Below, one piece after another: positions 1-54,735 of a stretch of 54,735 nt of DNA; position 1 is the stretch's first letter, and each line of letters begins with the position of its first letter. A model generated the notes under the pieces. The model saw only the letters and a program-made list of their open reading frames with translations, did not search any database and had not been told where the DNA came from. The translations under genes were made by a program, and so were the position numbers. Source of the DNA: Ottowia thiooxydans DSM 14619 (GTDB lineage: Bacteria > Pseudomonadota > Gammaproteobacteria > Burkholderiales > Burkholderiaceae_C). Location of the stretch: assembly GCF_000422885.1 (NCBI RefSeq), contig NZ_AUGX01000038.1, positions 1-54,735 of the forward strand, given 5' to 3'.

Positions 1-191
1 CAAGGGGCGGTGCGGCAGAACTCTCTTCTTTCGCTTCGCTCACTACGTTCAAACAGCTGCCGCAAGCTAGTTCACGAAGCAAGAGCATCTTTCAGTGCTC
101 TTGCCCGCCCCTTGCCCTGCGCTCCTCGGCACGGCCTCAAGGGGTGGATACCCACTCGGGCCATTGCTGCGCTCGGCCTTCGTGTAGCTAG

Positions 192-214
192 TCGTTCCCC
201 CTGTCGGGGAACGA
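192..214. other. Perfect 9-bp stem-loop in the non-coding left edge
   Basis: TCGTTCCCC and GGGGAACGA form a perfect stem around a 5-base loop (CTGTC). No T-run follows on either strand, so it is not a standard terminator. The rest of 1-322 has short self-complementary pieces but no open frame that looks like a gene. It could be debris of a mobile element or a repeat family. I cannot assign it. Confidence 0.4.
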
Positions 215-322
215 TAAATTCCTGGCTGGAGTGGGTGAATTTTAAAACCTGCTCACTATCCAGTGACTCTGCCAACGCCAACGGCATAGAAGAGCAGAGC
301 GCCAATTGATACCTCGAAAACG

Positions 323-790
323 TCAGCCCGGCTGATCAGCCGCCACTGCCTGATCAACAGATTCATCAAGGCAGCCAATGCAAAAATCCAGCAACTCATG
401 CAAGGCCACCACCCGGTCCGCCCCCAGGCGCTCGTTAAGCGCCAATTGCGCGGCCTTCCACCCACGCTGAGCTTCGATTTTTTTAGCCCGTCCTGCATCA
501 GTCGCTTCCACAAGCCGGCTGCGCGCATCCTTACCTGCGCGCACCTCCAGCAGCCCCTGCGCAGAAAGCGGCTGAAGATTGCGCGTCAGCGTGGAAGCGT
601 CCATCTGCATGCGTCTGGCCAATTCACCAGGTTCGATTGGACCAAGCCCGACGACATGCGACAACAAAGCATATTGCGTGTTCTTAAGTCCAGTGGCCGC
701 GACGTACTGGTCGTAGTGCCGCGTGGCCAAACGGGTGAGCTGACGTAGCTTCAGGTTGGTACAACCTTGTGGCTTGAGGGCGCTATTCAT
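323..790 (-). CDS. MarR-family transcriptional regulator
   Basis: This is a small winged-helix DNA-binding protein of about 155 residues, the usual MarR length. The middle of the protein has the winged-helix pattern with the recognition stretch MDASTLTRNLQPL, followed by a wing containing GKDARSRLVEAT. MarR proteins act as dimers, usually repressing a divergent neighbour and releasing DNA when an aromatic or acidic ligand binds. Here the divergent neighbour is a thioesterase/hydratase/transporter set, so repression of that set is the natural inference. The start is placed at the ATG beginning MNSALK. An ATG three codons upstream (799) is equally possible, and longer in-frame extensions would run through the divergent promoter and gene. 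Confidence 0.85.
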   Translation of the reverse strand: MNSALKPQGCTNLKLRQLTRLATRHYDQYVAATGLKNTQYALLSHVVGLGPIEPGELARRMQMDASTLTRNLQPLSAQGLLEVRAGKDARSRLVEATDAGRAKKIEAQRGWKAAQLALNERLGADRVVALHELLDFCIGCLDESVDQAVAADQPG

Positions 791-812
791 GTGATACATT
801 GTACCTGCAACT

Positions 813-826
813 ATTGCATATACAAT
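813..826. promoter_or_regulatory. Candidate MarR operator in the divergent promoter
   Basis: ATTGCATATACAAT is palindromic at 12 of 14 positions. It lies in the short AT-rich gap between the marR start and the thioesterase start. A further ATTGTA half-site at 798-803 faces the same right arm. Spacing and symmetry fit a MarR dimer site that would block both divergent promoters. The assignment is by position and symmetry only. Confidence 0.5.
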
Positions 827-848
827 ATTAATCATGAAGGGAGCGCAT

Positions 849-1409
849 ATGGATGTCGAACAGGTTGTCGCACTTTGGGAAGCGGATGAGGCGCGTGTCC
901 GTGCGCGTTTGGCTTCGGTTGACGCCAAACCCAAAGTGAACCCTATGGGTCTCTCGGGCATGGAAATCTTTGAGGCAATCTTTGCAGGCGATCTGCCGCC
1001 TCCGCCCATTGGGGAGACTCTGGACTTCTTGCCTATCCACATGGAACCTGGCTTCGCTGTGTTCCAAGGCCGGCCAAAGCGCCGGCATTACAACCCATTG
1101 GGTTCGGTGCACGGTGGCTGGTTCGCCACACTGCTTGATTCGGCGTTAGGGTGTGCAGTTCACACGACGCTGCCCGCAGGCAAGGGTTACACCACTCTGG
1201 AGTTGAAGGTGAACATCGTGCGCCCACTGCACGATCGGGTTCCGTTTGTGCGCGCTGAAGGCAAGGTCATCCACCCTGGCCGTCAAGTAGCCACTTCAGA
1301 AGCTCGCATTGTTGGTGCAGATGGGAAGTTGTATGCCCACGCCACGACGACGTGCCTCGTTTTCGACGTTCCTCCATCGGCTTCCGGCGGGGGCGATAGC
1401 AAAGGCTGA
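849..1409 (+). CDS. PaaI-family hotdog thioesterase
   Basis: This is a hotdog-fold acyl-CoA thioesterase of the PaaI/YdiI type, about 186 residues, predicted to hydrolyse aromatic or medium-chain acyl-CoA. The diagnostic segment NPLGSVHGGWFATLLDSALG carries the HGG motif and the catalytic acidic residue on the long helix. The later strands (TTLELKVNIVRPL, AEGKVIHPGRQVATSEA) match the fold. The start at 849 is preferred over 834 because AAGGGAG sits 5 bases upstream. It is followed by a MaoC hydratase and an MFS carrier, and divergent from a MarR regulator, suggesting a small acyl-CoA or aromatic-acid uptake and processing unit. The substrate is not visible. Confidence 0.85.
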   Translation: MDVEQVVALWEADEARVRARLASVDAKPKVNPMGLSGMEIFEAIFAGDLPPPPIGETLDFLPIHMEPGFAVFQGRPKRRHYNPLGSVHGGWFATLLDSALGCAVHTTLPAGKGYTTLELKVNIVRPLHDRVPFVRAEGKVIHPGRQVATSEARIVGADGKLYAHATTTCLVFDVPPSASGGGDSKG

Positions 1410-1468
1410 TGTTGTTCTGAATTTCCCGTAGCACGCGGTTTCGCATTACTTTAACTAACGGATTTCTC

Positions 1469-1927
1469 ATGAGCACTCTTTACCTGGAAGACTTCACACC
1501 TGGCCAGCGATTGGGCGGCTCCACGCGCATTCGCGTAGAAGAGAGTCGAGTCAAGACCTTTGCCTCTGAGTTCGATCCGCAGCCTTTTCACCTGGATGAG
1601 GCGGCTGCAACTGCTTCGATCTTTCGCGGACTCGCGGCCAGTGGCTGGCATACCGCGGCAATCACCATGCGTTTGCTGGTGGAGAGCGAATTCAAACCGG
1701 CGGGAGGCATCGTTGGGGCAGGCTTTGACGAGTTGCGATGGCCTCGGCCTGTACGGCCCGGTGACGAACTGCGCGTCGAAAGCGAAGTTCTGGAGGTCCG
1801 GCCGTCCCAGTCTCGTCCGGAGCAAGGCTTGGTGAAGGTTCGCACAAACACGCTGAACCAGGATGGGCACGTCGTGCAGACCTCGGTGGGAAATCTTGTG
1901 GTGCAAAGACGTCCAAAGGCATCCTAG
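1469..1927 (+). CDS. MaoC-like (R)-enoyl-CoA hydratase family protein
   Basis: This 152-residue single-hotdog protein of the MaoC family hydrates trans-2-enoyl-CoA or a related unsaturated acyl-CoA. The catalytic Asp and His appear in FDPQPFHLDE near residues 32-41, which is the D-x-x-P-x-H hydratase signature. GGIVGAGFDELRWPRPVRPGDEL is typical of the short MaoC subgroup. It begins 59 bases after the thioesterase, probably in the same transcript. The pair could act on one CoA ester, but which one is unknown. Confidence 0.85.
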   Translation: MSTLYLEDFTPGQRLGGSTRIRVEESRVKTFASEFDPQPFHLDEAAATASIFRGLAASGWHTAAITMRLLVESEFKPAGGIVGAGFDELRWPRPVRPGDELRVESEVLEVRPSQSRPEQGLVKVRTNTLNQDGHVVQTSVGNLVVQRRPKAS

Positions 1928-2037
1928 CCAATTTTGGTGAAGCCGGGTCTTGATTTTTGCCCCCAAGGGCAATTCAACCAGGGCAGCTTAGCCTGTGTAG
2001 CAAGCACCCAGGTAGAGAAATTTTTCGGAAGATCACG

Positions 2038-3294
2038 ATGAGCCAATCTAGTCACGCCTCGCCAGCAAAGTCCAGGATTTCGCGCAATGCAATATGGCTC
2101 GTGCTGATTGCAGCGGCCGGCACTTATGCGCTGTCGATGGGGGTGCGCAACACGATGGGCTTGTACCTGTCGGCCTTGAACACCTCTACCGGCTTGGGCA
2201 TTGGCAATATCAGCCTGGCGTTTGCCTTCGGGCAACTCTGGTGGGGGCTGACGCAACCATTCGCGGGTGCGGTGGCTGACCGAATTGGCACGGGGCGTGT
2301 CATTTTCATAGGCGTTTTACTGGTCGCCCTCGGCACGGTGATCACGCCGCTCATGACCTCCACATTCGGCCTGATCCTGGCTATTGGTGTGCTGGCTGCC
2401 GGGGGGGCTGGCATGGCTGGGCCGTCGGTGTTGATGGCGGCAACCGCCCGGCTGGTACCGGCTGAAAAGCGGGGCATGGCGTCAGGCATAGTGAACGCCG
2501 GTGGATCATTCGGGCAATTCACGATGGCCCCAATCGCTATAGGCTTGACAGCAAGCCTCGGCTGGGCCGCATCCATGCAATGGCTGGGTTTGCTGGTCCT
2601 TCTCGCGCTGCCGGCCATCTGGATGCTCAAGGGCAACTCCAAAGCCATGGCGGCTGCGGCAGCAGCGGCATCTGGCAAAAAGGCGCTCACTGCACGCGAA
2701 GCCCTGAGCCAGGCACTGGCAACACCGAGCTACGGCTTTCTTGCGCTGGGCTTCATGGTGTGTGGGTTCCACGTCGCCTTCCTGGCCACGCATCTTCCAG
2801 GGGTGGTGGAGGCGTGCGGTTTGCCGCCAGCCATTGCCGGTTGGTCGCTGGCCATCGTGGGTTTGTTCAATATTGTCGGCAGCCTTGCGATGGGCTGGGG
2901 AGTAGGGCGCTGGCGCATGAAATCGCTTCTGTCGCTGCTCTACGCGGTTCGTGGTTTGGCGGTACTGGCATTCCTGTTCGCACCAAAGACGCCAGCTGTC
3001 ATGCTGATATTTGCGGCCGTCATGGGCGTCACCTACCTATCTACGGTACCCCCAACGGCAGGGTTGGTGGCCAAGATGTTCGGCCCCGCCAACATGGCCA
3101 TGCTGTTTGGCGTGCTGATGCTCGCACACCAGATAGGCGGCTTTGCCGGTGCCTATTTGGGAGGGCAGATCTTCCAGGCTACTGGCAGCTATGACTGGGT
3201 TTGGTACATCGACATTGTTCTCGCGGTAGGAGCTGCGCTCATCCATCTTCCAATTCGGGAAGCCAAGCTCGCGCCACGTCCGACAACAGCCTGA
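2038..3294 (+). CDS. MFS transporter
   Basis: This is a major facilitator superfamily carrier of about 418 residues with roughly twelve hydrophobic segments split by a charged central loop near KGNSKAM. The cytoplasmic loop motif DRIGTGRV lies between helices 2 and 3, as in other MFS proteins, and RLVPAEKRGMASG follows later. The ATG at 2038 (MSQSSHA) is chosen because CGGAAG lies 6-7 bases upstream and the longer frame adds a non-membrane leader. It is last in the thioesterase-hydratase transcript and probably moves the acid handled by those enzymes. A terminator follows. Confidence 0.85.
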   Translation: MSQSSHASPAKSRISRNAIWLVLIAAAGTYALSMGVRNTMGLYLSALNTSTGLGIGNISLAFAFGQLWWGLTQPFAGAVADRIGTGRVIFIGVLLVALGTVITPLMTSTFGLILAIGVLAAGGAGMAGPSVLMAATARLVPAEKRGMASGIVNAGGSFGQFTMAPIAIGLTASLGWAASMQWLGLLVLLALPAIWMLKGNSKAMAAAAAAASGKKALTAREALSQALATPSYGFLALGFMVCGFHVAFLATHLPGVVEACGLPPAIAGWSLAIVGLFNIVGSLAMGWGVGRWRMKSLLSLLYAVRGLAVLAFLFAPKTPAVMLIFAAVMGVTYLSTVPPTAGLVAKMFGPANMAMLFGVLMLAHQIGGFAGAYLGGQIFQATGSYDWVWYIDIVLAVGAALIHLPIREAKLAPRPTTA

Positions 3295-3318
3295 GTTGTC
3301 GCCATAGCGGCATATGGG

Positions 3319-3354
3319 CGTGCGATAGAAGCTCTCGCGGCTTCGCACGTTTTC
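3319..3354 (+). terminator. Intrinsic terminator after the MFS gene
   Basis: CGTGC and GCACG enclose an inner GAAGC/GCTTC stem with a four-base bulge, followed at once by TTTTCT. It lies between two convergent genes (MFS ending 3294 and LysR ending 3368). Confidence 0.6.
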
Positions 3355-3367
3355 TGCTGGCACGCTC

Positions 3368-4258
3368 CTAGCCCTCTGGCCGCAGGGCGTTCACGAGATG
3401 ATCGATTAGCGCGCGCATCTTGGGTGTGGTGTAGCGAGAGGCGGAAAACAACAGGTAGGCCACGCCTTGGTAGTTGGTATCGAAGGTCCACTCAGGCAGT
3501 AGCCGAACCACTCGCCCAGCCGCCAATGCATCACGCGCCACGAAGTCCTGTACGCAGCCCACGCCCAAGCCCCGTTCAACGGCCGCCAGACGCATCTCGC
3601 TGTGATTCAAGGTGTAGCGCCCGGCTACCGATATCTCCACTTGGTCATTGCCGCGAACGAAGCGCCAGCGGCTGTCGTTCTCCTGCTCGCCGAGCGACAA
3701 GCAACTGTGGTTCATCAAGTCCTCCGGCGTTTGAATACGCTCGTGAGACGCCAAGTAGGCCGGACTCGCCAGCAAGAATTGGTGCACCGGCATCAGTGCG
3801 CGTGCCACCATGCCTTGCGGCGGGTCGTCGGTCAGGCGGATGGCAAGGTCAATGCCTTCACGCACAGGGTCCACCACCCGGTCTACGACCATGAGGTGCA
3901 CGTCTATCTCGGAATAACGCTGTAGGAAGTCCAGCAAAGGCTGATGAAGCACGTGGCGGGCGAAGGCTTTGGGTGCGCTGAGACGAATCAACCCTCTGGG
4001 TGTTCCCATGTGGCCTTCAGCCACTCGCATGCTGGCCTGGGCAGCAGCTACCATCTCGCGCCCGCATTCGAGCACCTCCATGCCTGCCTCAGTCAGGTGC
4101 AACTGCCGAGTGGTTCGCTGCAACAGCGAAACACCCAGGACGCTTTCCAGGCGTGTGATCTGCCGGCTGACAGCGGACGGGGTTTGGCCGTGCCGACGCG
4201 CAGCAGCCGAAAAGCTCCCCAACTCCGCCACACGAACGAACGCAACCAGCTCGTGCAT
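3368..4258 (-). CDS. LysR-family transcriptional regulator
   Basis: This is a LysR regulator of about 296 residues. The N-terminal winged helix reads FVRVAELGSFSAAARRHG, with recognition helix TPSAVSRQITRLESVLG and RTTRQLHLTEAG. A periplasmic-binding-like ligand domain follows to the C-terminus. The start is taken at the ATG of MHELVAF because LysR proteins begin a few residues before the helix-turn-helix. A GGAGG sits very close upstream. An in-frame ATG at 4312 would add 18 residues. It is divergent from an EamA exporter, the classic LysR target arrangement. The effector is unknown. Confidence 0.88.
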   Translation of the reverse strand: MHELVAFVRVAELGSFSAAARRHGQTPSAVSRQITRLESVLGVSLLQRTTRQLHLTEAGMEVLECGREMVAAAQASMRVAEGHMGTPRGLIRLSAPKAFARHVLHQPLLDFLQRYSEIDVHLMVVDRVVDPVREGIDLAIRLTDDPPQGMVARALMPVHQFLLASPAYLASHERIQTPEDLMNHSCLSLGEQENDSRWRFVRGNDQVEISVAGRYTLNHSEMRLAAVERGLGVGCVQDFVARDALAAGRVVRLLPEWTFDTNYQGVAYLLFSASRYTTPKMRALIDHLVNALRPEG

Positions 4259-4299
4259 GACCTCCAGGAAATCATCTGTTCTCAAGGTGCACAACTCCT

Positions 4300-4377
4300 G
4301 TTCATGCGCCAAGTCTATTCAACTCTGACGGGGACACGAACAATCAGCTGTCCAAGAGCCTGTTCATGACCAAGAAC
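4300..4377. promoter_or_regulatory. Candidate LysR binding sites
   Basis: GTTCATGACCAAGAAC at 4362-4377 has GTTC/GAAC arms. A close copy, GTTCATGCGCCAAGTC, lies at 4300-4315. Two related sites 62 bases apart between divergent lysR and eamA fit recognition and activation sites. The upstream copy is intergenic only if LysR starts at 4258. Proposed from repetition and position only. Confidence 0.35.
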
Positions 4378-4405
4378 GTGTTCACAAACGTTTATGGGGA
4401 AAATC

Positions 4406-5356
4406 ATGTCTAGCTCCTCCAACTCCGCGAATTCAAATGGCCGGAGAACCTCGCTTTTTTTGAATCCTGTGGATGGGCTGCTGCTCCTTGTGGCAGTGAT
4501 CTGGGGCGGTAGTTACAGCGCAGCCAAACTCGCGACCGATCAGATGCCGGTACTGCAGTTCCTGGTGATGCGCTTTGGATTGACATTTGTACTGTTGCTA
4601 CCTGCTCTGAGAGGTCTGGCTGTGCCTTCGTGGCCGGTGGCGCTGGCTGGTGCATCGATCCTTGGCGTCAATCTGCTCGCCATTTTCGTCTGCGAAACGT
4701 TTGGCGTATCACTGACCACAGCGTCCAACGCAGCGTTATTGGTCAGCCTGTGTGTTGCCTTCACACCCGTTTGCGAGTGGTGGCTGCTTAAGGAGAGGCC
4801 CGGCGCCAAGGTGATGGTCGCGGCCGGCCTTTCGCTGATGGGGGCAGGGCTGCTGGCGTTCCAGCACGGTGAATCTGCCGGGCTGAAGTGGGGCGATGGC
4901 TTGATCGTGCTCGCAGCGTTTCTGCGTGGTGTCATGGTGTGTCTGACGCGGCGTGCCAGCCAAAGGCATGGCCTGACGGCGCTCACCATGACAGCGGTGC
5001 AGATGGGCGTGATGACACTTGGGTCCGCACTCTTGATGTTCGCCGTGCATGGCACCACCTGGCCTCGGTTACCGCGGACTGCGTCGTTTTGGTCAGCCAT
5101 GGCTTTCCTGGTCCTGCTCTGTACCTTGTTCGCGTTTTTCGTTCAGAACCACGCCGCGGCCCGCACCAGCCCTACGCAGGTGGCCTTGTTAATGGGGAGC
5201 GAGCCGGTATGGGGCGCGTTGATCGCGGTCTTCTGGCTGGGCGAGCGAATGACCTCGTTAGGGTGGGCCGGTGGCTTGCTGATCATTGCATCCGCTTGGT
5301 GGGTAACCCGGCAGGAACGTAGTGAAAATTCACCATATGCCAAAAATAATACTTAG
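4406..5356 (+). CDS. EamA/DMT-family transporter
   Basis: This is a drug/metabolite transporter of about 316 residues with around ten hydrophobic helices in two EamA halves. The first half starts LLLLVAVIWGGSYSAAKLA, and the second contains QVALLMGSEPVWGALIAVFWLGE, the usual EamA pattern near the last helices. Such proteins in Burkholderiales commonly export amino acids or metabolites. The ATG at 4406 is preferred over 4394 because GGGGA sits about 6 bases before it. The LysR protein upstream probably regulates it. It ends 121 bases before the lux-like operon, and I see no reason to join them functionally. Confidence 0.85.
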   Translation: MSSSSNSANSNGRRTSLFLNPVDGLLLLVAVIWGGSYSAAKLATDQMPVLQFLVMRFGLTFVLLLPALRGLAVPSWPVALAGASILGVNLLAIFVCETFGVSLTTASNAALLVSLCVAFTPVCEWWLLKERPGAKVMVAAGLSLMGAGLLAFQHGESAGLKWGDGLIVLAAFLRGVMVCLTRRASQRHGLTALTMTAVQMGVMTLGSALLMFAVHGTTWPRLPRTASFWSAMAFLVLLCTLFAFFVQNHAAARTSPTQVALLMGSEPVWGALIAVFWLGERMTSLGWAGGLLIIASAWWVTRQERSENSPYAKNNT

Positions 5357-5466
5357 GAAGTAAACCGTTATCGCTTTAATAGTTATAGCCTCAATTTCAC
5401 TTATCATGAATAAGGAGGCTAGTAAGGAGTTTTAAGAAACTTCTGTAGCCAGTTGAAACTTCCGCC

Positions 5467-5480
5467 AGGAGGTCAGCTTG
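5467..5480 (+). promoter_or_regulatory. Strong ribosome binding site before a TTG start
   Basis: AGGAGGT at 5467-5473 lies four bases before TTG at 5478. No ATG is as well placed, so this site decides the start of the LuxE-like gene. The upstream gap 5357-5466 is AT-rich and probably holds the promoter, but I could not pick clear -35 and -10 boxes. Confidence 0.65.
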
Positions 5481-6650
5481 AGAATTGACTGCAGTGCAGC
5501 CGTAAACGGCGGCAAAGAGATACCGAAAAGCGTAGAGCGCTTTTGCGCGCAAACCGCACCTTATTTTGCCGATGCGCAGTCTGAGACAGACTTCGTTGAA
5601 GCCATGCGCGATGTAACGCTCTGGCATCGTGATCGTTCGCCCTGGTATCGCGGACTGCTGGAGGCATGTGGTGTGCAGGTGGAGCGGATGGCCACGTTGG
5701 CCGACGTGATCGCACTGCCCCCAGTTCACGCCAACTTCTTCAAGCAGCATGAAGTGCTCTCTGTGCCTGAATCGGATGTGGTGTTGAACCTCACATCCTC
5801 CGGTACGACGGGCCAGAAGTCGCAGATGTTTTTCGATGCGTTCACTATAGGCAATGCGAGACGCATGGTGGATGACGTGATGCAAGCGCGCGGCGTGACC
5901 AGCGAGGCGCCAGCCAATTACCTCGTCAACGCCTATGAACCCATAGATGGCCTGCGCGTAGGAACCTCCAACACCAATCAGTACCTGATGCGTTACGCAC
6001 CGCCGGCCAAAGTGTTCTGGTCGCTGCGGACGGTCGGTCAGGGGCAGCATGAATTCGATGCCTTTGGCGCTCTTGCTACATTGCGCGACTACGCGGAAGA
6101 CCGAGAGCGGCCCGCACGCATCATCGGGTTTCCGGCCTTTCTGCATTTCGCGCTGCAACGCATGCAGCGCACGGGAATGCCGCCACTGCAATTGCCTGCT
6201 GGAAGTTGTGTGATCTTTGGTGGGGGATGGAAAGGCCATGCGGACCAAGCTATTTCAAAGGAACAACTCCATCGAGACATCACGCATTGGCTGGGTATTT
6301 CGTCAGAGCGTATCGTCGAGACCTTTGGCGCCGTAGAGCACAGCATTCCTTACGTTGGCTGCACACAGCATCACTTGCACGCACCTATATGGTCACGTGT
6401 ACTGGTGCGCGATCCGCGAACACTCGCCCCGGTGCCAGACGGACAGCCCGGGTTCCTGTCTTTTCTCTCGCCCTACATTACCTCCGTACCAGCGCACAGT
6501 GTCGTCATGGGCGATCTGGCGATACGCCATCCAGGCAGCGCCTGTAGCTGCGGTAACCCGATGCCTTGGTTCGAGGTGCTAGGGCGCGCCGGAACTTCAT
6601 CCAACAAGAGTTGCGCAGCTGCTGCCGCGGAACTGCTGCCGTCGTCATGA
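5478..6650 (+). CDS. LuxE-like acyl-protein synthetase
   Basis: This 390-residue member of the LuxE/PaaK adenylating family activates a fatty acid with ATP and carries the acyl group on a cysteine for delivery to the reductase. The ATP-binding loop is SSGTTGQKS at residues 107-115. Further LuxE features are NAYEP, IGFPAFLHFAL, VIFGGGWKG and ETFGAVEHS. The C-terminal SNKSCAAAAAELL puts Cys379 where Vibrio LuxE carries its acyl-acceptor cysteine. It starts at TTG with a strong ribosome binding site and overlaps the next gene by ATGA. Bioluminescence use is not expected because luxAB and luxD are absent. The fatty-aldehyde role is inferred from pairing with a LuxC-like reductase. Confidence 0.85.
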   Translation: MRIDCSAAVNGGKEIPKSVERFCAQTAPYFADAQSETDFVEAMRDVTLWHRDRSPWYRGLLEACGVQVERMATLADVIALPPVHANFFKQHEVLSVPESDVVLNLTSSGTTGQKSQMFFDAFTIGNARRMVDDVMQARGVTSEAPANYLVNAYEPIDGLRVGTSNTNQYLMRYAPPAKVFWSLRTVGQGQHEFDAFGALATLRDYAEDRERPARIIGFPAFLHFALQRMQRTGMPPLQLPAGSCVIFGGGWKGHADQAISKEQLHRDITHWLGISSERIVETFGAVEHSIPYVGCTQHHLHAPIWSRVLVRDPRTLAPVPDGQPGFLSFLSPYITSVPAHSVVMGDLAIRHPGSACSCGNPMPWFEVLGRAGTSSNKSCAAAAAELLPSS

Positions 6651-9208
6651 TGATCGCCGACTCCATGAATACCTCCGTTTTGGAAACCGATACGTCGGAC
6701 GCTGCGCACTATTGGTTTGGCCGCTGGCTCCACGCCCCAGATCTCCCGAACGCCCTGAACGCGTTGCCAGCGCATATTGACGCCACTTTGCCTCGCACCT
6801 TTCCCCTGCATGCCCTCCTGACGGCGTGTGACAGTGTTGGACTGCAAATGCAGGAACGCCGAGGCTGTTATGAAGCCCTTTTGCGTGAGGCCAGTGATGG
6901 ACGAGGCGCAGCTGACGCAGACGCCATGCTTCAAGGCATGGCTTCGATGCTGCGCAAGGAGGCCATGGAGGAGAAACTCCGCACCGAACTGGGCAACGAA
7001 CACCCCGGTACGCTGCGGCGTCGGTATCCGGAGCGCCAATACGAAGCTTGGGCGCCCTGTGGGTGCGTAGTCCACGTCGCGCCGTCCAATGTGTTCACGA
7101 CCGCTGCTATGGGTCTGGTGGAAGGGCTCATGGCTGGCAACGTCAACGTGGTCAAGACCAGCACGCGCGACGGCCGGGTTGCCGGGCTGTTTGCCTCGGC
7201 GCTTGTCGCCAACGACACCTCTGGTCGGTTGGCTGACTATCTGGCGGTCTTGCGTCTATCGTCAAGTGAGCAACAAACTTTGCGGCAACTGTTCACTTAC
7301 GCCGATGTAGTCTCTGTATGGGGTGGAGAAAAGGCTGTAGCTGCCGTGCGTGCCATGGTGCCATCTCACACGCGCCTCGTGGTGTGGGGGCACAAGCTCT
7401 CCTTTGGCTACCTTGCCGCCGACTGCGTAGACGATGACACGGTGCTGGAAGCCTTCGCCCGTGACGTGTGCCGCCTGGATCAGCAAGCATGCTCCAGTCC
7501 GCAAAACTTGCTGGTGGAAACAGACGAAGCTGGCCTTCGCGATGTGGCTCGGCGACTGGCCACCATCCTGGCCCGAGTCTCACCCACGGTACCCGGCCGG
7601 CACCCTGACATGGCCGAGCAAGCTGAAATCACAACCGTGCTAAGTGTCGCGCGTTGCGAGCAACCGCTGGGTCTCACAGAGGTCATTGAGGACCCCCATG
7701 GCCAATGGCGCATCGTCCTGGACACTCGCTCTGGCTTGCGGCCCTCTCCGTTGTTTCGCACGATCTGGCTGAAACCGATACGGCGCGAGCAACTGGCGGG
7801 TCTGCTGCGACCGTTCAGGGCCTGGCTGCAGACTTGCGGACTGGCGACCGGCCTGTCTGGGGCAGGAACGCTTTCTCGCGTGCTTTTCTCCGCGGGCGTT
7901 AGCCGCATCACTCGTCCGGGCGAGATGATTGACAGTTATACGTGCGCCCCGCACGACGGGGTCTACGCCTTGCAGCAACTCACTCGGCGTGTCTCGTTTG
8001 ACGGGCCCGAAGCATTACATTATTTTGGCCATCTGGACGCCCTGGAGCCACCTCAACTAGTGCCCCCGCCTTCAGCGCCGGTGCTAGACAAGAGCGGCTT
8101 CCAGGCTCTGGGCCAAACTGCTCAGGAGCGCGACCCTCACGCAGGCCTCATTGTGCGAAGCGGTGGCTCCAGCGGCAAGGTCGCATACTCGAGCTTCCGC
8201 TGGGCGGACTATCACTCGCAGATGGAAGCCACTGCAGATGGCATGGTGGCCGCGGGCCTGGATCCAAGGCAAGACCGGGTGATGAATCTTTTCGCGGCTG
8301 GCCATCTGTATGGAGGTTTTGTCAGCTTCTGGACCATTCTTGAGCATCTGCGCGTTCTACAACTGCCCATGGGCCTGCTGCCTGATTACGACCTGATCGC
8401 CACTCAGATCATCGAGCACGAGGTCAACACACTGGTTGGTGTGCCTCCGCATCTGTTGGCTCTTTTTACGGAGCAAGGCGAGCGCTTACGCGCCTGGGGT
8501 GGTGTGAAGAAGATCTTCTACGGGGGCGAGCCTTTGTCTGTTGCCCAAGAACGCTTCCTCACCGATGAATGCGGCGTGTCCCTGGTTCGTTCCGCCGCCT
8601 ATGGCTCCAATGATGCCGGACCAATGGGCTACCAGTGCCTCCACGAATCCGGCACGGTGCACCACCTGCACACCCGCTTGCAAACTCTGGAAATCGTGGA
8701 GATGGATCGCGATGTGCCCGTACAGGGCAATGCCGTAGGTCGACTGTTGTTCACGCCATTGATGCGCAGCGCGCCCCGCATTGAGCGCTACGAGATCGGT
8801 GATCTCGGTCGTTGGGTAGATGGGCCCTGCGCTTGTGGCCGTCAAGAGCCACGCTTCGAACTTCTAGGTCGCCTGGGCGACGTGTTCAAAGCCGGGCCTC
8901 TGATGAACTACCGCCATTTTGCCGACGTGCTGAGCAAGAGTTTTGCCTACGCGGGTGCGGTTCAACTGCATCTGCGCAGTGCCGGCGCCCGTACCGTGCT
9001 GGATATCTGGGTTGGAACGCAATGGGACACCAATCTCAGCCAAGCCCTCAGTGAGGAGCTGTTTCAGCATTACGAGCCCCTTCAGTGCGTGACTGAAAAC
9101 GCGCTACCGTTCGAATTGAACATCGTCCCCGTTCCCAACGACCAGTTCGTACGCAATGAGGCCAGTGGCAAGCTCATTCATGTATGCGATCACAGGCATC
9201 AGGCCTGA
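6647..9208 (+). CDS. LuxC-like acyl-CoA reductase fused to a PaaK-like adenylating domain
   Basis: This 853-residue two-domain protein starts at the ATG overlapping the LuxE stop. Residues 1 to about 470 are LuxC-like: YEAWAPCGCVVHVAPSN and MAGNVNVVKTS form the nucleotide-binding part, and QQACSSPQ puts Cys282 where LuxC has its catalytic, acyl-binding cysteine (near 286 in Vibrio). Residues about 490-853 are a phenylacetate-CoA-ligase-like adenylating domain with SGGSSGK (505-511), FYGGEPLS, SAAYGSNDAG, YEIGDLGRW and a C-terminal SGKLIH placing the conserved lysine at 842. LuxC and the adenylating enzyme are normally separate, so the fusion implies local acyl activation and NADPH reduction to an aldehyde, or activation of a second acid. 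The substrate is unknown. Confidence 0.85.
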   Translation: MMIADSMNTSVLETDTSDAAHYWFGRWLHAPDLPNALNALPAHIDATLPRTFPLHALLTACDSVGLQMQERRGCYEALLREASDGRGAADADAMLQGMASMLRKEAMEEKLRTELGNEHPGTLRRRYPERQYEAWAPCGCVVHVAPSNVFTTAAMGLVEGLMAGNVNVVKTSTRDGRVAGLFASALVANDTSGRLADYLAVLRLSSSEQQTLRQLFTYADVVSVWGGEKAVAAVRAMVPSHTRLVVWGHKLSFGYLAADCVDDDTVLEAFARDVCRLDQQACSSPQNLLVETDEAGLRDVARRLATILARVSPTVPGRHPDMAEQAEITTVLSVARCEQPLGLTEVIEDPHGQWRIVLDTRSGLRPSPLFRTIWLKPIRREQLAGLLRPFRAWLQTCGLATGLSGAGTLSRVLFSAGVSRITRPGEMIDSYTCAPHDGVYALQQLTRRVSFDGPEALHYFGHLDALEPPQLVPPPSAPVLDKSGFQALGQTAQERDPHAGLIVRSGGSSGKVAYSSFRWADYHSQMEATADGMVAAGLDPRQDRVMNLFAAGHLYGGFVSFWTILEHLRVLQLPMGLLPDYDLIATQIIEHEVNTLVGVPPHLLALFTEQGERLRAWGGVKKIFYGGEPLSVAQERFLTDECGVSLVRSAAYGSNDAGPMGYQCLHESGTVHHLHTRLQTLEIVEMDRDVPVQGNAVGRLLFTPLMRSAPRIERYEIGDLGRWVDGPCACGRQEPRFELLGRLGDVFKAGPLMNYRHFADVLSKSFAYAGAVQLHLRSAGARTVLDIWVGTQWDTNLSQALSEELFQHYEPLQCVTENALPFELNIVPVPNDQFVRNEASGKLIHVCDHRHQA

Positions 9209-10522
9209 GTGAAAAACAACCTAACCATGACGACCCCGGCTACCCGTGAACCCGCTTCTGAGCAGCTTTTATCCGTGTTGCGATTTGTTCGCACACATTC
9301 CCCGTTTTACCGCGACTTCTATGCTCAGGTACCGCAAGATGCGGCAAGACTTGATGACTACCCAGTGCTTGACAGCCAGGCATTCTGGGCTGCCAACACC
9401 GTGCAAGGGAACACGGTACTGACGGCGCCCATCACGGAGGGGATTACCTTCAAGAGCGGAGGAACGACCGGCCATCCCAAGTACTCAGTCTTCACGTATG
9501 AAGAATGGCGTGCGTTCACCAAAGCCTTTGGACAAGGTATGCGCCGTGCTGGCCTGCAACCCGGCCAACGGATTGGCAACCTGTTTTACGCCGGCAAGCT
9601 ATACGCCTCGTTCCTGTTCATCACACGGTCCATAGAAGCGGCGGGGATCAGTATCTGCTACCCGCTCGCGGGCGATGATCTGGACGAAATCATCGCGGCG
9701 TGGCGTCAGTTCGATATCGACGTTCTGGCCGGTGTGCCCACCACACTGATGAAACTCCTTGAGCGCCTGACGCCAGAAGACAAGGCACGCCTGAAACTGA
9801 CAACATTCCTGTTTGGGGGCGAACCCATGTTCGCCGACCAGATCGCCGCCGTGCAGGCGGTCTTTCCAGGCTGTCAAGTACGCTCCATTGGAGTGGCCGG
9901 AGTGGACTACGGCGAGCTGGGCTGGGCCAGCCCCGGGGCTGAGCCGGGGGTGCATCACTGCTTCGATGACAGTACCGTGATGGAGTTGATCGATGACGCC
10001 ACTGGCGAGCCCATCGACGTTCCTGGCCGCACGGGCCGGATCGTGCTGACCAACCTGGCGCGCCGGCTCATGCCCATCATTCGCTATCCGGTAGGTGACC
10101 GGGGAGAATGGCTGGATCCCGTGGGCACACCATCTCGACGCTTTCGATTGCTCGGCCGCACGGAAGAGGGCGCTCGCGTCGGCCCCATGAGCCTGTATGT
10201 GGATGACATGCGCCAAGCCCTCACCGACTTGGAGCACAGCGAAATGCCATTGGGTTTCAGGGACTTTCAAATGGTGATTGAGCATCACGAGCGGCTCGAC
10301 GCTTGTTGCCTGCGTATCGCCGTCGAGAGACCACAAGAGCGGACGATTGAAGACACTCGACGAGTGATCGATCGGGTGTATGCAGCCAGACCCATGTACA
10401 GAGATCTGCAAGACCAGCAGTTGGTACACGGGTTGACTGTGCAGTGGGTTACAGCATCTGATCTCCACACCAACGCACGTACTGGTAAGTTGCTTCGCGT
10501 GGTGGATCACCGCCATGGCTGA
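9209..10522 (+). CDS. PaaK-like acyl-adenylate/CoA ligase
   Basis: This is a stand-alone phenylacetate-CoA-ligase-like protein of 437 residues, or 431 if it starts at the ATG at 9227. The GTG at 9209 follows the previous stop directly. ATP-loop SGGTTG is at residues 83-88 and the acyl-site segment FLFGGEPMF in mid-protein. The adenylate-contacting stretch is IRYPVGDRGEW. C-terminal TGKLLRVVDHRH has its lysine at 427 and is strikingly like SGKLIHVCDHRH at the end of the preceding fusion protein, so the two are probably paralogues from a duplication. It would activate a carboxylic acid as an adenylate or CoA ester. The last 8 bases overlap the next gene. Confidence 0.83.
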   Translation: MKNNLTMTTPATREPASEQLLSVLRFVRTHSPFYRDFYAQVPQDAARLDDYPVLDSQAFWAANTVQGNTVLTAPITEGITFKSGGTTGHPKYSVFTYEEWRAFTKAFGQGMRRAGLQPGQRIGNLFYAGKLYASFLFITRSIEAAGISICYPLAGDDLDEIIAAWRQFDIDVLAGVPTTLMKLLERLTPEDKARLKLTTFLFGGEPMFADQIAAVQAVFPGCQVRSIGVAGVDYGELGWASPGAEPGVHHCFDDSTVMELIDDATGEPIDVPGRTGRIVLTNLARRLMPIIRYPVGDRGEWLDPVGTPSRRFRLLGRTEEGARVGPMSLYVDDMRQALTDLEHSEMPLGFRDFQMVIEHHERLDACCLRIAVERPQERTIEDTRRVIDRVYAARPMYRDLQDQQLVHGLTVQWVTASDLHTNARTGKLLRVVDHRHG

Positions 10523-12074
10523 CGAACCCTGCGCCTGGGCCCGCCTGACAGTTCCTTCCGAGCCTGGCGCGCTAGGCGCCATTCAAGCACTGCTGCTGTC
10601 GCAAGCTCAGGCTCACCGCTTTGCGAAAGTCGTGCTTATCCACATGCGGGCTGCCTGCGACGAAGCCTTGACCACTATTCTGCGTTTGAGCCAGGACAAT
10701 AGTGAGGACGCTGACCGGACGCTGGAAGTCAACGTTGAATGGGATGGACACGCGCTGCACCTGAGACTTTCCGACCACGGTCTTCCCTATGACATGAGCT
10801 TGCTGCCGAGCTACAGCCCGCAGCAGCCCGAGTCCGCTGACGACAACCTCGCGGGCTTGGCAGCGTTTCTCATGCAGAAGATGGCTGATCATTGCCAGGT
10901 GCATAACCACGGATCTCTCGGCCACCATGTGGAATTGCAATGGTTTCTGCCGGAAGCAGAGCTGAATGCCGCTACAGACGAGACCGGCGCTAACGACAGG
11001 ACCGGCAGCCTGTTCGTCGCGCCGGCCGCCATCCTGGAAAATAATGTCGGTGCGCCACTCGACGCCATTGAAGTCCGGCCACTGGAAACGAACGATGCCA
11101 TTCACCTCGCCCGTCTCGTATACCGGAGCTACGGGTATTCCTACGTCAACCCGGATATGTACATTGCTGAGCGCATCCTGGCACGCGTGCAAGATGGGCG
11201 GCTGACCTCCTGGGTCGCCGTTACTCCGGGCTCAGAAGGCGATGAAAACCTCCCCGTTGGCCACATTGCCTTCATGAAGAGTCATCGCGACGACGATACA
11301 TTGGAGGTCGGTTCTGCGGTGGTCTCCCCCGATCAGCGTGGCGGCGGCCTGCTGGGACGATTGCTGTCAATCGCCACCGACGCCCTGGCGCAGCGCCCCG
11401 AACGCGCAGCGTTTGTGCACGCAGTCACCGCCCACCCTTTTACTCAAAAGACCTTTGGTCGACTGGGGTACCTGCCTACGGCATTGATGCTGGCCTACAC
11501 ACCGGCCAGCCTGCGTTTTCGCAGCATCGGTGAGAAGGCGGGGGCGCAACGAGGCAGTGTGTACTACGCCTGCAAGTTGCTGCGCCCCGTCGAGCCGGTG
11601 AAGGCGTATGTGCCCTTAAGCGTACAAGCCCTGGTGCTGCCTCGCGCCGCGGACATCGGATTGCCGTTGCAGCTTCAACCCATCGAAGGAAGTACACCGC
11701 AAGGAGATACAGACCTCCTCGTGCAGGCTGAAGATACATTGAACTCGGCTTTCCTCACGTTGCGCCGCACGGGGGAGGATTTCTCTCCGCATCTGCGCAG
11801 GGTGCTCAGGCGTCTGTGCCGGGCGCAGGTGGCCGTGATCTACCTGAGCCTCGATTTGAGCGATCCGGCTACGCCCTCGGCTTGCGAGCAGGCGATGGCA
11901 CAAGGCTTCATCGCCGCCGGCTTGACACCTTTCATGCCATGGCCGGCCACCTTGTGCCTTCAGTACCTGAATAACCAGTCGCTGGATCCCGATGCCGTCT
12001 GCGCCGTAGGCGAGGCGGCCGAGCATCTGCGCGATACGCTTTTTGCGGCCTATCAGGCTCAGGAGATGCTCTGA
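10515..12074 (+). CDS. HATPase (RsbW-like)-GNAT two-domain protein
   Basis: This 519-residue protein has an unusual domain order. Residues 1 to about 150 resemble the RsbW-type ATPase/kinase fold: ACDEALTTI at the N-box, LRLSDHGLPYD at the G1 box and GLAAFLMQKMADH near the G2 region. The N-box asparagine seems replaced, so ATP binding may be altered. Residues about 190-340 are a GNAT acyltransferase with VSPDQRGGGLLGRLL as the acyl-CoA pyrophosphate loop. The last 170 residues are unassigned. As the last gene of the lux-like operon, overlapping the previous stop by 8 bases, it may acylate the product or act as an ATP-sensitive regulator. Function is inference. Confidence 0.7.
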   Translation: MADEPCAWARLTVPSEPGALGAIQALLLSQAQAHRFAKVVLIHMRAACDEALTTILRLSQDNSEDADRTLEVNVEWDGHALHLRLSDHGLPYDMSLLPSYSPQQPESADDNLAGLAAFLMQKMADHCQVHNHGSLGHHVELQWFLPEAELNAATDETGANDRTGSLFVAPAAILENNVGAPLDAIEVRPLETNDAIHLARLVYRSYGYSYVNPDMYIAERILARVQDGRLTSWVAVTPGSEGDENLPVGHIAFMKSHRDDDTLEVGSAVVSPDQRGGGLLGRLLSIATDALAQRPERAAFVHAVTAHPFTQKTFGRLGYLPTALMLAYTPASLRFRSIGEKAGAQRGSVYYACKLLRPVEPVKAYVPLSVQALVLPRAADIGLPLQLQPIEGSTPQGDTDLLVQAEDTLNSAFLTLRRTGEDFSPHLRRVLRRLCRAQVAVIYLSLDLSDPATPSACEQAMAQGFIAAGLTPFMPWPATLCLQYLNNQSLDPDAVCAVGEAAEHLRDTLFAAYQAQEML

Positions 12075-12380
12075 CCCTGCGATTAGTAGCTTCTTCGGCA
12101 GACTGAAAATTCACGAGGTTGACTCAATAGGGCGCAATACTTGGTTGAAGAAGCCTGCGCCAACCCCCGGGAATGCCAGACCGCTGATAACAATCGGTCT
12201 GTTGCGTGGAGTTTTTCAGAGGCGGCACAACACCGTAACGATTGACCTCACCAATTCCAGCTGTAGCTGCGCTAACATGGACAAGGGGACACCTTCAATG
12301 CATCCAGGAAGCGGCGCTGCCCGCGTCATTCGGATGCACTGAAAATGTGTCAAAAATACCTACCCACCAAGCAATAACGT
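12075..12380. other. Non-coding gap, nothing assigned
   Basis: About 300 bases between the lux-like operon and the methyltransferase. I found no convincing hairpin with a T-run, no promoter pair and no conserved small frame. Confidence 0.4.
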
Positions 12381-12953
12381 ATGGCCGAAGCGTTCGAGTT
12401 CTTTCAAGCATGGCTCAAAAACCCCCTGCGTGTGGCAGCTGTCGCACCCTCAGGAAAAGCACTCGCCCAACTCATTACCTCTGAAATTTCGCATGACACC
12501 GGGCCTGTGATTGAACTCGGCCCAGGAACCGGCGCGTTTACCCGCGCGTTGATCGAACGGGGCGTCAAGCAAGAGGATCTGGCGTTGATCGAGTTCGGCG
12601 CTGAGTTTGCCGAAGCGCTTCATTTGCATTACCCGAGAGCGTGCACGCTTCGCATGGATGCCGCTCGGCTGCGCACCGCGAACATCTTTGACGGAAGGCC
12701 GGCCGGAGCGGTCGTCAGTGGATTGCCTCTTTTGGCGATGCCTCCGCTCAAGGCGGCGGCCATCTTGACTGGCGCATTCCGCAAAATGAGACCAGACGGC
12801 GCCTTCTACCAATTCACCTATGGCCCTCAGTGCCCTGTGCCTCGAAAGCTGCTGAATCGCCTTGGCATCCAGGCGCGATGGCTTGGTGGAACACTCGCCA
12901 ATCTTCCGCCGGCATCGGTATACCGTCTTACCCAAATTCCCCCAGGCAACTAG
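12381..12953 (+). CDS. PmtA-like phospholipid N-methyltransferase family protein
   Basis: This 190-residue class I SAM-dependent methyltransferase is similar in layout to bacterial PmtA, which methylates phosphatidylethanolamine to phosphatidylcholine precursors. The first segment VAAVAPSGKALAQLI and the SAM loop ELGPGTGAFTRAL (G-x-G-x-G) are clear. An acidic residue follows in LIEFGAEFAEAL, and VVSGLPLLAMP is the PmtA-like active-site strand. The protein is soluble, as in that family. The lipid substrate is inferred from motif resemblance; other small-molecule methyltransferases share this fold. Confidence 0.75.
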   Translation: MAEAFEFFQAWLKNPLRVAAVAPSGKALAQLITSEISHDTGPVIELGPGTGAFTRALIERGVKQEDLALIEFGAEFAEALHLHYPRACTLRMDAARLRTANIFDGRPAGAVVSGLPLLAMPPLKAAAILTGAFRKMRPDGAFYQFTYGPQCPVPRKLLNRLGIQARWLGGTLANLPPASVYRLTQIPPGN

Positions 12954-12956
12954 CCC

Positions 12957-13550
12957 ATGGCGGATCCGCAGCAGACCCTCATCGACTTCGCATCGGGATC
13001 ATTGTCAGCGACCGCGTTCGAAGACTGCGTCTACAACGATCGGTCTCTCGAGACTCTTCTCAGTGCCGCATCCGCGCCAGGGCATTTTCAAGACGGCACC
13101 ACGCTCTATCACTACTTGATCTCGCTGAAGTACGACGATCCCGGCGAGGTACTTGACGCGCATGTTGCGGTCTGTGAATGGCTTGTTGAACGAGGCACGT
13201 CATTCACACCGTCGAAGGAGCGGAGTCAAACGTACGAACTGATTCAGGCCGCTCAGCCCCGCTGGCTCGACCTGGACGCGACGTTTTTGGAATCAGTGCT
13301 TGCCACGGCCCCGCCGCTTCACGGAGCGGAGTTGAAAGCGTGGCTTCGGTCGCGTCTGCTCGAACTATTCAAGTGTTGCGGTCGTCCACCTCGATGGATT
13401 CAATCGCCCGCATGGCCCATCGGAACGCACGGCCCGCTGATATTTTTCGGCCAACTCTCCGTTCCGAATTACTTTCACGATGAAGCAGCGGTGTACGTCT
13501 TCCACGATACCGCCACAGGAGAGTGCACATGCATCACTCAGGTGGCATAG
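12957..13550 (+). CDS. Immunity-type hypothetical protein
   Basis: This 197-residue protein begins 3 bases after the methyltransferase stop. I recognise a type rather than a function. The N-terminal half is helical and acidic (ASGSLSATAFEDCVYNDRSLE), and the C-terminal half has CCGRPPRWIQSPAWPI, then PLIFFGQLSVPNYFHDEAAVYVF. That combination is common among immunity proteins of polymorphic-toxin and contact-inhibition systems, which bind and block a cognate toxin. No toxin gene is nearby, so it may be an orphan immunity gene protecting against neighbours. Confidence 0.55.
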   Translation: MADPQQTLIDFASGSLSATAFEDCVYNDRSLETLLSAASAPGHFQDGTTLYHYLISLKYDDPGEVLDAHVAVCEWLVERGTSFTPSKERSQTYELIQAAQPRWLDLDATFLESVLATAPPLHGAELKAWLRSRLLELFKCCGRPPRWIQSPAWPIGTHGPLIFFGQLSVPNYFHDEAAVYVFHDTATGECTCITQVA

Positions 13551-13640
13551 AACGGGGGGCGGCTCAACCACTTCCTTGCTGTCAAGGAAAATCGGGAGTT
13601 GGGGCGCACAGCCAAACTACGAAAATTGATCGCGAATGAG

Positions 13641-13994
13641 ATGAGAAGTACTGAAACTATAAATTTCAATGCAAGGTCCATAAAATTTTATATTGAGGAC
13701 TACTGTGCTGTACTTTCACTTGCCTCAGATACTTCCGCCGATCCTCCAAATTACATAATACTTACCAGGCCATCTTCTCAGATCAATGGCGGAGATCCCT
13801 GCGATGATTATGATTGGGAACTGAGTATTGACTACAATGGGGATATAGATAAATTGAATTCTTTTGAATTTTATTCAAAAGAGGTTCTTTCCCTGGTATT
13901 TAATAACGGCGCTTTCATTTTGAATTTATCAATCAAGGAAAGTGAAGCTGATTCACTGAAGAATTGGCTTGATTTTGTATTTCATGAGGCTTGA
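13641..13994 (+). CDS. Imm10-like immunity protein candidate
   Basis: This 117-residue acidic protein is encoded by DNA clearly more AT-rich than its flanks. The pattern FNARSIKFYIEDYCAVLSLAS, then YIILTRP, then an acidic centre (CDDYDWELSIDYNG) and a final beta-rich stretch with SLKNWLDFVF resembles Imm10-family immunity proteins. The ATG at 13641 is used; a TTG at 13599 would add 14 residues. Next to another immunity-type gene it suggests a small captured immunity patch. No ribosome binding site is obvious. Could also be an unrelated orphan. Confidence 0.45.
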   Translation: MRSTETINFNARSIKFYIEDYCAVLSLASDTSADPPNYIILTRPSSQINGGDPCDDYDWELSIDYNGDIDKLNSFEFYSKEVLSLVFNNGAFILNLSIKESEADSLKNWLDFVFHEA

Positions 13995-14133
13995 ATCAAT
14001 GGCTTGATTTTGAGCGTTTTCGCTGCCGGCTCACGAAACGACGCAACCGAGGTGTCGGGCGGCTTGAACGTCCAGGGGGCAGCGAGCCGGTGGGCCGTCC
14101 ATCCGGGCTCTGAGGGGTTTTGCAGAGATTCCT

Positions 14134-14511
14134 CTAGGCTAGATCTCGCTCAACCACGGCTTCGATCTCCGCCCATTCTTCATCGGAGAACAAGCGTGAG
14201 CGGGTATGAAACGCCTTGCCTGTATTTCCCTCTAGAGAAAAGGTGCCGCCACTGCCTTCTATGACATCCAAAATGAGCTGCGTGTGCTTCCAGTACTCAT
14301 ATTGAAGCTTGCCAATATAAAACGGCACTTGGCCCACTTCGCCTAGTTTGATGTCCTGGGTACCAATAGTCAAATCGGTGGGCAAATAGCAGTTGGCGGC
14401 GCTGTTGTCGCAGCAACCGCCGGACTGATGAAACATGATCTCGCCATGTAGCGCCTTCATCTCTTCGATGAGTGCCAAGGCGGCTGGGGTGGCAATGACG
14501 CGTTCGACCAT
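14134..14511 (-). CDS. DUF779 protein
   Basis: This 125-residue DUF779 protein has the family marker HQSGGCCDNSAANCY at about residues 28-42, a cysteine-rich patch that could bind metal. It also contains the later segment VPFYIGKLQYEYWKHTQLILDV. DUF779 genes regularly sit next to NAD-dependent aldehyde dehydrogenases of the ExaC/AcoD type, and here it is downstream of one on the same strand. Its biochemical role is not established. An intrinsic terminator lies between the two genes, so it may be made at a lower level or from read-through. Confidence 0.85.
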   Translation of the reverse strand: MVERVIATPAALALIEEMKALHGEIMFHQSGGCCDNSAANCYLPTDLTIGTQDIKLGEVGQVPFYIGKLQYEYWKHTQLILDVIEGSGGTFSLEGNTGKAFHTRSRLFSDEEWAEIEAVVERDLA

Positions 14512-14539
14512 AAGACGACCTCCACTTGCAAAACCAAGG

Positions 14540-14566
14540 AAAAAAAGGGCGAATCACTTCGCCCCT
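14540..14566 (-). terminator. Intrinsic terminator between aldehyde dehydrogenase and DUF779
   Basis: On the minus strand GGGCGAA, a GTGA loop and TTCGCCC are followed by seven T residues. This strong hairpin is just after the dehydrogenase stop and just before the DUF779 start, so it probably reduces transcription into DUF779. Confidence 0.75.
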
Positions 14567-14591
14567 TGCAGATACAGACGGGAGCGCCAGC

Positions 14592-16115
14592 TTAGAAGAA
14601 GCCCAGTTTGTTCTCGCTGTAGCTCACCAGCAGGTTTTTGGTCTGCTGATAGTGGTTCAGCATCATCTTATGGTTTTCGCGGCCAATGCCTGATTCCTTG
14701 TAGCCGCCGAAGGCAGCGTGAGCCGGATAGGCGTGATAGCAGTTGGTCCACACGCGGCCCGCTTTGATGGCTCGGCCCATGCGGTAAGCCACATTGCCAT
14801 TGCGACTCCACACGCCGGCACCCAACCCATAGAGTGTGTCGTTGGCAATCTCCAGTGCCTCAGCTTCGTCTTTGAAGGTGGTTACGGCGAGCACCGGGCC
14901 AAAGATCTCTTCCTGGAAGATGCGCATCTTGTTGTGGCCCTTGAACAGGGTGGGCTGCACGTAGTAACCGCCGTCCAGATCGCCGCCTAGCTTGGCCTGT
15001 GCGCCGCCGATGAGCACCTCCGCGCCTTCCTGCTTGCCCAATTCCAGGTAAGACAGGATTTTGGTGAGTTGCTCTTTGCTGGCTTGCGCGCCCATCATGC
15101 TGTCGGAGTCCAAGGGGTTGGCGTGCTTGATAGCGGCCACGCGCTTGAGCACCCGTTCCATGAACTTGTCGTAGATGCTTTCCTGGATCAGCGCACGGCT
15201 AGGGCAAGTGCAGACTTCGCCCTGGTTGAAGGCGAACAGCACCAAACCTTCAATGGCTTTATCCAGGAAGGCGTCATCTTTGTCCATGACATCGGCAAAG
15301 AAGATGTTAGGCGACTTACCGCCGAGTTCCAGGGTTGCGGGAACCAGGTTGTTGGCAGCAGCCTGCGCGATGACTCGGCCGGTGCTGGTGGACCCAGTGA
15401 AGGCAATCTTGGCGATGCGCTTGCTCTGCGCCAGCGGCATGCCTGCCTCGCGCCCGAAACCGTTGACGATATTAAGCACGCCGGGAGGTAGCAGATCGTT
15501 GATCAGCTCAGCCAGAACCAAAATGGAAATCGGTGTCGACTCGGCAGGTTTCAGTACCACCGCGTTACCAGCGGCGAGCGCAGGTGCCAACTTCCAGGCC
15601 GCCATCAGGATAGGGAAGTTCCATGGAATGATCTGCCCCACCACGCCCAAAGGCTCGTGAAAGTGGTAGGCCACCGTGTTTTCATCGAGTTCGCTGATGC
15701 CGCCTTCTTGCGCACGCAGTGCGCCGGCGAAGTACCGGAAGTGATCTACGGTAAGGGGAATATCAGCAGCCAGGGTCTCGCGGATGGCCTTTCCGTTGTC
15801 CACCGTCTCGGCATAAGCCAACACCTCCAGATTCTGCTCAATCCGGTCGGCAATCTTCAGCAGCACGTTGGCGCGGTCGGCCGCCGGTGTTTTCCCCCAG
15901 GCCTCTGCGGCCTTGTGGGCGGCGTCCAGTGCCAACTCGATATCTTCAGCGCCTGAACGAGCGGCCTGGGTATAAACCTTGCCACTGATAGGCGTAATGA
16001 CGTCAAAGTATTGCCCTTTCAACGGTGGCACAAACTTGCCGCCGATAAAGTTGTCATAACGGGCTTTGTAGTCGACTTTCGCGCCGGCTTGGCCGGGAGC
16101 TGCGTAGATTGCCAT
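14592..16115 (-). CDS. ExaC/AcoD-type NAD+ aldehyde dehydrogenase
   Basis: This 507-residue cytosolic aldehyde dehydrogenase oxidises acetaldehyde or related aldehydes to acids with NAD+. The catalytic cysteine is Cys302 in GEVCTCPSR, the general-base Glu is in LELGGKSPN, and the coenzyme motif FTGSTSTGR is intact. The start is placed at the ATG of MAIYAAPG with AAGGAG 6 bases upstream. The open frame extends further but into a sigma-54 promoter. It is divergent from an AcoR-type activator and followed by DUF779, the standard layout for ethanol or acetoin catabolism. It could also detoxify aldehydes made by the nearby lux-like operon, which is speculation. Confidence 0.93.
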
Positions 16116-16184
16116 GGAGGTCTCCTTGTTGGTGATAGGGGGAACTTGTGGAACCTGAAAAATGTCCGCACAGTCAGATCCACC

Positions 16185-16199
16185 GCAAGTCGGATGCCA
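16185..16199 (-). promoter_or_regulatory. Sigma-54 (-24/-12) promoter of the aldehyde dehydrogenase
   Basis: Read on the minus strand the sequence is TGGCATCCGACTTGC, an exact TGGCA-N7-TTGC sigma-54 promoter, about 70 bases before the dehydrogenase start. The divergent gene encodes an enhancer-binding protein with GAFTGA, which such promoters require. The rest of the 16200-16480 gap carries TGTGTC/TGTGACA half-sites. Confidence 0.85.
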
Positions 16200-16306
16200 A
16201 GCTATGCACTCCCAAGGCCCTGCAGGGGAAACTGCTCGCAGGTACTGCAAAACCGAGGGACCTTCGGGATGAAATGACTTACTTTCGACATTCCAAGATG
16301 GAACAA

Positions 16307-16470
16307 TGTGTCCCACTTTGGAGCAGAGGTTTTTGTGCCAGGATGTGACACCTGCCCAGCGGCAAATACGAAATGATGTGTCTACTCCATCGCTCAAGCC
16401 GATGCCAATTACGAGGAGCCGCGAGCAATTTAGTTCACAGCCTGCGCAAGTGTGATAGTGTGAGACACAC
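16307..16470. promoter_or_regulatory. Candidate upstream activator sites for the AcoR-type protein
   Basis: Half-sites of the TGTGTC/GACACA kind occur at 16307-16316, at 16344-16350 (TGTGACA) and as a symmetric GTGTG-AGA-CACAC at 16458-16470. They lie 110-270 bases upstream of the sigma-54 promoter, the normal range for enhancer sites. The last is close to the activator gene and may also serve autoregulation. Confidence 0.45.
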
Positions 16471-16518
16471 AGGGTTAGATCACTTTTGAACGGTTTCGCG
16501 CCGATTCAGGAAACCAAA

Positions 16519-18645
16519 ATGGATCAAGACAAGGCTCCATTGCATAGCGCTTCGCACGACGCGGCCGTACCTTCCAAGGCGGATCGCTGGAGAGCTTCGT
16601 CCCATGCAGCAGGGGACTACATATACGCGGGAGTTCAGAGCCAGGTTCACGGCCAATCTGCCGCTTTGCAGGCAAGCCCTGGTGGTGAGGGCGGCGCTGA
16701 CGCCTATATCCCGCAGGCACACGAGCGTTCTCGCGCGCACGGCCTGGGTAGCTCCGATGTCCCTGACTTCGCCAGCCCCAACACAGCTTTACTGCGCAGC
16801 GAACTGGAGGAAAACCACTTTCTTTTCCAGCACGCCGCTCCCGTCATGGAGACGCTGTATGGCCAGATTGCCAACACCCACAGCATGGTGCTGCTGACTT
16901 CAGCCTCAGGAATGATCCTTCACTCGCTGGGAGATAACGATTTTCTTGAAAAAGCTCAGCGGGTAGCTCTGACACCAGGAATGGATTGGTCGGAACGCGG
17001 GAAAGGCACTAACGCTGTAGGCACCGCACTCACCGAAGGCGAAGCCCTGACTGTTCATGGTGATCAGCATTACCTGGAGGCCAACCGTTTTCTGACCTGC
17101 TCGTGCGCGCCCATCTATGACCCTTACGGGCAGGTCGTTGGCGCGCTGGATGTCTCTGGCGACCGCAGGGGCTATCACCAACACACACTGGCACTGGTGC
17201 GGATGTCGGCGCAGATGATAGAAAACCACATGTTCGCGGGGGTATTCCCACGGGCCATCCGGTTGCATTTCCACGCGCGGCCGGAGTTTCTGGGTACGTT
17301 GGTGGAAGGCATTGCCGCTTTTTCACCAGATGGCCGTTTTCTATCAGCTAACCGCAGCGCCCAGTTTCAATTGGGCTTGCCTTTCGCGGCGCTTAAAGCC
17401 CACACATTCTCTTCGCTGTTTGGCCTGCCTGTTTCAGCACTGCTAGAACAATTCTGGGGCACGATATCCTCACCTAAGCAGTTTTGCATGTACAACGGCG
17501 TGAGCGTTTGGTGCCGAGCTCAGGTGGAGCGAGAAGCTTCCTGGGCGGCACCGCGTCAGCCGGAGGCTCATTCTCAGCAGGGGACAGTGGCACCGTTGTC
17601 ACCCGCGCGAAAACCGCGTTTTTCTTCTCTCCAGTATCTCGACACCGGAGATCCCCAATTGTCTGCCGTCATCCGCAAGCTACGCATGCTTTCGGGGCGC
17701 GACATTCCCATCATGATCCTGGGAGAGACCGGAACCGGTAAGGATCTGCTGGCACAAGCCATCCATAGCGACTCCGCGCGAAGCAGCGGGCCTTTTGTGT
17801 CGGTCAACTGTGCCTCCATCCCAGACACCCTGATCGAAGCCGAACTGTTTGGCTACGAGGAGGGCGCTTTCACCGGTGCGCGCAAGAAGGGTTCAGCGGG
17901 AAAAATCCAGCAAGCCAGCGGAGGAACGCTTTTCCTTGATGAGATCGGCGATATGCCCAAGCACCTCCAGGCTCGGCTGCTGCGCGTGCTACAGGAACGC
18001 AAGATCAGCCCACTAGGATCAGGCAGGGAAATCGAGGTCGATTTGGCGGTGATCAGCGCAACCCACAAAAACCCGAAGGGCATGATCGCGGAAGGCGACT
18101 TCCGCGAAGATCTGTATTACAGGCTCAATGGCCTGGTGGTCAAGCTGCCGGCGCTGCGCGAACGCACCGATTTCGAATTCGTGATGCGCAGGCTTCTGGA
18201 CGCCTTGTCTGAGGGTGGCGAGCGTCCCGGTATCGCTGACGAAGTCTTGGGCATGTTCAAAAGCTATCACTGGCCCGGCAACTTCCGCCAATTGCACAAC
18301 CTGCTGCGAACGGCGGTTGTCATGGTCGGACGCGAAGGTTGTATAGAGCGACAGCACCTTCCTGACGATTTCCTGGAAGAGGTTGAAAGCCCTTCATCGG
18401 ACGTTCCAACGAGAGCGCATCTAATCCCGGCGCGGCTACCAGATTCACCCCAAACGGCTAAAGAAGCAGTGCACCCGCATCGCTCCATGGAGGGCCAGCG
18501 CCTGCAAGACATCGCTCTGCAAACCATGGCGCAAGCCCTACGGGAGCACAAGGGGAATGTCTCTGCGGTTGCGAAGGCCTTGGGAATATCGCGCAACACC
18601 ATTTATCGCAAGAAGGACCTCCTGCCCCCGGGCTTGCTGGACTGA
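16519..18645 (+). CDS. AcoR-type sigma-54-dependent activator
   Basis: This 708-residue enhancer-binding protein has an N-terminal GAF-like sensor (CSCAPIYDPYGQVVGALDVSG), a central AAA+ domain and a C-terminal Fis helix-turn-helix. In the AAA+ part Walker A GETGTGKD is at 402-409, the sigma-54 contact loop GAFTGA at 449-454 and Walker B LFLDEIGD ends near 478. The last helices are NVSAVAKALGISRNTIYRK. The ATG at 16519 has AGGAAA upstream; a TTG at 16486 would add 11 residues. It should activate the divergent aldehyde dehydrogenase promoter in response to an aldehyde, alcohol or acetoin-like signal. Confidence 0.9.
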   Translation: MDQDKAPLHSASHDAAVPSKADRWRASSHAAGDYIYAGVQSQVHGQSAALQASPGGEGGADAYIPQAHERSRAHGLGSSDVPDFASPNTALLRSELEENHFLFQHAAPVMETLYGQIANTHSMVLLTSASGMILHSLGDNDFLEKAQRVALTPGMDWSERGKGTNAVGTALTEGEALTVHGDQHYLEANRFLTCSCAPIYDPYGQVVGALDVSGDRRGYHQHTLALVRMSAQMIENHMFAGVFPRAIRLHFHARPEFLGTLVEGIAAFSPDGRFLSANRSAQFQLGLPFAALKAHTFSSLFGLPVSALLEQFWGTISSPKQFCMYNGVSVWCRAQVEREASWAAPRQPEAHSQQGTVAPLSPARKPRFSSLQYLDTGDPQLSAVIRKLRMLSGRDIPIMILGETGTGKDLLAQAIHSDSARSSGPFVSVNCASIPDTLIEAELFGYEEGAFTGARKKGSAGKIQQASGGTLFLDEIGDMPKHLQARLLRVLQERKISPLGSGREIEVDLAVISATHKNPKGMIAEGDFREDLYYRLNGLVVKLPALRERTDFEFVMRRLLDALSEGGERPGIADEVLGMFKSYHWPGNFRQLHNLLRTAVVMVGREGCIERQHLPDDFLEEVESPSSDVPTRAHLIPARLPDSPQTAKEAVHPHRSMEGQRLQDIALQTMAQALREHKGNVSAVAKALGISRNTIYRKKDLLPPGLLD

Positions 18646-18765
18646 CAGGCTTTTAGAACGCGCTCATGACCTTTTTTAGGCCTAAAAGATTATGAACACG
18701 TTCTTGGATCTACCTGAATCAGCTTGTGCGCTCTGGTCCATAAAACGCTATGCGGCCAAGTCAAG

Positions 18766-19362
18766 TTATTTGAGCTTGATCTTCTTCTCGATCTTGACAC
18801 TGGCTTTCTCCTCGAGTTTTCGAGCGTTGAAAACCCGCTTCATGTGCGTCACGTCACTGCTGGAGAGATGTTTTTGAGCGGCAAGAAACTGCTCTTGCTC
18901 CTCTTCTCGGATGTGATGCAGATACTCGTCTTTCATCTTCTTGAAACGACGCAACCATGCGGGTGAAGCCATATCGCGGGCCGCGAGATCAGCCGCCATT
19001 TCATCCAGCTCCTTGTGTTCGCTGACGGCGTGCCTCGCATCCTCAGTGGTCTTGGGGTTTCGCATGACCGTGGACCAGAGCGCCTGCTCCTCAGCAGAAG
19101 CATGGGCTTTGATATCCCGTACCAACTCCTTGAAAAGCTTCTTTCGTTCAGGTGAGGTGCCCGAGGTCTCTTCAATCATGGAGAAAAGCGCCCGGTGCAT
19201 ATCGTGGTCTTCCACGAGGCGCCCAAAAATGTCAGGATTGCCGCGAAACTTCGTGGCAGGCGTACTTCCTAGCCGCACAGACAAATCAGGAACGAGTTTT
19301 TTAGCCCTGGCAACTGCTTTTGCTTTGGCTTTTGCTTCGGTTTGAATTGTTTGAGTCGTCAT
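18766..19362 (-). CDS. Hemerythrin HHE-domain protein
   Basis: This 198-residue protein has a lysine- and alanine-rich N-terminus followed by a hemerythrin-like four-helix bundle. The iron-ligand pattern is visible as EDHDMHRALF, AHASAEEQALW, EHKELD and YLHHIREEEQEQF. Such proteins bind a di-iron site and are linked to oxygen, nitric-oxide or oxidative-stress sensing and storage. The lysine-rich tails (AKAKAKAVARAKK, KIEKKIKLK) are unusual and may bind DNA or polyanions. The next gene to the right is the divergent DNA repair operon; shared stress regulation is possible but unproven. Confidence 0.85.
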   Translation of the reverse strand: MTTQTIQTEAKAKAKAVARAKKLVPDLSVRLGSTPATKFRGNPDIFGRLVEDHDMHRALFSMIEETSGTSPERKKLFKELVRDIKAHASAEEQALWSTVMRNPKTTEDARHAVSEHKELDEMAADLAARDMASPAWLRRFKKMKDEYLHHIREEEQEQFLAAQKHLSSSDVTHMKRVFNARKLEEKASVKIEKKIKLK

Positions 19363-19631
19363 AGTTTTTCCTGAAGCGCTGAAGGCTCGGCCTATAAAAA
19401 CTCCGGCCAGCGCTCTTTTCCAAGTGGGTTGTTGATTTCGTTATGGAATAGCAGTTTCAATGGTCCAGCCTTCTGAGACTTGAGCTTGTAAGAAAAACAC
19501 TGAAAACGCTGTAATGAGATAAAGACCAGCCTTAAGAGACCTTCAACGAAACACCGAACGCGGCTTCCGCTTACGTCGCACGAGGGGATTCATCCCGAAA
19601 ATGCACGCATGTCGAAGCTTATGGATTTGCG

Positions 19632-20651
19632 ATGGCGGAGTTGATTGCGTTGACTGACCGGGGCCTTTACTGTGCTGCAGGAGATTTCTTCATAGACGCA
19701 TGGAAGCCTGTGCACCGCACGTTTGTGACTCACGGTCATGGAGACCATGCTCACGCTGGCATGGACGAATATTGGTGTGCGCAAGAGAGTGAAGGTATCT
19801 TGCGTTGGCGCCTCGGCACGCAAAACATACGCACCATGGAGTATGGTGAGAGGCGTTACTTTGGCGATGTATGCGTCTCCTTGCACCCTGCAGGCCACAT
19901 CCTGGGTTCAGCACAAGTTCGGGTAGAGCATCAGGGTGAGGTCTGGGTGTTCACCGGCGATTTCAAGCGAGACACAGACCCCACCTGCGCTCCCTTTGAG
20001 GTAGTGACATGCAATGTCTTCATCTGTGAAGCCACTTTTGCATTTCCTGTCTACGCATGGCCGGACATCAAAGACGAGATCGCGAAAATTCTCCAATGGC
20101 GCGCCCAATGCGAAGCCCAGGGGAAAGCCGCCATCCTGTACGCGTACGGCCTTGGTAAATCTCAGAGAATTCTGGCCGAACTGGAGGGGCATACGGCGCA
20201 GCCAGTATTGCTGCACGGCGCCATGGCGCGGGGAGTGGAAATCTATCGGCAAGCGGGCATTCGGCTCGCAGCCACCGAAATGGTGCTCGATCTTCCAGAA
20301 GCCACTGATTTTTCAGGTCGCTTGGTGCTTGCGCCACCCTCCGCTCAGGATTCGGCCTGGACTCGGCGTTTTCGCCATTTCGAGCAAGCGCTTGCCTCGG
20401 GATGGATGCAGTTGCGCGGGAACCGCCGCAGGCGCAATCTGCAGAGGGGCTTCGTGATTTCAGACCACGCAGACTGGCGATCCCTGATTGCCACCGTTCG
20501 TGAATCAGGGGCACAGCGCATTCTTGCGACGCATGGCAACACAGATGCGCTGATTCCCTACCTCGAACGCGAGTTGGGCCTGAGTGCCGAGCGCTTGCGA
20601 ACAGCCTACGGGGACGAGGAAGAGTTGGCAGATGCGGAGGTGTCAGCGTGA
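19632..20651 (+). CDS. Ligase-associated MBL-fold DNA exonuclease (Exo)
   Basis: This 339-residue metallo-beta-lactamase/beta-CASP nuclease is of the ligase-associated type. The metal motif THGHGDHAHAG is near residues 34-44, followed by HPAGHILGSAQ, FTGDFKRD and the C-terminal ISDHADW. These enzymes act on DNA ends and are always coded with an ATP-dependent ligase, Lhr-Core helicase and the PdeM phosphoesterase, as here. It is first in the operon and its TGA overlaps the ligase GTG. The set is known from Pseudomonas putida as a DNA repair cluster. Confidence 0.9.
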   Translation: MAELIALTDRGLYCAAGDFFIDAWKPVHRTFVTHGHGDHAHAGMDEYWCAQESEGILRWRLGTQNIRTMEYGERRYFGDVCVSLHPAGHILGSAQVRVEHQGEVWVFTGDFKRDTDPTCAPFEVVTCNVFICEATFAFPVYAWPDIKDEIAKILQWRAQCEAQGKAAILYAYGLGKSQRILAELEGHTAQPVLLHGAMARGVEIYRQAGIRLAATEMVLDLPEATDFSGRLVLAPPSAQDSAWTRRFRHFEQALASGWMQLRGNRRRRNLQRGFVISDHADWRSLIATVRESGAQRILATHGNTDALIPYLERELGLSAERLRTAYGDEEELADAEVSA

Positions 20652-22318
20652 ATCGCTTCACCGAGCTGTACCAAACGCTTGACCGATCCTCAGGCACCCG
20701 CTCTCGAGAAGATGCGCTGCAGTCGTATTTCGCCACCGTCAGCAGTGCGGAGGCCGGTTGGGCCGTTCATGTACTTGGCGGAGGCAAGGTGAACGCGGGC
20801 CGTCATCGGGTGGCCAAGACCACGGAATTACGCGCATGGGCGAGTGAGCTGACGTCGCTGCCGCTATGGCTGGTGGATGAAAGCTACCGCCAAGTGGGAG
20901 ACTTGGCTGAAACCCTTGCGCTGTTAGTCGCCGCTCAGGATAAGTACGCTCCGCCTCCAGAAATAGTGCACCCTTTTGATACCACGTGGAGCATTCCAGA
21001 TAGCTCCAGCGCTCTCGACGACTGGATTGAACGATTCCTGCTTCCCCTTGCTGGCCAAACCCCCGAAGTCAGAAAACACGCCATACAGGCGGCTTGGTTG
21101 CGCTTGGATAGCGAGTCTCGGTTTGTCTTCAACAAGTTGCTCACCGGCGCGTTGCGAGTAGGCGTTTCGCGCCGCACCCTACAGGTGAGTCTTGCCAGGT
21201 TGTCAGGTATTTCCACGGCAGATATGGCCCATCGTATGGTGGGTGAGTGGGAGCCCTCTGCGCGGTCGTATGAAATGCTCATGGCCACGGCGGTATCTGC
21301 ACAGCTACTCGATAAGCCGTATCCGTTCTTTCTAGCATCACCCCTGCCATCGGAGCCGCAGGCACTTGGCGACCCCAAGGACTGGCAAGCCGAATGGAAG
21401 TGGGATGGCATTAGGGTGCAGCTCGTACACCGCGAAGGCCATTCGCCTTACCTGTGGTCCCGCGGCGAAGAGCGTTTGGATGGGCGATTCCCTGAACTGG
21501 AATCACAGGCCTTGCGTTTACCACCTGGGGTTGTTCTTGATGGCGAACTACTCGCCTGGGATGAAGTTACCAAGCTGCCGCGCCCCTTCATAGCCTTGCA
21601 AAAACGCATTCAAAAGCGCACGCCCTCGGCCAAGCTGTTGAGGGGAACACCTGTCCAAATCCTTTTTTACGATTTGCTCGAATCGAATGGCCAAGACTGG
21701 CGGGGCAGGGCGCTGCACGAGCGGAGAGCTGAGTTGGAGCGCATCATTTCCCGAAGCGGAGATGAAACCCCGTTACTGGACTTGTCTCCAGCGATTGAAT
21801 TTAGCGGTTGGGCAGAGCTGGATCAAATCCGCGCCAAATCACCAGAACAAAACGCCGAAGGGCTCATGCTCAAGGCCCTGAGTTCCCCCTACCAGGAAGG
21901 GCGTAAGCGCGGAGATTGGTGGAAATGGAAGCTCGATCCCTTCACTATCGATGCTGTACTCATCTATGCCCAGAGCGGTAGCGGCCGGCGAAGCACGCTG
22001 CACACCGATTACACATTTGCAGTCTGGAGTGAAGAGGGCGCCTTGGTGCCAATAGCCAAGGCCTACTCCGGTTTAACGGATGCGGAGATCCTCAAACTCG
22101 ACAAATGGATTCGCAGCCACACTATTGAACGCTTCGGCCCCGTTCGCTCCGTGAATCCTGAACTCGTATTCGAGCTGGCCTTCGAGGCCGTGAATCGCTC
22201 GGCCCGCCATAAATCCGGCGTGGCTGTTCGTTTCCCCCGTATCCTCCGCCAGAGGGTAGACAAATCGGCAGAGCAGGCTGATCGCATCACCGCACTTTAC
22301 GCGTTGTGCCGAGAATGA
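20648..22318 (+). CDS. ATP-dependent DNA ligase (Lhr-associated)
   Basis: This 556-residue ATP-dependent DNA ligase seals nicks by lysine adenylylation. The active-site motif EWKWDGIR puts the nucleophilic lysine at 251. The upstream alpha-helical DNA-binding domain (residues 1 to about 220) and downstream motifs LDGELLAW, AEGLMLKALSSPY and KWKLDPFTIDAVL are all present, ending in an OB domain. The GTG start overlaps the exonuclease stop by 4 bases, and the stop overlaps the helicase start. It is distinct from the NAD-dependent replicative LigA. No sequence evidence ties it to Ku-dependent end joining here. Confidence 0.93.
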   Translation: MNRFTELYQTLDRSSGTRSREDALQSYFATVSSAEAGWAVHVLGGGKVNAGRHRVAKTTELRAWASELTSLPLWLVDESYRQVGDLAETLALLVAAQDKYAPPPEIVHPFDTTWSIPDSSSALDDWIERFLLPLAGQTPEVRKHAIQAAWLRLDSESRFVFNKLLTGALRVGVSRRTLQVSLARLSGISTADMAHRMVGEWEPSARSYEMLMATAVSAQLLDKPYPFFLASPLPSEPQALGDPKDWQAEWKWDGIRVQLVHREGHSPYLWSRGEERLDGRFPELESQALRLPPGVVLDGELLAWDEVTKLPRPFIALQKRIQKRTPSAKLLRGTPVQILFYDLLESNGQDWRGRALHERRAELERIISRSGDETPLLDLSPAIEFSGWAELDQIRAKSPEQNAEGLMLKALSSPYQEGRKRGDWWKWKLDPFTIDAVLIYAQSGSGRRSTLHTDYTFAVWSEEGALVPIAKAYSGLTDAEILKLDKWIRSHTIERFGPVRSVNPELVFELAFEAVNRSARHKSGVAVRFPRILRQRVDKSAEQADRITALYALCRE

Positions 22319-24927
22319 GTCCGCGCCAGGCTATGCCTGCATCCATTCAACGCGCCGTGCCGCGTCGCCGCCAAGATATGGTGGCTGCCCGGCGCGCTTG
22401 GCGAACGTGGCTGAGCACTCAAGGCATCTCCGCGGCCCGGTTCCAACAGCAAGCGTGGGATGCACATGCGCGGGGCCAAAGCGGCCTGATCAGCGCTCCC
22501 ACCGGCAGTGGAAAAACACTGGCCGCGCTCGGCGGCCCCATCATCGCGGCGATGGCTTCAGGTGCGCAAGAAGAGAAGAAAGAGCCCGGATTTCGCATGC
22601 TCTGGATCACTCCTCTTCGCGCCCTTGCCAGTGACACCCGCGAACGTATTACGAAGCCCGTGCAAGATCTTCTGCCAGCGTGGCGTGTAGCCCTGCGTAC
22701 CGGAGACGCGAGCGCCAAGGACAAGAGATTGTCGCAAACCGGTGGCGCACAGTTGCTGATCACAACGCCTGAATCACTGGCCATTCTGCTCAGTCATGAA
22801 CGCAGTGTTGAGCAATTTTCAGGGGTGCAAAGCGTGGTGGTTGACGAGTGGCACGAGCTTCTTCCCAGCAAACGGGGCGTGCTCCTTCAGCTCAACCTCG
22901 CGCGACTTCGCGTGCTTGCGCCAGAAATGCAGATTTGGGGACTTTCCGCCACCATCGGCAATCTGGACCAAGCATTGCAGGTGTTGGTTCGAGAGAGATC
23001 CGAGGCTCAAATGGTGATCATTGAAGATACACGGCCAAAGCCGTTTCATCTTCATTCGATCTTGCCGGCGGCCAATATGCGTTTGCCTTGGGCAGGACAT
23101 TTGGGCCTAGCCAATCTCGGTGAAGTTGCGAAGCTTGTTCTATCCACAAGCACCAGCATCATTTTTACCAACACGCGTTCACAGGCGGAACTTTGGTTTA
23201 CTGCGCTTAGCTCCATATGGCCGGAGCACGCTGACACGTTGGCCGTCCATCACAGCTCACTCGACCACCACGTTCGCCAAGGCGTGGAAGATGGCCTGAG
23301 AAGCGGCCAGTTGCGTTGTGTGGTGGCTACGAGCAGCCTTGATCTGGGCGTAGATTTCCCGGCAGTTGACCGTGTAATTCAGATTGGTGGTGCGCGTTCA
23401 GTGGCTAGAACGGTTCAGCGGGCAGGGCGCGCCAAGCACCGGCCAGGCGCGGCGATTCATATAGACGGTGTGGCCACCCAAGCCATGGACCTGTGCGAAT
23501 TCGCGGCGACGCGGGAATTGGCTCAGCAGCGGGTTTATGAAAGCCGAACCCCCTTGACCTTGTGTTTTGACGTATTAAGCCAGCACGTGATGTCGATGGC
23601 GCTGTCGGGTGGCTTCGAAGCAGAGGCGCTCATGGAAGAGGTCAAATCCTCGGCCGCGTTCGAAGCGATGACCATGGAGCAATGGAACGCTGTGATTGAC
23701 TTTCTCACGCGGGGCAGCAATTCACTGGTGGCCTATCCGCAGTATGAACGGCTAAAGCTTGGCACCGAAGGGCGCTACGCCGCTGCCAATCAGGTGGTGA
23801 CACGTCGGCATCGAATGGGGATTGGCACTATCGTCACGCAATCTGCGATCAGCGTGCGTTACTTGCGGGGCACGAGGCTTGGCTCCATAGAAGAGAACTT
23901 CATTGCCCGGCTGCAGCCCGGCGACGTTTTCAATTTTGCCGGGCGTAGCCTGCAGTTTGTACGAGTTGAAGGCACCACAGCGTGGGTGCGCCGCTCAGCC
24001 AGCATAGGCACCCACACACCCGCTTGGGCGGGATCCCTGATGGCCATGTCCTTGCGGGTAGGAGAGCGAATGCAAGGGCTGATGGCCCAGACCGTGCGGG
24101 ACGGCGACGACGCTAACCACCGCATCCAGACGCCAGAACTCCGGCATCTTTTGCCACTAATCCAATTGCAACAGCAGCGCTCGCGGGTTCCGCAGGAAAC
24201 CCAACTGCTGATCGAGCACGTGGGGGGAGGCCAGTCAAAGGCATCTGCCCGCCGCTCCGCGGCGAAGGTCCCGGGCCTGTTTGTTTACCCTTTTGCTGGC
24301 CGCGTCGTGCACGAAGGACTGGCGCTGCTCCTAGCCACCCGGCTGGCAACACTTGGGAGCAACACATTCTTCTGGACCTGCAACGAGATCGGTTTCATGT
24401 TGCAACCTCAGCTTCCCATCGATGAATCTAGTTTCAACTGGACTGAATTGCTGAGTCCTCAGGGCCTCCAAACGGATCTTCAAGAGGCCGTCAATTTCAG
24501 CGAGTTAGCGCGCAAGCGTTTCAAGGAAATTGCCCAAATCGCGGGCCTTGTCACGGCTCGGATACCCGGCTCGCGCGTACCCAATCGACAGCTGCAAGTG
24601 TCCGCAGGCCTGCTATTTGATGTGTTGAGCAAGTACGATCCAGACCACATTTTGCTTCTCGAGGCCAGGCAAGAGGCCCTCAATCAGGAACTGCACCTCC
24701 CCACACTGCGAGAAATACTAGGCCGCATCACCCAGCTCGAACGCGTGCAAACCTGGCCACAGAAACACACGCCTTTCTCGTTCGGTCTCTGGGCGGAAAG
24801 CTTCCGAGGACAAATTTCCAATGAAACCTGGACGGAGAAGGTCAAGCGCGCTGCGGCGCAAATGGAAGACGACGCCGCACCCGCTAGTCAGGGAAAAAAC
24901 ATGATCTCCCGGAGGAAAGCCGCATGA
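22315..24927 (+). CDS. lhr: Lhr-Core DEXH-box helicase (ligase-associated)
   Basis: This superfamily 2 helicase of 870 residues is the Lhr-Core. Walker A PTGSGKT is at residues 62-68, and the Walker B box is DEWH at 177-180. Motif III SATIG, motif V TSSLDLGVDFPAVD and motif VI RAGRAKHRPG follow, then the winged-helix and C-terminal beta domains. Lhr-Core translocates on single-stranded DNA and unwinds RNA:DNA hybrids in homologues. The ATG at 22315 (ATGA overlap with the ligase) is chosen over a GTG at 22306. Product and stop overlap PdeM by ATGA, indicating translational coupling through the operon. Confidence 0.94.
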   Translation: MSPRQAMPASIQRAVPRRRQDMVAARRAWRTWLSTQGISAARFQQQAWDAHARGQSGLISAPTGSGKTLAALGGPIIAAMASGAQEEKKEPGFRMLWITPLRALASDTRERITKPVQDLLPAWRVALRTGDASAKDKRLSQTGGAQLLITTPESLAILLSHERSVEQFSGVQSVVVDEWHELLPSKRGVLLQLNLARLRVLAPEMQIWGLSATIGNLDQALQVLVRERSEAQMVIIEDTRPKPFHLHSILPAANMRLPWAGHLGLANLGEVAKLVLSTSTSIIFTNTRSQAELWFTALSSIWPEHADTLAVHHSSLDHHVRQGVEDGLRSGQLRCVVATSSLDLGVDFPAVDRVIQIGGARSVARTVQRAGRAKHRPGAAIHIDGVATQAMDLCEFAATRELAQQRVYESRTPLTLCFDVLSQHVMSMALSGGFEAEALMEEVKSSAAFEAMTMEQWNAVIDFLTRGSNSLVAYPQYERLKLGTEGRYAAANQVVTRRHRMGIGTIVTQSAISVRYLRGTRLGSIEENFIARLQPGDVFNFAGRSLQFVRVEGTTAWVRRSASIGTHTPAWAGSLMAMSLRVGERMQGLMAQTVRDGDDANHRIQTPELRHLLPLIQLQQQRSRVPQETQLLIEHVGGGQSKASARRSAAKVPGLFVYPFAGRVVHEGLALLLATRLATLGSNTFFWTCNEIGFMLQPQLPIDESSFNWTELLSPQGLQTDLQEAVNFSELARKRFKEIAQIAGLVTARIPGSRVPNRQLQVSAGLLFDVLSKYDPDHILLLEARQEALNQELHLPTLREILGRITQLERVQTWPQKHTPFSFGLWAESFRGQISNETWTEKVKRAAAQMEDDAAPASQGKNMISRRKAA

Positions 24928-25595
24928 GTGATCCCCTCCAACAAACCGCGATCACCATCGATCTGGCGGGTCACCAGTTCAGTGCCGTCCCGGGGCGAGC
25001 CTTGTATTGGCCGGCTGAGCGCATGTTGATGATTGCAGACCTCCATCTTGGCAAGAGCGACACCTTCAGAGCTTTTGGCATCTCTGTTCCCCACTTGGCA
25101 CAGCGACACGATCTGGCTCGCTTACAGCAACTGCTGGACGAACTTCAGCCGGAATCACTGGTCATTCTGGGAGATTTCGTTCACGGTAGAGTCATTGGAG
25201 AAGACACGCGCGCTGAATGGGCCCAGTTTCGCCACGCCAATCGAGACGTTCACCTCATTCTCACGCGCGGTAACCATGACAGGGCGCTCAATCCCGCAGA
25301 GTGGCAGTTTGATGAAGTCGTACGCGAGCTCACCGTGGGCAATGTCGTACTCAGCCATGAACCCCTGCGCCCCGAAGATCTTCAGGCGTCGATTTCCCTC
25401 AATGTGCACGGTCACGTACATCCCGTATTTCGTGCAGCCGGATGGAAGCGAGCTCTTCCAGCCCTCCTACACGACGATAGGCGTCTTGTCCTTCCTGCCT
25501 TTTCGGTCTTCACGGGGGGCCAGGCCAGCCACTCACCATTAAGTCGTGTCTGGGTATTTGCCGAAGACTCGGGGTTGGTCGCGCGTGTTCAATAA
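24924..25595 (+). CDS. pdeM: Ligase-associated metallophosphoesterase PdeM (MPE)
   Basis: This 223-residue binuclear metallophosphoesterase is the last gene of the Exo-Lig-Lhr-MPE set. Metal-ligand motifs are in order: ADLHLGK, GDFVHG, GNHDRAL, SHEPL and HGHVHP. Homologues in P. putida are manganese-dependent DNA endonucleases of this operon. The ATG overlaps the helicase stop (ATGA). Size and motif order are normal. Confidence 0.92.
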   Translation: MSDPLQQTAITIDLAGHQFSAVPGRALYWPAERMLMIADLHLGKSDTFRAFGISVPHLAQRHDLARLQQLLDELQPESLVILGDFVHGRVIGEDTRAEWAQFRHANRDVHLILTRGNHDRALNPAEWQFDEVVRELTVGNVVLSHEPLRPEDLQASISLNVHGHVHPVFRAAGWKRALPALLHDDRRLVLPAFSVFTGGQASHSPLSRVWVFAEDSGLVARVQ

Positions 25596-25689
25596 CTACC
25601 GATTTCTCTCTTCAGCCTTGAACTTGGGCTACATCGCAGGCATTGTCCTATCCATTTTTGGCAGCGTAGGCGCCGTCTGAAAGCAAACC

Positions 25690-26184
25690 ATGTGGAATGA
25701 AATCATTGGAGTTTTGTCATCGGAATTTGCTGGGATTACCGATGTGTCCGAAATCACCCGAGTATTAACGCGCCTCCTCCTGGCGGCGTTACTGGGTGGT
25801 GCGCTCGGCTATGAAAGAGAACACAAGGGCAAGGCCGCGGGGCTTCGCACGCATATGTTGGTGGCCATGGGCGCCGCACTCCTGATACTGGCTCCGGGGT
25901 TAGGTGGTCTGCAGATCGCAGACATGAGCCGAGTGATTCAAGGCGTGGTCACAGGTATCGGGTTTTTAGGCGCAGGCGCCATCATCAAGCGGCAATCCGA
26001 AAAGCAAGTGGAAGGGTTGACCACGGCAGCCGGCATCTGGATGACAGCCGCTATTGGCGTTGCATGCGGGTTGGGGCGGGAATCTACGGCGGTGCTGGCC
26101 ACCGTGCTCACCCTGCTTATTCTTGCTGCGTTGCCGCGCGTTGAACCTGCGGCGGACCGTGAGAAGCAGCAAGATCCCAAGTGA
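25690..26184 (+). CDS. MgtC/SapB-family membrane protein
   Basis: This 164-residue MgtC-type inner-membrane protein has four or five hydrophobic segments. LLLAALLGGALGYEREHKGKAAGLRTHMLVAMGAAL is the signature first loop, and GFLGAGAIIK with GLTTAAGIWMTAAIGVACG is the second. Family members are tied to low-magnesium growth and, in some pathogens, virulence and ATP synthase control. The C-terminal ACT-like tail of long MgtC proteins is missing, so it is the short SapB-like form. No regulator is visible and its link to the repair operon 94 bases upstream is only positional. Confidence 0.9.
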   Translation: MWNEIIGVLSSEFAGITDVSEITRVLTRLLLAALLGGALGYEREHKGKAAGLRTHMLVAMGAALLILAPGLGGLQIADMSRVIQGVVTGIGFLGAGAIIKRQSEKQVEGLTTAAGIWMTAAIGVACGLGRESTAVLATVLTLLILAALPRVEPAADREKQQDPK

Positions 26185-26207
26185 GTCCTGCACGTAGATC
26201 GGCCTGC

Positions 26208-26966
26208 TCAAGCTGCATATCTTTTTACGAGCATCGGAAGCGCAGAAGCGAGGAGGGCAATGCCAGATGCGGTGATCAGTCCCAAAACAATCTGCCGGAA
26301 GCGGGCCTCTGAAATTCCGATATAGAGACGGGTGCCGAGCAGCGTAGGTACCAGCATGGCAGCGGCGACGATGCCAAACATTGGGAGCATCTCGACCTTC
26401 ACGATGCCGGCAACCAGGTAGGTGCCCATGGTCACTAGCAGCATGGACAAGTTGAAGTTCTGGATCACGATCCGCTGCGTATCCTTGGGAAATCCCCGCA
26501 GCGTGCACCATAAAGTAGGCACGGTACCCGTAAATCCGCCCAGGCCGCCCAGCACGCCGCCCACCATCCCTACTGCACCATCAGCCAGCCGCCCCCCAGA
26601 GGAGATCTTGGGTAGATGCTTGGTCAAAAGCATGGCCGAACCCCAAAACACCATCAAAGTGCCCAGAACCGCCTTGAACCACACCATATCCAGATGGGGC
26701 AGTAACATAACTCCAAGCGGGATTCCCATCAAGCCGCCCAGAACAAAGGGCATCAGCAACCGCCAGCTGAAACCTCGCCGCACGCTGAAGGCGGCCAGGA
26801 TCTGACCAGTCAATGCGCCAAACACGGTGAGCGCTGCGGCCAGTTGTGGCTCTAGAACCCAGGCCCAGATCGACATGGCCACCATGCCAAAGGCAAATCC
26901 GGAAAGGCCCTGCACAAATCCCGCAAGAATGGCGCCCAGAGCAACGAAGAAAAATATGGATTGCAT
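26208..26966 (-). CDS. TauE/SafE-family membrane protein (putative sulfite/anion exporter)
   Basis: This 252-residue protein has seven or eight hydrophobic helices. It begins FFFVALGAILAGFVQGLSGFAFG and repeats GGVLGGLGGFTGTVP at mid-length, both typical of TauE/SafE anion permeases. The family exports sulfite or sulfonate-derived anions, but the substrate of this copy cannot be told. It is convergent with the MgtC gene, 23 bases apart, and has no clear terminator. It is not linked by operon structure to the catabolic locus to its right. Confidence 0.87.
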   Translation of the reverse strand: MQSIFFFVALGAILAGFVQGLSGFAFGMVAMSIWAWVLEPQLAAALTVFGALTGQILAAFSVRRGFSWRLLMPFVLGGLMGIPLGVMLLPHLDMVWFKAVLGTLMVFWGSAMLLTKHLPKISSGGRLADGAVGMVGGVLGGLGGFTGTVPTLWCTLRGFPKDTQRIVIQNFNLSMLLVTMGTYLVAGIVKVEMLPMFGIVAAAMLVPTLLGTRLYIGISEARFRQIVLGLITASGIALLASALPMLVKRYAA

Positions 26967-27099
26967 TTTCTAGCTTGAGAATTTGCAGGTGACTCTCACC
27001 CAGCTTGGCGCGAAGTAGTGAAGGCTAACGCATCTCTGGGCTACTGCCATGTCCTCGTTAACATCCAGAACCTCCGCGATTTCTGACGGTTTGATCTAC

Positions 27100-27861
27100 T
27101 TATCGCTCTCGTCTCAGAGTTTGGGAAAGTTTGAATCGACCTTCTGGATAAAGGCTAATGGCTACGTAATAGACCTCCGAAAGCCCCTCTGCGTACAGCC
27201 GATAAACTGCGCGCAAAGCTGGGCTCTTGGGCGCAACCCCTAGTACAACGGCAGCCTCTTTGGGAAGTTTGCAAGCTTCCACGGTCTGCTCAATGCGGTC
27301 AATGGGGCGCTGTTGCAACTCGCTTAGAAACTGCCACACTGAGCCACGCTTGTTGCCGATCAGCGGAACCACGCTTCGATGTTCGGGGCGCAGATAGAAA
27401 TCTGTCCATGATGCAACCACCTTGGTATCAGGCGAATCGCGAAACGTTGAAACCTTGATCCACAGCTCTCCCACCTCGCCACCCAGCTCGCGCGCTAGCA
27501 TGGTATCGGCCACTACATCTTCGGTGCTAACCAGATGCAAATCCGAGGTCGAGGTGAAGCGCAAAATATCACTGGCGCTATTGGTTTGAACACTATAGGA
27601 GCCTTGGGGATTGCTGGCCATCACCACACTCCCGATGCGTGGCCGGCGTGAGACCAGGCCCTGCCGCTGCAACGCAGCCAGCGCGGCACGTGCCGTAAAG
27701 CGGCTCACGCTGTGAATCTCGCACAGTGTCATCTCCGGCGGCAAGGTGCTGCCCACCGGGTATTCTCCAGACGCGATCTGCCGCTGCAGCGTCTCGGTCA
27801 GCTCGACGTAGATAGGCTTACCCAATCTCAATCCCATTTGATGATGCGGGCGCACACCCAC
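27100..27861 (-). CDS. GntR/HutC-family regulator (UTRA effector domain)
   Basis: This 253-residue regulator has a GntR winged helix (IYVELTETLQRQIASGEYPVGSTLPPEMTLCE, then SRFTARAALAALQRQGLVSRRP) and a UTRA ligand-binding C-terminal domain. A GTG at 27861 gives the full length; an ATG at 27837 (MGLRLGK) would drop 8 residues. It is the fifth gene of the catabolic operon, 36 bases after the CoA ligase, so it is co-transcribed. The TGTCCGGACA-type sites at the three promoters of the locus are good candidates for its operators. UTRA regulators are released by a pathway ligand, probably the substrate or an acyl-CoA. Confidence 0.87.
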   Translation of the reverse strand: MGVRPHHQMGLRLGKPIYVELTETLQRQIASGEYPVGSTLPPEMTLCEIHSVSRFTARAALAALQRQGLVSRRPRIGSVVMASNPQGSYSVQTNSASDILRFTSTSDLHLVSTEDVVADTMLARELGGEVGELWIKVSTFRDSPDTKVVASWTDFYLRPEHRSVVPLIGNKRGSVWQFLSELQQRPIDRIEQTVEACKLPKEAAVVLGVAPKSPALRAVYRLYAEGLSEVYYVAISLYPEGRFKLSQTLRRER

Positions 27862-27897
27862 CAGAATGGGAGCCAGGCCGCGATTGATTGCACCGTT

Positions 27898-30060
27898 TCA
27901 GGGCGCCGCATCACACGCAATCATTGCATCGAGCGCTAGCACACCTTGTCCTTGAGGCAACACGATAACAGGATTGACATCCATCTCCGCGAGCCTGTCC
28001 GCATGATACGCGGCGAACTGAGATAGGCGCACCATGGCATCAATCAGAGCCTCCTCGTCGGCTTTGGGCTGCCCCCGAGAGCCGCGCAGCAGGGCAGCCG
28101 CCTTGGTTAGACCGATGAGCTCACGCGCCGCTTCGCGACTCAAGGGGCACATTCCAAACGCGACGTCCTTGAACAGCTCCACGGAAATGCCGCCCAAACC
28201 GAACATCAGAACCGGGCCAAAAGCCGGGTCACGTTTGATTCCAAGCACCACTTCCACACCTCGCGCCGCCATGCGCTCGACAAGAAACCCAAGAAACTCG
28301 AGCTCCGGTGCCTGCGCCTGCATCTTTTCAGCTGCCGCTTGCGCCGCTTCGGGCGTACCCAGATTGAGCGCCACCAGGCCATGCTCGCTCTTGTGCGCTA
28401 TCCCGCGTGCGAGGCCCTTCACCACCACGGTGCCCGCTAGCGCTCGCGCGCAATTTGCCACCTCTGCAGCGCTGCTAGCTACACGTGACTCCGGAACGGG
28501 GATGCCGAGCGATTTGAGAAGCCCCTTTGACTGCACCTCATCTATCAGCCCTTCTATGTTGGGTAATTCGGGAAGGCCGGCGCCAGATACACCCTGCGGA
28601 CCGTTGGGTTGGTTGAACTTGCGCGCAAAGCCATTGAGCTGCGCCGATGCACGCAAGCTGCGAGCGACGGGAATACCCATGGCACGCGCGCGCTCAAAGC
28701 CAACCTCCTGTACATACCCGGAGACCGGAATGATGGTGCTTGCCTTGTCGCTCGTGGCAATCACATCGAGCGCCTGATTCAGCCAAAGTTGAGAGCGTTC
28801 ATCACGAGGTGCGCCCACACCCACCCACAGCACTGAATCGATGGCCTCGTCTTCCAAAGCTATGGCCAGCGCGTGACGTGGCAATTCAGGGTCACTGAAC
28901 ACCGCCCCGCCCACATCGAGCGGGTTGGAAGCCTTCACGTAGCTTGGCAAGATAGCTGCCAGCTTTTGCAATGTGGAGGCAGAAAGTTCGGGTACAGGCA
29001 CACCTGCATCCGCGCATTCGTCCGCCAGAATCGAAGCTGCGCCGCCTGAGAGCGTAAATACCAGCAAACCGCCTTGGCCCACTCTTTGCTTGTTTTTCCA
29101 CTGTGCGAGCGCTGCAGCTGTCGACAGCAGATCTTCGCTTTCCAGAACCCGCAAGATGCCTTGTTCGCGACACACCGCAGTAAAAATCTCATCTGAGCCC
29201 GCCAAGGCACCGGTGTGCGACATGACGGCTTGCCGCCCCAACTCCGAAGCCCCCGCCTTGAACACCACTAGCGGCTTGCCGATTGCAAGTGCGTGGCGAG
29301 CCACTTCCACAAAGCGCTTGGGTTGGCGCAGTCCCTCAATCATCAAAGCCACCACGTCGATTTCGAGGTCTTCAAGCATGTACTGCGCCAGCTCCTCCAT
29401 GCCAATGTCCATGGCATTGCCAACGTGAGCGTAGAGGCCTATGTCAGCCCCTGCGTCTTCGCCATTGAGTAAAAGGCCGCCCATCATGGCGCCGCTTTGC
29501 GTAACCAGCCCCACGCGGCCTTTGCGCACATGAGCCATCGACTCAAAGCTGCTGTTGTAGCCAAGGCAAAGCCCTTCAGCGGGGTTGCCTGCGCCCAAAC
29601 AGTTCGGGCCGAGCATGCGCATCTGCGCGCCATCCATGATTTGTTGCAGGCGGCGGGCACGTTCAACGCCCTCCGGCCCCTGTTCTTCCCAGCCGGCACT
29701 GCAGACGACCACAGTTTTCACGCCGGCAGCCTTGCACTCCGCTACCGCGTTCAGAGTCATCTCCGCACTGAGGGCAATCATCACCAACTCGGGCACCTCA
29801 GGCAGGTCGGCGAGTGCCGGATAGCAAGCAACTCCAAACAGCTGCGGATACTTTGGGTTGATTGGATACAAACGGCCTTTGAAGCCATGTCTCAAACAGT
29901 TGCGCAGGCCACGCGACGCAGGGGTATTTGGCCGCTCTGACGCCCCTATGAACGCGATCGATCGGGGATGAAACAGTGAAAAAAGCGTGTTGCCACTATC
30001 CGCATGCAGAGCAGATTGGAGGAGGGCGGTTTCGGTCATCGTGTTCACAGAAATTCTCAC
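27898..30060 (-). CDS. ADP-forming acyl-CoA synthetase (fused alpha-beta)
   Basis: This 720-residue fused acyl-CoA ligase of the acetate-CoA ligase (ADP-forming) family has a CoA-binding domain at the front (GASERPNTPASRG, LYPINPKYP). The phospho-histidine segment MSHTGALAG follows, and a C-terminal ATP-grasp domain contains VVKGLARGIAHKSEHG. It makes an acyl-CoA from an acid, ATP and CoA. The GTG at 30060 follows the previous stop at once; an ATG at 30039 is an alternative. In this operon it probably activates the imported acid before dehydrogenation and hydration. The acid is not identifiable. Confidence 0.9.
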   Translation of the reverse strand: MRISVNTMTETALLQSALHADSGNTLFSLFHPRSIAFIGASERPNTPASRGLRNCLRHGFKGRLYPINPKYPQLFGVACYPALADLPEVPELVMIALSAEMTLNAVAECKAAGVKTVVVCSAGWEEQGPEGVERARRLQQIMDGAQMRMLGPNCLGAGNPAEGLCLGYNSSFESMAHVRKGRVGLVTQSGAMMGGLLLNGEDAGADIGLYAHVGNAMDIGMEELAQYMLEDLEIDVVALMIEGLRQPKRFVEVARHALAIGKPLVVFKAGASELGRQAVMSHTGALAGSDEIFTAVCREQGILRVLESEDLLSTAAALAQWKNKQRVGQGGLLVFTLSGGAASILADECADAGVPVPELSASTLQKLAAILPSYVKASNPLDVGGAVFSDPELPRHALAIALEDEAIDSVLWVGVGAPRDERSQLWLNQALDVIATSDKASTIIPVSGYVQEVGFERARAMGIPVARSLRASAQLNGFARKFNQPNGPQGVSGAGLPELPNIEGLIDEVQSKGLLKSLGIPVPESRVASSAAEVANCARALAGTVVVKGLARGIAHKSEHGLVALNLGTPEAAQAAAEKMQAQAPELEFLGFLVERMAARGVEVVLGIKRDPAFGPVLMFGLGGISVELFKDVAFGMCPLSREAARELIGLTKAAALLRGSRGQPKADEEALIDAMVRLSQFAAYHADRLAEMDVNPVIVLPQGQGVLALDAMIACDAAP

Positions 30061-31149
30061 TTAATGGCGTTCAAAACGGCGCAAGCCTGCAGCGTCTACA
30101 GCCGACGCCAAGAGTCCTACGCTCTCCAGATAATTCAAATGCGCGATGGCCTCACCCAGACCGAAACCGATCTGTTCATTGCGCAACTCACGCCCGAACA
30201 GCGCAGGCAGAAACTCATAAGCTGACATGGGCCTGGTGCAGGCGCTCAGCACTACCCCCAGACGCTCCTCGTGATGCGCCCGAATCTCTTCAACGCGCCG
30301 CGCAACGCCAACGAAGGGTTGTTTGTGAGAAGGCAGGAGCAGCGTTGAAGCGGGAATATCCTCAAAGCGACGCAGCGTATCCAGGTAGGAGTACAGGGGG
30401 TTCTGATCGCCGCCGGGCCACACAGCGATATTGGGTGTGATCTTCGGGAGCACCTGATCACCACCGATCAGCACCTTGCCATCCTCGCTCAGCAGACTTA
30501 AATGTTCGGGCGAATGTCCCCGGCCAATGATGGGCTTCCAGCGTCGCCCTCCCAGCTCAAGATGCTGGCTTGTATCAAGCACCCGCACCCCGATTGGCAG
30601 CGCGCACACCTGGGTGCCATAACGTGGCATGTGGTTGATCAACTCTGTCGATACTGCTGCCGGTATGCCATGCTCGATCCACAGCGGTGTGCGCTCAGCC
30701 ACTACATCGCGCTTTGGGTCCGAATAACGTCCCGCCACTTCAAGCTCTCCAGCCGTCATGTACACCGGAACTTCAGGGAATTTCTCAGCTATCCAGCCAA
30801 CCATGCCCACATGATCAGGATGATGGTGCGTCACCACGATGCGTTTCAATGACCCGTGCGCGGTAAAGAAGGGCGACGCAAACACCGAATCCCAAAGATC
30901 ACGAGCCGTCTGTGTGCTGATGCCGGTGTCAATCAAGGTCCAACCATCGGCTTCGCGAAGCAGATACAGGTTGATGTGATTGAGTGCAAACGGCAGCGGC
31001 AGGCGCAACAGGAAAATGCCCTCAGCCAGCTCTACCGGTACGCCTTCGGTAATGTCGGCCTGGTGATACTGCAGTGCAGGCAGGTTGTCCCGTCGTTGCC
31101 AAAGTTCCTGGCTGATCGTCTGTACCTGAGCCGATATAGGTGCGGTCAT
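30061..31149 (-). CDS. MBL-fold metallo-hydrolase
   Basis: This 362-residue metallo-beta-lactamase-fold enzyme has the metal motif VTHHHPDHVGMVG near residues 108-120, IGRGHSPEHLSLL later and LLPSHKQPF further on. The C-terminal third is helical. In acyl-CoA catabolic operons such hydrolases often act as thioesterases or ester hydrolases, which fits its place between an acyl-CoA dehydrogenase and a CoA ligase. Gaps to the neighbours are 3 bases or fewer. Precise chemistry is not determined. Confidence 0.87.
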   Translation of the reverse strand: MTAPISAQVQTISQELWQRRDNLPALQYHQADITEGVPVELAEGIFLLRLPLPFALNHINLYLLREADGWTLIDTGISTQTARDLWDSVFASPFFTAHGSLKRIVVTHHHPDHVGMVGWIAEKFPEVPVYMTAGELEVAGRYSDPKRDVVAERTPLWIEHGIPAAVSTELINHMPRYGTQVCALPIGVRVLDTSQHLELGGRRWKPIIGRGHSPEHLSLLSEDGKVLIGGDQVLPKITPNIAVWPGGDQNPLYSYLDTLRRFEDIPASTLLLPSHKQPFVGVARRVEEIRAHHEERLGVVLSACTRPMSAYEFLPALFGRELRNEQIGFGLGEAIAHLNYLESVGLLASAVDAAGLRRFERH

Positions 31150-31152
31150 GAG

Positions 31153-32298
31153 TCAAAGCCCCATCTGCTTGGCAATGATGGTGCGCTGAATCTCCGAAGC
31201 TCCCGCACCAATCATGCCAATCCGTGAATCACGGAAGAACAGCTCCATGTCGTACTCCTTGAGCACACCATAGCCACCCATCACTTGCACCCCGTTGTTG
31301 GCGATGTCGAACATAGCCTCGCTGGCGTACAGCTTGGCCATGGACATTTCCTTGAAGCACGGCATGTTCTGCTCCAGCATCCACGCCACGCGGTAACCCA
31401 GCAAGCGCGCCACATCGGTCTTGATCTGCATATCGGCCAGCTTGTGCTGCACGGCCTGGAATTTGGAAATCGCCTGGCCAAACTGCTTACGGCCCTTGGC
31501 GTAGGCTGACACATAATCAATCATCGCCTGTGAGGTGCCCGCATACATCATCGCCACGCTGAGCCGCTCAATGCCTAGCCCGCTGTTGAGGTTGGCCCAC
31601 CCCTCATGCAATTTGCCCATCATGCGCTCGCGCGGCACTTTGACGTCACGGAAGAACACCTCATTGGTGTGCGTCGCGGAGCGGCCCATCTGCTTGAGCG
31701 GACGGATCTCGATGCCCGGCGATTTGGCATCCACCAGGAAAATCGTGATGCCATTGTGTTTTTTTTCTGGCTTCCGAATGGTGCGCGTGACTGTGACAAT
31801 CTGATCTGCCACATGCGCATTGGTCGTGAACATTTTTTGCCCATTCAACAGAAAATGATCACCGCGCTCCTCGGCAAACAATTCCACGGCTGCGGCGTCT
31901 GAGCCCACATTGGGCTCACTCAGCGCAAATGCGAGCTTGGTTTTCCCCGCGACGACCTTGGGCAGGAACTCGTCCTTTTGCGCCTCAGTACCGTAGGTCA
32001 TGATGTTGTAGGCGCCCAGCACCACTGAGGTGAAATACGAGGTACCTGCTCCGTACCATCCGTAGCCAGCTTCCTCCAAGAAGATTGCGAGTTCCATGGG
32101 ACCAAGACCCGCGCCGCCGTATTTCTCTGGGAAGGGGATGCCCATCCATCCCTGTGCAGCCATCTTGTCGTAGAGTTCGTGCGGAAACTTGTCGTTATCG
32201 CTGCAGTCTCGGATGTACTCCCGCGTGCATTCCCGCTTCATGAACTTGCGCACTGACTCGCGCAGCATCTGCTGCTCTTCGGTGAATCCAAATTCCAT
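31153..32298 (-). CDS. Acyl-CoA dehydrogenase
   Basis: This 381-residue flavoprotein introduces a double bond into an acyl-CoA and passes electrons to ETF. Family landmarks are PEKYGGAGLGPME, ALSEPNVGSDAAAV, QAVQHKLADMQI, VMGGYGVLKEYDMEL and C-terminal SEIQRTIIAKQ. The position where medium-chain enzymes have their catalytic Glu in YEGT reads IGAGASE, so the base is elsewhere or the specificity is unusual. It comes second in the operon, 47 bases after the enoyl-CoA hydratase. Expected to work in sequence with it. Confidence 0.93.
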   Translation of the reverse strand: MEFGFTEEQQMLRESVRKFMKRECTREYIRDCSDNDKFPHELYDKMAAQGWMGIPFPEKYGGAGLGPMELAIFLEEAGYGWYGAGTSYFTSVVLGAYNIMTYGTEAQKDEFLPKVVAGKTKLAFALSEPNVGSDAAAVELFAEERGDHFLLNGQKMFTTNAHVADQIVTVTRTIRKPEKKHNGITIFLVDAKSPGIEIRPLKQMGRSATHTNEVFFRDVKVPRERMMGKLHEGWANLNSGLGIERLSVAMMYAGTSQAMIDYVSAYAKGRKQFGQAISKFQAVQHKLADMQIKTDVARLLGYRVAWMLEQNMPCFKEMSMAKLYASEAMFDIANNGVQVMGGYGVLKEYDMELFFRDSRIGMIGAGASEIQRTIIAKQMGL

Positions 32299-32345
32299 GT
32301 GGTTTGTCTCCTGATAAGTGAATGTCTAACGCAGGCTGAATTCAG

Positions 32346-33131
32346 CTAACGCGATGATTTGCGGTCAAGGAAGCGACTCACCGCCTCTCGGTGCTCTGGG
32401 GAAATGAAAGACGCACCAAGCGAGACGGCCTCCTGCTCCAACGTGGATGGCAGATCGGCCGTTTGCGCAAATCGCTGCAATGCTTTGATGCGAGACAGTG
32501 CAGCCGCGGGCAGAGCCACCAACCGAGCCAGCAGCTCCTGCGTGGCATTTGCGAGCTCCGCCTTGGGAACTACGCGGTTGAGTAAGCCATAGCGCTCGGC
32601 GGTGGCAGCGTCCACAAACTCACCCAACATGAGCAACTCGTTCGCGCGCCCCAGGCCCACCGTGCGCTGCAGAAGATAAGAACAACCAAACTCTGGAGTG
32701 ATGCCAACACGAACAAACGGAAAACAGAACCGTGCGTTGTCCGATGCAATGCGCAAGTCACAGGCTAAAGCAATCGTCGCGCCTCCGCCCACCGCAACGC
32801 CGTTAATGCTCGCAACCACTGGCTTAGGCATGTTCTGAAGCACTTGGGCAAGCAAATTCGGCCCCTGTCGAATCCGGTCGCTCCATTGCTGCTCAGTATT
32901 TCCCGCCCCACGCTGAAACGTGTCCTGCAAGTCTCCTCCAGAACAGAACGCGTCATCACCGCTACCTGTAATGGCAACGGCCCGGATGGCGGTATCCGCC
33001 GCGGCGTCTTCACATACTTCCACGATCTGCCGTGTAGTGGCGTCGCCCAGCGCGTTACGCCGCTCGGGGCGGTTGATCGCGATGAAGGCAACCCCATCGC
33101 GTTTTTCGTAGATGAGATCGATGGCATTCAT
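32346..33131 (-). CDS. Enoyl-CoA hydratase/isomerase family protein
   Basis: This 261-residue crotonase-fold protein hydrates or isomerises an enoyl-CoA. The oxyanion-hole segments are SGGDLQDTF and NGVAVGGGATIALACDLRIAS, and the second catalytic region is VRVGITPEFGCSYLLQR with a Glu in the usual place. First gene of the leftward operon, led by the TTGACA/TATTGT promoter with the TGTCCGGACA operator. Together with the dehydrogenase it would carry out the oxidation-hydration steps of beta-oxidation on an unknown CoA ester. Confidence 0.92.
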   Translation of the reverse strand: MNAIDLIYEKRDGVAFIAINRPERRNALGDATTRQIVEVCEDAAADTAIRAVAITGSGDDAFCSGGDLQDTFQRGAGNTEQQWSDRIRQGPNLLAQVLQNMPKPVVASINGVAVGGGATIALACDLRIASDNARFCFPFVRVGITPEFGCSYLLQRTVGLGRANELLMLGEFVDAATAERYGLLNRVVPKAELANATQELLARLVALPAAALSRIKALQRFAQTADLPSTLEQEAVSLGASFISPEHREAVSRFLDRKSSR

Positions 33132-33157
33132 GCGACGAACAAGCTCATGTAATTAAG

Positions 33158-33197
33158 CATATGTCCGGACAATATGAGCTTTCTCTCAAGCTGTCAA
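33158..33197 (-). promoter_or_regulatory. Promoter and GntR-type operator of the leftward catabolic operon
   Basis: Minus-strand TTGACA (33197-33192), a 17-base spacer and TATTGT form a good sigma-70 promoter. A perfect 10-base palindrome TGTCCGGACA (33162-33171) begins inside the -10 box, and the wider CATATTGTCCGGACATATG extends the symmetry. Binding there would block open-complex formation. The same structure recurs at two other promoters of the locus. Confidence 0.8.
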
Positions 33198-33246
33198 TTG
33201 GGAGAAATCCAAACTTTCCTAGGTAAATTCACTAGGTGAATTCGCG

Positions 33247-33282
33247 TTGACATAGCTTGTCGGAAACTATATTGTCCGGATC
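33247..33282 (+). promoter_or_regulatory. Promoter and GntR-type operator of the divergent Bug gene
   Basis: TTGACA at 33247-33252, a 17-base spacer and TATTGT at 33270-33275. TTGTCCGGATCA follows with the left half of the palindrome intact and the right half degenerate. The same -35, spacing and operator phase appear at the facing promoter, so the two are probably controlled by one protein. Confidence 0.75.
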
Positions 33283-33371
33283 AGAACGCGTTAGGTCCCC
33301 AACTACATCAGACAAGCCAGACCCGGTACGGGGACTCCGGACGACTGGCAAACCCCACGAGGATTTCACAG

Positions 33372-34349
33372 ATGAAGCGTCGTTTTTCCCTTATCTCAGC
33401 CGTAGCCGTAGCAGCAGGAACACTATGCACTCCAGCAATGAGTGATCCTGCTTTCCCCCAGAAAACGGTCAACTTTGTCGTGCCGCTCGCAGCTGGCGGT
33501 GGTACGGACATTTTGGCGCGCAAGCTAGCGCAGCAGTTGGCTTCTATCTGGGGCCAGTCGGTGGTGGTCGAGAACGTAAGCGGTGCGAGCTCCATCATCG
33601 GTACTCAGCGTGTGGCTCGCGCCGCTCCAGACGGCTACACGCTTTTAGTGACCACCAACGGAGCCATCGTCGGGAATCGCTACCTGTTCAAGAGCCTGCC
33701 CTACAACCCGGACAAGGATTTCATTCCAGTTTCGCAGTTGGCGGACATCGATATGGTGGTACTCGCCAACAAAGCACTGGCCGCGAACTCACTGAAAGAG
33801 CTCATTGCACAAGCCAAGAAGGATCCCGGCAGCGTGACCTACGCCTCCTATGGCAACGGCTCGCAACCACACCTGCTTATGGAGCTGTTCAACAAACGCG
33901 AGAACATCCAGATCACACACGTTCCTTACAAGGGGCTGGGCCCGGCGCTCACCTCGGTGATGGCGGGGGAGACCATGCTCACGCTTACAGGGCGGGGATC
34001 GGGTGATGCGGCGATTCGCTCTGGCAAGACCAAGGTGCTGAACTACAACTCAGACAAGCGAGACCCAGCTTATCCGGACATTCCTACTTCGGCCGAATCC
34101 GGGTATCCCTACTTCAAGGTGGCGACGTGGCACGGCGTTTTTGCGCCACGGGGAACACCCAAAGACATCGTCAACAAAATCAATAAAGACGTACTCACTG
34201 TGCTCAATCAGCCCGAATTCCGTGAGGACATGGCCAAACGCGGTTACGAAATTCCTACGCGCAGCCCAGAGGAATTTGCCAACGTCATTCAAGATGAAGT
34301 CAAAGCCACTGGCGAGATGGTAAAGGCCGCGGGCCTCAAGCCAGAATGA
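33372..34349 (+). CDS. Bug/TctC-family periplasmic receptor 1
   Basis: This 325-residue tripartite tricarboxylate carrier-type binding protein begins with a signal peptide (about residues 1-24: two Arg, a hydrophobic core and CTPAMSDP). The family motif VPLAAGGGTDILARKLA and ENVSGASSIIG follow. Bug proteins bind carboxylates in the periplasm. No TctAB membrane partners are next to it, a common state in Burkholderiales. It is divergent from the catabolic operon and shares its operator type, so it probably delivers or senses the substrate. GAGG sits before the ATG. Confidence 0.92.
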   Translation: MKRRFSLISAVAVAAGTLCTPAMSDPAFPQKTVNFVVPLAAGGGTDILARKLAQQLASIWGQSVVVENVSGASSIIGTQRVARAAPDGYTLLVTTNGAIVGNRYLFKSLPYNPDKDFIPVSQLADIDMVVLANKALAANSLKELIAQAKKDPGSVTYASYGNGSQPHLLMELFNKRENIQITHVPYKGLGPALTSVMAGETMLTLTGRGSGDAAIRSGKTKVLNYNSDKRDPAYPDIPTSAESGYPYFKVATWHGVFAPRGTPKDIVNKINKDVLTVLNQPEFREDMAKRGYEIPTRSPEEFANVIQDEVKATGEMVKAAGLKPE

Positions 34350-34417
34350 GCGGGCTGGGCTTAGTGAGCTGAAACGAATCCGTCACTGGATTCGTATCCC
34401 ATGACACCCAACTCCCA

Positions 34418-34477
34418 TCGTTCACCGTGAGCCTGTCGACGTGCAGCGCAAGGCTTCGACAAGCTCAGCCCGAACGG
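34418..34477. repeat. Imperfect inverted repeat (REP-like)
   Basis: GCTTCGACAAGCTCAGCCC at the right pairs imperfectly with CGTTCACCGTGAGCCTGTCGA at the left, around 17 of 21 positions. The motif is a frequent intergenic repeat in betaproteobacteria. It lies between two convergent Bug genes, just before a terminator. Confidence 0.55.
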
Positions 34478-34512
34478 TATTGATTAGGCTTTACGAAAGT
34501 CTCACACGAAGC

Positions 34513-34549
34513 AAAGGCCGATCAGTCAAACCAACTGGTCGGCCTTTTT
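34513..34549 (+). terminator. Intrinsic terminator between the two Bug genes
   Basis: AAAGGCCGATCAGT and ACTGGTCGGCCTTT form a 14-base stem with one G-T wobble. A T-run follows on the plus strand and a short one on the minus strand. It lies between convergent genes, so it could stop transcription from both sides. Confidence 0.8.
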
Positions 34550-34575
34550 GCTGCTACCGCAACAACCTAAACACT

Positions 34576-35559
34576 TCAAACAGTAGCGCCGGTCATCTTC
34601 ACCACGTCAGTCCACTTCTTAAGCTCATCGGCAATGAACGTACCAGACTGAGCTGCATCGAGCGGCATGGGCTCCATCCCCATACTCAGCAGCTTCTCGC
34701 GATTGCGCGGGTTGGAGAGGTATTCCACAATGCTCGCATTAAGCCGCGTCACGACGGCCTCCGGCATTTTCGCCGGCCCCATCACCCCGTACCAGGCCTT
34801 CAGATCGAAGTCCGGCAACCCCTGCTGCGCGAGGGGTTGAACGTCAGGAAGCGCCGGTGACGGCTGTGCCGCCGTCAGCCCCAATGCTCGCAGCTTGTTG
34901 GTGCGGATATGGGGCAGGGCGGTAGGAATGTCGGTGAACATCATCGTCAGCTGGCCACCAATCAGATCCTGCATGGCCAGGGCGCTACCCTTATAGGGCA
35001 CATGCAGCATGTCCACTTTGGCGAGATTCTTGAACAGCTCTCCGCTAAGGTGTTGTGAGGTCCCCGCGCCGGAAGAGCCAAAAGAGAGCTTTCCCGGTTG
35101 CGCTTTTGCCAGCGCTATCAGCTCCTGCACATTCCGCACGGGCACTGCCGAATTCAACACCAGTACATTCTTTTGCACGACGGTGGCGGAGATGCTCGTG
35201 AAATCCTTGAGAGCGTCAAACGGCAGGCGTGATCCGTACATACTGGGCGCAATACCATGCGTTGCGCTGGAGGCCATCACGAGGATATAGCCGTCGGGCG
35301 TAGCACGGGCCACATACTCGGCACCGATATTGCCGCCTGCTCCGGTCCTGTTCTCCACCACCACAGGTTGACCAAGCTTTTCGCTTAGATGTTGACCCAG
35401 CATACGAGCGAGCTGATCAAGTGCACCGCCTGCAGAAAAGGGGTTGATCAGGTGCACTGGCTTGACCGGGTAGTTCTGTGCTGAGCCTTGAGCCCAGGCT
35501 AGCCCAGGCGCGGTAGCACCTACGGCCAGAGCTTGAATCAATTGACGTCTTTGCATCAC
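34576..35559 (-). CDS. Bug/TctC-family periplasmic receptor 2
   Basis: This 327-residue carboxylate-binding receptor starts MMQRRQLIQALAV with a cleavage region near GLAWAQ. The RR-x-L-x-Q pattern is close to a Tat signal, not rare among Bug proteins. NPFSAGGALDQLARMLG and ENRTGAGGNIG are the family motifs. It is the last gene of the UbiD operon, 31 bases after DUF169, which points to a role in supplying the acid to the decarboxylase. It differs clearly from receptor 1, so two substrates or two steps may be sensed. Confidence 0.9.
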   Translation of the reverse strand: MMQRRQLIQALAVGATAPGLAWAQGSAQNYPVKPVHLINPFSAGGALDQLARMLGQHLSEKLGQPVVVENRTGAGGNIGAEYVARATPDGYILVMASSATHGIAPSMYGSRLPFDALKDFTSISATVVQKNVLVLNSAVPVRNVQELIALAKAQPGKLSFGSSGAGTSQHLSGELFKNLAKVDMLHVPYKGSALAMQDLIGGQLTMMFTDIPTALPHIRTNKLRALGLTAAQPSPALPDVQPLAQQGLPDFDLKAWYGVMGPAKMPEAVVTRLNASIVEYLSNPRNREKLLSMGMEPMPLDAAQSGTFIADELKKWTDVVKMTGATV

Positions 35560-35590
35560 TTTTTGTCTCCGTGGTTGAGCTTGTCGTTAC

Positions 35591-36385
35591 TTAGAGCTTG
35601 CCTGCGTAACTCGCCTGAAATGCCATGGCTGGATCACACTGAATGCCGTAGGGCGGTATCGGATAGCGGATTCCGTGACTCGCAAGCCACTCGAGCCCTA
35701 AGACGATTTCCTGTATGTGCGAAACCTGTAGCGCTATCAACATCTCATCGTCCTGAACCCCACCAAACTTGCGTTCGGCATAACACGGAATCGCCATGCT
35801 GGGCTCGCGCGTTGCCAGCCCCGCACCCCAGCTGTCTGCGCAGGCAGATTCACCTGTAGTGCCGAACTGATAGCGCACATAACTACGGTGCTGCAAGGCA
35901 TTGATGAGCGTGACCATTTGCCCTGGGGTTGCGTAGATCAGTACTGTGTCGGGGTCAATCAAGCGGCCCGATGCCAGTGGCGACAGCACAACGCCCACAT
36001 ATTTGCCATGCGGCACACGCGGCATCTCCGCCTGATGCTTCTGAGAAGCCTCAATAGTGGCAAACCACACACCGTGAAACATGCTGCCATCCAGGTACTT
36101 GGCGCCCGGTGCATTCAGCCCCATCACGCCGCCGCAATTGCTGTTGGCGGCCACGTTCTCATGCGTTGCCCCCATGGTCCATCCCAGCCAGCGAGCCTGC
36201 CCCACGAGTTGACACATCGAGAACCGCACCCCGGCAGCTGGCCACCGAATACTCTTAATAGCCTTCATCTCATCCACGGTCTCGAATAGCTTCAAGGCCA
36301 GCGGTGCGGTGCGCAGGCGAAGGCGCTGCGTCAGCCGCTCTACCAGATCCGCGTAGTTGATGTCTGTAGCCACTGCATCAGTCAT
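35591..36385 (-). CDS. DUF169 protein
   Basis: This 264-residue DUF169 protein has the family segment RTAPLALKLFETVDEM near the start, SMCQLVGQARWLGWTMGATHENV with a cysteine, and a later GTTGESACADSWG with another. DUF169 proteins are cytosolic and of unknown function; they sit with decarboxylase-like and redox genes. It overlaps the UbiX stop by 8 bases, so it is translated with it. It may help the decarboxylase or bind a cofactor. Confidence 0.8.
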   Translation of the reverse strand: MTDAVATDINYADLVERLTQRLRLRTAPLALKLFETVDEMKAIKSIRWPAAGVRFSMCQLVGQARWLGWTMGATHENVAANSNCGGVMGLNAPGAKYLDGSMFHGVWFATIEASQKHQAEMPRVPHGKYVGVVLSPLASGRLIDPDTVLIYATPGQMVTLINALQHRSYVRYQFGTTGESACADSWGAGLATREPSMAIPCYAERKFGGVQDDEMLIALQVSHIQEIVLGLEWLASHGIRYPIPPYGIQCDPAMAFQASYAGKL

Positions 36386-37049
36386 GGGTCATTGCTCCTT
36401 GTGGGGATTGCGCTTGTGCGCCGGCGCTTGATGGGATCGTCGCGGCCAACAACGAGCGACTGGTTTCACCCCAACGCGGTGCGGCCTCGCATTCGATGTC
36501 TATGAGATCAAGACAACGCATGACGCTGTGATCGACGATGTCGGCCACCGTTTGCGGGCGGTTGTAGAACGCAGGCACAGGCGGAAACACGATTGCGCCG
36601 GCCTGGGATACACGCAACATGCTCTCGATGTGTCCCACGTGCAGCGGTGTCTCGCGAAGCATGAGCACCACTCGGCGACGCTCCTTGAGCGCCACGTCTG
36701 CCGCCCGCGCAATCAGCTCCCCGGTATTGCCCCACGCAAGATTCGACATGGTCTTGATAGAGCAGGGCGCCACAACCATCCCATGAATCTTGAACGAGCC
36801 GGATGAAATGCTCGCACCGATATCCACACTGGAATGCACAACGTCGGCCATCGCCTCGACATCGGCCACGGTCAACGAAGTCTCAAGTTGCAGCGTTTGC
36901 CGAGCGGATCGGCTCACCACGAGGTGGGTTTCAACATCGGGCGTGGCGCGCAGAATCTCCAGCAGCCGAATGCCGTAGGCACTGCCGCTTGCACCGGAGA
37001 TTCCCACCACCACGCGCTTCTTGCCAGAGGCGCGGGTGTTGTTCGTCAT
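36378..37049 (-). CDS. UbiX-type prenyl-FMN synthase
   Basis: This 223-residue flavin prenyltransferase makes the prenylated FMN needed by UbiD-family decarboxylases. The FMN-binding start VVVGISGASGSAYGIRLLEIL and APCSIKTMSNLAWGNTGELIARAADVALKERR are characteristic, with the Ser-rich phosphate loop in the first. The longest frame starts at 37082, but the ATG at 37049 overlaps the previous stop as ATGA and begins MTNNTRAS just before the motif. Its partner UbiD is two genes upstream in the same operon. It is an accessory copy rather than the ubiquinone pathway gene. Confidence 0.9.
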   Translation of the reverse strand: MTNNTRASGKKRVVVGISGASGSAYGIRLLEILRATPDVETHLVVSRSARQTLQLETSLTVADVEAMADVVHSSVDIGASISSGSFKIHGMVVAPCSIKTMSNLAWGNTGELIARAADVALKERRRVVLMLRETPLHVGHIESMLRVSQAGAIVFPPVPAFYNRPQTVADIVDHSVMRCLDLIDIECEAAPRWGETSRSLLAATIPSSAGAQAQSPQGAMTHD

Positions 37050-37483
37050 TCCACACTCACCTTGAAGCAGACCTGGCCCCAACTGCCATTACAAAAGCCG
37101 GCATCTTGGCAGCTGAATGAGTTGAACCACATGCCATTGGGATCTAGCCCTTCGGCAATGCGGTCATGCGCCATCGCTGCATGAATGGTCATGGGTGCAA
37201 CGGCGTAAATGCAGATGTTGCAGGACTTGACCACACCCGCCGCACTCACTTCAATGCGGTCACCATCCTTGAAGCCCGCAGCGCAGCCATGCGAGGACAC
37301 CACCGTGGCCACCACGGTGCGTCGGTTGGCTTCAGGAAGAGCCTCCGCGGCTCGACGTCGACGTTCATCGGCACGGAACTCGGCTACCTGCTCGTCGGTA
37401 TAGCCCATGTTGGCCTGGAATTTCTCCCAGTTGAAGGGCTTGCGTGCCTTGGGGGCACCTGGAGGATTGGAGATATCGCTCAT
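37046..37483 (-). CDS. TIGR04076-like cysteine-rich protein
   Basis: This 145-residue protein looks like the TIGR04076 family. A hydrophilic front (PKARKPFNWEKFQ) leads to VVATVVSSHGCAAGFKDGDRIEV, followed by SCNICIYAVAP, then FSCQDAGFC and QVCFKV. The conserved cysteines suggest metal or Fe-S binding, but that is inference. It lies between UbiD and UbiX, so it may be a small subunit or chaperone of the decarboxylase system. Its product would be cytosolic. Confidence 0.65.
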   Translation of the reverse strand: MSDISNPPGAPKARKPFNWEKFQANMGYTDEQVAEFRADERRRRAAEALPEANRRTVVATVVSSHGCAAGFKDGDRIEVSAAGVVKSCNICIYAVAPMTIHAAMAHDRIAEGLDPNGMWFNSFSCQDAGFCNGSWGQVCFKVSVE

Positions 37484-37536
37484 GATGTTCGCCTTTCAAT
37501 CAACTTGAACAACGCAAATCAGATTTTCTGTTTGCA

Positions 37537-39009
37537 TCAGTAGCTGCGCGAGAGCAGGGATTTCAAATAGTCCGGCTGCCTGGCACGCAGTTTGGCGGCC
37601 GCTTCCGTGCCGATCCACTCTTCAATGGCCACGTTCTCGAAGACACCTCGTGTGTAGCGGTCCGAGCTGCTGAACGACGCTGTTGCGTCGATGTACACCT
37701 TACGCCCGGTGCCCGCTGCATCGCCTTCCGCCAGCATGCCACTCACCTTGGCTCGCGGGGAGAGCATCAATCCCTCCTTCATGTCCGATCGTGTGATGAC
37801 CGCCCACATGACATCATCTGCATTGGTGATGTCGATGTCGTGGTCTACCGCAATCACCCAGCCCATATCGGAGTGCGCCGAAAGCGCACCAAACGCGAGG
37901 TTGTTCTGCAATCCTTCGTCCCGAAAGCTCTTTCGCCGGATGCGGATCACCACACCCAGACAGCCTCGCATGGCCTGGAGCACATGACAGTTCTCAAACA
38001 CGCGGGGGCTGATGCGGCGGCAGGCATCGAACACTGAGGCCTCGGCGGGTAACGCCATAAGGTTTGTCGTCTCGGCGTTGACCGCCAGCGGGAACCAATA
38101 CACAGGATTGTTGCGGTGCGTAATGGCCGTCACATTGAATTCCCAGACGCGCCATGCCCGGCCCATATAGCCACCAGCCTCCGGCATCATCCCTTTTTCA
38201 CCGTCTTTGCCGGAGTCTTCTTCAGAAGCTAACCGGTCGGTATCTATATAACCTTCAAGCACGTACTCAGCTTCTGCCAGACTCCACGCACCTTCTTGTG
38301 TACGGCACTTGACGAACTCCACAGCTTCCCCCTGCAGAGCGCCGGCCATTCCCATCTCGTCGTAGCCCAGAGGCGTGAGGGTTTGCTGGGTGCTGCCAGA
38401 GCATGCGAGTAAAACAGCAGGTCCCGCGCCAATGTTCACGCTGATGGGAATGCGCCGCTCACCGCGAGCGCGCAGTTTTCGGGCAATCTCCAGCATATGG
38501 CGGCCCGCCTGAATCGTGATGCAAGTCAGGTCCGCACCAAGCACGCGCATGCGGTGGTACGAGCCGTTGAAAGCCCCCGTATCCGGATCACGCACCAAAG
38601 CCAACCCGCCGGTGATCACATAGCCGGCATCTGCCGATGTCTGCTGCGTAAGCGGCAACGTCTTGAACAGGTCAATGCCACTGGTAATCACGTTCTGCTG
38701 GCAAGCGGCGCTGGTAGTTTCCCTGGAGGGAATGGGGTTCAATGCCGCGTCAGCAAGGCGCTCAGGAAGATTGATGGGGTCAATACCGCACCAGCGCGCA
38801 ATGCGCTTGCGATCACTGAAAACGTTGGTGACGATGCGCTGGCCTTCATGGCCACGCACGTTTTCGAAGACCACCATCGGCCCATTGTCCGTGGTCCGGG
38901 CAATTGACGCGATTTCCAGATAGGGACTAGCCTCGCGCGTAATGCTCAACAAGTCATCGTTTGCCTGGGCTTCAGCCATTGCGGCCGAAAGACTCTTTAC
39001 AGCTTGCAT
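37537..39009 (-). CDS. UbiD-family prenyl-FMN decarboxylase
   Basis: This 490-residue decarboxylase acts reversibly on aromatic or unsaturated acids with prenyl-FMN. Visible family parts are VFENVRGHEGQRIVTNVFSDR, NIGAGPAVLLACSGS, VEFVKCRTQEGAWS and the C-terminal GWVIAVDHDIDI with ITRSDMKEG. The ATG at 39009 is preferred, as GGAGAC is close upstream and the longer frame crosses the operator. Its operon includes UbiX, so the cofactor is supplied locally. Substrate candidates are aromatic dicarboxylates or a conjugated acid; the sequence alone does not say. Confidence 0.92.
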   Translation of the reverse strand: MQAVKSLSAAMAEAQANDDLLSITREASPYLEIASIARTTDNGPMVVFENVRGHEGQRIVTNVFSDRKRIARWCGIDPINLPERLADAALNPIPSRETTSAACQQNVITSGIDLFKTLPLTQQTSADAGYVITGGLALVRDPDTGAFNGSYHRMRVLGADLTCITIQAGRHMLEIARKLRARGERRIPISVNIGAGPAVLLACSGSTQQTLTPLGYDEMGMAGALQGEAVEFVKCRTQEGAWSLAEAEYVLEGYIDTDRLASEEDSGKDGEKGMMPEAGGYMGRAWRVWEFNVTAITHRNNPVYWFPLAVNAETTNLMALPAEASVFDACRRISPRVFENCHVLQAMRGCLGVVIRIRRKSFRDEGLQNNLAFGALSAHSDMGWVIAVDHDIDITNADDVMWAVITRSDMKEGLMLSPRAKVSGMLAEGDAAGTGRKVYIDATASFSSSDRYTRGVFENVAIEEWIGTEAAAKLRARQPDYLKSLLSRSY

Positions 39010-39035
39010 CGTGTCTCCGTGGGTTTCCATCTCAT

Positions 39036-39071
39036 TTGTCCGGACTATATAAGAAAGAAACCGCTTGTCAA
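39036..39071 (-). promoter_or_regulatory. Promoter and GntR-type operator of the UbiD operon
   Basis: Minus-strand TTGACA (39071-39066), a 16-base spacer and TATAGT, followed by CCGGACAAATG. TAGTCCGGACAA matches the operators at 33158 and 33247 in sequence and position relative to the -10 box. It ties the second operon to the first. Confidence 0.8.
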
Positions 39072-39158
39072 GCACATGCGCACCTAAGGAAAACCCTCTC
39101 GTAAACGGAAAAACCTCATGCCCAGCCAAGGTCCTTACACATCCATCGTCGTGTGCAT

Positions 39159-39307
39159 CTACGGATTCGGAGAGGGGATGCTAACTGTGGCCTGCGGCGT
39201 CACAAATGTTCCCAACAGCGCGTGCGATTGATTGGCTTTGCACCCTGCAGCCGTCAGCGCAACGCCCACTGCGATCCACAGCCGGAGCTTTCCTCTGGAT
39301 ATATGGA
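39159..39307 (-). pseudogene. Possible small lipoprotein frame without a normal start
   Basis: A minus-strand frame ending at 39159 reads LRLWIAVGVALTAAGC and then about 25 more residues to a stop. LTAAGC is a clean lipobox after a hydrophobic stretch with basic residues upstream (RGKLR). AGAGGAAAG precedes it, but no ATG, GTG or TTG is in a useful place; the codon where ATG is expected reads GGA. It may be a damaged lipoprotein gene or use a rare CTG start. The rest of 39072-39365 holds nothing else I can assign. Confidence 0.35.
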
Positions 39308-39365
39308 GACCACGCCTAGACTGACCTAACGTGATACTGCTGTGGAGGCTCTTTGGAGGAGGTTG

Positions 39366-39902
39366 TTAAGGAAACAGCGTCCGATCAAGCAGTTCTATGG
39401 CGTCATCAATATCAGCGCGGCCAAGCAATGGAACGCTTGCAGCGCGAACGGCATAGAACTGAACGACGGGGCGAATCGATTTCGCACCCGTCGATTTGGT
39501 CTGCGTCAGGTCCGTCGCAGAGGGCAGGGCGGCCAGCCGCATCAGCGCATGACGCTCTGCAGCCAACTCCGCCTTCTGGATCGTGGCTCTCAACTCGCTC
39601 AACGCGGGGTTGTCCTTCGCAATGGCACGCCGCGCCGAACGCAGCGGGCGAACCACACTGTTGCGCCAATTGCGCACGCAGGTATCGGCCGCTTCAACAT
39701 CAGACGAGGTGATGGCTGCCGCACCGATTGGGCTAGACACATGGGCGAGATGCAGCAAGACCAGGACGTCGAGATCCAGTTCGTTCTGCAAGAGAAGACA
39801 GGCAGTAGCCACACCTGGCCTTGCATAAACTTGAAGCGCGTATTCCCAGGCCGCTTCGGCGTCTACAGCGGCGTCGCGATCAGCATCTGAATTGAGTTCC
39901 AT
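39366..39902 (-). CDS. TIGR02444-family protein
   Basis: This 178-residue protein (195 if it starts at 39953) is of the TIGR02444 family of proteobacterial cytosolic proteins. Recognition comes from YALQVYARPGVATACLLLQNELDLDVLVLLHLAHV followed by RNWRNSVVRPLRSARRAI. The ATG of MELNSDAD gives a family-like N-terminus, but no ribosome binding site is obvious. Function unknown. It stands alone between the UbiD operon and pabBC. Confidence 0.75.
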   Translation of the reverse strand: MELNSDADRDAAVDAEAAWEYALQVYARPGVATACLLLQNELDLDVLVLLHLAHVSSPIGAAAITSSDVEAADTCVRNWRNSVVRPLRSARRAIAKDNPALSELRATIQKAELAAERHALMRLAALPSATDLTQTKSTGAKSIRPVVQFYAVRAASVPLLGRADIDDAIELLDRTLFP

Positions 39903-40036
39903 ACGTGGATCTTGCCACCACACGCGCCCTAGCGCACGCATGATGCGGCACAACTCGATTACTGATGTGCCAACCGTGTATCAACGCTTTCGATTGCGGC
40001 GCGCGTCAGGAGAGCACAAATCGCAAAAACCTCTGA

Positions 40037-41800
40037 TTACTCGTTAACAAACTGAACCGGAATCCACCCACGTAAGCTGTTGAAAAACGCGACCGACTCT
40101 GCGCGTGCCAAGTCTTCCACACACACGACACCTTCCTCTATTTTTCCCGATGCGATCGCGACGGCCCGTTCAACGCCAGGCAACAAGCCGCTGCTCAAAG
40201 GGGGGGTCAGCCAGCGTCCATCCAGCTTCACGGCCACGTTACCTCGAGTGAACTCGGTCAGCTCGCCTGCTTCGTTCCAAAGCAGCGTATCAAACACGCC
40301 CGGACCGGGCGCGAAGGCATCGTAGTGACCCCGGCGCGTGGTTTTGAAACGCACAAACTCGCCGTATGCCTCTGCCAAAGGTTTGGATGCAAGCTGGACC
40401 TGCACAGGTCCTTCCACATCGGCCATTGCAGGCGCCTCGACCTCCAGCTTGCCATCAGCATGCAGCAAGAGGCGAACGCGACGAACGCCTTGCGGATGTG
40501 CGGCGGTTAAATCTGAAAGCGCGCGCACGGCTAGTGACCGATCCCATGGATAGCCAAAATGCGAAGCACTGGTCGCCATACGGTCCAGATGCGCGTCCAT
40601 ATGACGCGCCACGCCGCCTTCAATGCGCAAAGTCTCCAGTAGTGCAAATGGCGAACTTGCGCGCTGTACGAAGGCCGCCTTGTGATGCCATTCCTTCCAC
40701 TCGCCGTCGAACTTGGCATCGATCGTGATGCCACTTCCAATTCCGCAACGAACCTCCTGGCCCTTCAGTTCCAGAGTGCGAATGGCCACGTTAAAGGTGG
40801 TGGCGCCACCCGGCCGGATTATGCCAATGGCACCGCAGTAAACGCCGCGAGCATCCGGCTCAAGTTCGCGGATCGTGCGCATGGCCTGGACCTTGGGCGC
40901 CCCTGTGACAGAGCCGCACGGGCAAAGCGCTGAAAAAACGTCCGTGAGCGTAGTGCCCGCCCGAGTGCACCCCACCACATCTGTGGTCATTGACCATACC
41001 GTGGGCAGCGCCTCTATGTGAAATAGGCGAGGCACCTTCACGCTGTGGAGCTCTGCAATGCGAGAGAGATCGTTGCGGATCAAATCCACAATCATCACGT
41101 TCTCTGCTCGTTCCTTGAGGCTGGCAGAGAGAGCTGCGGCATTTTTCTCGTCTTCCTGGGGAGTGGCGCCACGCCCGCAGGTGCCCTTCATTGGCCGAGC
41201 CAGAATTTGGCCCCGCCCATCTTCGTCAGGTTGCCAATCAAAAAACAATTCCGGTGATACGGAAAGCACCTGCTGATCGCCAGTATCTATGAACGCAGCG
41301 TAAGTACCAGGTTGGGCGCGCTGTAGTGCCGAAAACAGTGCGAGTGGAGTGCCAGAACGCAGCGTTCCTCGCATGCGCGCGGTGTGATTAATCTGATAGA
41401 CCTCACCTGCCGCAATGCGCCTGTGAATATCGTCAATGGCAGCGCGCGCGTCATCTGCCTTTAACGGAGCATGCCATTCAACCACTGCCTGGTCATTGTC
41501 GGTGTCTTCCCAGGAACCCGCTTCGTCGAACACAGCGAACCACGCCAACGGACCAGAGGGGAGGGGGTGCGTGACGAAAGCTTCATCAAACGCCGCTGCC
41601 GCCTCATAGCAAACGAAGCCCACGCACCACGATCCCGTCTTCGCATACGCGTGTGCGGTATCGATTACCTCTCGGACTTGGTGGAGCTCCGTGGCTTCAA
41701 GTACCTTGATGGGTGATTTGAATGAAGCCCGAAGCGGTGGTTCACCCGCTCGCGGAGAGATGAAATCAATGAATGCGCGCACAGACGGGAAAAAAGACAA
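40037..41800 (-). CDS. PabB-PabC fusion (aminodeoxychorismate synthase and lyase)
   Basis: This 587-residue fusion makes p-aminobenzoate for folate. Residues 1 to about 380 are the PabB part with RPMKGTCGRG, MIVDLIRNDLSRI, CGSVTGAPKVQAMR and GSGITIDA, covering the chorismate-binding fold. Residues about 385-587 are the PabC PLP-dependent lyase with LLETLRIEGGVARHMDAHLDRM, RFKTTRRGHYDAF (probable PLP lysine) and ELTEFTRGNVAVKL. The glutamine amidotransferase subunit PabA is not here. The fusion is a common arrangement in betaproteobacteria. Confidence 0.92.
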   Translation of the reverse strand: MSFFPSVRAFIDFISPRAGEPPLRASFKSPIKVLEATELHQVREVIDTAHAYAKTGSWCVGFVCYEAAAAFDEAFVTHPLPSGPLAWFAVFDEAGSWEDTDNDQAVVEWHAPLKADDARAAIDDIHRRIAAGEVYQINHTARMRGTLRSGTPLALFSALQRAQPGTYAAFIDTGDQQVLSVSPELFFDWQPDEDGRGQILARPMKGTCGRGATPQEDEKNAAALSASLKERAENVMIVDLIRNDLSRIAELHSVKVPRLFHIEALPTVWSMTTDVVGCTRAGTTLTDVFSALCPCGSVTGAPKVQAMRTIRELEPDARGVYCGAIGIIRPGGATTFNVAIRTLELKGQEVRCGIGSGITIDAKFDGEWKEWHHKAAFVQRASSPFALLETLRIEGGVARHMDAHLDRMATSASHFGYPWDRSLAVRALSDLTAAHPQGVRRVRLLLHADGKLEVEAPAMADVEGPVQVQLASKPLAEAYGEFVRFKTTRRGHYDAFAPGPGVFDTLLWNEAGELTEFTRGNVAVKLDGRWLTPPLSSGLLPGVERAVAIASGKIEEGVVCVEDLARAESVAFFNSLRGWIPVQFVNE

Positions 41801-41920
41801 AGTGAATGCTCAGGAGAGAAACACGTGGATTGAATCATAAGCAGAGGCTCGTTCTCCGCGTGCTCCTGGAGTGCCGGTCCTTCCAGAGGGTCGGCAGGGA
41901 TTCAGGAGGCGCCTCCGCGA

Positions 41921-42898
41921 TCAAAGAATGGTCTGCCATTCGCGCCCGTCGTATACCGTGGCTCCGTGCATGCCCGCCAGCAGCATCACGCCATCGCCCA
42001 CCGACAGGTTGCCTGAACAGGCCTTCACATCTACCGGCACATCGGCCTCTTTGAGTCTGCCGTTCTCGATGACCCATAGGCCATAGTCCGAGGTGCACCA
42101 CACCTTGCCGTCGTACCAGACCATGTCTTTGAACGCCAGGGTCATTTCATCGCGGTGGATGATCTCCCAAGCGTCTTCGCGGCCACGCATAACCGATCCG
42201 CTCTGCATCCCGATGTAGACATAGCCGTCGCCTGCACAGCAGACGCTACGAAAATACATGTTGGTGGGGACCACACATTGGTACCAACGCTGCCCGTCAT
42301 AGCGCCACGCATCGCCTTTGCCACCTACGCAGTAGATATCCGTTGAATTGAAGCCATCTATTGCGTCGAATCCAGCATCATTATTTTTTCCAATATTTTG
42401 TGGAAGTGGCAATGTACTGCGATCACCAACTAGAGACTGCCATTTATTGGCCTCCACTCTTTTTGCAACGGTACGCCAGAGCCCTACCGCATAAATAGTG
42501 CCATCAATGCTTTTTTGATTCATGCATCCCCAAAGAACACAATCATGGCCTGACTTTCCTTGAGGTATCGAGTCCTCCATGCGGTCTTCTCCCCCTCCAA
42601 GCACAGCGACATCGCACTCCCGAGAAGTCATAACTGCTTGATTCACAGGGACCTTACTTGATACCAACCGAGCTCCCTTAAATCCGTAATACTCAGTCCA
42701 GTCTAATCTTTCTCCCACAGAATCCATGGAAAAGTAATTAAGAATTCTTTTCAAACCTTCATCTGATTTCTCGATATCTTGAGCAAGCAAAAAAGAAAAG
42801 GTTGACCTATCTCTAATTGAGCAGTCTGAAATAAAGAAACCTGCAAAAGCGTTTTTCCGCTCAGAGTCACTTAATAATAGAAAATTATTCAAAGTCAT
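41921..42898 (-). CDS. Beta-propeller-like hypothetical protein
   Basis: This 325-residue orphan has a helical, charged N-terminal 100 residues. It then shows a repeating pattern: GTIYAVGLWRTVAKR, TDIYCVGGKGDAWRYDGQRWYQC, GYVYIGMQSGSVMRG, GKVWCTSDYGLWVIE and GVMLLAGMHGATVYDGREW. These look like propeller blades. The front half of the gene is more AT-rich than the flanks. It overlaps the 85-residue gene upstream by ATGA, so they are translated together. Similar proteins occur as immunity or effector-associated orphans; this is a suggestion only. Confidence 0.6.
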   Translation of the reverse strand: MTLNNFLLLSDSERKNAFAGFFISDCSIRDRSTFSFLLAQDIEKSDEGLKRILNYFSMDSVGERLDWTEYYGFKGARLVSSKVPVNQAVMTSRECDVAVLGGGEDRMEDSIPQGKSGHDCVLWGCMNQKSIDGTIYAVGLWRTVAKRVEANKWQSLVGDRSTLPLPQNIGKNNDAGFDAIDGFNSTDIYCVGGKGDAWRYDGQRWYQCVVPTNMYFRSVCCAGDGYVYIGMQSGSVMRGREDAWEIIHRDEMTLAFKDMVWYDGKVWCTSDYGLWVIENGRLKEADVPVDVKACSGNLSVGDGVMLLAGMHGATVYDGREWQTIL

Positions 42899-43152
42899 CT
42901 CCCTTTAGCTCTCTTGTCTGTGTTGGAAGAGGATGATGCAGCGCCACCTGACCGTCCAGTACTACCCGACTTTCCTGATTCGCTCCTGGGTATACAGTTC
43001 ATCCGAACATAAAGAGCATGAAGCTGTGCCTCAAAGTACTTGATATCGCACATTGACTCTGGAAAAGCTGCCTGTATTGACCGGGCACCAGCGCCAATAT
43101 GGAAATATGCTGTTCCGCCAGGCGACTTCTTAAGTGCCTGCGTGCTGGTCAC
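42895..43152 (-). CDS. Small coupled hypothetical protein
   Basis: This 85-residue protein with a GTG start overlaps the DUF72 stop by 4 bases, and its own stop overlaps the propeller-like gene by 4 bases. The front half is mixed (GTAYFHIGAGARSIQAAFPES) with two cysteines, and the tail is low-complexity Ser/Gly/Lys. I do not recognise it. The tight coupling on both sides argues it is real and works with the propeller-like protein, possibly as its partner or target. Confidence 0.5.
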   Translation of the reverse strand: MTSTQALKKSPGGTAYFHIGAGARSIQAAFPESMCDIKYFEAQLHALYVRMNCIPRSESGKSGSTGRSGGAASSSSNTDKRAKGR

Positions 43153-44282
43153 GCGCTGGGTGATTGGCGCTGATGGGAATTCATTCTCACCGCTTTAGCA
43201 AGCTCAACCACCGAGAGCGGCGCAGAACCTTCTGCCTTGTTATTGATAGTGATATACGCCGGCAGCTTCTCACCCGTGGTCCCCTTGATCACGCGGGTCA
43301 GCGCCTCTCGTGTCTGGAGATCGGGGTCAACAAGCCTATCGAATGGCTCGTAGGTTTGCCGGGCTGCCTCGTAGCCATAGGCGCCATGGCGGCGATGCAG
43401 GTTCCAACGACAAACCAGCGGACCAGGCCAAAGCGCGCGCAATAGGGGCAACTGATCCTCAATAGGCGGCATCTTGGCATGCAGCCCAAGGCAGTACGTG
43501 GTGGGATTGGTGGCGCGGGCTTGCCTGAGCATACGAGCCAGCAATGGCGCGTTGGTGGCGGTGAGAAATGCGGCATCACGCACTTCTATCGCTACCACTC
43601 CATCTGGAGCCCTTGGCGTAACGCAGGGAAGGGCGGCCAGCATGATCCCAATTTTCTCGATGACCTCCGGTATACGAGACAAAAGCTGGTGGGGCAGGGG
43701 GCTGATCTGAAAGACCAATGCACCTACCTTGGCGCCCAATCCCTCCAACGCTGGCTCCATAAACTCTCGAATAGCCAGATCCGGGCTCAGAAATGCCGGA
43801 TTGAGGGTCATTCCGCGTCCAGTTTCAGATCGAACCTGAGCATCAGCCACCAAGCTAGGCGCCTTGACCACAAATCGAAAACCATCAGGAACCTGCGCCG
43901 CATACTGGGCGTATTGGCTTACGCTCAGGGGCCGATAAAAAGCCCTATCGAGACTGACCGTTTGCAAAAGAGGGTGCTTTGAGTAAGCCGGCAGCCCTTC
44001 TTTCGATAGCTTGGCATCCGGATACTGTCCGCCCCAGACCAGCCCGGACCAACCAGGAAAACTCCAGGACGAGGTACCAAGCCACAAATGGGAAGGCAAG
44101 CTCTTGGCCAATTCCAGGAGATCAGGAGAAGGCTCTGCCGGTTGCACGCCGGCAATGCGCCGCGGCGTACGGGCACGCCGCTCCACGGGCGGGTTGGCAG
44201 AGACAGGCAGGCCTTCCTCGGGTTTCGTCTCCGCGGGCAATTCACCGGAAAAAAGTGAAGCTTGGTCAAGTGGAACGGGCAT
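43149..44282 (-). CDS. DUF72 protein
   Basis: This 377-residue DUF72 protein has a TIM-barrel-like fold and unknown function. The family start LWLGTSSWSFPGWSGLVWGG is at about residue 60, with later VDRAFYRPLS-like and VVAIEVRDAAFLTATNAPLLARML stretches. The N-terminal 55 residues are a proline-rich, variable extension. The ATG at 44282 begins MPVPLDQASLFSG as in relatives; the longer frame to 44384 runs to within 67 bases of tadA. It is divergent from tadA and overlaps the next small gene. Confidence 0.8.
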   Translation of the reverse strand: MPVPLDQASLFSGELPAETKPEEGLPVSANPPVERRARTPRRIAGVQPAEPSPDLLELAKSLPSHLWLGTSSWSFPGWSGLVWGGQYPDAKLSKEGLPAYSKHPLLQTVSLDRAFYRPLSVSQYAQYAAQVPDGFRFVVKAPSLVADAQVRSETGRGMTLNPAFLSPDLAIREFMEPALEGLGAKVGALVFQISPLPHQLLSRIPEVIEKIGIMLAALPCVTPRAPDGVVAIEVRDAAFLTATNAPLLARMLRQARATNPTTYCLGLHAKMPPIEDQLPLLRALWPGPLVCRWNLHRRHGAYGYEAARQTYEPFDRLVDPDLQTREALTRVIKGTTGEKLPAYITINNKAEGSAPLSVVELAKAVRMNSHQRQSPSA

Positions 44283-44450
44283 ATCGCTGTAAGCGGAAAT
44301 CTGCGAGGACTCATGAAAACGACCAGGACCCCAGTTCGCGCTCAAAATGAGGTGTGCGCTACGATTATGCGGATTCCAACGCATTTTCCATGCACCAGTT
44401 TTCTATAGTCCTCCGTCTCGCTCACTTATGTCCATGTTTCCTCGCTTGAA

Positions 44451-45836
44451 ATGAATAACCTGCAGGAGCTCACGGACGACGCTTATTGGATGCGGCAAGC
44501 CTTGGCTGCGGCCCAAGAAGCTGGCGCACGCGGCGAGGTCCCCGTAGGTGCTGTGGTCGTGCGGCAGGGCCAGTTGATTGCCACAGGCAGCAATGCCCCT
44601 ATTGCAGGCCATGATCCCACGGCCCACGCCGAAATCGCAGCACTGCGTGCCGCGGCGTTAAAACTTGGGAACTACCGGCTTGACGACTGCGAGCTCTACG
44701 TCACGCTGGAGCCTTGCGCAATGTGCGCTGGAGCCATGCTGCACGCCCGTCTGAAACGCGTCGTTTTCGGCGCACCAGACCCTCGAACCGGTGCCGCGGG
44801 CTCGGTGCTCAATTTGTTTGCAGAGCCGCAACTCAACCATCAGACCCAGCTCGCAGGTGGTGTGCTCGCACCAGAGTGCGGCGCCATGTTGCGTGAGTTT
44901 TTCCGGCCAAAGCGCAGCAACCCCAGTCCTTTGCGTGAAGACGCTTTGCGTACCCCAGACACCGCATTCGCTGCTCTGCCGGGTTACTCATGGCACCCCC
45001 ATTACGTGAGCAACCTGCCCAGCTTGGCGGGTCTGAGAATGCATTACGTGGACGAAGGGGAGAAGAGCGCACCACGTACCTGGCTCTGCTTGCATGGGAA
45101 TCCAAGCTGGAGCTACCTCTATCGCCACATGATCGCCGTTTTTGCGGCCGCTGGGGACCGGGTAGTGGCACCAGACATGCCGGGTTTCGGCAAGAGCGAC
45201 AAACCCAAGCGCGAATCCGCTCACAATTTCGTGTGGCACCGGCAGGTGCTGTTAGAGCTGATAGAGAGACTGGATTTGAAGAACATCATCTTGGTGGTCC
45301 AAGATTGGGGTGGCTTGCTGGGCTTGACATTGCCTATGGCCGCGCCTGATCGCTACAAAGGCTTGCTCGTCATGAACACCATGCTGGGCACCGCGAACGC
45401 TCCACTTTCCCCCGGAGTCATGGAGTGGCGCCGGATGTGCGCAAACAAGCCGGCCTTTGATATTGGGCGCCTTCTGGCACGCAGTACCCCTCAGCTTTCG
45501 GCCCAAGAGCGCAAAGCCTATGAAGCTCCGTTCCCGGACTCTGGCTACCGGGCCGCCACACGTGCATTTCCCGCCATGGTGCCGGAATCCGTGGATGAGG
45601 AGGCTGCCGTCATATCGCGGGTTGCCCGCCAGTACTGGAGCCATCAATGGACCGGCCAAAGCCTGATGGTAGTGGGCGGCCAGGATCCAGTGATTGGCAT
45701 CGCGGAAATGCAGGCGTTGCGTGCCGATATCCAAGGGTGTCCTGCACCCTGGGTCATCGAGCATGCCGGCCATTTCGTGCCGGAACTGGGCAAACCCATT
45801 GCAGAGCGGGCGCTAGATTATTTCGAGAAAAACTGA
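44451..45836 (+). CDS. tadA: TadA tRNA adenosine deaminase fused to a haloalkane-dehalogenase-like hydrolase
   Basis: This 461-residue fusion has two independent domains. Residues 1 to about 165 are TadA, which converts A34 of tRNA-Arg to inosine: HAEIAALR and PCAMCAGAM carry the zinc ligands and catalytic Glu. Residues about 180-461 are an alpha/beta hydrolase of the haloalkane dehalogenase type: HGNPSWSYLYRH (halide-site Asn), nucleophile Asp285 in VVQDWGGLLG, and His441 in HAGHFVPE. Both active sites look intact. This fusion occurs in Comamonadaceae, but why the domains are joined is unclear. Confidence 0.92.
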   Translation: MNNLQELTDDAYWMRQALAAAQEAGARGEVPVGAVVVRQGQLIATGSNAPIAGHDPTAHAEIAALRAAALKLGNYRLDDCELYVTLEPCAMCAGAMLHARLKRVVFGAPDPRTGAAGSVLNLFAEPQLNHQTQLAGGVLAPECGAMLREFFRPKRSNPSPLREDALRTPDTAFAALPGYSWHPHYVSNLPSLAGLRMHYVDEGEKSAPRTWLCLHGNPSWSYLYRHMIAVFAAAGDRVVAPDMPGFGKSDKPKRESAHNFVWHRQVLLELIERLDLKNIILVVQDWGGLLGLTLPMAAPDRYKGLLVMNTMLGTANAPLSPGVMEWRRMCANKPAFDIGRLLARSTPQLSAQERKAYEAPFPDSGYRAATRAFPAMVPESVDEEAAVISRVARQYWSHQWTGQSLMVVGGQDPVIGIAEMQALRADIQGCPAPWVIEHAGHFVPELGKPIAERALDYFEKN

Positions 45837-46009
45837 AGCCTCAGTAATACAAGGTTTTATTCGTTTCTAATATATTCATCTGCCTCAGAGTCGGCCTCGC
45901 CTGGTGTGGCCATCCCAAATTTGGGAAAACAAGGTCGATTTGGAGCCAGCGCCCCTCACCAAGGCGCTTGCAGTCAGTCAACTCCAACAATAACCAATCA
46001 CCGATCGTC

Positions 46010-46987
46010 ATGGCTCATATCTATATTTACTCTCCTTCGGGCGCAGTGCGCGACCGCGGCGCATTTCGGCGCGGCGTCAAACGCTTGCAGTCACTTGGTC
46101 ACGAAGTCGAGATAGACGCTGCTGCACTCGATAGCTGGCAGCGCTTCGCGGGCGACGATGCCACACGTTTAGCCGCCATCGGTCGCGCGGCTGCCAGCGG
46201 CGCAGACGTCGCCCTGATCTCCCGAGGCGGCTTTGGCATTGCTCGCCTTCTGCCTGATTTACCCTACCGCCAGATCGCCAAGGCTGTAGAAAAGGGCACC
46301 CGTTTTGTGGGTTTCAGCGACTTCACCGCTTTTCAGCTGGCATTGTTGGCCAAGACGGGCGCAGTCACCTGGGCGGGTCCGGCGCTATGTGAAGGCTTTG
46401 GCACCGGCGATAGCTCAAACAAAGCAGGCGAGGGCGGTAAATCCGAACCAGATGGCCCGGACGACATCATGCTGGCCTGCTTCGACGATTTGATCCACGG
46501 CATAGGGGAGGGCACCGGTTGGCGACTCCCAGCAGACTCCGCCAAACTCTCGCTAAAGGGATTCAAGGCGCGGCAGGCTCCGCTCTGGGGTGGCAATCTG
46601 GCCGTATTGACATCTCTTTTAGGTACACCGTATTTCCCGGATATCAAGAAAGGCGTGCTCTTCCTGGAAGATGTGGGCGAACACCCGTACCGCATAGAGC
46701 GAATGTTGAGCCAACTATTGCTCTCTGGGGTACTTGCTCGTCAGCAGGCCATCGTGCTGGGTCAATTCACTGACTACACATTGTCTTCGCACGACAAAGG
46801 CTACAGCTTGGCCAAGGTGGTGGAGTGGCTGCGCGGACACGTGAAAGTGCCGGTTTTGACCGGACTGCCGTTTGGCCACGTTCCAACCAAAGTGCTCCTG
46901 CCGGTAGGTCTTAAGGTTGAGCTCTTGTTGGAAGACCGTGAAGCTCTCTTGCTCTGGGGCCACGTCCACGGGGACCACGCTCACTAA
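46010..46987 (+). CDS. ldcA: LD-carboxypeptidase (S66)
   Basis: This 325-residue murein LD-carboxypeptidase removes the terminal D-Ala from tetrapeptides during peptidoglycan recycling. The nucleophile Ser103 lies in VGFSDFTAFQLALL, and ALISRGGFGIARLLPDLPY and GGNLAVLTSLLGTPYFPD are S66 landmarks, with the later Glu/His pair in FLEDVGEHPYR and FGHVPTK. The ATG at 46010 (MAHIYIYSPSG) is the family start; a 14-residue extension is possible. No signal peptide, so cytosolic. An acidic insert (about residues 135-160) is longer than usual. Confidence 0.9.
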   Translation: MAHIYIYSPSGAVRDRGAFRRGVKRLQSLGHEVEIDAAALDSWQRFAGDDATRLAAIGRAAASGADVALISRGGFGIARLLPDLPYRQIAKAVEKGTRFVGFSDFTAFQLALLAKTGAVTWAGPALCEGFGTGDSSNKAGEGGKSEPDGPDDIMLACFDDLIHGIGEGTGWRLPADSAKLSLKGFKARQAPLWGGNLAVLTSLLGTPYFPDIKKGVLFLEDVGEHPYRIERMLSQLLLSGVLARQQAIVLGQFTDYTLSSHDKGYSLAKVVEWLRGHVKVPVLTGLPFGHVPTKVLLPVGLKVELLLEDREALLLWGHVHGDHAH

Positions 46988-47008
46988 GGGCACGTTCTCC
47001 CGTTCAAT

Positions 47009-47362
47009 TTACATGCGCAAAGTGGTGGCGCGAGACATCATTCCTTTGGGCAGCATGCCATCGAACAACACAGAGAGACTGATCATTTTTGTATGGGCAA
47101 CCTGCTCGCCATGCAGACCGGCCAAAGCGGCCATAAGCTCTGCACGCGCATACCAGAGGGCCTGTGCATCGCCGCTAAGGTGAATGCGGCGCACCACGCC
47201 CGGGAAATCCTTGGCACCGTCTGGTCCCAGCATATCAAGCATGGTCAGTCGGATGTCTTCAATCCGATCTGACTGCCGCTGCGCCAGTGGCTTGGAATGT
47301 GGTTGCAGACCTGTCCACCTTCCATACAGTTCTGCAAAAATATTTGTAACGGCCCAACTCAT
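47009..47362 (-). CDS. Conserved-type hypothetical protein
   Basis: This 117-residue protein of mixed composition starts MSWAVTNIFAELYGRW, then LDMLGPDGAKDFPGVVRRI and a helical ALWYARAELMAALAGLHGE. It resembles short uncharacterised Burkholderiales proteins. It is convergent with ldcA by 21 bases. No function can be read. Confidence 0.55.
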   Translation of the reverse strand: MSWAVTNIFAELYGRWTGLQPHSKPLAQRQSDRIEDIRLTMLDMLGPDGAKDFPGVVRRIHLSGDAQALWYARAELMAALAGLHGEQVAHTKMISLSVLFDGMLPKGMMSRATTLRM

Positions 47363-47637
47363 GCGAAGATTGAACGTAGTTAGAAGTAATTTTGTAATTC
47401 TTAATGCTACTCCAGCTACGAGATGTGTGGAGGAAAAATTTTCCAGTTAACTTATCCATTCGTTGCCCAAGTACGACGGATGACTGAAAAACTGCTCAGA
47501 GACTCAGACCACGCGTGTTGAATTTCCGTTTCAACCCCATCATTGCCAAGTATTGGGCATATATAAGGGGGCGTCTTTTAAGCGGTTCAGCGACTGTTGT
47601 AGCTGAACCCACGCCCACGCAACCCGTCTTGCCGCAT

Positions 47638-48606
47638 ATGGAAAACCCTCTGCAGACCATCGTTTTCATCGATCTCGCTGATAGCACTGCAGCCTTCCAA
47701 GCGTTGGGCAATGAAGAGGTCGCGGGCGTGATCTCCAAGCTCACGCAGTGGATTGGAAGGGTGTGTGAAGCCCATGATGGTCGAATAGTCAAGTTCCTGG
47801 GCGATGGCGTACTTGCCGAATTCGACAATGGGGCCACGGCTGCCGCCGCTGCCGTATTTCTTCAACAACAACACACAGCTCGAATTCGGCCTTGGCCGAA
47901 ACCGTTGCGGATGGGATTGAAGATTGGCTTGGCTTCGGGCTTGGTAGTACGTATGGGCGACGATGCTTATGGAGAGTCCATTAATTTGGCATCTCGCCTG
48001 TCAGACATGAGCGGCTCCAATTCGATCTGGGCCACCGAATCTGTCATTGGCCAATTGCAGGGCGAACGCGAAACCGTGTCCGCGAATGGTCGTGAAGGGG
48101 TGCTGGACCAAGTGCGCTACCGTACCTTGGGTACGATCAATATCCGGGGAATCACAGAGCCGCACTCAGTCTTCCAAATTGAATGGAATGATGAGGTTCC
48201 GACGGACCTCATGACCGTCCGCGGAAACCTTAGCGAGTTCGGTCAAACCCAAGCAGCGGAGCCGGAAAGCAAGATCCTGCTGTCCTGGCTTGACACCGAA
48301 AAGGCTTTTCCCAACAGCGAAATGCCGATAGAAATCGGCCGCGCGCCTAGTGGCGCCTTTGTCGTGAGCGACCAGCGTGTTTCCCGTAAACACGCGAGCA
48401 TTGAGTGGATCAACGGAGCCTTTGTGCTGACCGACCTCAGCAGCTACGGAACCTGGGTGCGTTTCTCTGGCAAGGACGGCTCGGAAACCCAACTGCGCCG
48501 CAACCAGTGCGTGCTGCATTCGAGCGGCGAGATGGCCCTGGGCGCACCGTTTTCCGATTTCAGTGCGCCAACCTTGACCTTCCACGTCAATTCAACCAAA
48601 GCCTAG
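47638..48606 (+). CDS. Class III adenylate/guanylate cyclase with FHA domain
   Basis: This 322-residue protein has a front class III cyclase domain: VFIDLADSTAAFQ gives the metal Asp, then GRIVKFLGDGVLAEF, ASGLVVRMGDDAYGESINLASRL. A back FHA phosphopeptide-binding domain follows (PIEIGRAPSGAFVVSDQRVSRKHASIEW). The ATG at 47638 begins MENPLQTIVF; the longer frame adds an unlikely 41-residue leader. The cyclase half may make cAMP or cGMP, and the FHA half would tie it to Ser/Thr phosphorylation. No kinase is nearby, so it would work with a distant system. Confidence 0.88.
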   Translation: MENPLQTIVFIDLADSTAAFQALGNEEVAGVISKLTQWIGRVCEAHDGRIVKFLGDGVLAEFDNGATAAAAAVFLQQQHTARIRPWPKPLRMGLKIGLASGLVVRMGDDAYGESINLASRLSDMSGSNSIWATESVIGQLQGERETVSANGREGVLDQVRYRTLGTINIRGITEPHSVFQIEWNDEVPTDLMTVRGNLSEFGQTQAAEPESKILLSWLDTEKAFPNSEMPIEIGRAPSGAFVVSDQRVSRKHASIEWINGAFVLTDLSSYGTWVRFSGKDGSETQLRRNQCVLHSSGEMALGAPFSDFSAPTLTFHVNSTKA

Positions 48607-48995
48607 TCAAATTGCGGCGTGGAGTGCAAAAGGTGGGGGGCAGGGCGGGAGGCTTGGCTGCAACCGATTGATGACGTCCCGACCACGCAAGCCTGACCCG
48701 ATCCCGCTCATTGGTCATAGCCCAGCCGCCTGCAACTAGCGACACGTCAGTCGACGGGAGGCCCGCATCCACGGCAAAGGCTCGAGCGACCTACGCAAAC
48801 TGATTGCGCAGCCGGGCGCGATGACTCCTGGATCCAGGCGAGCTACGCTCGTTTCATGTCCGGCCACATCTGGGCTGTCAACGCGACGACCATGAGCAGC
48901 TTGGCAAAGGACCACAACTGCAGTCAAGAATCCTGTCCTCGCGTTTCGCCTCCTCGTTTGTCTCGTTGACGCATTTTTGAATGAATGTCAAAATA
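48607..48995. other. Non-coding gap before the GntR regulator
   Basis: About 390 bases without a believable gene. A TTGACG (48966-48971) with a 17-base spacer and CAAAAT is a weak promoter leading into the palindrome at 48997 and the regulator. Nothing else was found. Confidence 0.4.
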
Positions 48996-48996
48996 T

Positions 48997-49024
48997 CTGA
49001 TATCTCAGATATCTCAGATATCAG
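48997..49024. promoter_or_regulatory. Palindromic operator upstream of GntR/FCD regulator
   Basis: CTGATATCT and AGATATCAG are perfect arms around a 10-base core that itself contains AGATATCT. The 28-base block overlaps the weak promoter's downstream side and lies about 60 bases before the regulator start. It is likely an autoregulatory site with room for two dimers. Confidence 0.65.
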
Positions 49025-49083
49025 TTTGCCTAGATGAATTTTCTGCTCTGCACTGTTCAACAGACTTGGAAGCGCCGCGCTCC

Positions 49084-49734
49084 ATGAGCAAAGCTCTAGA
49101 ACTCGAACGCCCTCGCTTGTTAACCGACGTGGTGGGTGTGCGCCTGCGGGAAGCAATCATCAATGGTGACCTAAAACTGGGCGAACAGGTCTCAGAGGCG
49201 CAGCTTGCGCAATTGATGAACGTGAGCAAAACGCCTGTGCGCGAGGCCCTACTGCGCCTCAAATCCGAAGGGCTGGTGGAGATTCACCCACAGCGCGGGA
49301 CCTTCGTCTTCCGCTTGTCCACTAAAGAAGTAGCGCATCTATGCCAATTCCGAGCCATGATAGAAACGGAAGCACTACGAGAAGCCATGCACGCGCGTCC
49401 GAAGGCACTAGTCAAGCGATTGGCAGTGCTCGTGAAGTCAATGAGGACGGCCGAACAGGCGCAGGATATGTCTGCGTTGGCGCAGTTGGACATGGACTTC
49501 CATTGGGCGCTTTTGGCGTTATGCGAGAACGACTACCTGCGTGCCGGATATGAGCTTCTGCGCTACCAGCTCAACGCTCTGCGCCACCGTTCGCCCATCT
49601 CGAACGCGGTGTCAAGTCACCAGATCCTAGTGGACGCAATTGCTGGGGACGATGTCACCACTGCCACGGGGTTGCTGCGTGAGCACATTCAGGACAACGA
49701 GCCCCGGTACTGCATTGCCTGCGGAGTGGCATAA
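49084..49734 (+). CDS. GntR-family regulator (FadR-type, FCD domain)
   Basis: This 216-residue regulator has an N-terminal winged helix (LREAIINGDLKLGEQVSEAQLAQLMNVSKTPVREALLRLKSEGLV) and a C-terminal all-helical FCD domain whose metal-binding candidates are Asp and His in LDMDFHWALL and the His in LLREHI. The ATG at 49084 is the family start; the longer frame runs through the palindrome. The neighbour to the right is unrelated, so its targets are probably elsewhere besides itself. FCD proteins bind small carboxylates or sugars acids. Confidence 0.87.
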   Translation: MSKALELERPRLLTDVVGVRLREAIINGDLKLGEQVSEAQLAQLMNVSKTPVREALLRLKSEGLVEIHPQRGTFVFRLSTKEVAHLCQFRAMIETEALREAMHARPKALVKRLAVLVKSMRTAEQAQDMSALAQLDMDFHWALLALCENDYLRAGYELLRYQLNALRHRSPISNAVSSHQILVDAIAGDDVTTATGLLREHIQDNEPRYCIACGVA

Positions 49735-49779
49735 CAGTCATTTTTTCTTGGACAATAAATCTCCCAGCGTCATTCGACT

Positions 49780-50688
49780 ATGAAAAACATAATTCAGAAT
49801 CAACATCTAAGTCCATTAATGATCGCCGCAGGCAACGGTGAAGCGGAGGAAGTAAAAAAACTCCTCGCGGGTGGAGATTCTCCCTTTTTACTTGATAGCC
49901 TTACTGGGACGTCACCTTTGCATTTTGCGGCTCAAGGAGGGAACATCGAAGTTGCCCGTCTCCTGATCGGTGCAGGTGCCCTAATCAATTTGCAAGCTGC
50001 AAGTAACAGCTTTACGCCATTAATGGTCGCGGTTTGGTATAGAAATCCGGAAATGGTCCAATTTTTGTTAGAGCAAAAAAGGATAAATCCTTTAATGAAG
50101 AATTTATTCGGAATGACAGCTCGAGAGTTCATCAATGAGAAAGATGAAGCTTCACAGAATAGGGCCGATAGAGAAATAATCGGAATATTCGATGAATTTT
50201 TCAAAAATAGAAATATATTTATAACACACCATTTTGAGGAAGACGAAGTCACACCAAAGCCTAGTGGAAATATTAACGTTCGGATTCCCAATGGCATCAA
50301 TGGCAACGATTACCATACTTCTGCATTGGTGGCCGGAAGAAATGGGGATATTGCGCTCTTAAAAAAATTGCTGGCGGATGGAGCAGATATCCTAGCAACC
50401 GACGAATATATGCTCGCCAACATCGCACACAAGGCAGCGTATAACGGTCACGCAGACATCTTGGAGTTGATATGTAGACTTCCGGATTTTGACGAAATTA
50501 AAGATAAACAAGGGCCTACTAACGGTTATACGCCACTACATGACGCGGTGTGGCACGGGCATTATGAGGCTGTCAAAATTCTCTTAAGTTCCGGTGTGAT
50601 AAGAGATTTAAAGGCATGGGACAACCTTACGCCGCTGGATCTTGCTCTCAAAAATGGATATGAAGAGATAGCTGAACTTTTTAAGTAA
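49780..50688 (+). CDS. Ankyrin-repeat protein
   Basis: This 302-residue protein is built of ankyrin repeats. Blocks at TSPLHFAAQGGNIEVARLLIGAGA, TPLMVAVWYRNPEMVQFLLEQ, HTSALVAGRNGDIALLKKLLADGAD and TPLHDAVWHGHYEAVKILLSSG are clear. It is more AT-rich than the surrounding genes, which suggests transfer. It has no signal peptide or enzymatic domain. It may bind a partner protein or act as an immunity-type orphan. Alone in its transcript. Confidence 0.8.
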   Translation: MKNIIQNQHLSPLMIAAGNGEAEEVKKLLAGGDSPFLLDSLTGTSPLHFAAQGGNIEVARLLIGAGALINLQAASNSFTPLMVAVWYRNPEMVQFLLEQKRINPLMKNLFGMTAREFINEKDEASQNRADREIIGIFDEFFKNRNIFITHHFEEDEVTPKPSGNINVRIPNGINGNDYHTSALVAGRNGDIALLKKLLADGADILATDEYMLANIAHKAAYNGHADILELICRLPDFDEIKDKQGPTNGYTPLHDAVWHGHYEAVKILLSSGVIRDLKAWDNLTPLDLALKNGYEEIAELFK

Positions 50689-51154
50689 AGAAAAACCTCT
50701 GTTCTATAGGCTCCAAAGGAGGGTGGACGCATAACTGGCTCTCACGTTCTCATAAGAGCCGACCTTACTCATTGCACCTTGCGTGAATTCACTCATTGCA
50801 GACCCTAGTTGGCCAAAATTCAGGGGGTTAAGTAGATTTCAGGGGGTTCCCTCGGTGCGTGTCACGCTGGCATCTCTAGGTATATGAGCTCGGAGAGTTG
50901 GGCGTTAGCTCTGACATGAGTGAAGCTGCGCTCCCGTACATCAACATGTGCGACTCAACGCATAGGCCGCAAAGTTGTAATCTCACATGTAGACATGTCA
51001 TGTGCACGACCTAAGGTTGAGCTCTTTGCAGAGGACAATGGTCATGAGGTATGGCGTCAACGAGAGGACGCGACGGTTGCTGAGAGCATCCCCACATTCT
51101 CGATACTTAACATAATACACATCGTATGAAGTAAGACCAACACGGCAGATACCC
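50689..51154. other. Non-coding gap with no assigned content
   Basis: About 465 bases with no convincing gene, promoter or terminator. A GGCGTTAGCTC near 50903 recalls the end of an integron attC site but the other half is not visible. Confidence 0.35.
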
Positions 51155-51330
51155 CTGCACGTGCGGGAAACCCGCGCCAGCCAAGGCCGCAAGCTCCGTT
51201 CGTTGTATCGCAGCCTGGGCTGGTCAAGGGCCGACTGCGCGAAGTTCCTTCATGTCACCAAGCGCGGCCTACAGAACTTGGACGCCGTTCGCCACGCTCA
51301 AGCTGTGATGCGACTGCATCTGCGCTTCAT
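51155..51330 (+). pseudogene. Broken VC1465-type Xer recombination activation factor
   Basis: The translated frame reads RETRASQGRKLRSLYRSLGWSRADCAKFLHVTKRGLQNLDAVRHAQ. This matches a helix-turn-helix family often named VC1465 or Xer activation factor, found with integrative mobile elements. The usual Trp-Glu after the recognition helix is changed to Leu-Asp, and the conserved GRHAIPY-type end is lost, running into unrelated residues. The remnant is about 55 residues and ends against the VOC gene. Likely a relic of a past integration event. Confidence 0.5.
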
Positions 51331-51719
51331 GCGGCAACATGGCACGCTACACACAGCTTGTTCCCATCGAGGTCACGAAAGTACGCGCCGAAATATTGCT
51401 CGTGGTATTCAGGCCGGAGTCCTGGAGCGCCTTCGGGTGCAGCACCAAGCAGCAACGCGAGTTCATACACTCGCTCGACTTTAGCTCGCGATGAAGCCAT
51501 GAAGGCCACCATGGTGCCGTTTCCGGGGCTCGGTGCTTCGGTATTGAACGGTTTGGCAATAACGAATAGCGGGCGTGGACCGGGAGTTGACTCCCATCCT
51601 GCCCATGGTTTTTCAGGGTCACAGAACCGCTCTTTGAAACCCAATACCTGAAAAATCTGGCGATAGAAATTCAACGATCGGTCGAAGTCAGAGATCCCAA
51701 CAAAAACATGCGAGAACAT
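51327..51719 (-). CDS. VOC-family protein (glyoxalase/bleomycin-resistance-like)
   Basis: This 130-residue vicinal-oxygen-chelate protein starts FSHVFVGISDFDRSLNFYRQIFQVLGF and ends EYHEQYFGAYFRDLDGNKLCVACH, the paired beta-alpha-beta-beta-beta pattern with metal-ligand His and Glu positions. The ATG at 51719 follows GAGG by 7-8 bases. VOC proteins range from glyoxalases to dioxygenases and resistance proteins; this copy's role cannot be told. It sits alone facing the mobile-element remnant. Confidence 0.83.
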   Translation of the reverse strand: MFSHVFVGISDFDRSLNFYRQIFQVLGFKERFCDPEKPWAGWESTPGPRPLFVIAKPFNTEAPSPGNGTMVAFMASSRAKVERVYELALLLGAAPEGAPGLRPEYHEQYFGAYFRDLDGNKLCVACHVAA

Positions 51720-51761
51720 TTTTCCATCCTCAGATTCACATCTACCGATTGACTTCGACAA

Positions 51762-52098
51762 ATGGCGCCAACCATTCGTCAGAAAGAATTATCAATCATC
51801 GATGTCATTTGGTTCTCTCCAGCTGAGCACCTCGTCTCGCATAGTTCTCGACATCAAGCACCTCCGGAGCTACACCTGCGCTTTTTTCCATCGTCGGGTA
51901 GCTTCTGACGGCCCTTGGGGCCGCGCCAAGTTCGTTTACTCCGTTCTTGAGCTTGTGGCTCGCTATCCCGGACCGCCCTTCTCTCTTCTATCAGGGATTT
52001 CGGCACTCTACTGCCATTCATGTCACCCAAACAGGTGATAGACAGGCATCCGGCGCCAGCTTAAGCTCGTAACCACTTTGAAAATTCATCCGCAGCAC
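51762..52098. other. Non-coding gap before the MORN gene
   Basis: About 335 bases with no supported gene. No clear promoter or terminator was found. Confidence 0.35.
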
Positions 52099-53970
52099 AT
52101 GACTAAAAACCTCTTCACTCATGCAGTCCATATGCTTTTACCGGCACTTGGCCTTGTTTTCTGCGTAAACGCCCAGGCCAACTGGCTCATGTATGACGAA
52201 GCCAGTTCAAAAGGAATTTATGTTTTTGAGAACGGCGTACGGTACGAAGGAGGCGTGCGTAACAAGCAATTCCACGGGCACGCCGTAGTCACCTCGCCTA
52301 ATGGTCAACGCTTTGAGGGAGCCTATGTTGACAACAAGCGAACCGGCTATGGGGTGCTCGTTTCGGCGAGTGGGCAACGCTTTGAAGGGCAGTTTTTAGA
52401 TGGAAATCGGACTGGGAAGGGACTTCATACGTGGCCGGATGGTCACCGCTACGAAGGCGATTTTCTTGATGGGAAAGCTCACGGCCAGGGAACGATGGCC
52501 TACCCCAATGGACAACGTTACGAAGGTCAATTCTTAGAAGGAAAAAGAGCGGGAAAAGGGGTTTTAACCTGGCCGGATGGTCACCGCTACGAGGGCGATT
52601 TTCTTGATGGGAAAATGCACGGCCAGGGAACGATGGCCTCCCCCAATGGACAACGTTACGAAGGTCAATTCTTAGAAGAAAAAAGAGCGGGAAAAGGGGT
52701 TTTAACCTGGGCGGATGGGCAACGCTACGAGGGCGAATTCTTGGATGACAACCAGAGTGGACGCGGGTTGCTTGTGTACGCCGACGGTCGGCGCTACGAA
52801 GGTCAATTTTTAAATGGAAAAATAGCGGGAAAAGGCACTTTCACTTGGCCATCTGGGGCCCGCCATGAAGGCGACTACCTCAACGAGAAGCGGAATGGGC
52901 ATGGGGTTTTTACATACTCAAATGGGCAACGGTATGAGGGGCAATTCCTGGATGGAGACGAGTCCGGAAAGGGAGTTCATACCTGGCCTTCAGGCCAACG
53001 ATACGAAGGTACCTTTTTGAAAGGGGCGCTCGAGGGTTGGGGCGAGATGCGTTACGCAGATGGAGAGAGGTATGCCGGAGAATGGCGAGGAGGCAAACGC
53101 GTAGACCGCATTGAACAGCGGGAGGCGCGCGAACGACAAAATTCAGGCAATACCTCCCAGCTCATCGCTGGCTTGATCGGTACAGCCGTCATTGGAAGCG
53201 CGCAGGGAATTGGAAGTGCTGCAAAGTTGCGTATGGCAGGCGGATTTATTGCTGACGTGGCGACTAACGGCCAAGCGGGTGGCATACAGAGCGCAACTCG
53301 AGACATTCAATCAATGCCCATCAATACGCAGCAAGGCTTTGCTGAACAGCAGCGGGCAGCCTTGGCCGCAGAAAGAGCACGCCAGGAGAATCAGCAGGTA
53401 CTTGCGCGTGCTGAACAAGATAGACAACAGCGGCAGGCTCGTCTTGAACAGGACAAGCAGCAGCTGGCTACTCGTACCGAACAAGCAATCCAGCAGCCGG
53501 CTACTCGCGCTGCACCACAAAACCAGCAGTCGCTGCCGGTTACTGGTGGTGGTACTGGACAGCAAAGCCTGCAGTTGATTGCTCGTTCGGATCCACAAAA
53601 CCCACGGGCAGTTGCTCCTGGTGAGCAATCTTCTCCACCAGCATTTCCGCCGGTGATGGAAACCAATCCGTATGTACGGGACTCTCATCGGAACTTCTCC
53701 TCTTGGGACGTGCCGATGTCCCCATGGAGCGGAGACTCCAGATTTGCAGAAACCCGTGCCGCAGCATGCGAAGCTGTCCTGAATGTGATCTCACGGAAGA
53801 TCCAAGAAGAGAATGCCAGGGGCTACAAGGTCGTCACGGAGAAAACAAATTGCATATGTAAAACCACTGGGAACCATGGCGAAATTCCGGTGGTTGCAAA
53901 AGGTTGGCTGTGCGGCGCCTACTTTCAATCACGTGATACGGGTAAGCGGAGAGGCGATGTGGCTCGTTGA
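52099..53970 (+). CDS. Secreted MORN-repeat protein
   Basis: This 623-residue protein begins with a signal peptide (hydrophobic HMLLPALGLVFCVNAQA, cleavage likely after NAQA). Residues about 45-330 are around twelve MORN repeats of 23 residues with the core GQRYEGQF and G-x-G-x-x-T-W-P-D-G. Then comes a Gly/Ala-rich hydrophobic stretch (LIAGLIGTAVIGSAQGIGSAAK), a Gln/Arg/Ala-rich coiled linker (residues about 420-500) and a C-terminal domain with four Cys (AAACEAV, TNCICKT, WLCGAYF). The start used is the ATG of MTKNLF. MORN repeats usually bind lipids or scaffold membrane proteins. The role here is unknown. Confidence 0.85.
   Translation: MTKNLFTHAVHMLLPALGLVFCVNAQANWLMYDEASSKGIYVFENGVRYEGGVRNKQFHGHAVVTSPNGQRFEGAYVDNKRTGYGVLVSASGQRFEGQFLDGNRTGKGLHTWPDGHRYEGDFLDGKAHGQGTMAYPNGQRYEGQFLEGKRAGKGVLTWPDGHRYEGDFLDGKMHGQGTMASPNGQRYEGQFLEEKRAGKGVLTWADGQRYEGEFLDDNQSGRGLLVYADGRRYEGQFLNGKIAGKGTFTWPSGARHEGDYLNEKRNGHGVFTYSNGQRYEGQFLDGDESGKGVHTWPSGQRYEGTFLKGALEGWGEMRYADGERYAGEWRGGKRVDRIEQREARERQNSGNTSQLIAGLIGTAVIGSAQGIGSAAKLRMAGGFIADVATNGQAGGIQSATRDIQSMPINTQQGFAEQQRAALAAERARQENQQVLARAEQDRQQRQARLEQDKQQLATRTEQAIQQPATRAAPQNQQSLPVTGGGTGQQSLQLIARSDPQNPRAVAPGEQSSPPAFPPVMETNPYVRDSHRNFSSWDVPMSPWSGDSRFAETRAAACEAVLNVISRKIQEENARGYKVVTEKTNCICKTTGNHGEIPVVAKGWLCGAYFQSRDTGKRRGDVAR
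52441..52716 (+). repeat. 138-bp near-identical tandem duplication in the MORN gene
   Basis: The block at 52441-52578 is repeated at 52579-52716 with few changes. 138 bases equal six times 23, that is two MORN units of 23 residues, so frame is kept. The high identity against the diverged other units shows a recent duplication. Confidence 0.85.
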
Positions 53971-54289
53971 CATTGGTCGATCAACAACGGGAGCCTTGAC
54001 GCGCTAAGTGCCAGTCGACAGACTTGGTTTTTATCCGAATGCGGTCATTTAAGCTGCTTTAACCGGACGTGGCTCTGGATTGGTTCGGTAGAAGCTTGTT
54101 GCGGCAGAAACTCGTATCGCGGCCGCTCATAGAGGGCTGGGAAGCCAGTTTTAGAGTGACCTTAATTCATCCACGGAGTTTTTCCACCCTGAGATGCTCG
54201 CAAACGCGACCACCAGGCAGCTCCGGCAATACCTCGTCTGCCTCCCCTCCCGGTGATTGCCGGTGCTTACGGCAGTGACGGCCCGGATG

Positions 54290-54735
54290 TGTGCTGGTCA
54301 AGTAATTTCGGACACCGAGATAAGGGCACGTTCTGCCATGTGCCGTTCATAGACATTGGGAGGCAGATAGCCCAGGCTCGAGTGCAGACGGCGGCTGTTG
54401 TAGAAGCCGACGATGTAGTCGCAGATGTCGGCGGCGGCTTCAGCGTGGTTGGCGTAGTCGCGCTGCCACACACGTTCCATCTTGAGGTTCAGGAAGAAGC
54501 GCTCCATCACGGCGTTGTCCCAGCAGTTGCCCTTGCCGCTCATGCTCGCGCGCAGGCCATGGCGTGCCAGCAACTGCTGATGCTCGCGGCTGGCGTACTG
54601 GCTGCCCCTGTCGGAATGAACGATGAGTCCTGCAGCAGGGCGACGCTGCGCGATGGCCATCGCCAACGCATCGCACACCAGTGTGGCCGGCATCTCGTGT
54701 GACATGGCCCAACCCACGATCTTGCGGGAATACAG
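54290..54735 (-). mobile_element. IS3-family insertion sequence, right part cut by the window
   Basis: One end of an insertion sequence lies near 54290, where TGTGCTGGTCAAGT could be the terminal repeat just after the transposase stop. The element continues past 54735, so its other end and target duplication are not visible. Confidence 0.7.
54298..54735 (-). CDS. IS3-family transposase, partial
   Basis: This is the C-terminal part of an IS3-group DDE transposase (orfB type). Readable parts are VHSDRGSQYAS with a catalytic Asp, SMSGKGNCWDNAVMERFF with the catalytic Glu and YNSRRLHSSLGYLPP at the end. The first catalytic Asp lies beyond the window edge. It is read on the minus strand and stops at 54298. 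The 54008-54289 gap to its left carries no gene I can support. Confidence 0.9.
   Translation of the reverse strand: MYSRKIVGWAMSHEMPATLVCDALAMAIAQRRPAAGLIVHSDRGSQYASREHQQLLARHGLRASMSGKGNCWDNAVMERFFLNLKMERVWQRDYANHAEAAADICDYIVGFYNSRRLHSSLGYLPPNVYERHMAERALISVSEIT

Follow-up and report, generated by a model that had tools for sequence, protein, structure and literature searches.

The window analysed here, a stretch of 54,735 nucleotides from the genome of Ottowia thiooxydans DSM 14619 (contig NZ_AUGX01000038.1), carries on the plus strand, between positions 5478 and 12074, four tightly packed genes with open reading frames throughout, designated A, B, C and D. Gene A (5478..6650) starts with a TTG codon, preceded five bases upstream by a probable ribosome-binding site (aggagg, 5467..5472), and encodes a LuxE-like acyl-protein synthetase of 390 amino acid residues (Pfam LuxE, 2e-33). 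It overlaps by four bases with gene B (6647..9208), which starts with the ATG at 6647, the listed TTG at 6566 being a longer reading of the same gene, and encodes a LuxC acyl reductase fused to a PaaK-like adenylating domain. Gene C (9209..10522), directly abutting B, encodes a PaaK-like AMP-forming ligase of 437 residues, and gene D (10515..12074), overlapping C by eight bases, encodes a protein composed of an RsbW/SpoIIAB-like HATPase domain, a GNAT domain and a C-terminal region. Both the open reading frames and the Pfam matches agree with the four-gene make-up given in the initial annotation (LuxE-like, LuxC with adenylating domain, second adenylating enzyme, RsbW-like/GNAT). Just 5' of the operon, on the same strand, lies an EamA transporter gene (4394..5356; Pfam EamA, 1e-32), a possible exporter whose membership in the operon is uncertain; no relative above 50 bits was found among 89 related loci scanned, and MFS genes occupy this position in other lineages. 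Directly 3' of the operon, positions 12381-12953 encode a phospholipid N-methyltransferase-like protein (PmtA/OlsG profiles, below cut-off). Further along the window, a single open reading frame (44451-45836) combines a cytidine/tRNA-adenosine deaminase-type domain with an alpha/beta hydrolase, and positions 49780-53970 encode two repeat proteins, one with ankyrin repeats and a long one with MORN repeats, within a stretch of lower G+C content (0.487 at 50001-52000).

A profile built from ten relatives of A matched LuxE of 7xc6 (1e-30). Protein B matched Pfam LuxC (1e-85) and AMP-binding (7e-7; 28.9 bits, just under the cut-off of 29.9), and its profile recovered LuxC of 7xc6 together with PaaK-like ligases, while C matched AMP-binding (3e-8) and, as a profile, phenylacetate-CoA ligases, AjiA1 (3e-14) and EhpF (1e-5). 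Residue conservation was assessed, as was phylogeny (see below), in 87 loci, namely 96 loci minus four with an incomplete gene and five without a separate C. The two acyl-carrying cysteines to which the initial annotation had drawn attention, Cys379 of A and Cys282 of B, are located exactly as described and are kept in 87 of 87 loci, as is Lys427 of C; the C-terminal Lys842 of B is kept in 86 loci, with a gap in the other. Protein A is predicted to activate a finished peptide acid and to hand it over to LuxC, B to combine an aldehyde-forming reductase with one amide ligase, and C to act as the second amide ligase. No luciferase family was present among the Pfam matches of all 48 predicted open reading frames of the window and two others, as previously stated for the luciferase genes. 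Carrier-protein and condensation families were likewise missing from the window Pfam matches, and of the linked carrier protein or transporter proposed in the initial annotation as something to look for, the window offers the upstream EamA gene as a candidate transporter.

Protein D matched Pfam HATPase_c_2 (2e-11) and GNAT (0.001; 19.7 bits, just under the cut-off of 20.7), and the GNAT fold was supported by an AlphaFold2 model (mean pLDDT 82.6, pTM 0.67, with values below 50 in the linker 148-177). The HATPase domain covers approximately residues 13-143 and the GNAT domain residues 186-340, followed by a C-terminal region conserved in related GNATs. Foldseek comparison of the model returned RsbW, SpoIIAB and GNAT structures, the top ones for the HATPase domain being 6m36, 6m37 and 1l0o. 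Residues 184-509 align with nearly the whole profile of the GNATs encoded in enterobacterial relatives of the operon (99.9% probability, E=1e-36), and more weakly with that of a further GNAT group (E=3e-11); by these matches, D is that acyltransferase extended at its N-terminus by a further domain. The enterobacterial GNATs (294-317 residues) are devoid of the RsbW-like part. D is predicted to be an N-acyltransferase with a regulatory domain, the regulatory role being presumed for the RsbW-like part. The N-box asparagine of the kinase SpoIIAB serves Mg-ATP. It is replaced by threonine in D of the window, and among 21 related D proteins (24 D-group loci, from which two duplicates and the Salmonella GNAT, which has no such domain, were removed) it is kept in ten and lost in 11, the window being among the latter.

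A LuxC match was detected in 33 of 299 genomes of the same family, and a close one (at least 67% identity) in five of them, that of O. thiooxydans included. The four other close genomes possess A-B-C-D in the same order with 49-81% identity, which argues that the four-gene set is not due to chance. Conservation of the gene order elsewhere, left in the initial annotation as a matter to be checked, is found in these four family genomes and, as A-B-C-GNAT, in Enterobacteriaceae. The three other genomes listed for the same genus contained no LuxC match. The remaining 28 of 299 family genomes have only a distant LuxC (25-35% identity), with a LuxE-like neighbour in four of six surroundings examined and a fused ligase in none of these six. 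In a scan of a wider genome collection, restricted to the best 80 of at least 536 relatives and favouring full-length matches to the fused B, the LuxC-ligase fusion was present in 80 of 80 loci, A in 79, a separate C within the fetched stretch in 75, and A, B and C together in 74. According to record titles, the taxa include Actinomycetota (mostly Streptomyces), Pseudomonadota, Bdellovibrionales, Bacteriovorax, a Bacteroidota bacterium, Sulfurimonas, Thermodesulfovibrionales and Syntrophorhabdaceae, with many metagenome-assembled genomes. A second organisation, found mainly in Actinomycetota and relatives of Bdellovibrio, combines A-B-C with an MFS gene and a GNAT of a different type; of 66 loci without RsbW-type D, 39 had such a GNAT and 30 an MFS gene, with Pfam applied to examples and some genes missed by the simple gene caller. 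Viral contigs, searched for close relatives only, yielded no relative of B, and phages a single record matching the LuxC part only (29%).

In the A+B+C tree of the 87 loci, the window grouped with Paenacidovorax caeni and same-genus loci (support 0.997) and with two Comamonas-genus loci (support 1.0), and the ten enterobacterial loci formed one group (support 1.0). The 19 loci with an RsbW-GNAT grouped together, with weak support (0.554), only if a locus whose contig ends before D (L050) was counted in. Amino acid permease genes adjoin three related operons (L051 7596-8807, L066 10165-11352 and L057 7219-8826; two of the tryptophan/tyrosine family and one AA_permease_2), which hints that amino acids may serve as substrates. 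On a plasmid of Streptomyces europaeiscabiei (NZ_CP109155.1, L045 2997-11455), LuxE and an unfused LuxC lie beside YcaO-like, MBL-fold and DUF692 genes, possibly a RiPP pathway with an acid-reduction step.

The founding paper on the leupABCD leupeptin operon is Li et al. 2020; a published copy is that of Klebsiella oxytoca CAV1374 (CP011636.1, 315353-321183). Coordinates in the accessible part of PMC8283571 give 5781 bp from the start of leupA to the end of the cluster, and a transporter is described there beside leupABCD. Operons of this kind are published for Klebsiella, Photorhabdus and Xenorhabdus (PMC11480411, in its accessible part), and the accessible part of PMC11212599 presents the pathway as separate AMP-dependent ligases plus a reductase, independent of NRPS. 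Among 392 genomes of Enterobacteriaceae, 14 contained a relative of the B protein of a Salmonella plasmid; ten of these 14 loci were fetched, of which nine have A-B-C-GNAT, the order also seen on the Salmonella plasmid, and the tenth is truncated. The intact enterobacterial operons, including that of the Salmonella plasmid (n=10), are 5757-5820 bp long, and in three of three loci checked the gene upstream of A is of the MFS type. By description and length, the published leupABCD, as presented in the accessible parts of these sources, appears to be the same gene set, so that the term "undescribed" used in the initial annotation, which was to be given up for a published pathway with exactly these genes, seems no longer appropriate. 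The published leup primer sites are absent from the 12 enterobacterial loci tested (at least six mismatches); the leupB reverse primer reads EQLKDH in one frame, and one of ten loci (L145) shows EQLKETL close to where B begins, displaced by about 30 bp from the expected offset, a resemblance that is suggestive only. In one genus (g636), which we take to be Photorhabdus as an Enterobacterales genus with luxC, all four operon-carrying genomes also possess a luxC above the equivalog cut-off (894-901 bits). Identity between the proteins of the window and those of the intact enterobacterial operons amounts to 44-47% for A, 34-43% for B (by domain) and 36-39% for C, and at this distance the substrates may differ. 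Two Salmonella enterica plasmids (CP054717.1 and CP053580.1), typed as conjugative and with IncF replicons, carry the operon, the GNAT gene of the latter being split into two pieces, while E. coli genomes gave no match to the Salmonella A-B DNA. Two further enterobacterial copies are degenerate, one with a stop codon within B (L141), the other with a B lacking the ligase domain beside a short piece of C (L151).

Streptomyces roseus ATCC 31245 (L125) carries the genes in the arrangement C-MFS-GNAT-A-B. Three enzymes classically assigned to S. roseus, a leucine acetyltransferase, a leupeptin acid synthetase and a leupeptin acid reductase, match the step count of this operon. The accessible part of PMC10548850 names strain ATCC 31245 "the leupeptin producer" and gives Streptomyces leupeptin as NRPS-made; this listing conflicts with the present reading of the S. 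roseus operon, a disagreement that can be tested. The operon of S. roseus is a candidate for the leupeptin genes in a Streptomyces producer.

Leupeptin and its relatives are short protease-inhibiting peptides ending in an aldehyde. Formation of Ac-Leu-Leu-argininal requires a single N-acylation, the making of two amide bonds, activation of the tripeptide acid and one reduction, a step count that corresponds to what the operon encodes: a single GNAT, a pair of ligase domains, a LuxE and a LuxC. The operon of the window is, with high probability, of the leup kind of NRPS-independent pathway, making a short peptide aldehyde with an N-acyl group, in the simplest case acyl-X-Y-argininal or a related compound. 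This reading is based on the gene set, on the conservation of catalytic residues and on the finding that a named producer of leupeptin possesses these genes as well; discrete AMP-dependent ligases and the reductase are joined in one operon lacking any carrier-protein or NRPS family, and gene set and homology are common to leupeptin-producing taxa (S. roseus and, presumably, Photorhabdus). For substrates, step order and product we infer the following course. D would acylate a free amino acid with acyl-CoA as donor; the two ligases, C and the one within B, acting in either order, would first adenylate the acyl-amino acid and afterwards the acyl-dipeptide, each being amidated by the next amino acid; A would adenylate the tripeptide acid and move it to its own Cys379; and LuxC of B would take over the acyl group on Cys282 and reduce it with NADPH to the aldehyde. 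The product formed here may differ from leupeptin. A peptide-aldehyde route independent of NRPS, published for gammaproteobacteria, would in this way be extended to many further lineages.

A variant compatible with this pathway, in which the working product would be a pyrazinone or a similar signal arising after cleavage of the aldehyde rather than the inhibitor as such, is unlikely; pyrazinones derived from leup have been published for Photorhabdus and Klebsiella (accessible part of PMC11480411), but such a product needs a protease step, and none was seen here. Still less credible is a reductase for another acid, for instance an aryl acid, the two ligases then linking building blocks of another kind. 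Precedents of the aryl-acid type are GriC/GriD (grixazone) and EhpF/EhpG (phenazine biosynthesis), and the matches of the C profile to AjiA1 (3e-14) and EhpF (1e-5), like the tryptophan/tyrosine permease genes beside two related operons, would fit this reading; however, no precursor-making gene is prominent among the annotated part of the recurrent neighbours, and the operon resembles leup in its gene set, gene order and length. A LuxC/LuxE-type fatty aldehyde system without luciferase, in which A would activate a fatty acid, B reduce it and acyl groups pass to or from D, agrees with the LuxE and LuxC domains and their two cysteines but is very improbable, given the scores of A (82 bits against a LuxE equivalog cut-off of 550) and B (79 bits against a LuxC cut-off of 750), the recurrence, alongside A and B, of a separate second ligase in 74 of 80 loci (best 80 of at least 536), and the 61-65 bits of the operon LuxC in the four genomes where true luxC reaches 894-901. 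Luminescence and fatty aldehyde formation were set aside on these equivalog scores, the operon having neither LuxC and LuxE at equivalog level nor linked luciferase genes, as would be expected of luxCDE. Of the acyl-aldehyde system proposed in the initial annotation, the activation and reduction of an acid to an aldehyde, the different product and the involvement of GNAT are retained in the peptide-aldehyde pathway, and the fatty acyl substrate is not.

Within the stretches fetched, similarity grouping places a SpoIIE-type gene near 12 of the 21 RsbW-type loci; a STAS gene occurs near 11, and one or both occur near 14, counts that are not independent because the loci are related; two of the seven loci without either are on contigs shorter than 10 kb. 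Three SpoIIE proteins analysed with Pfam all contain a Cache-type sensor and HAMP. SpoIIE or STAS is nearby in nine of the ten loci that keep the asparagine of D, versus five of the 11 that have lost it. SpoIIE-group genes are present in six actinobacterial loci too, so proximity alone is no proof. The window itself contains neither SpoIIE nor STAS genes (Pfam; STAS profile), and other contigs of the same genome gave one strong SpoIIE match and five STAS matches. In two loci, sigma-70/ECF-like genes adjoin D (L055 15393-16040 and L062 6690-7298), possible further partners of the RsbW-like domain. With SpoIIE and/or STAS near 14 of 21 loci, the combination with the RsbW-like domain suggests partner-switching control of the acyltransferase. 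As a tentative model, which we hold with rather less than even confidence, D could be the RsbW element of a circuit in which a Cache/HAMP SpoIIE senses an outside cue and dephosphorylates a STAS protein, which binds the RsbW-like domain and switches acylation, and hence the output of protease inhibitor, on or off without transcription; this would hold for a broad set including Burkholderiales, Lysobacterales, Azonexus and Sulfurimonas, the kinase having decayed to a binding domain in the lineage of the window. If the RsbW-like domain gates the acyltransferase, partner switching would acquire a new type of output, a small-molecule enzyme instead of a sigma factor. No description of the RsbW-domain variant of the acyltransferase was found in the literature searched, and nothing relevant on RsbW, SpoIIE or STAS with GNAT or leupeptin, which is weak evidence as subscription papers lay mostly outside the search.

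Compared with known systems, the operon shares with the LuxC-LuxE fatty acid reductase (7xc6) the cysteines of both proteins and, by sequence profile, the families, but differs in the fusion of LuxC to a ligase domain, in scores far under the equivalog cut-offs and in the lack of a luciferase family in the window. C and the adenylating domain of B belong to the family of PaaK-like ligases (phenylacetate-CoA ligase, AjiA1, EhpF), with the C-terminal lysine in both, whereas no CoA or aryl substrate is assigned to either. The N-terminal fold of D matches RsbW and SpoIIAB of the RsbU-RsbV-RsbW and SpoIIE-SpoIIAA-SpoIIAB systems, and SpoIIE and/or STAS genes accompany 14 of 21 related operons; in contrast to these systems, the domain is fused to an acyltransferase, and in the window its asparagine is replaced and SpoIIE/STAS are absent nearby. 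Closest is leupABCD, compared here through the accessible published description and length: it likewise has four genes, agrees in total length and combines a reductase with separate AMP-dependent ligases, and enterobacterial loci show A-B-C-GNAT; from the leupABCD kind the latter differs in the extra RsbW-like domain of D and in A-C proteins 34-47% identical to the enterobacterial ones.
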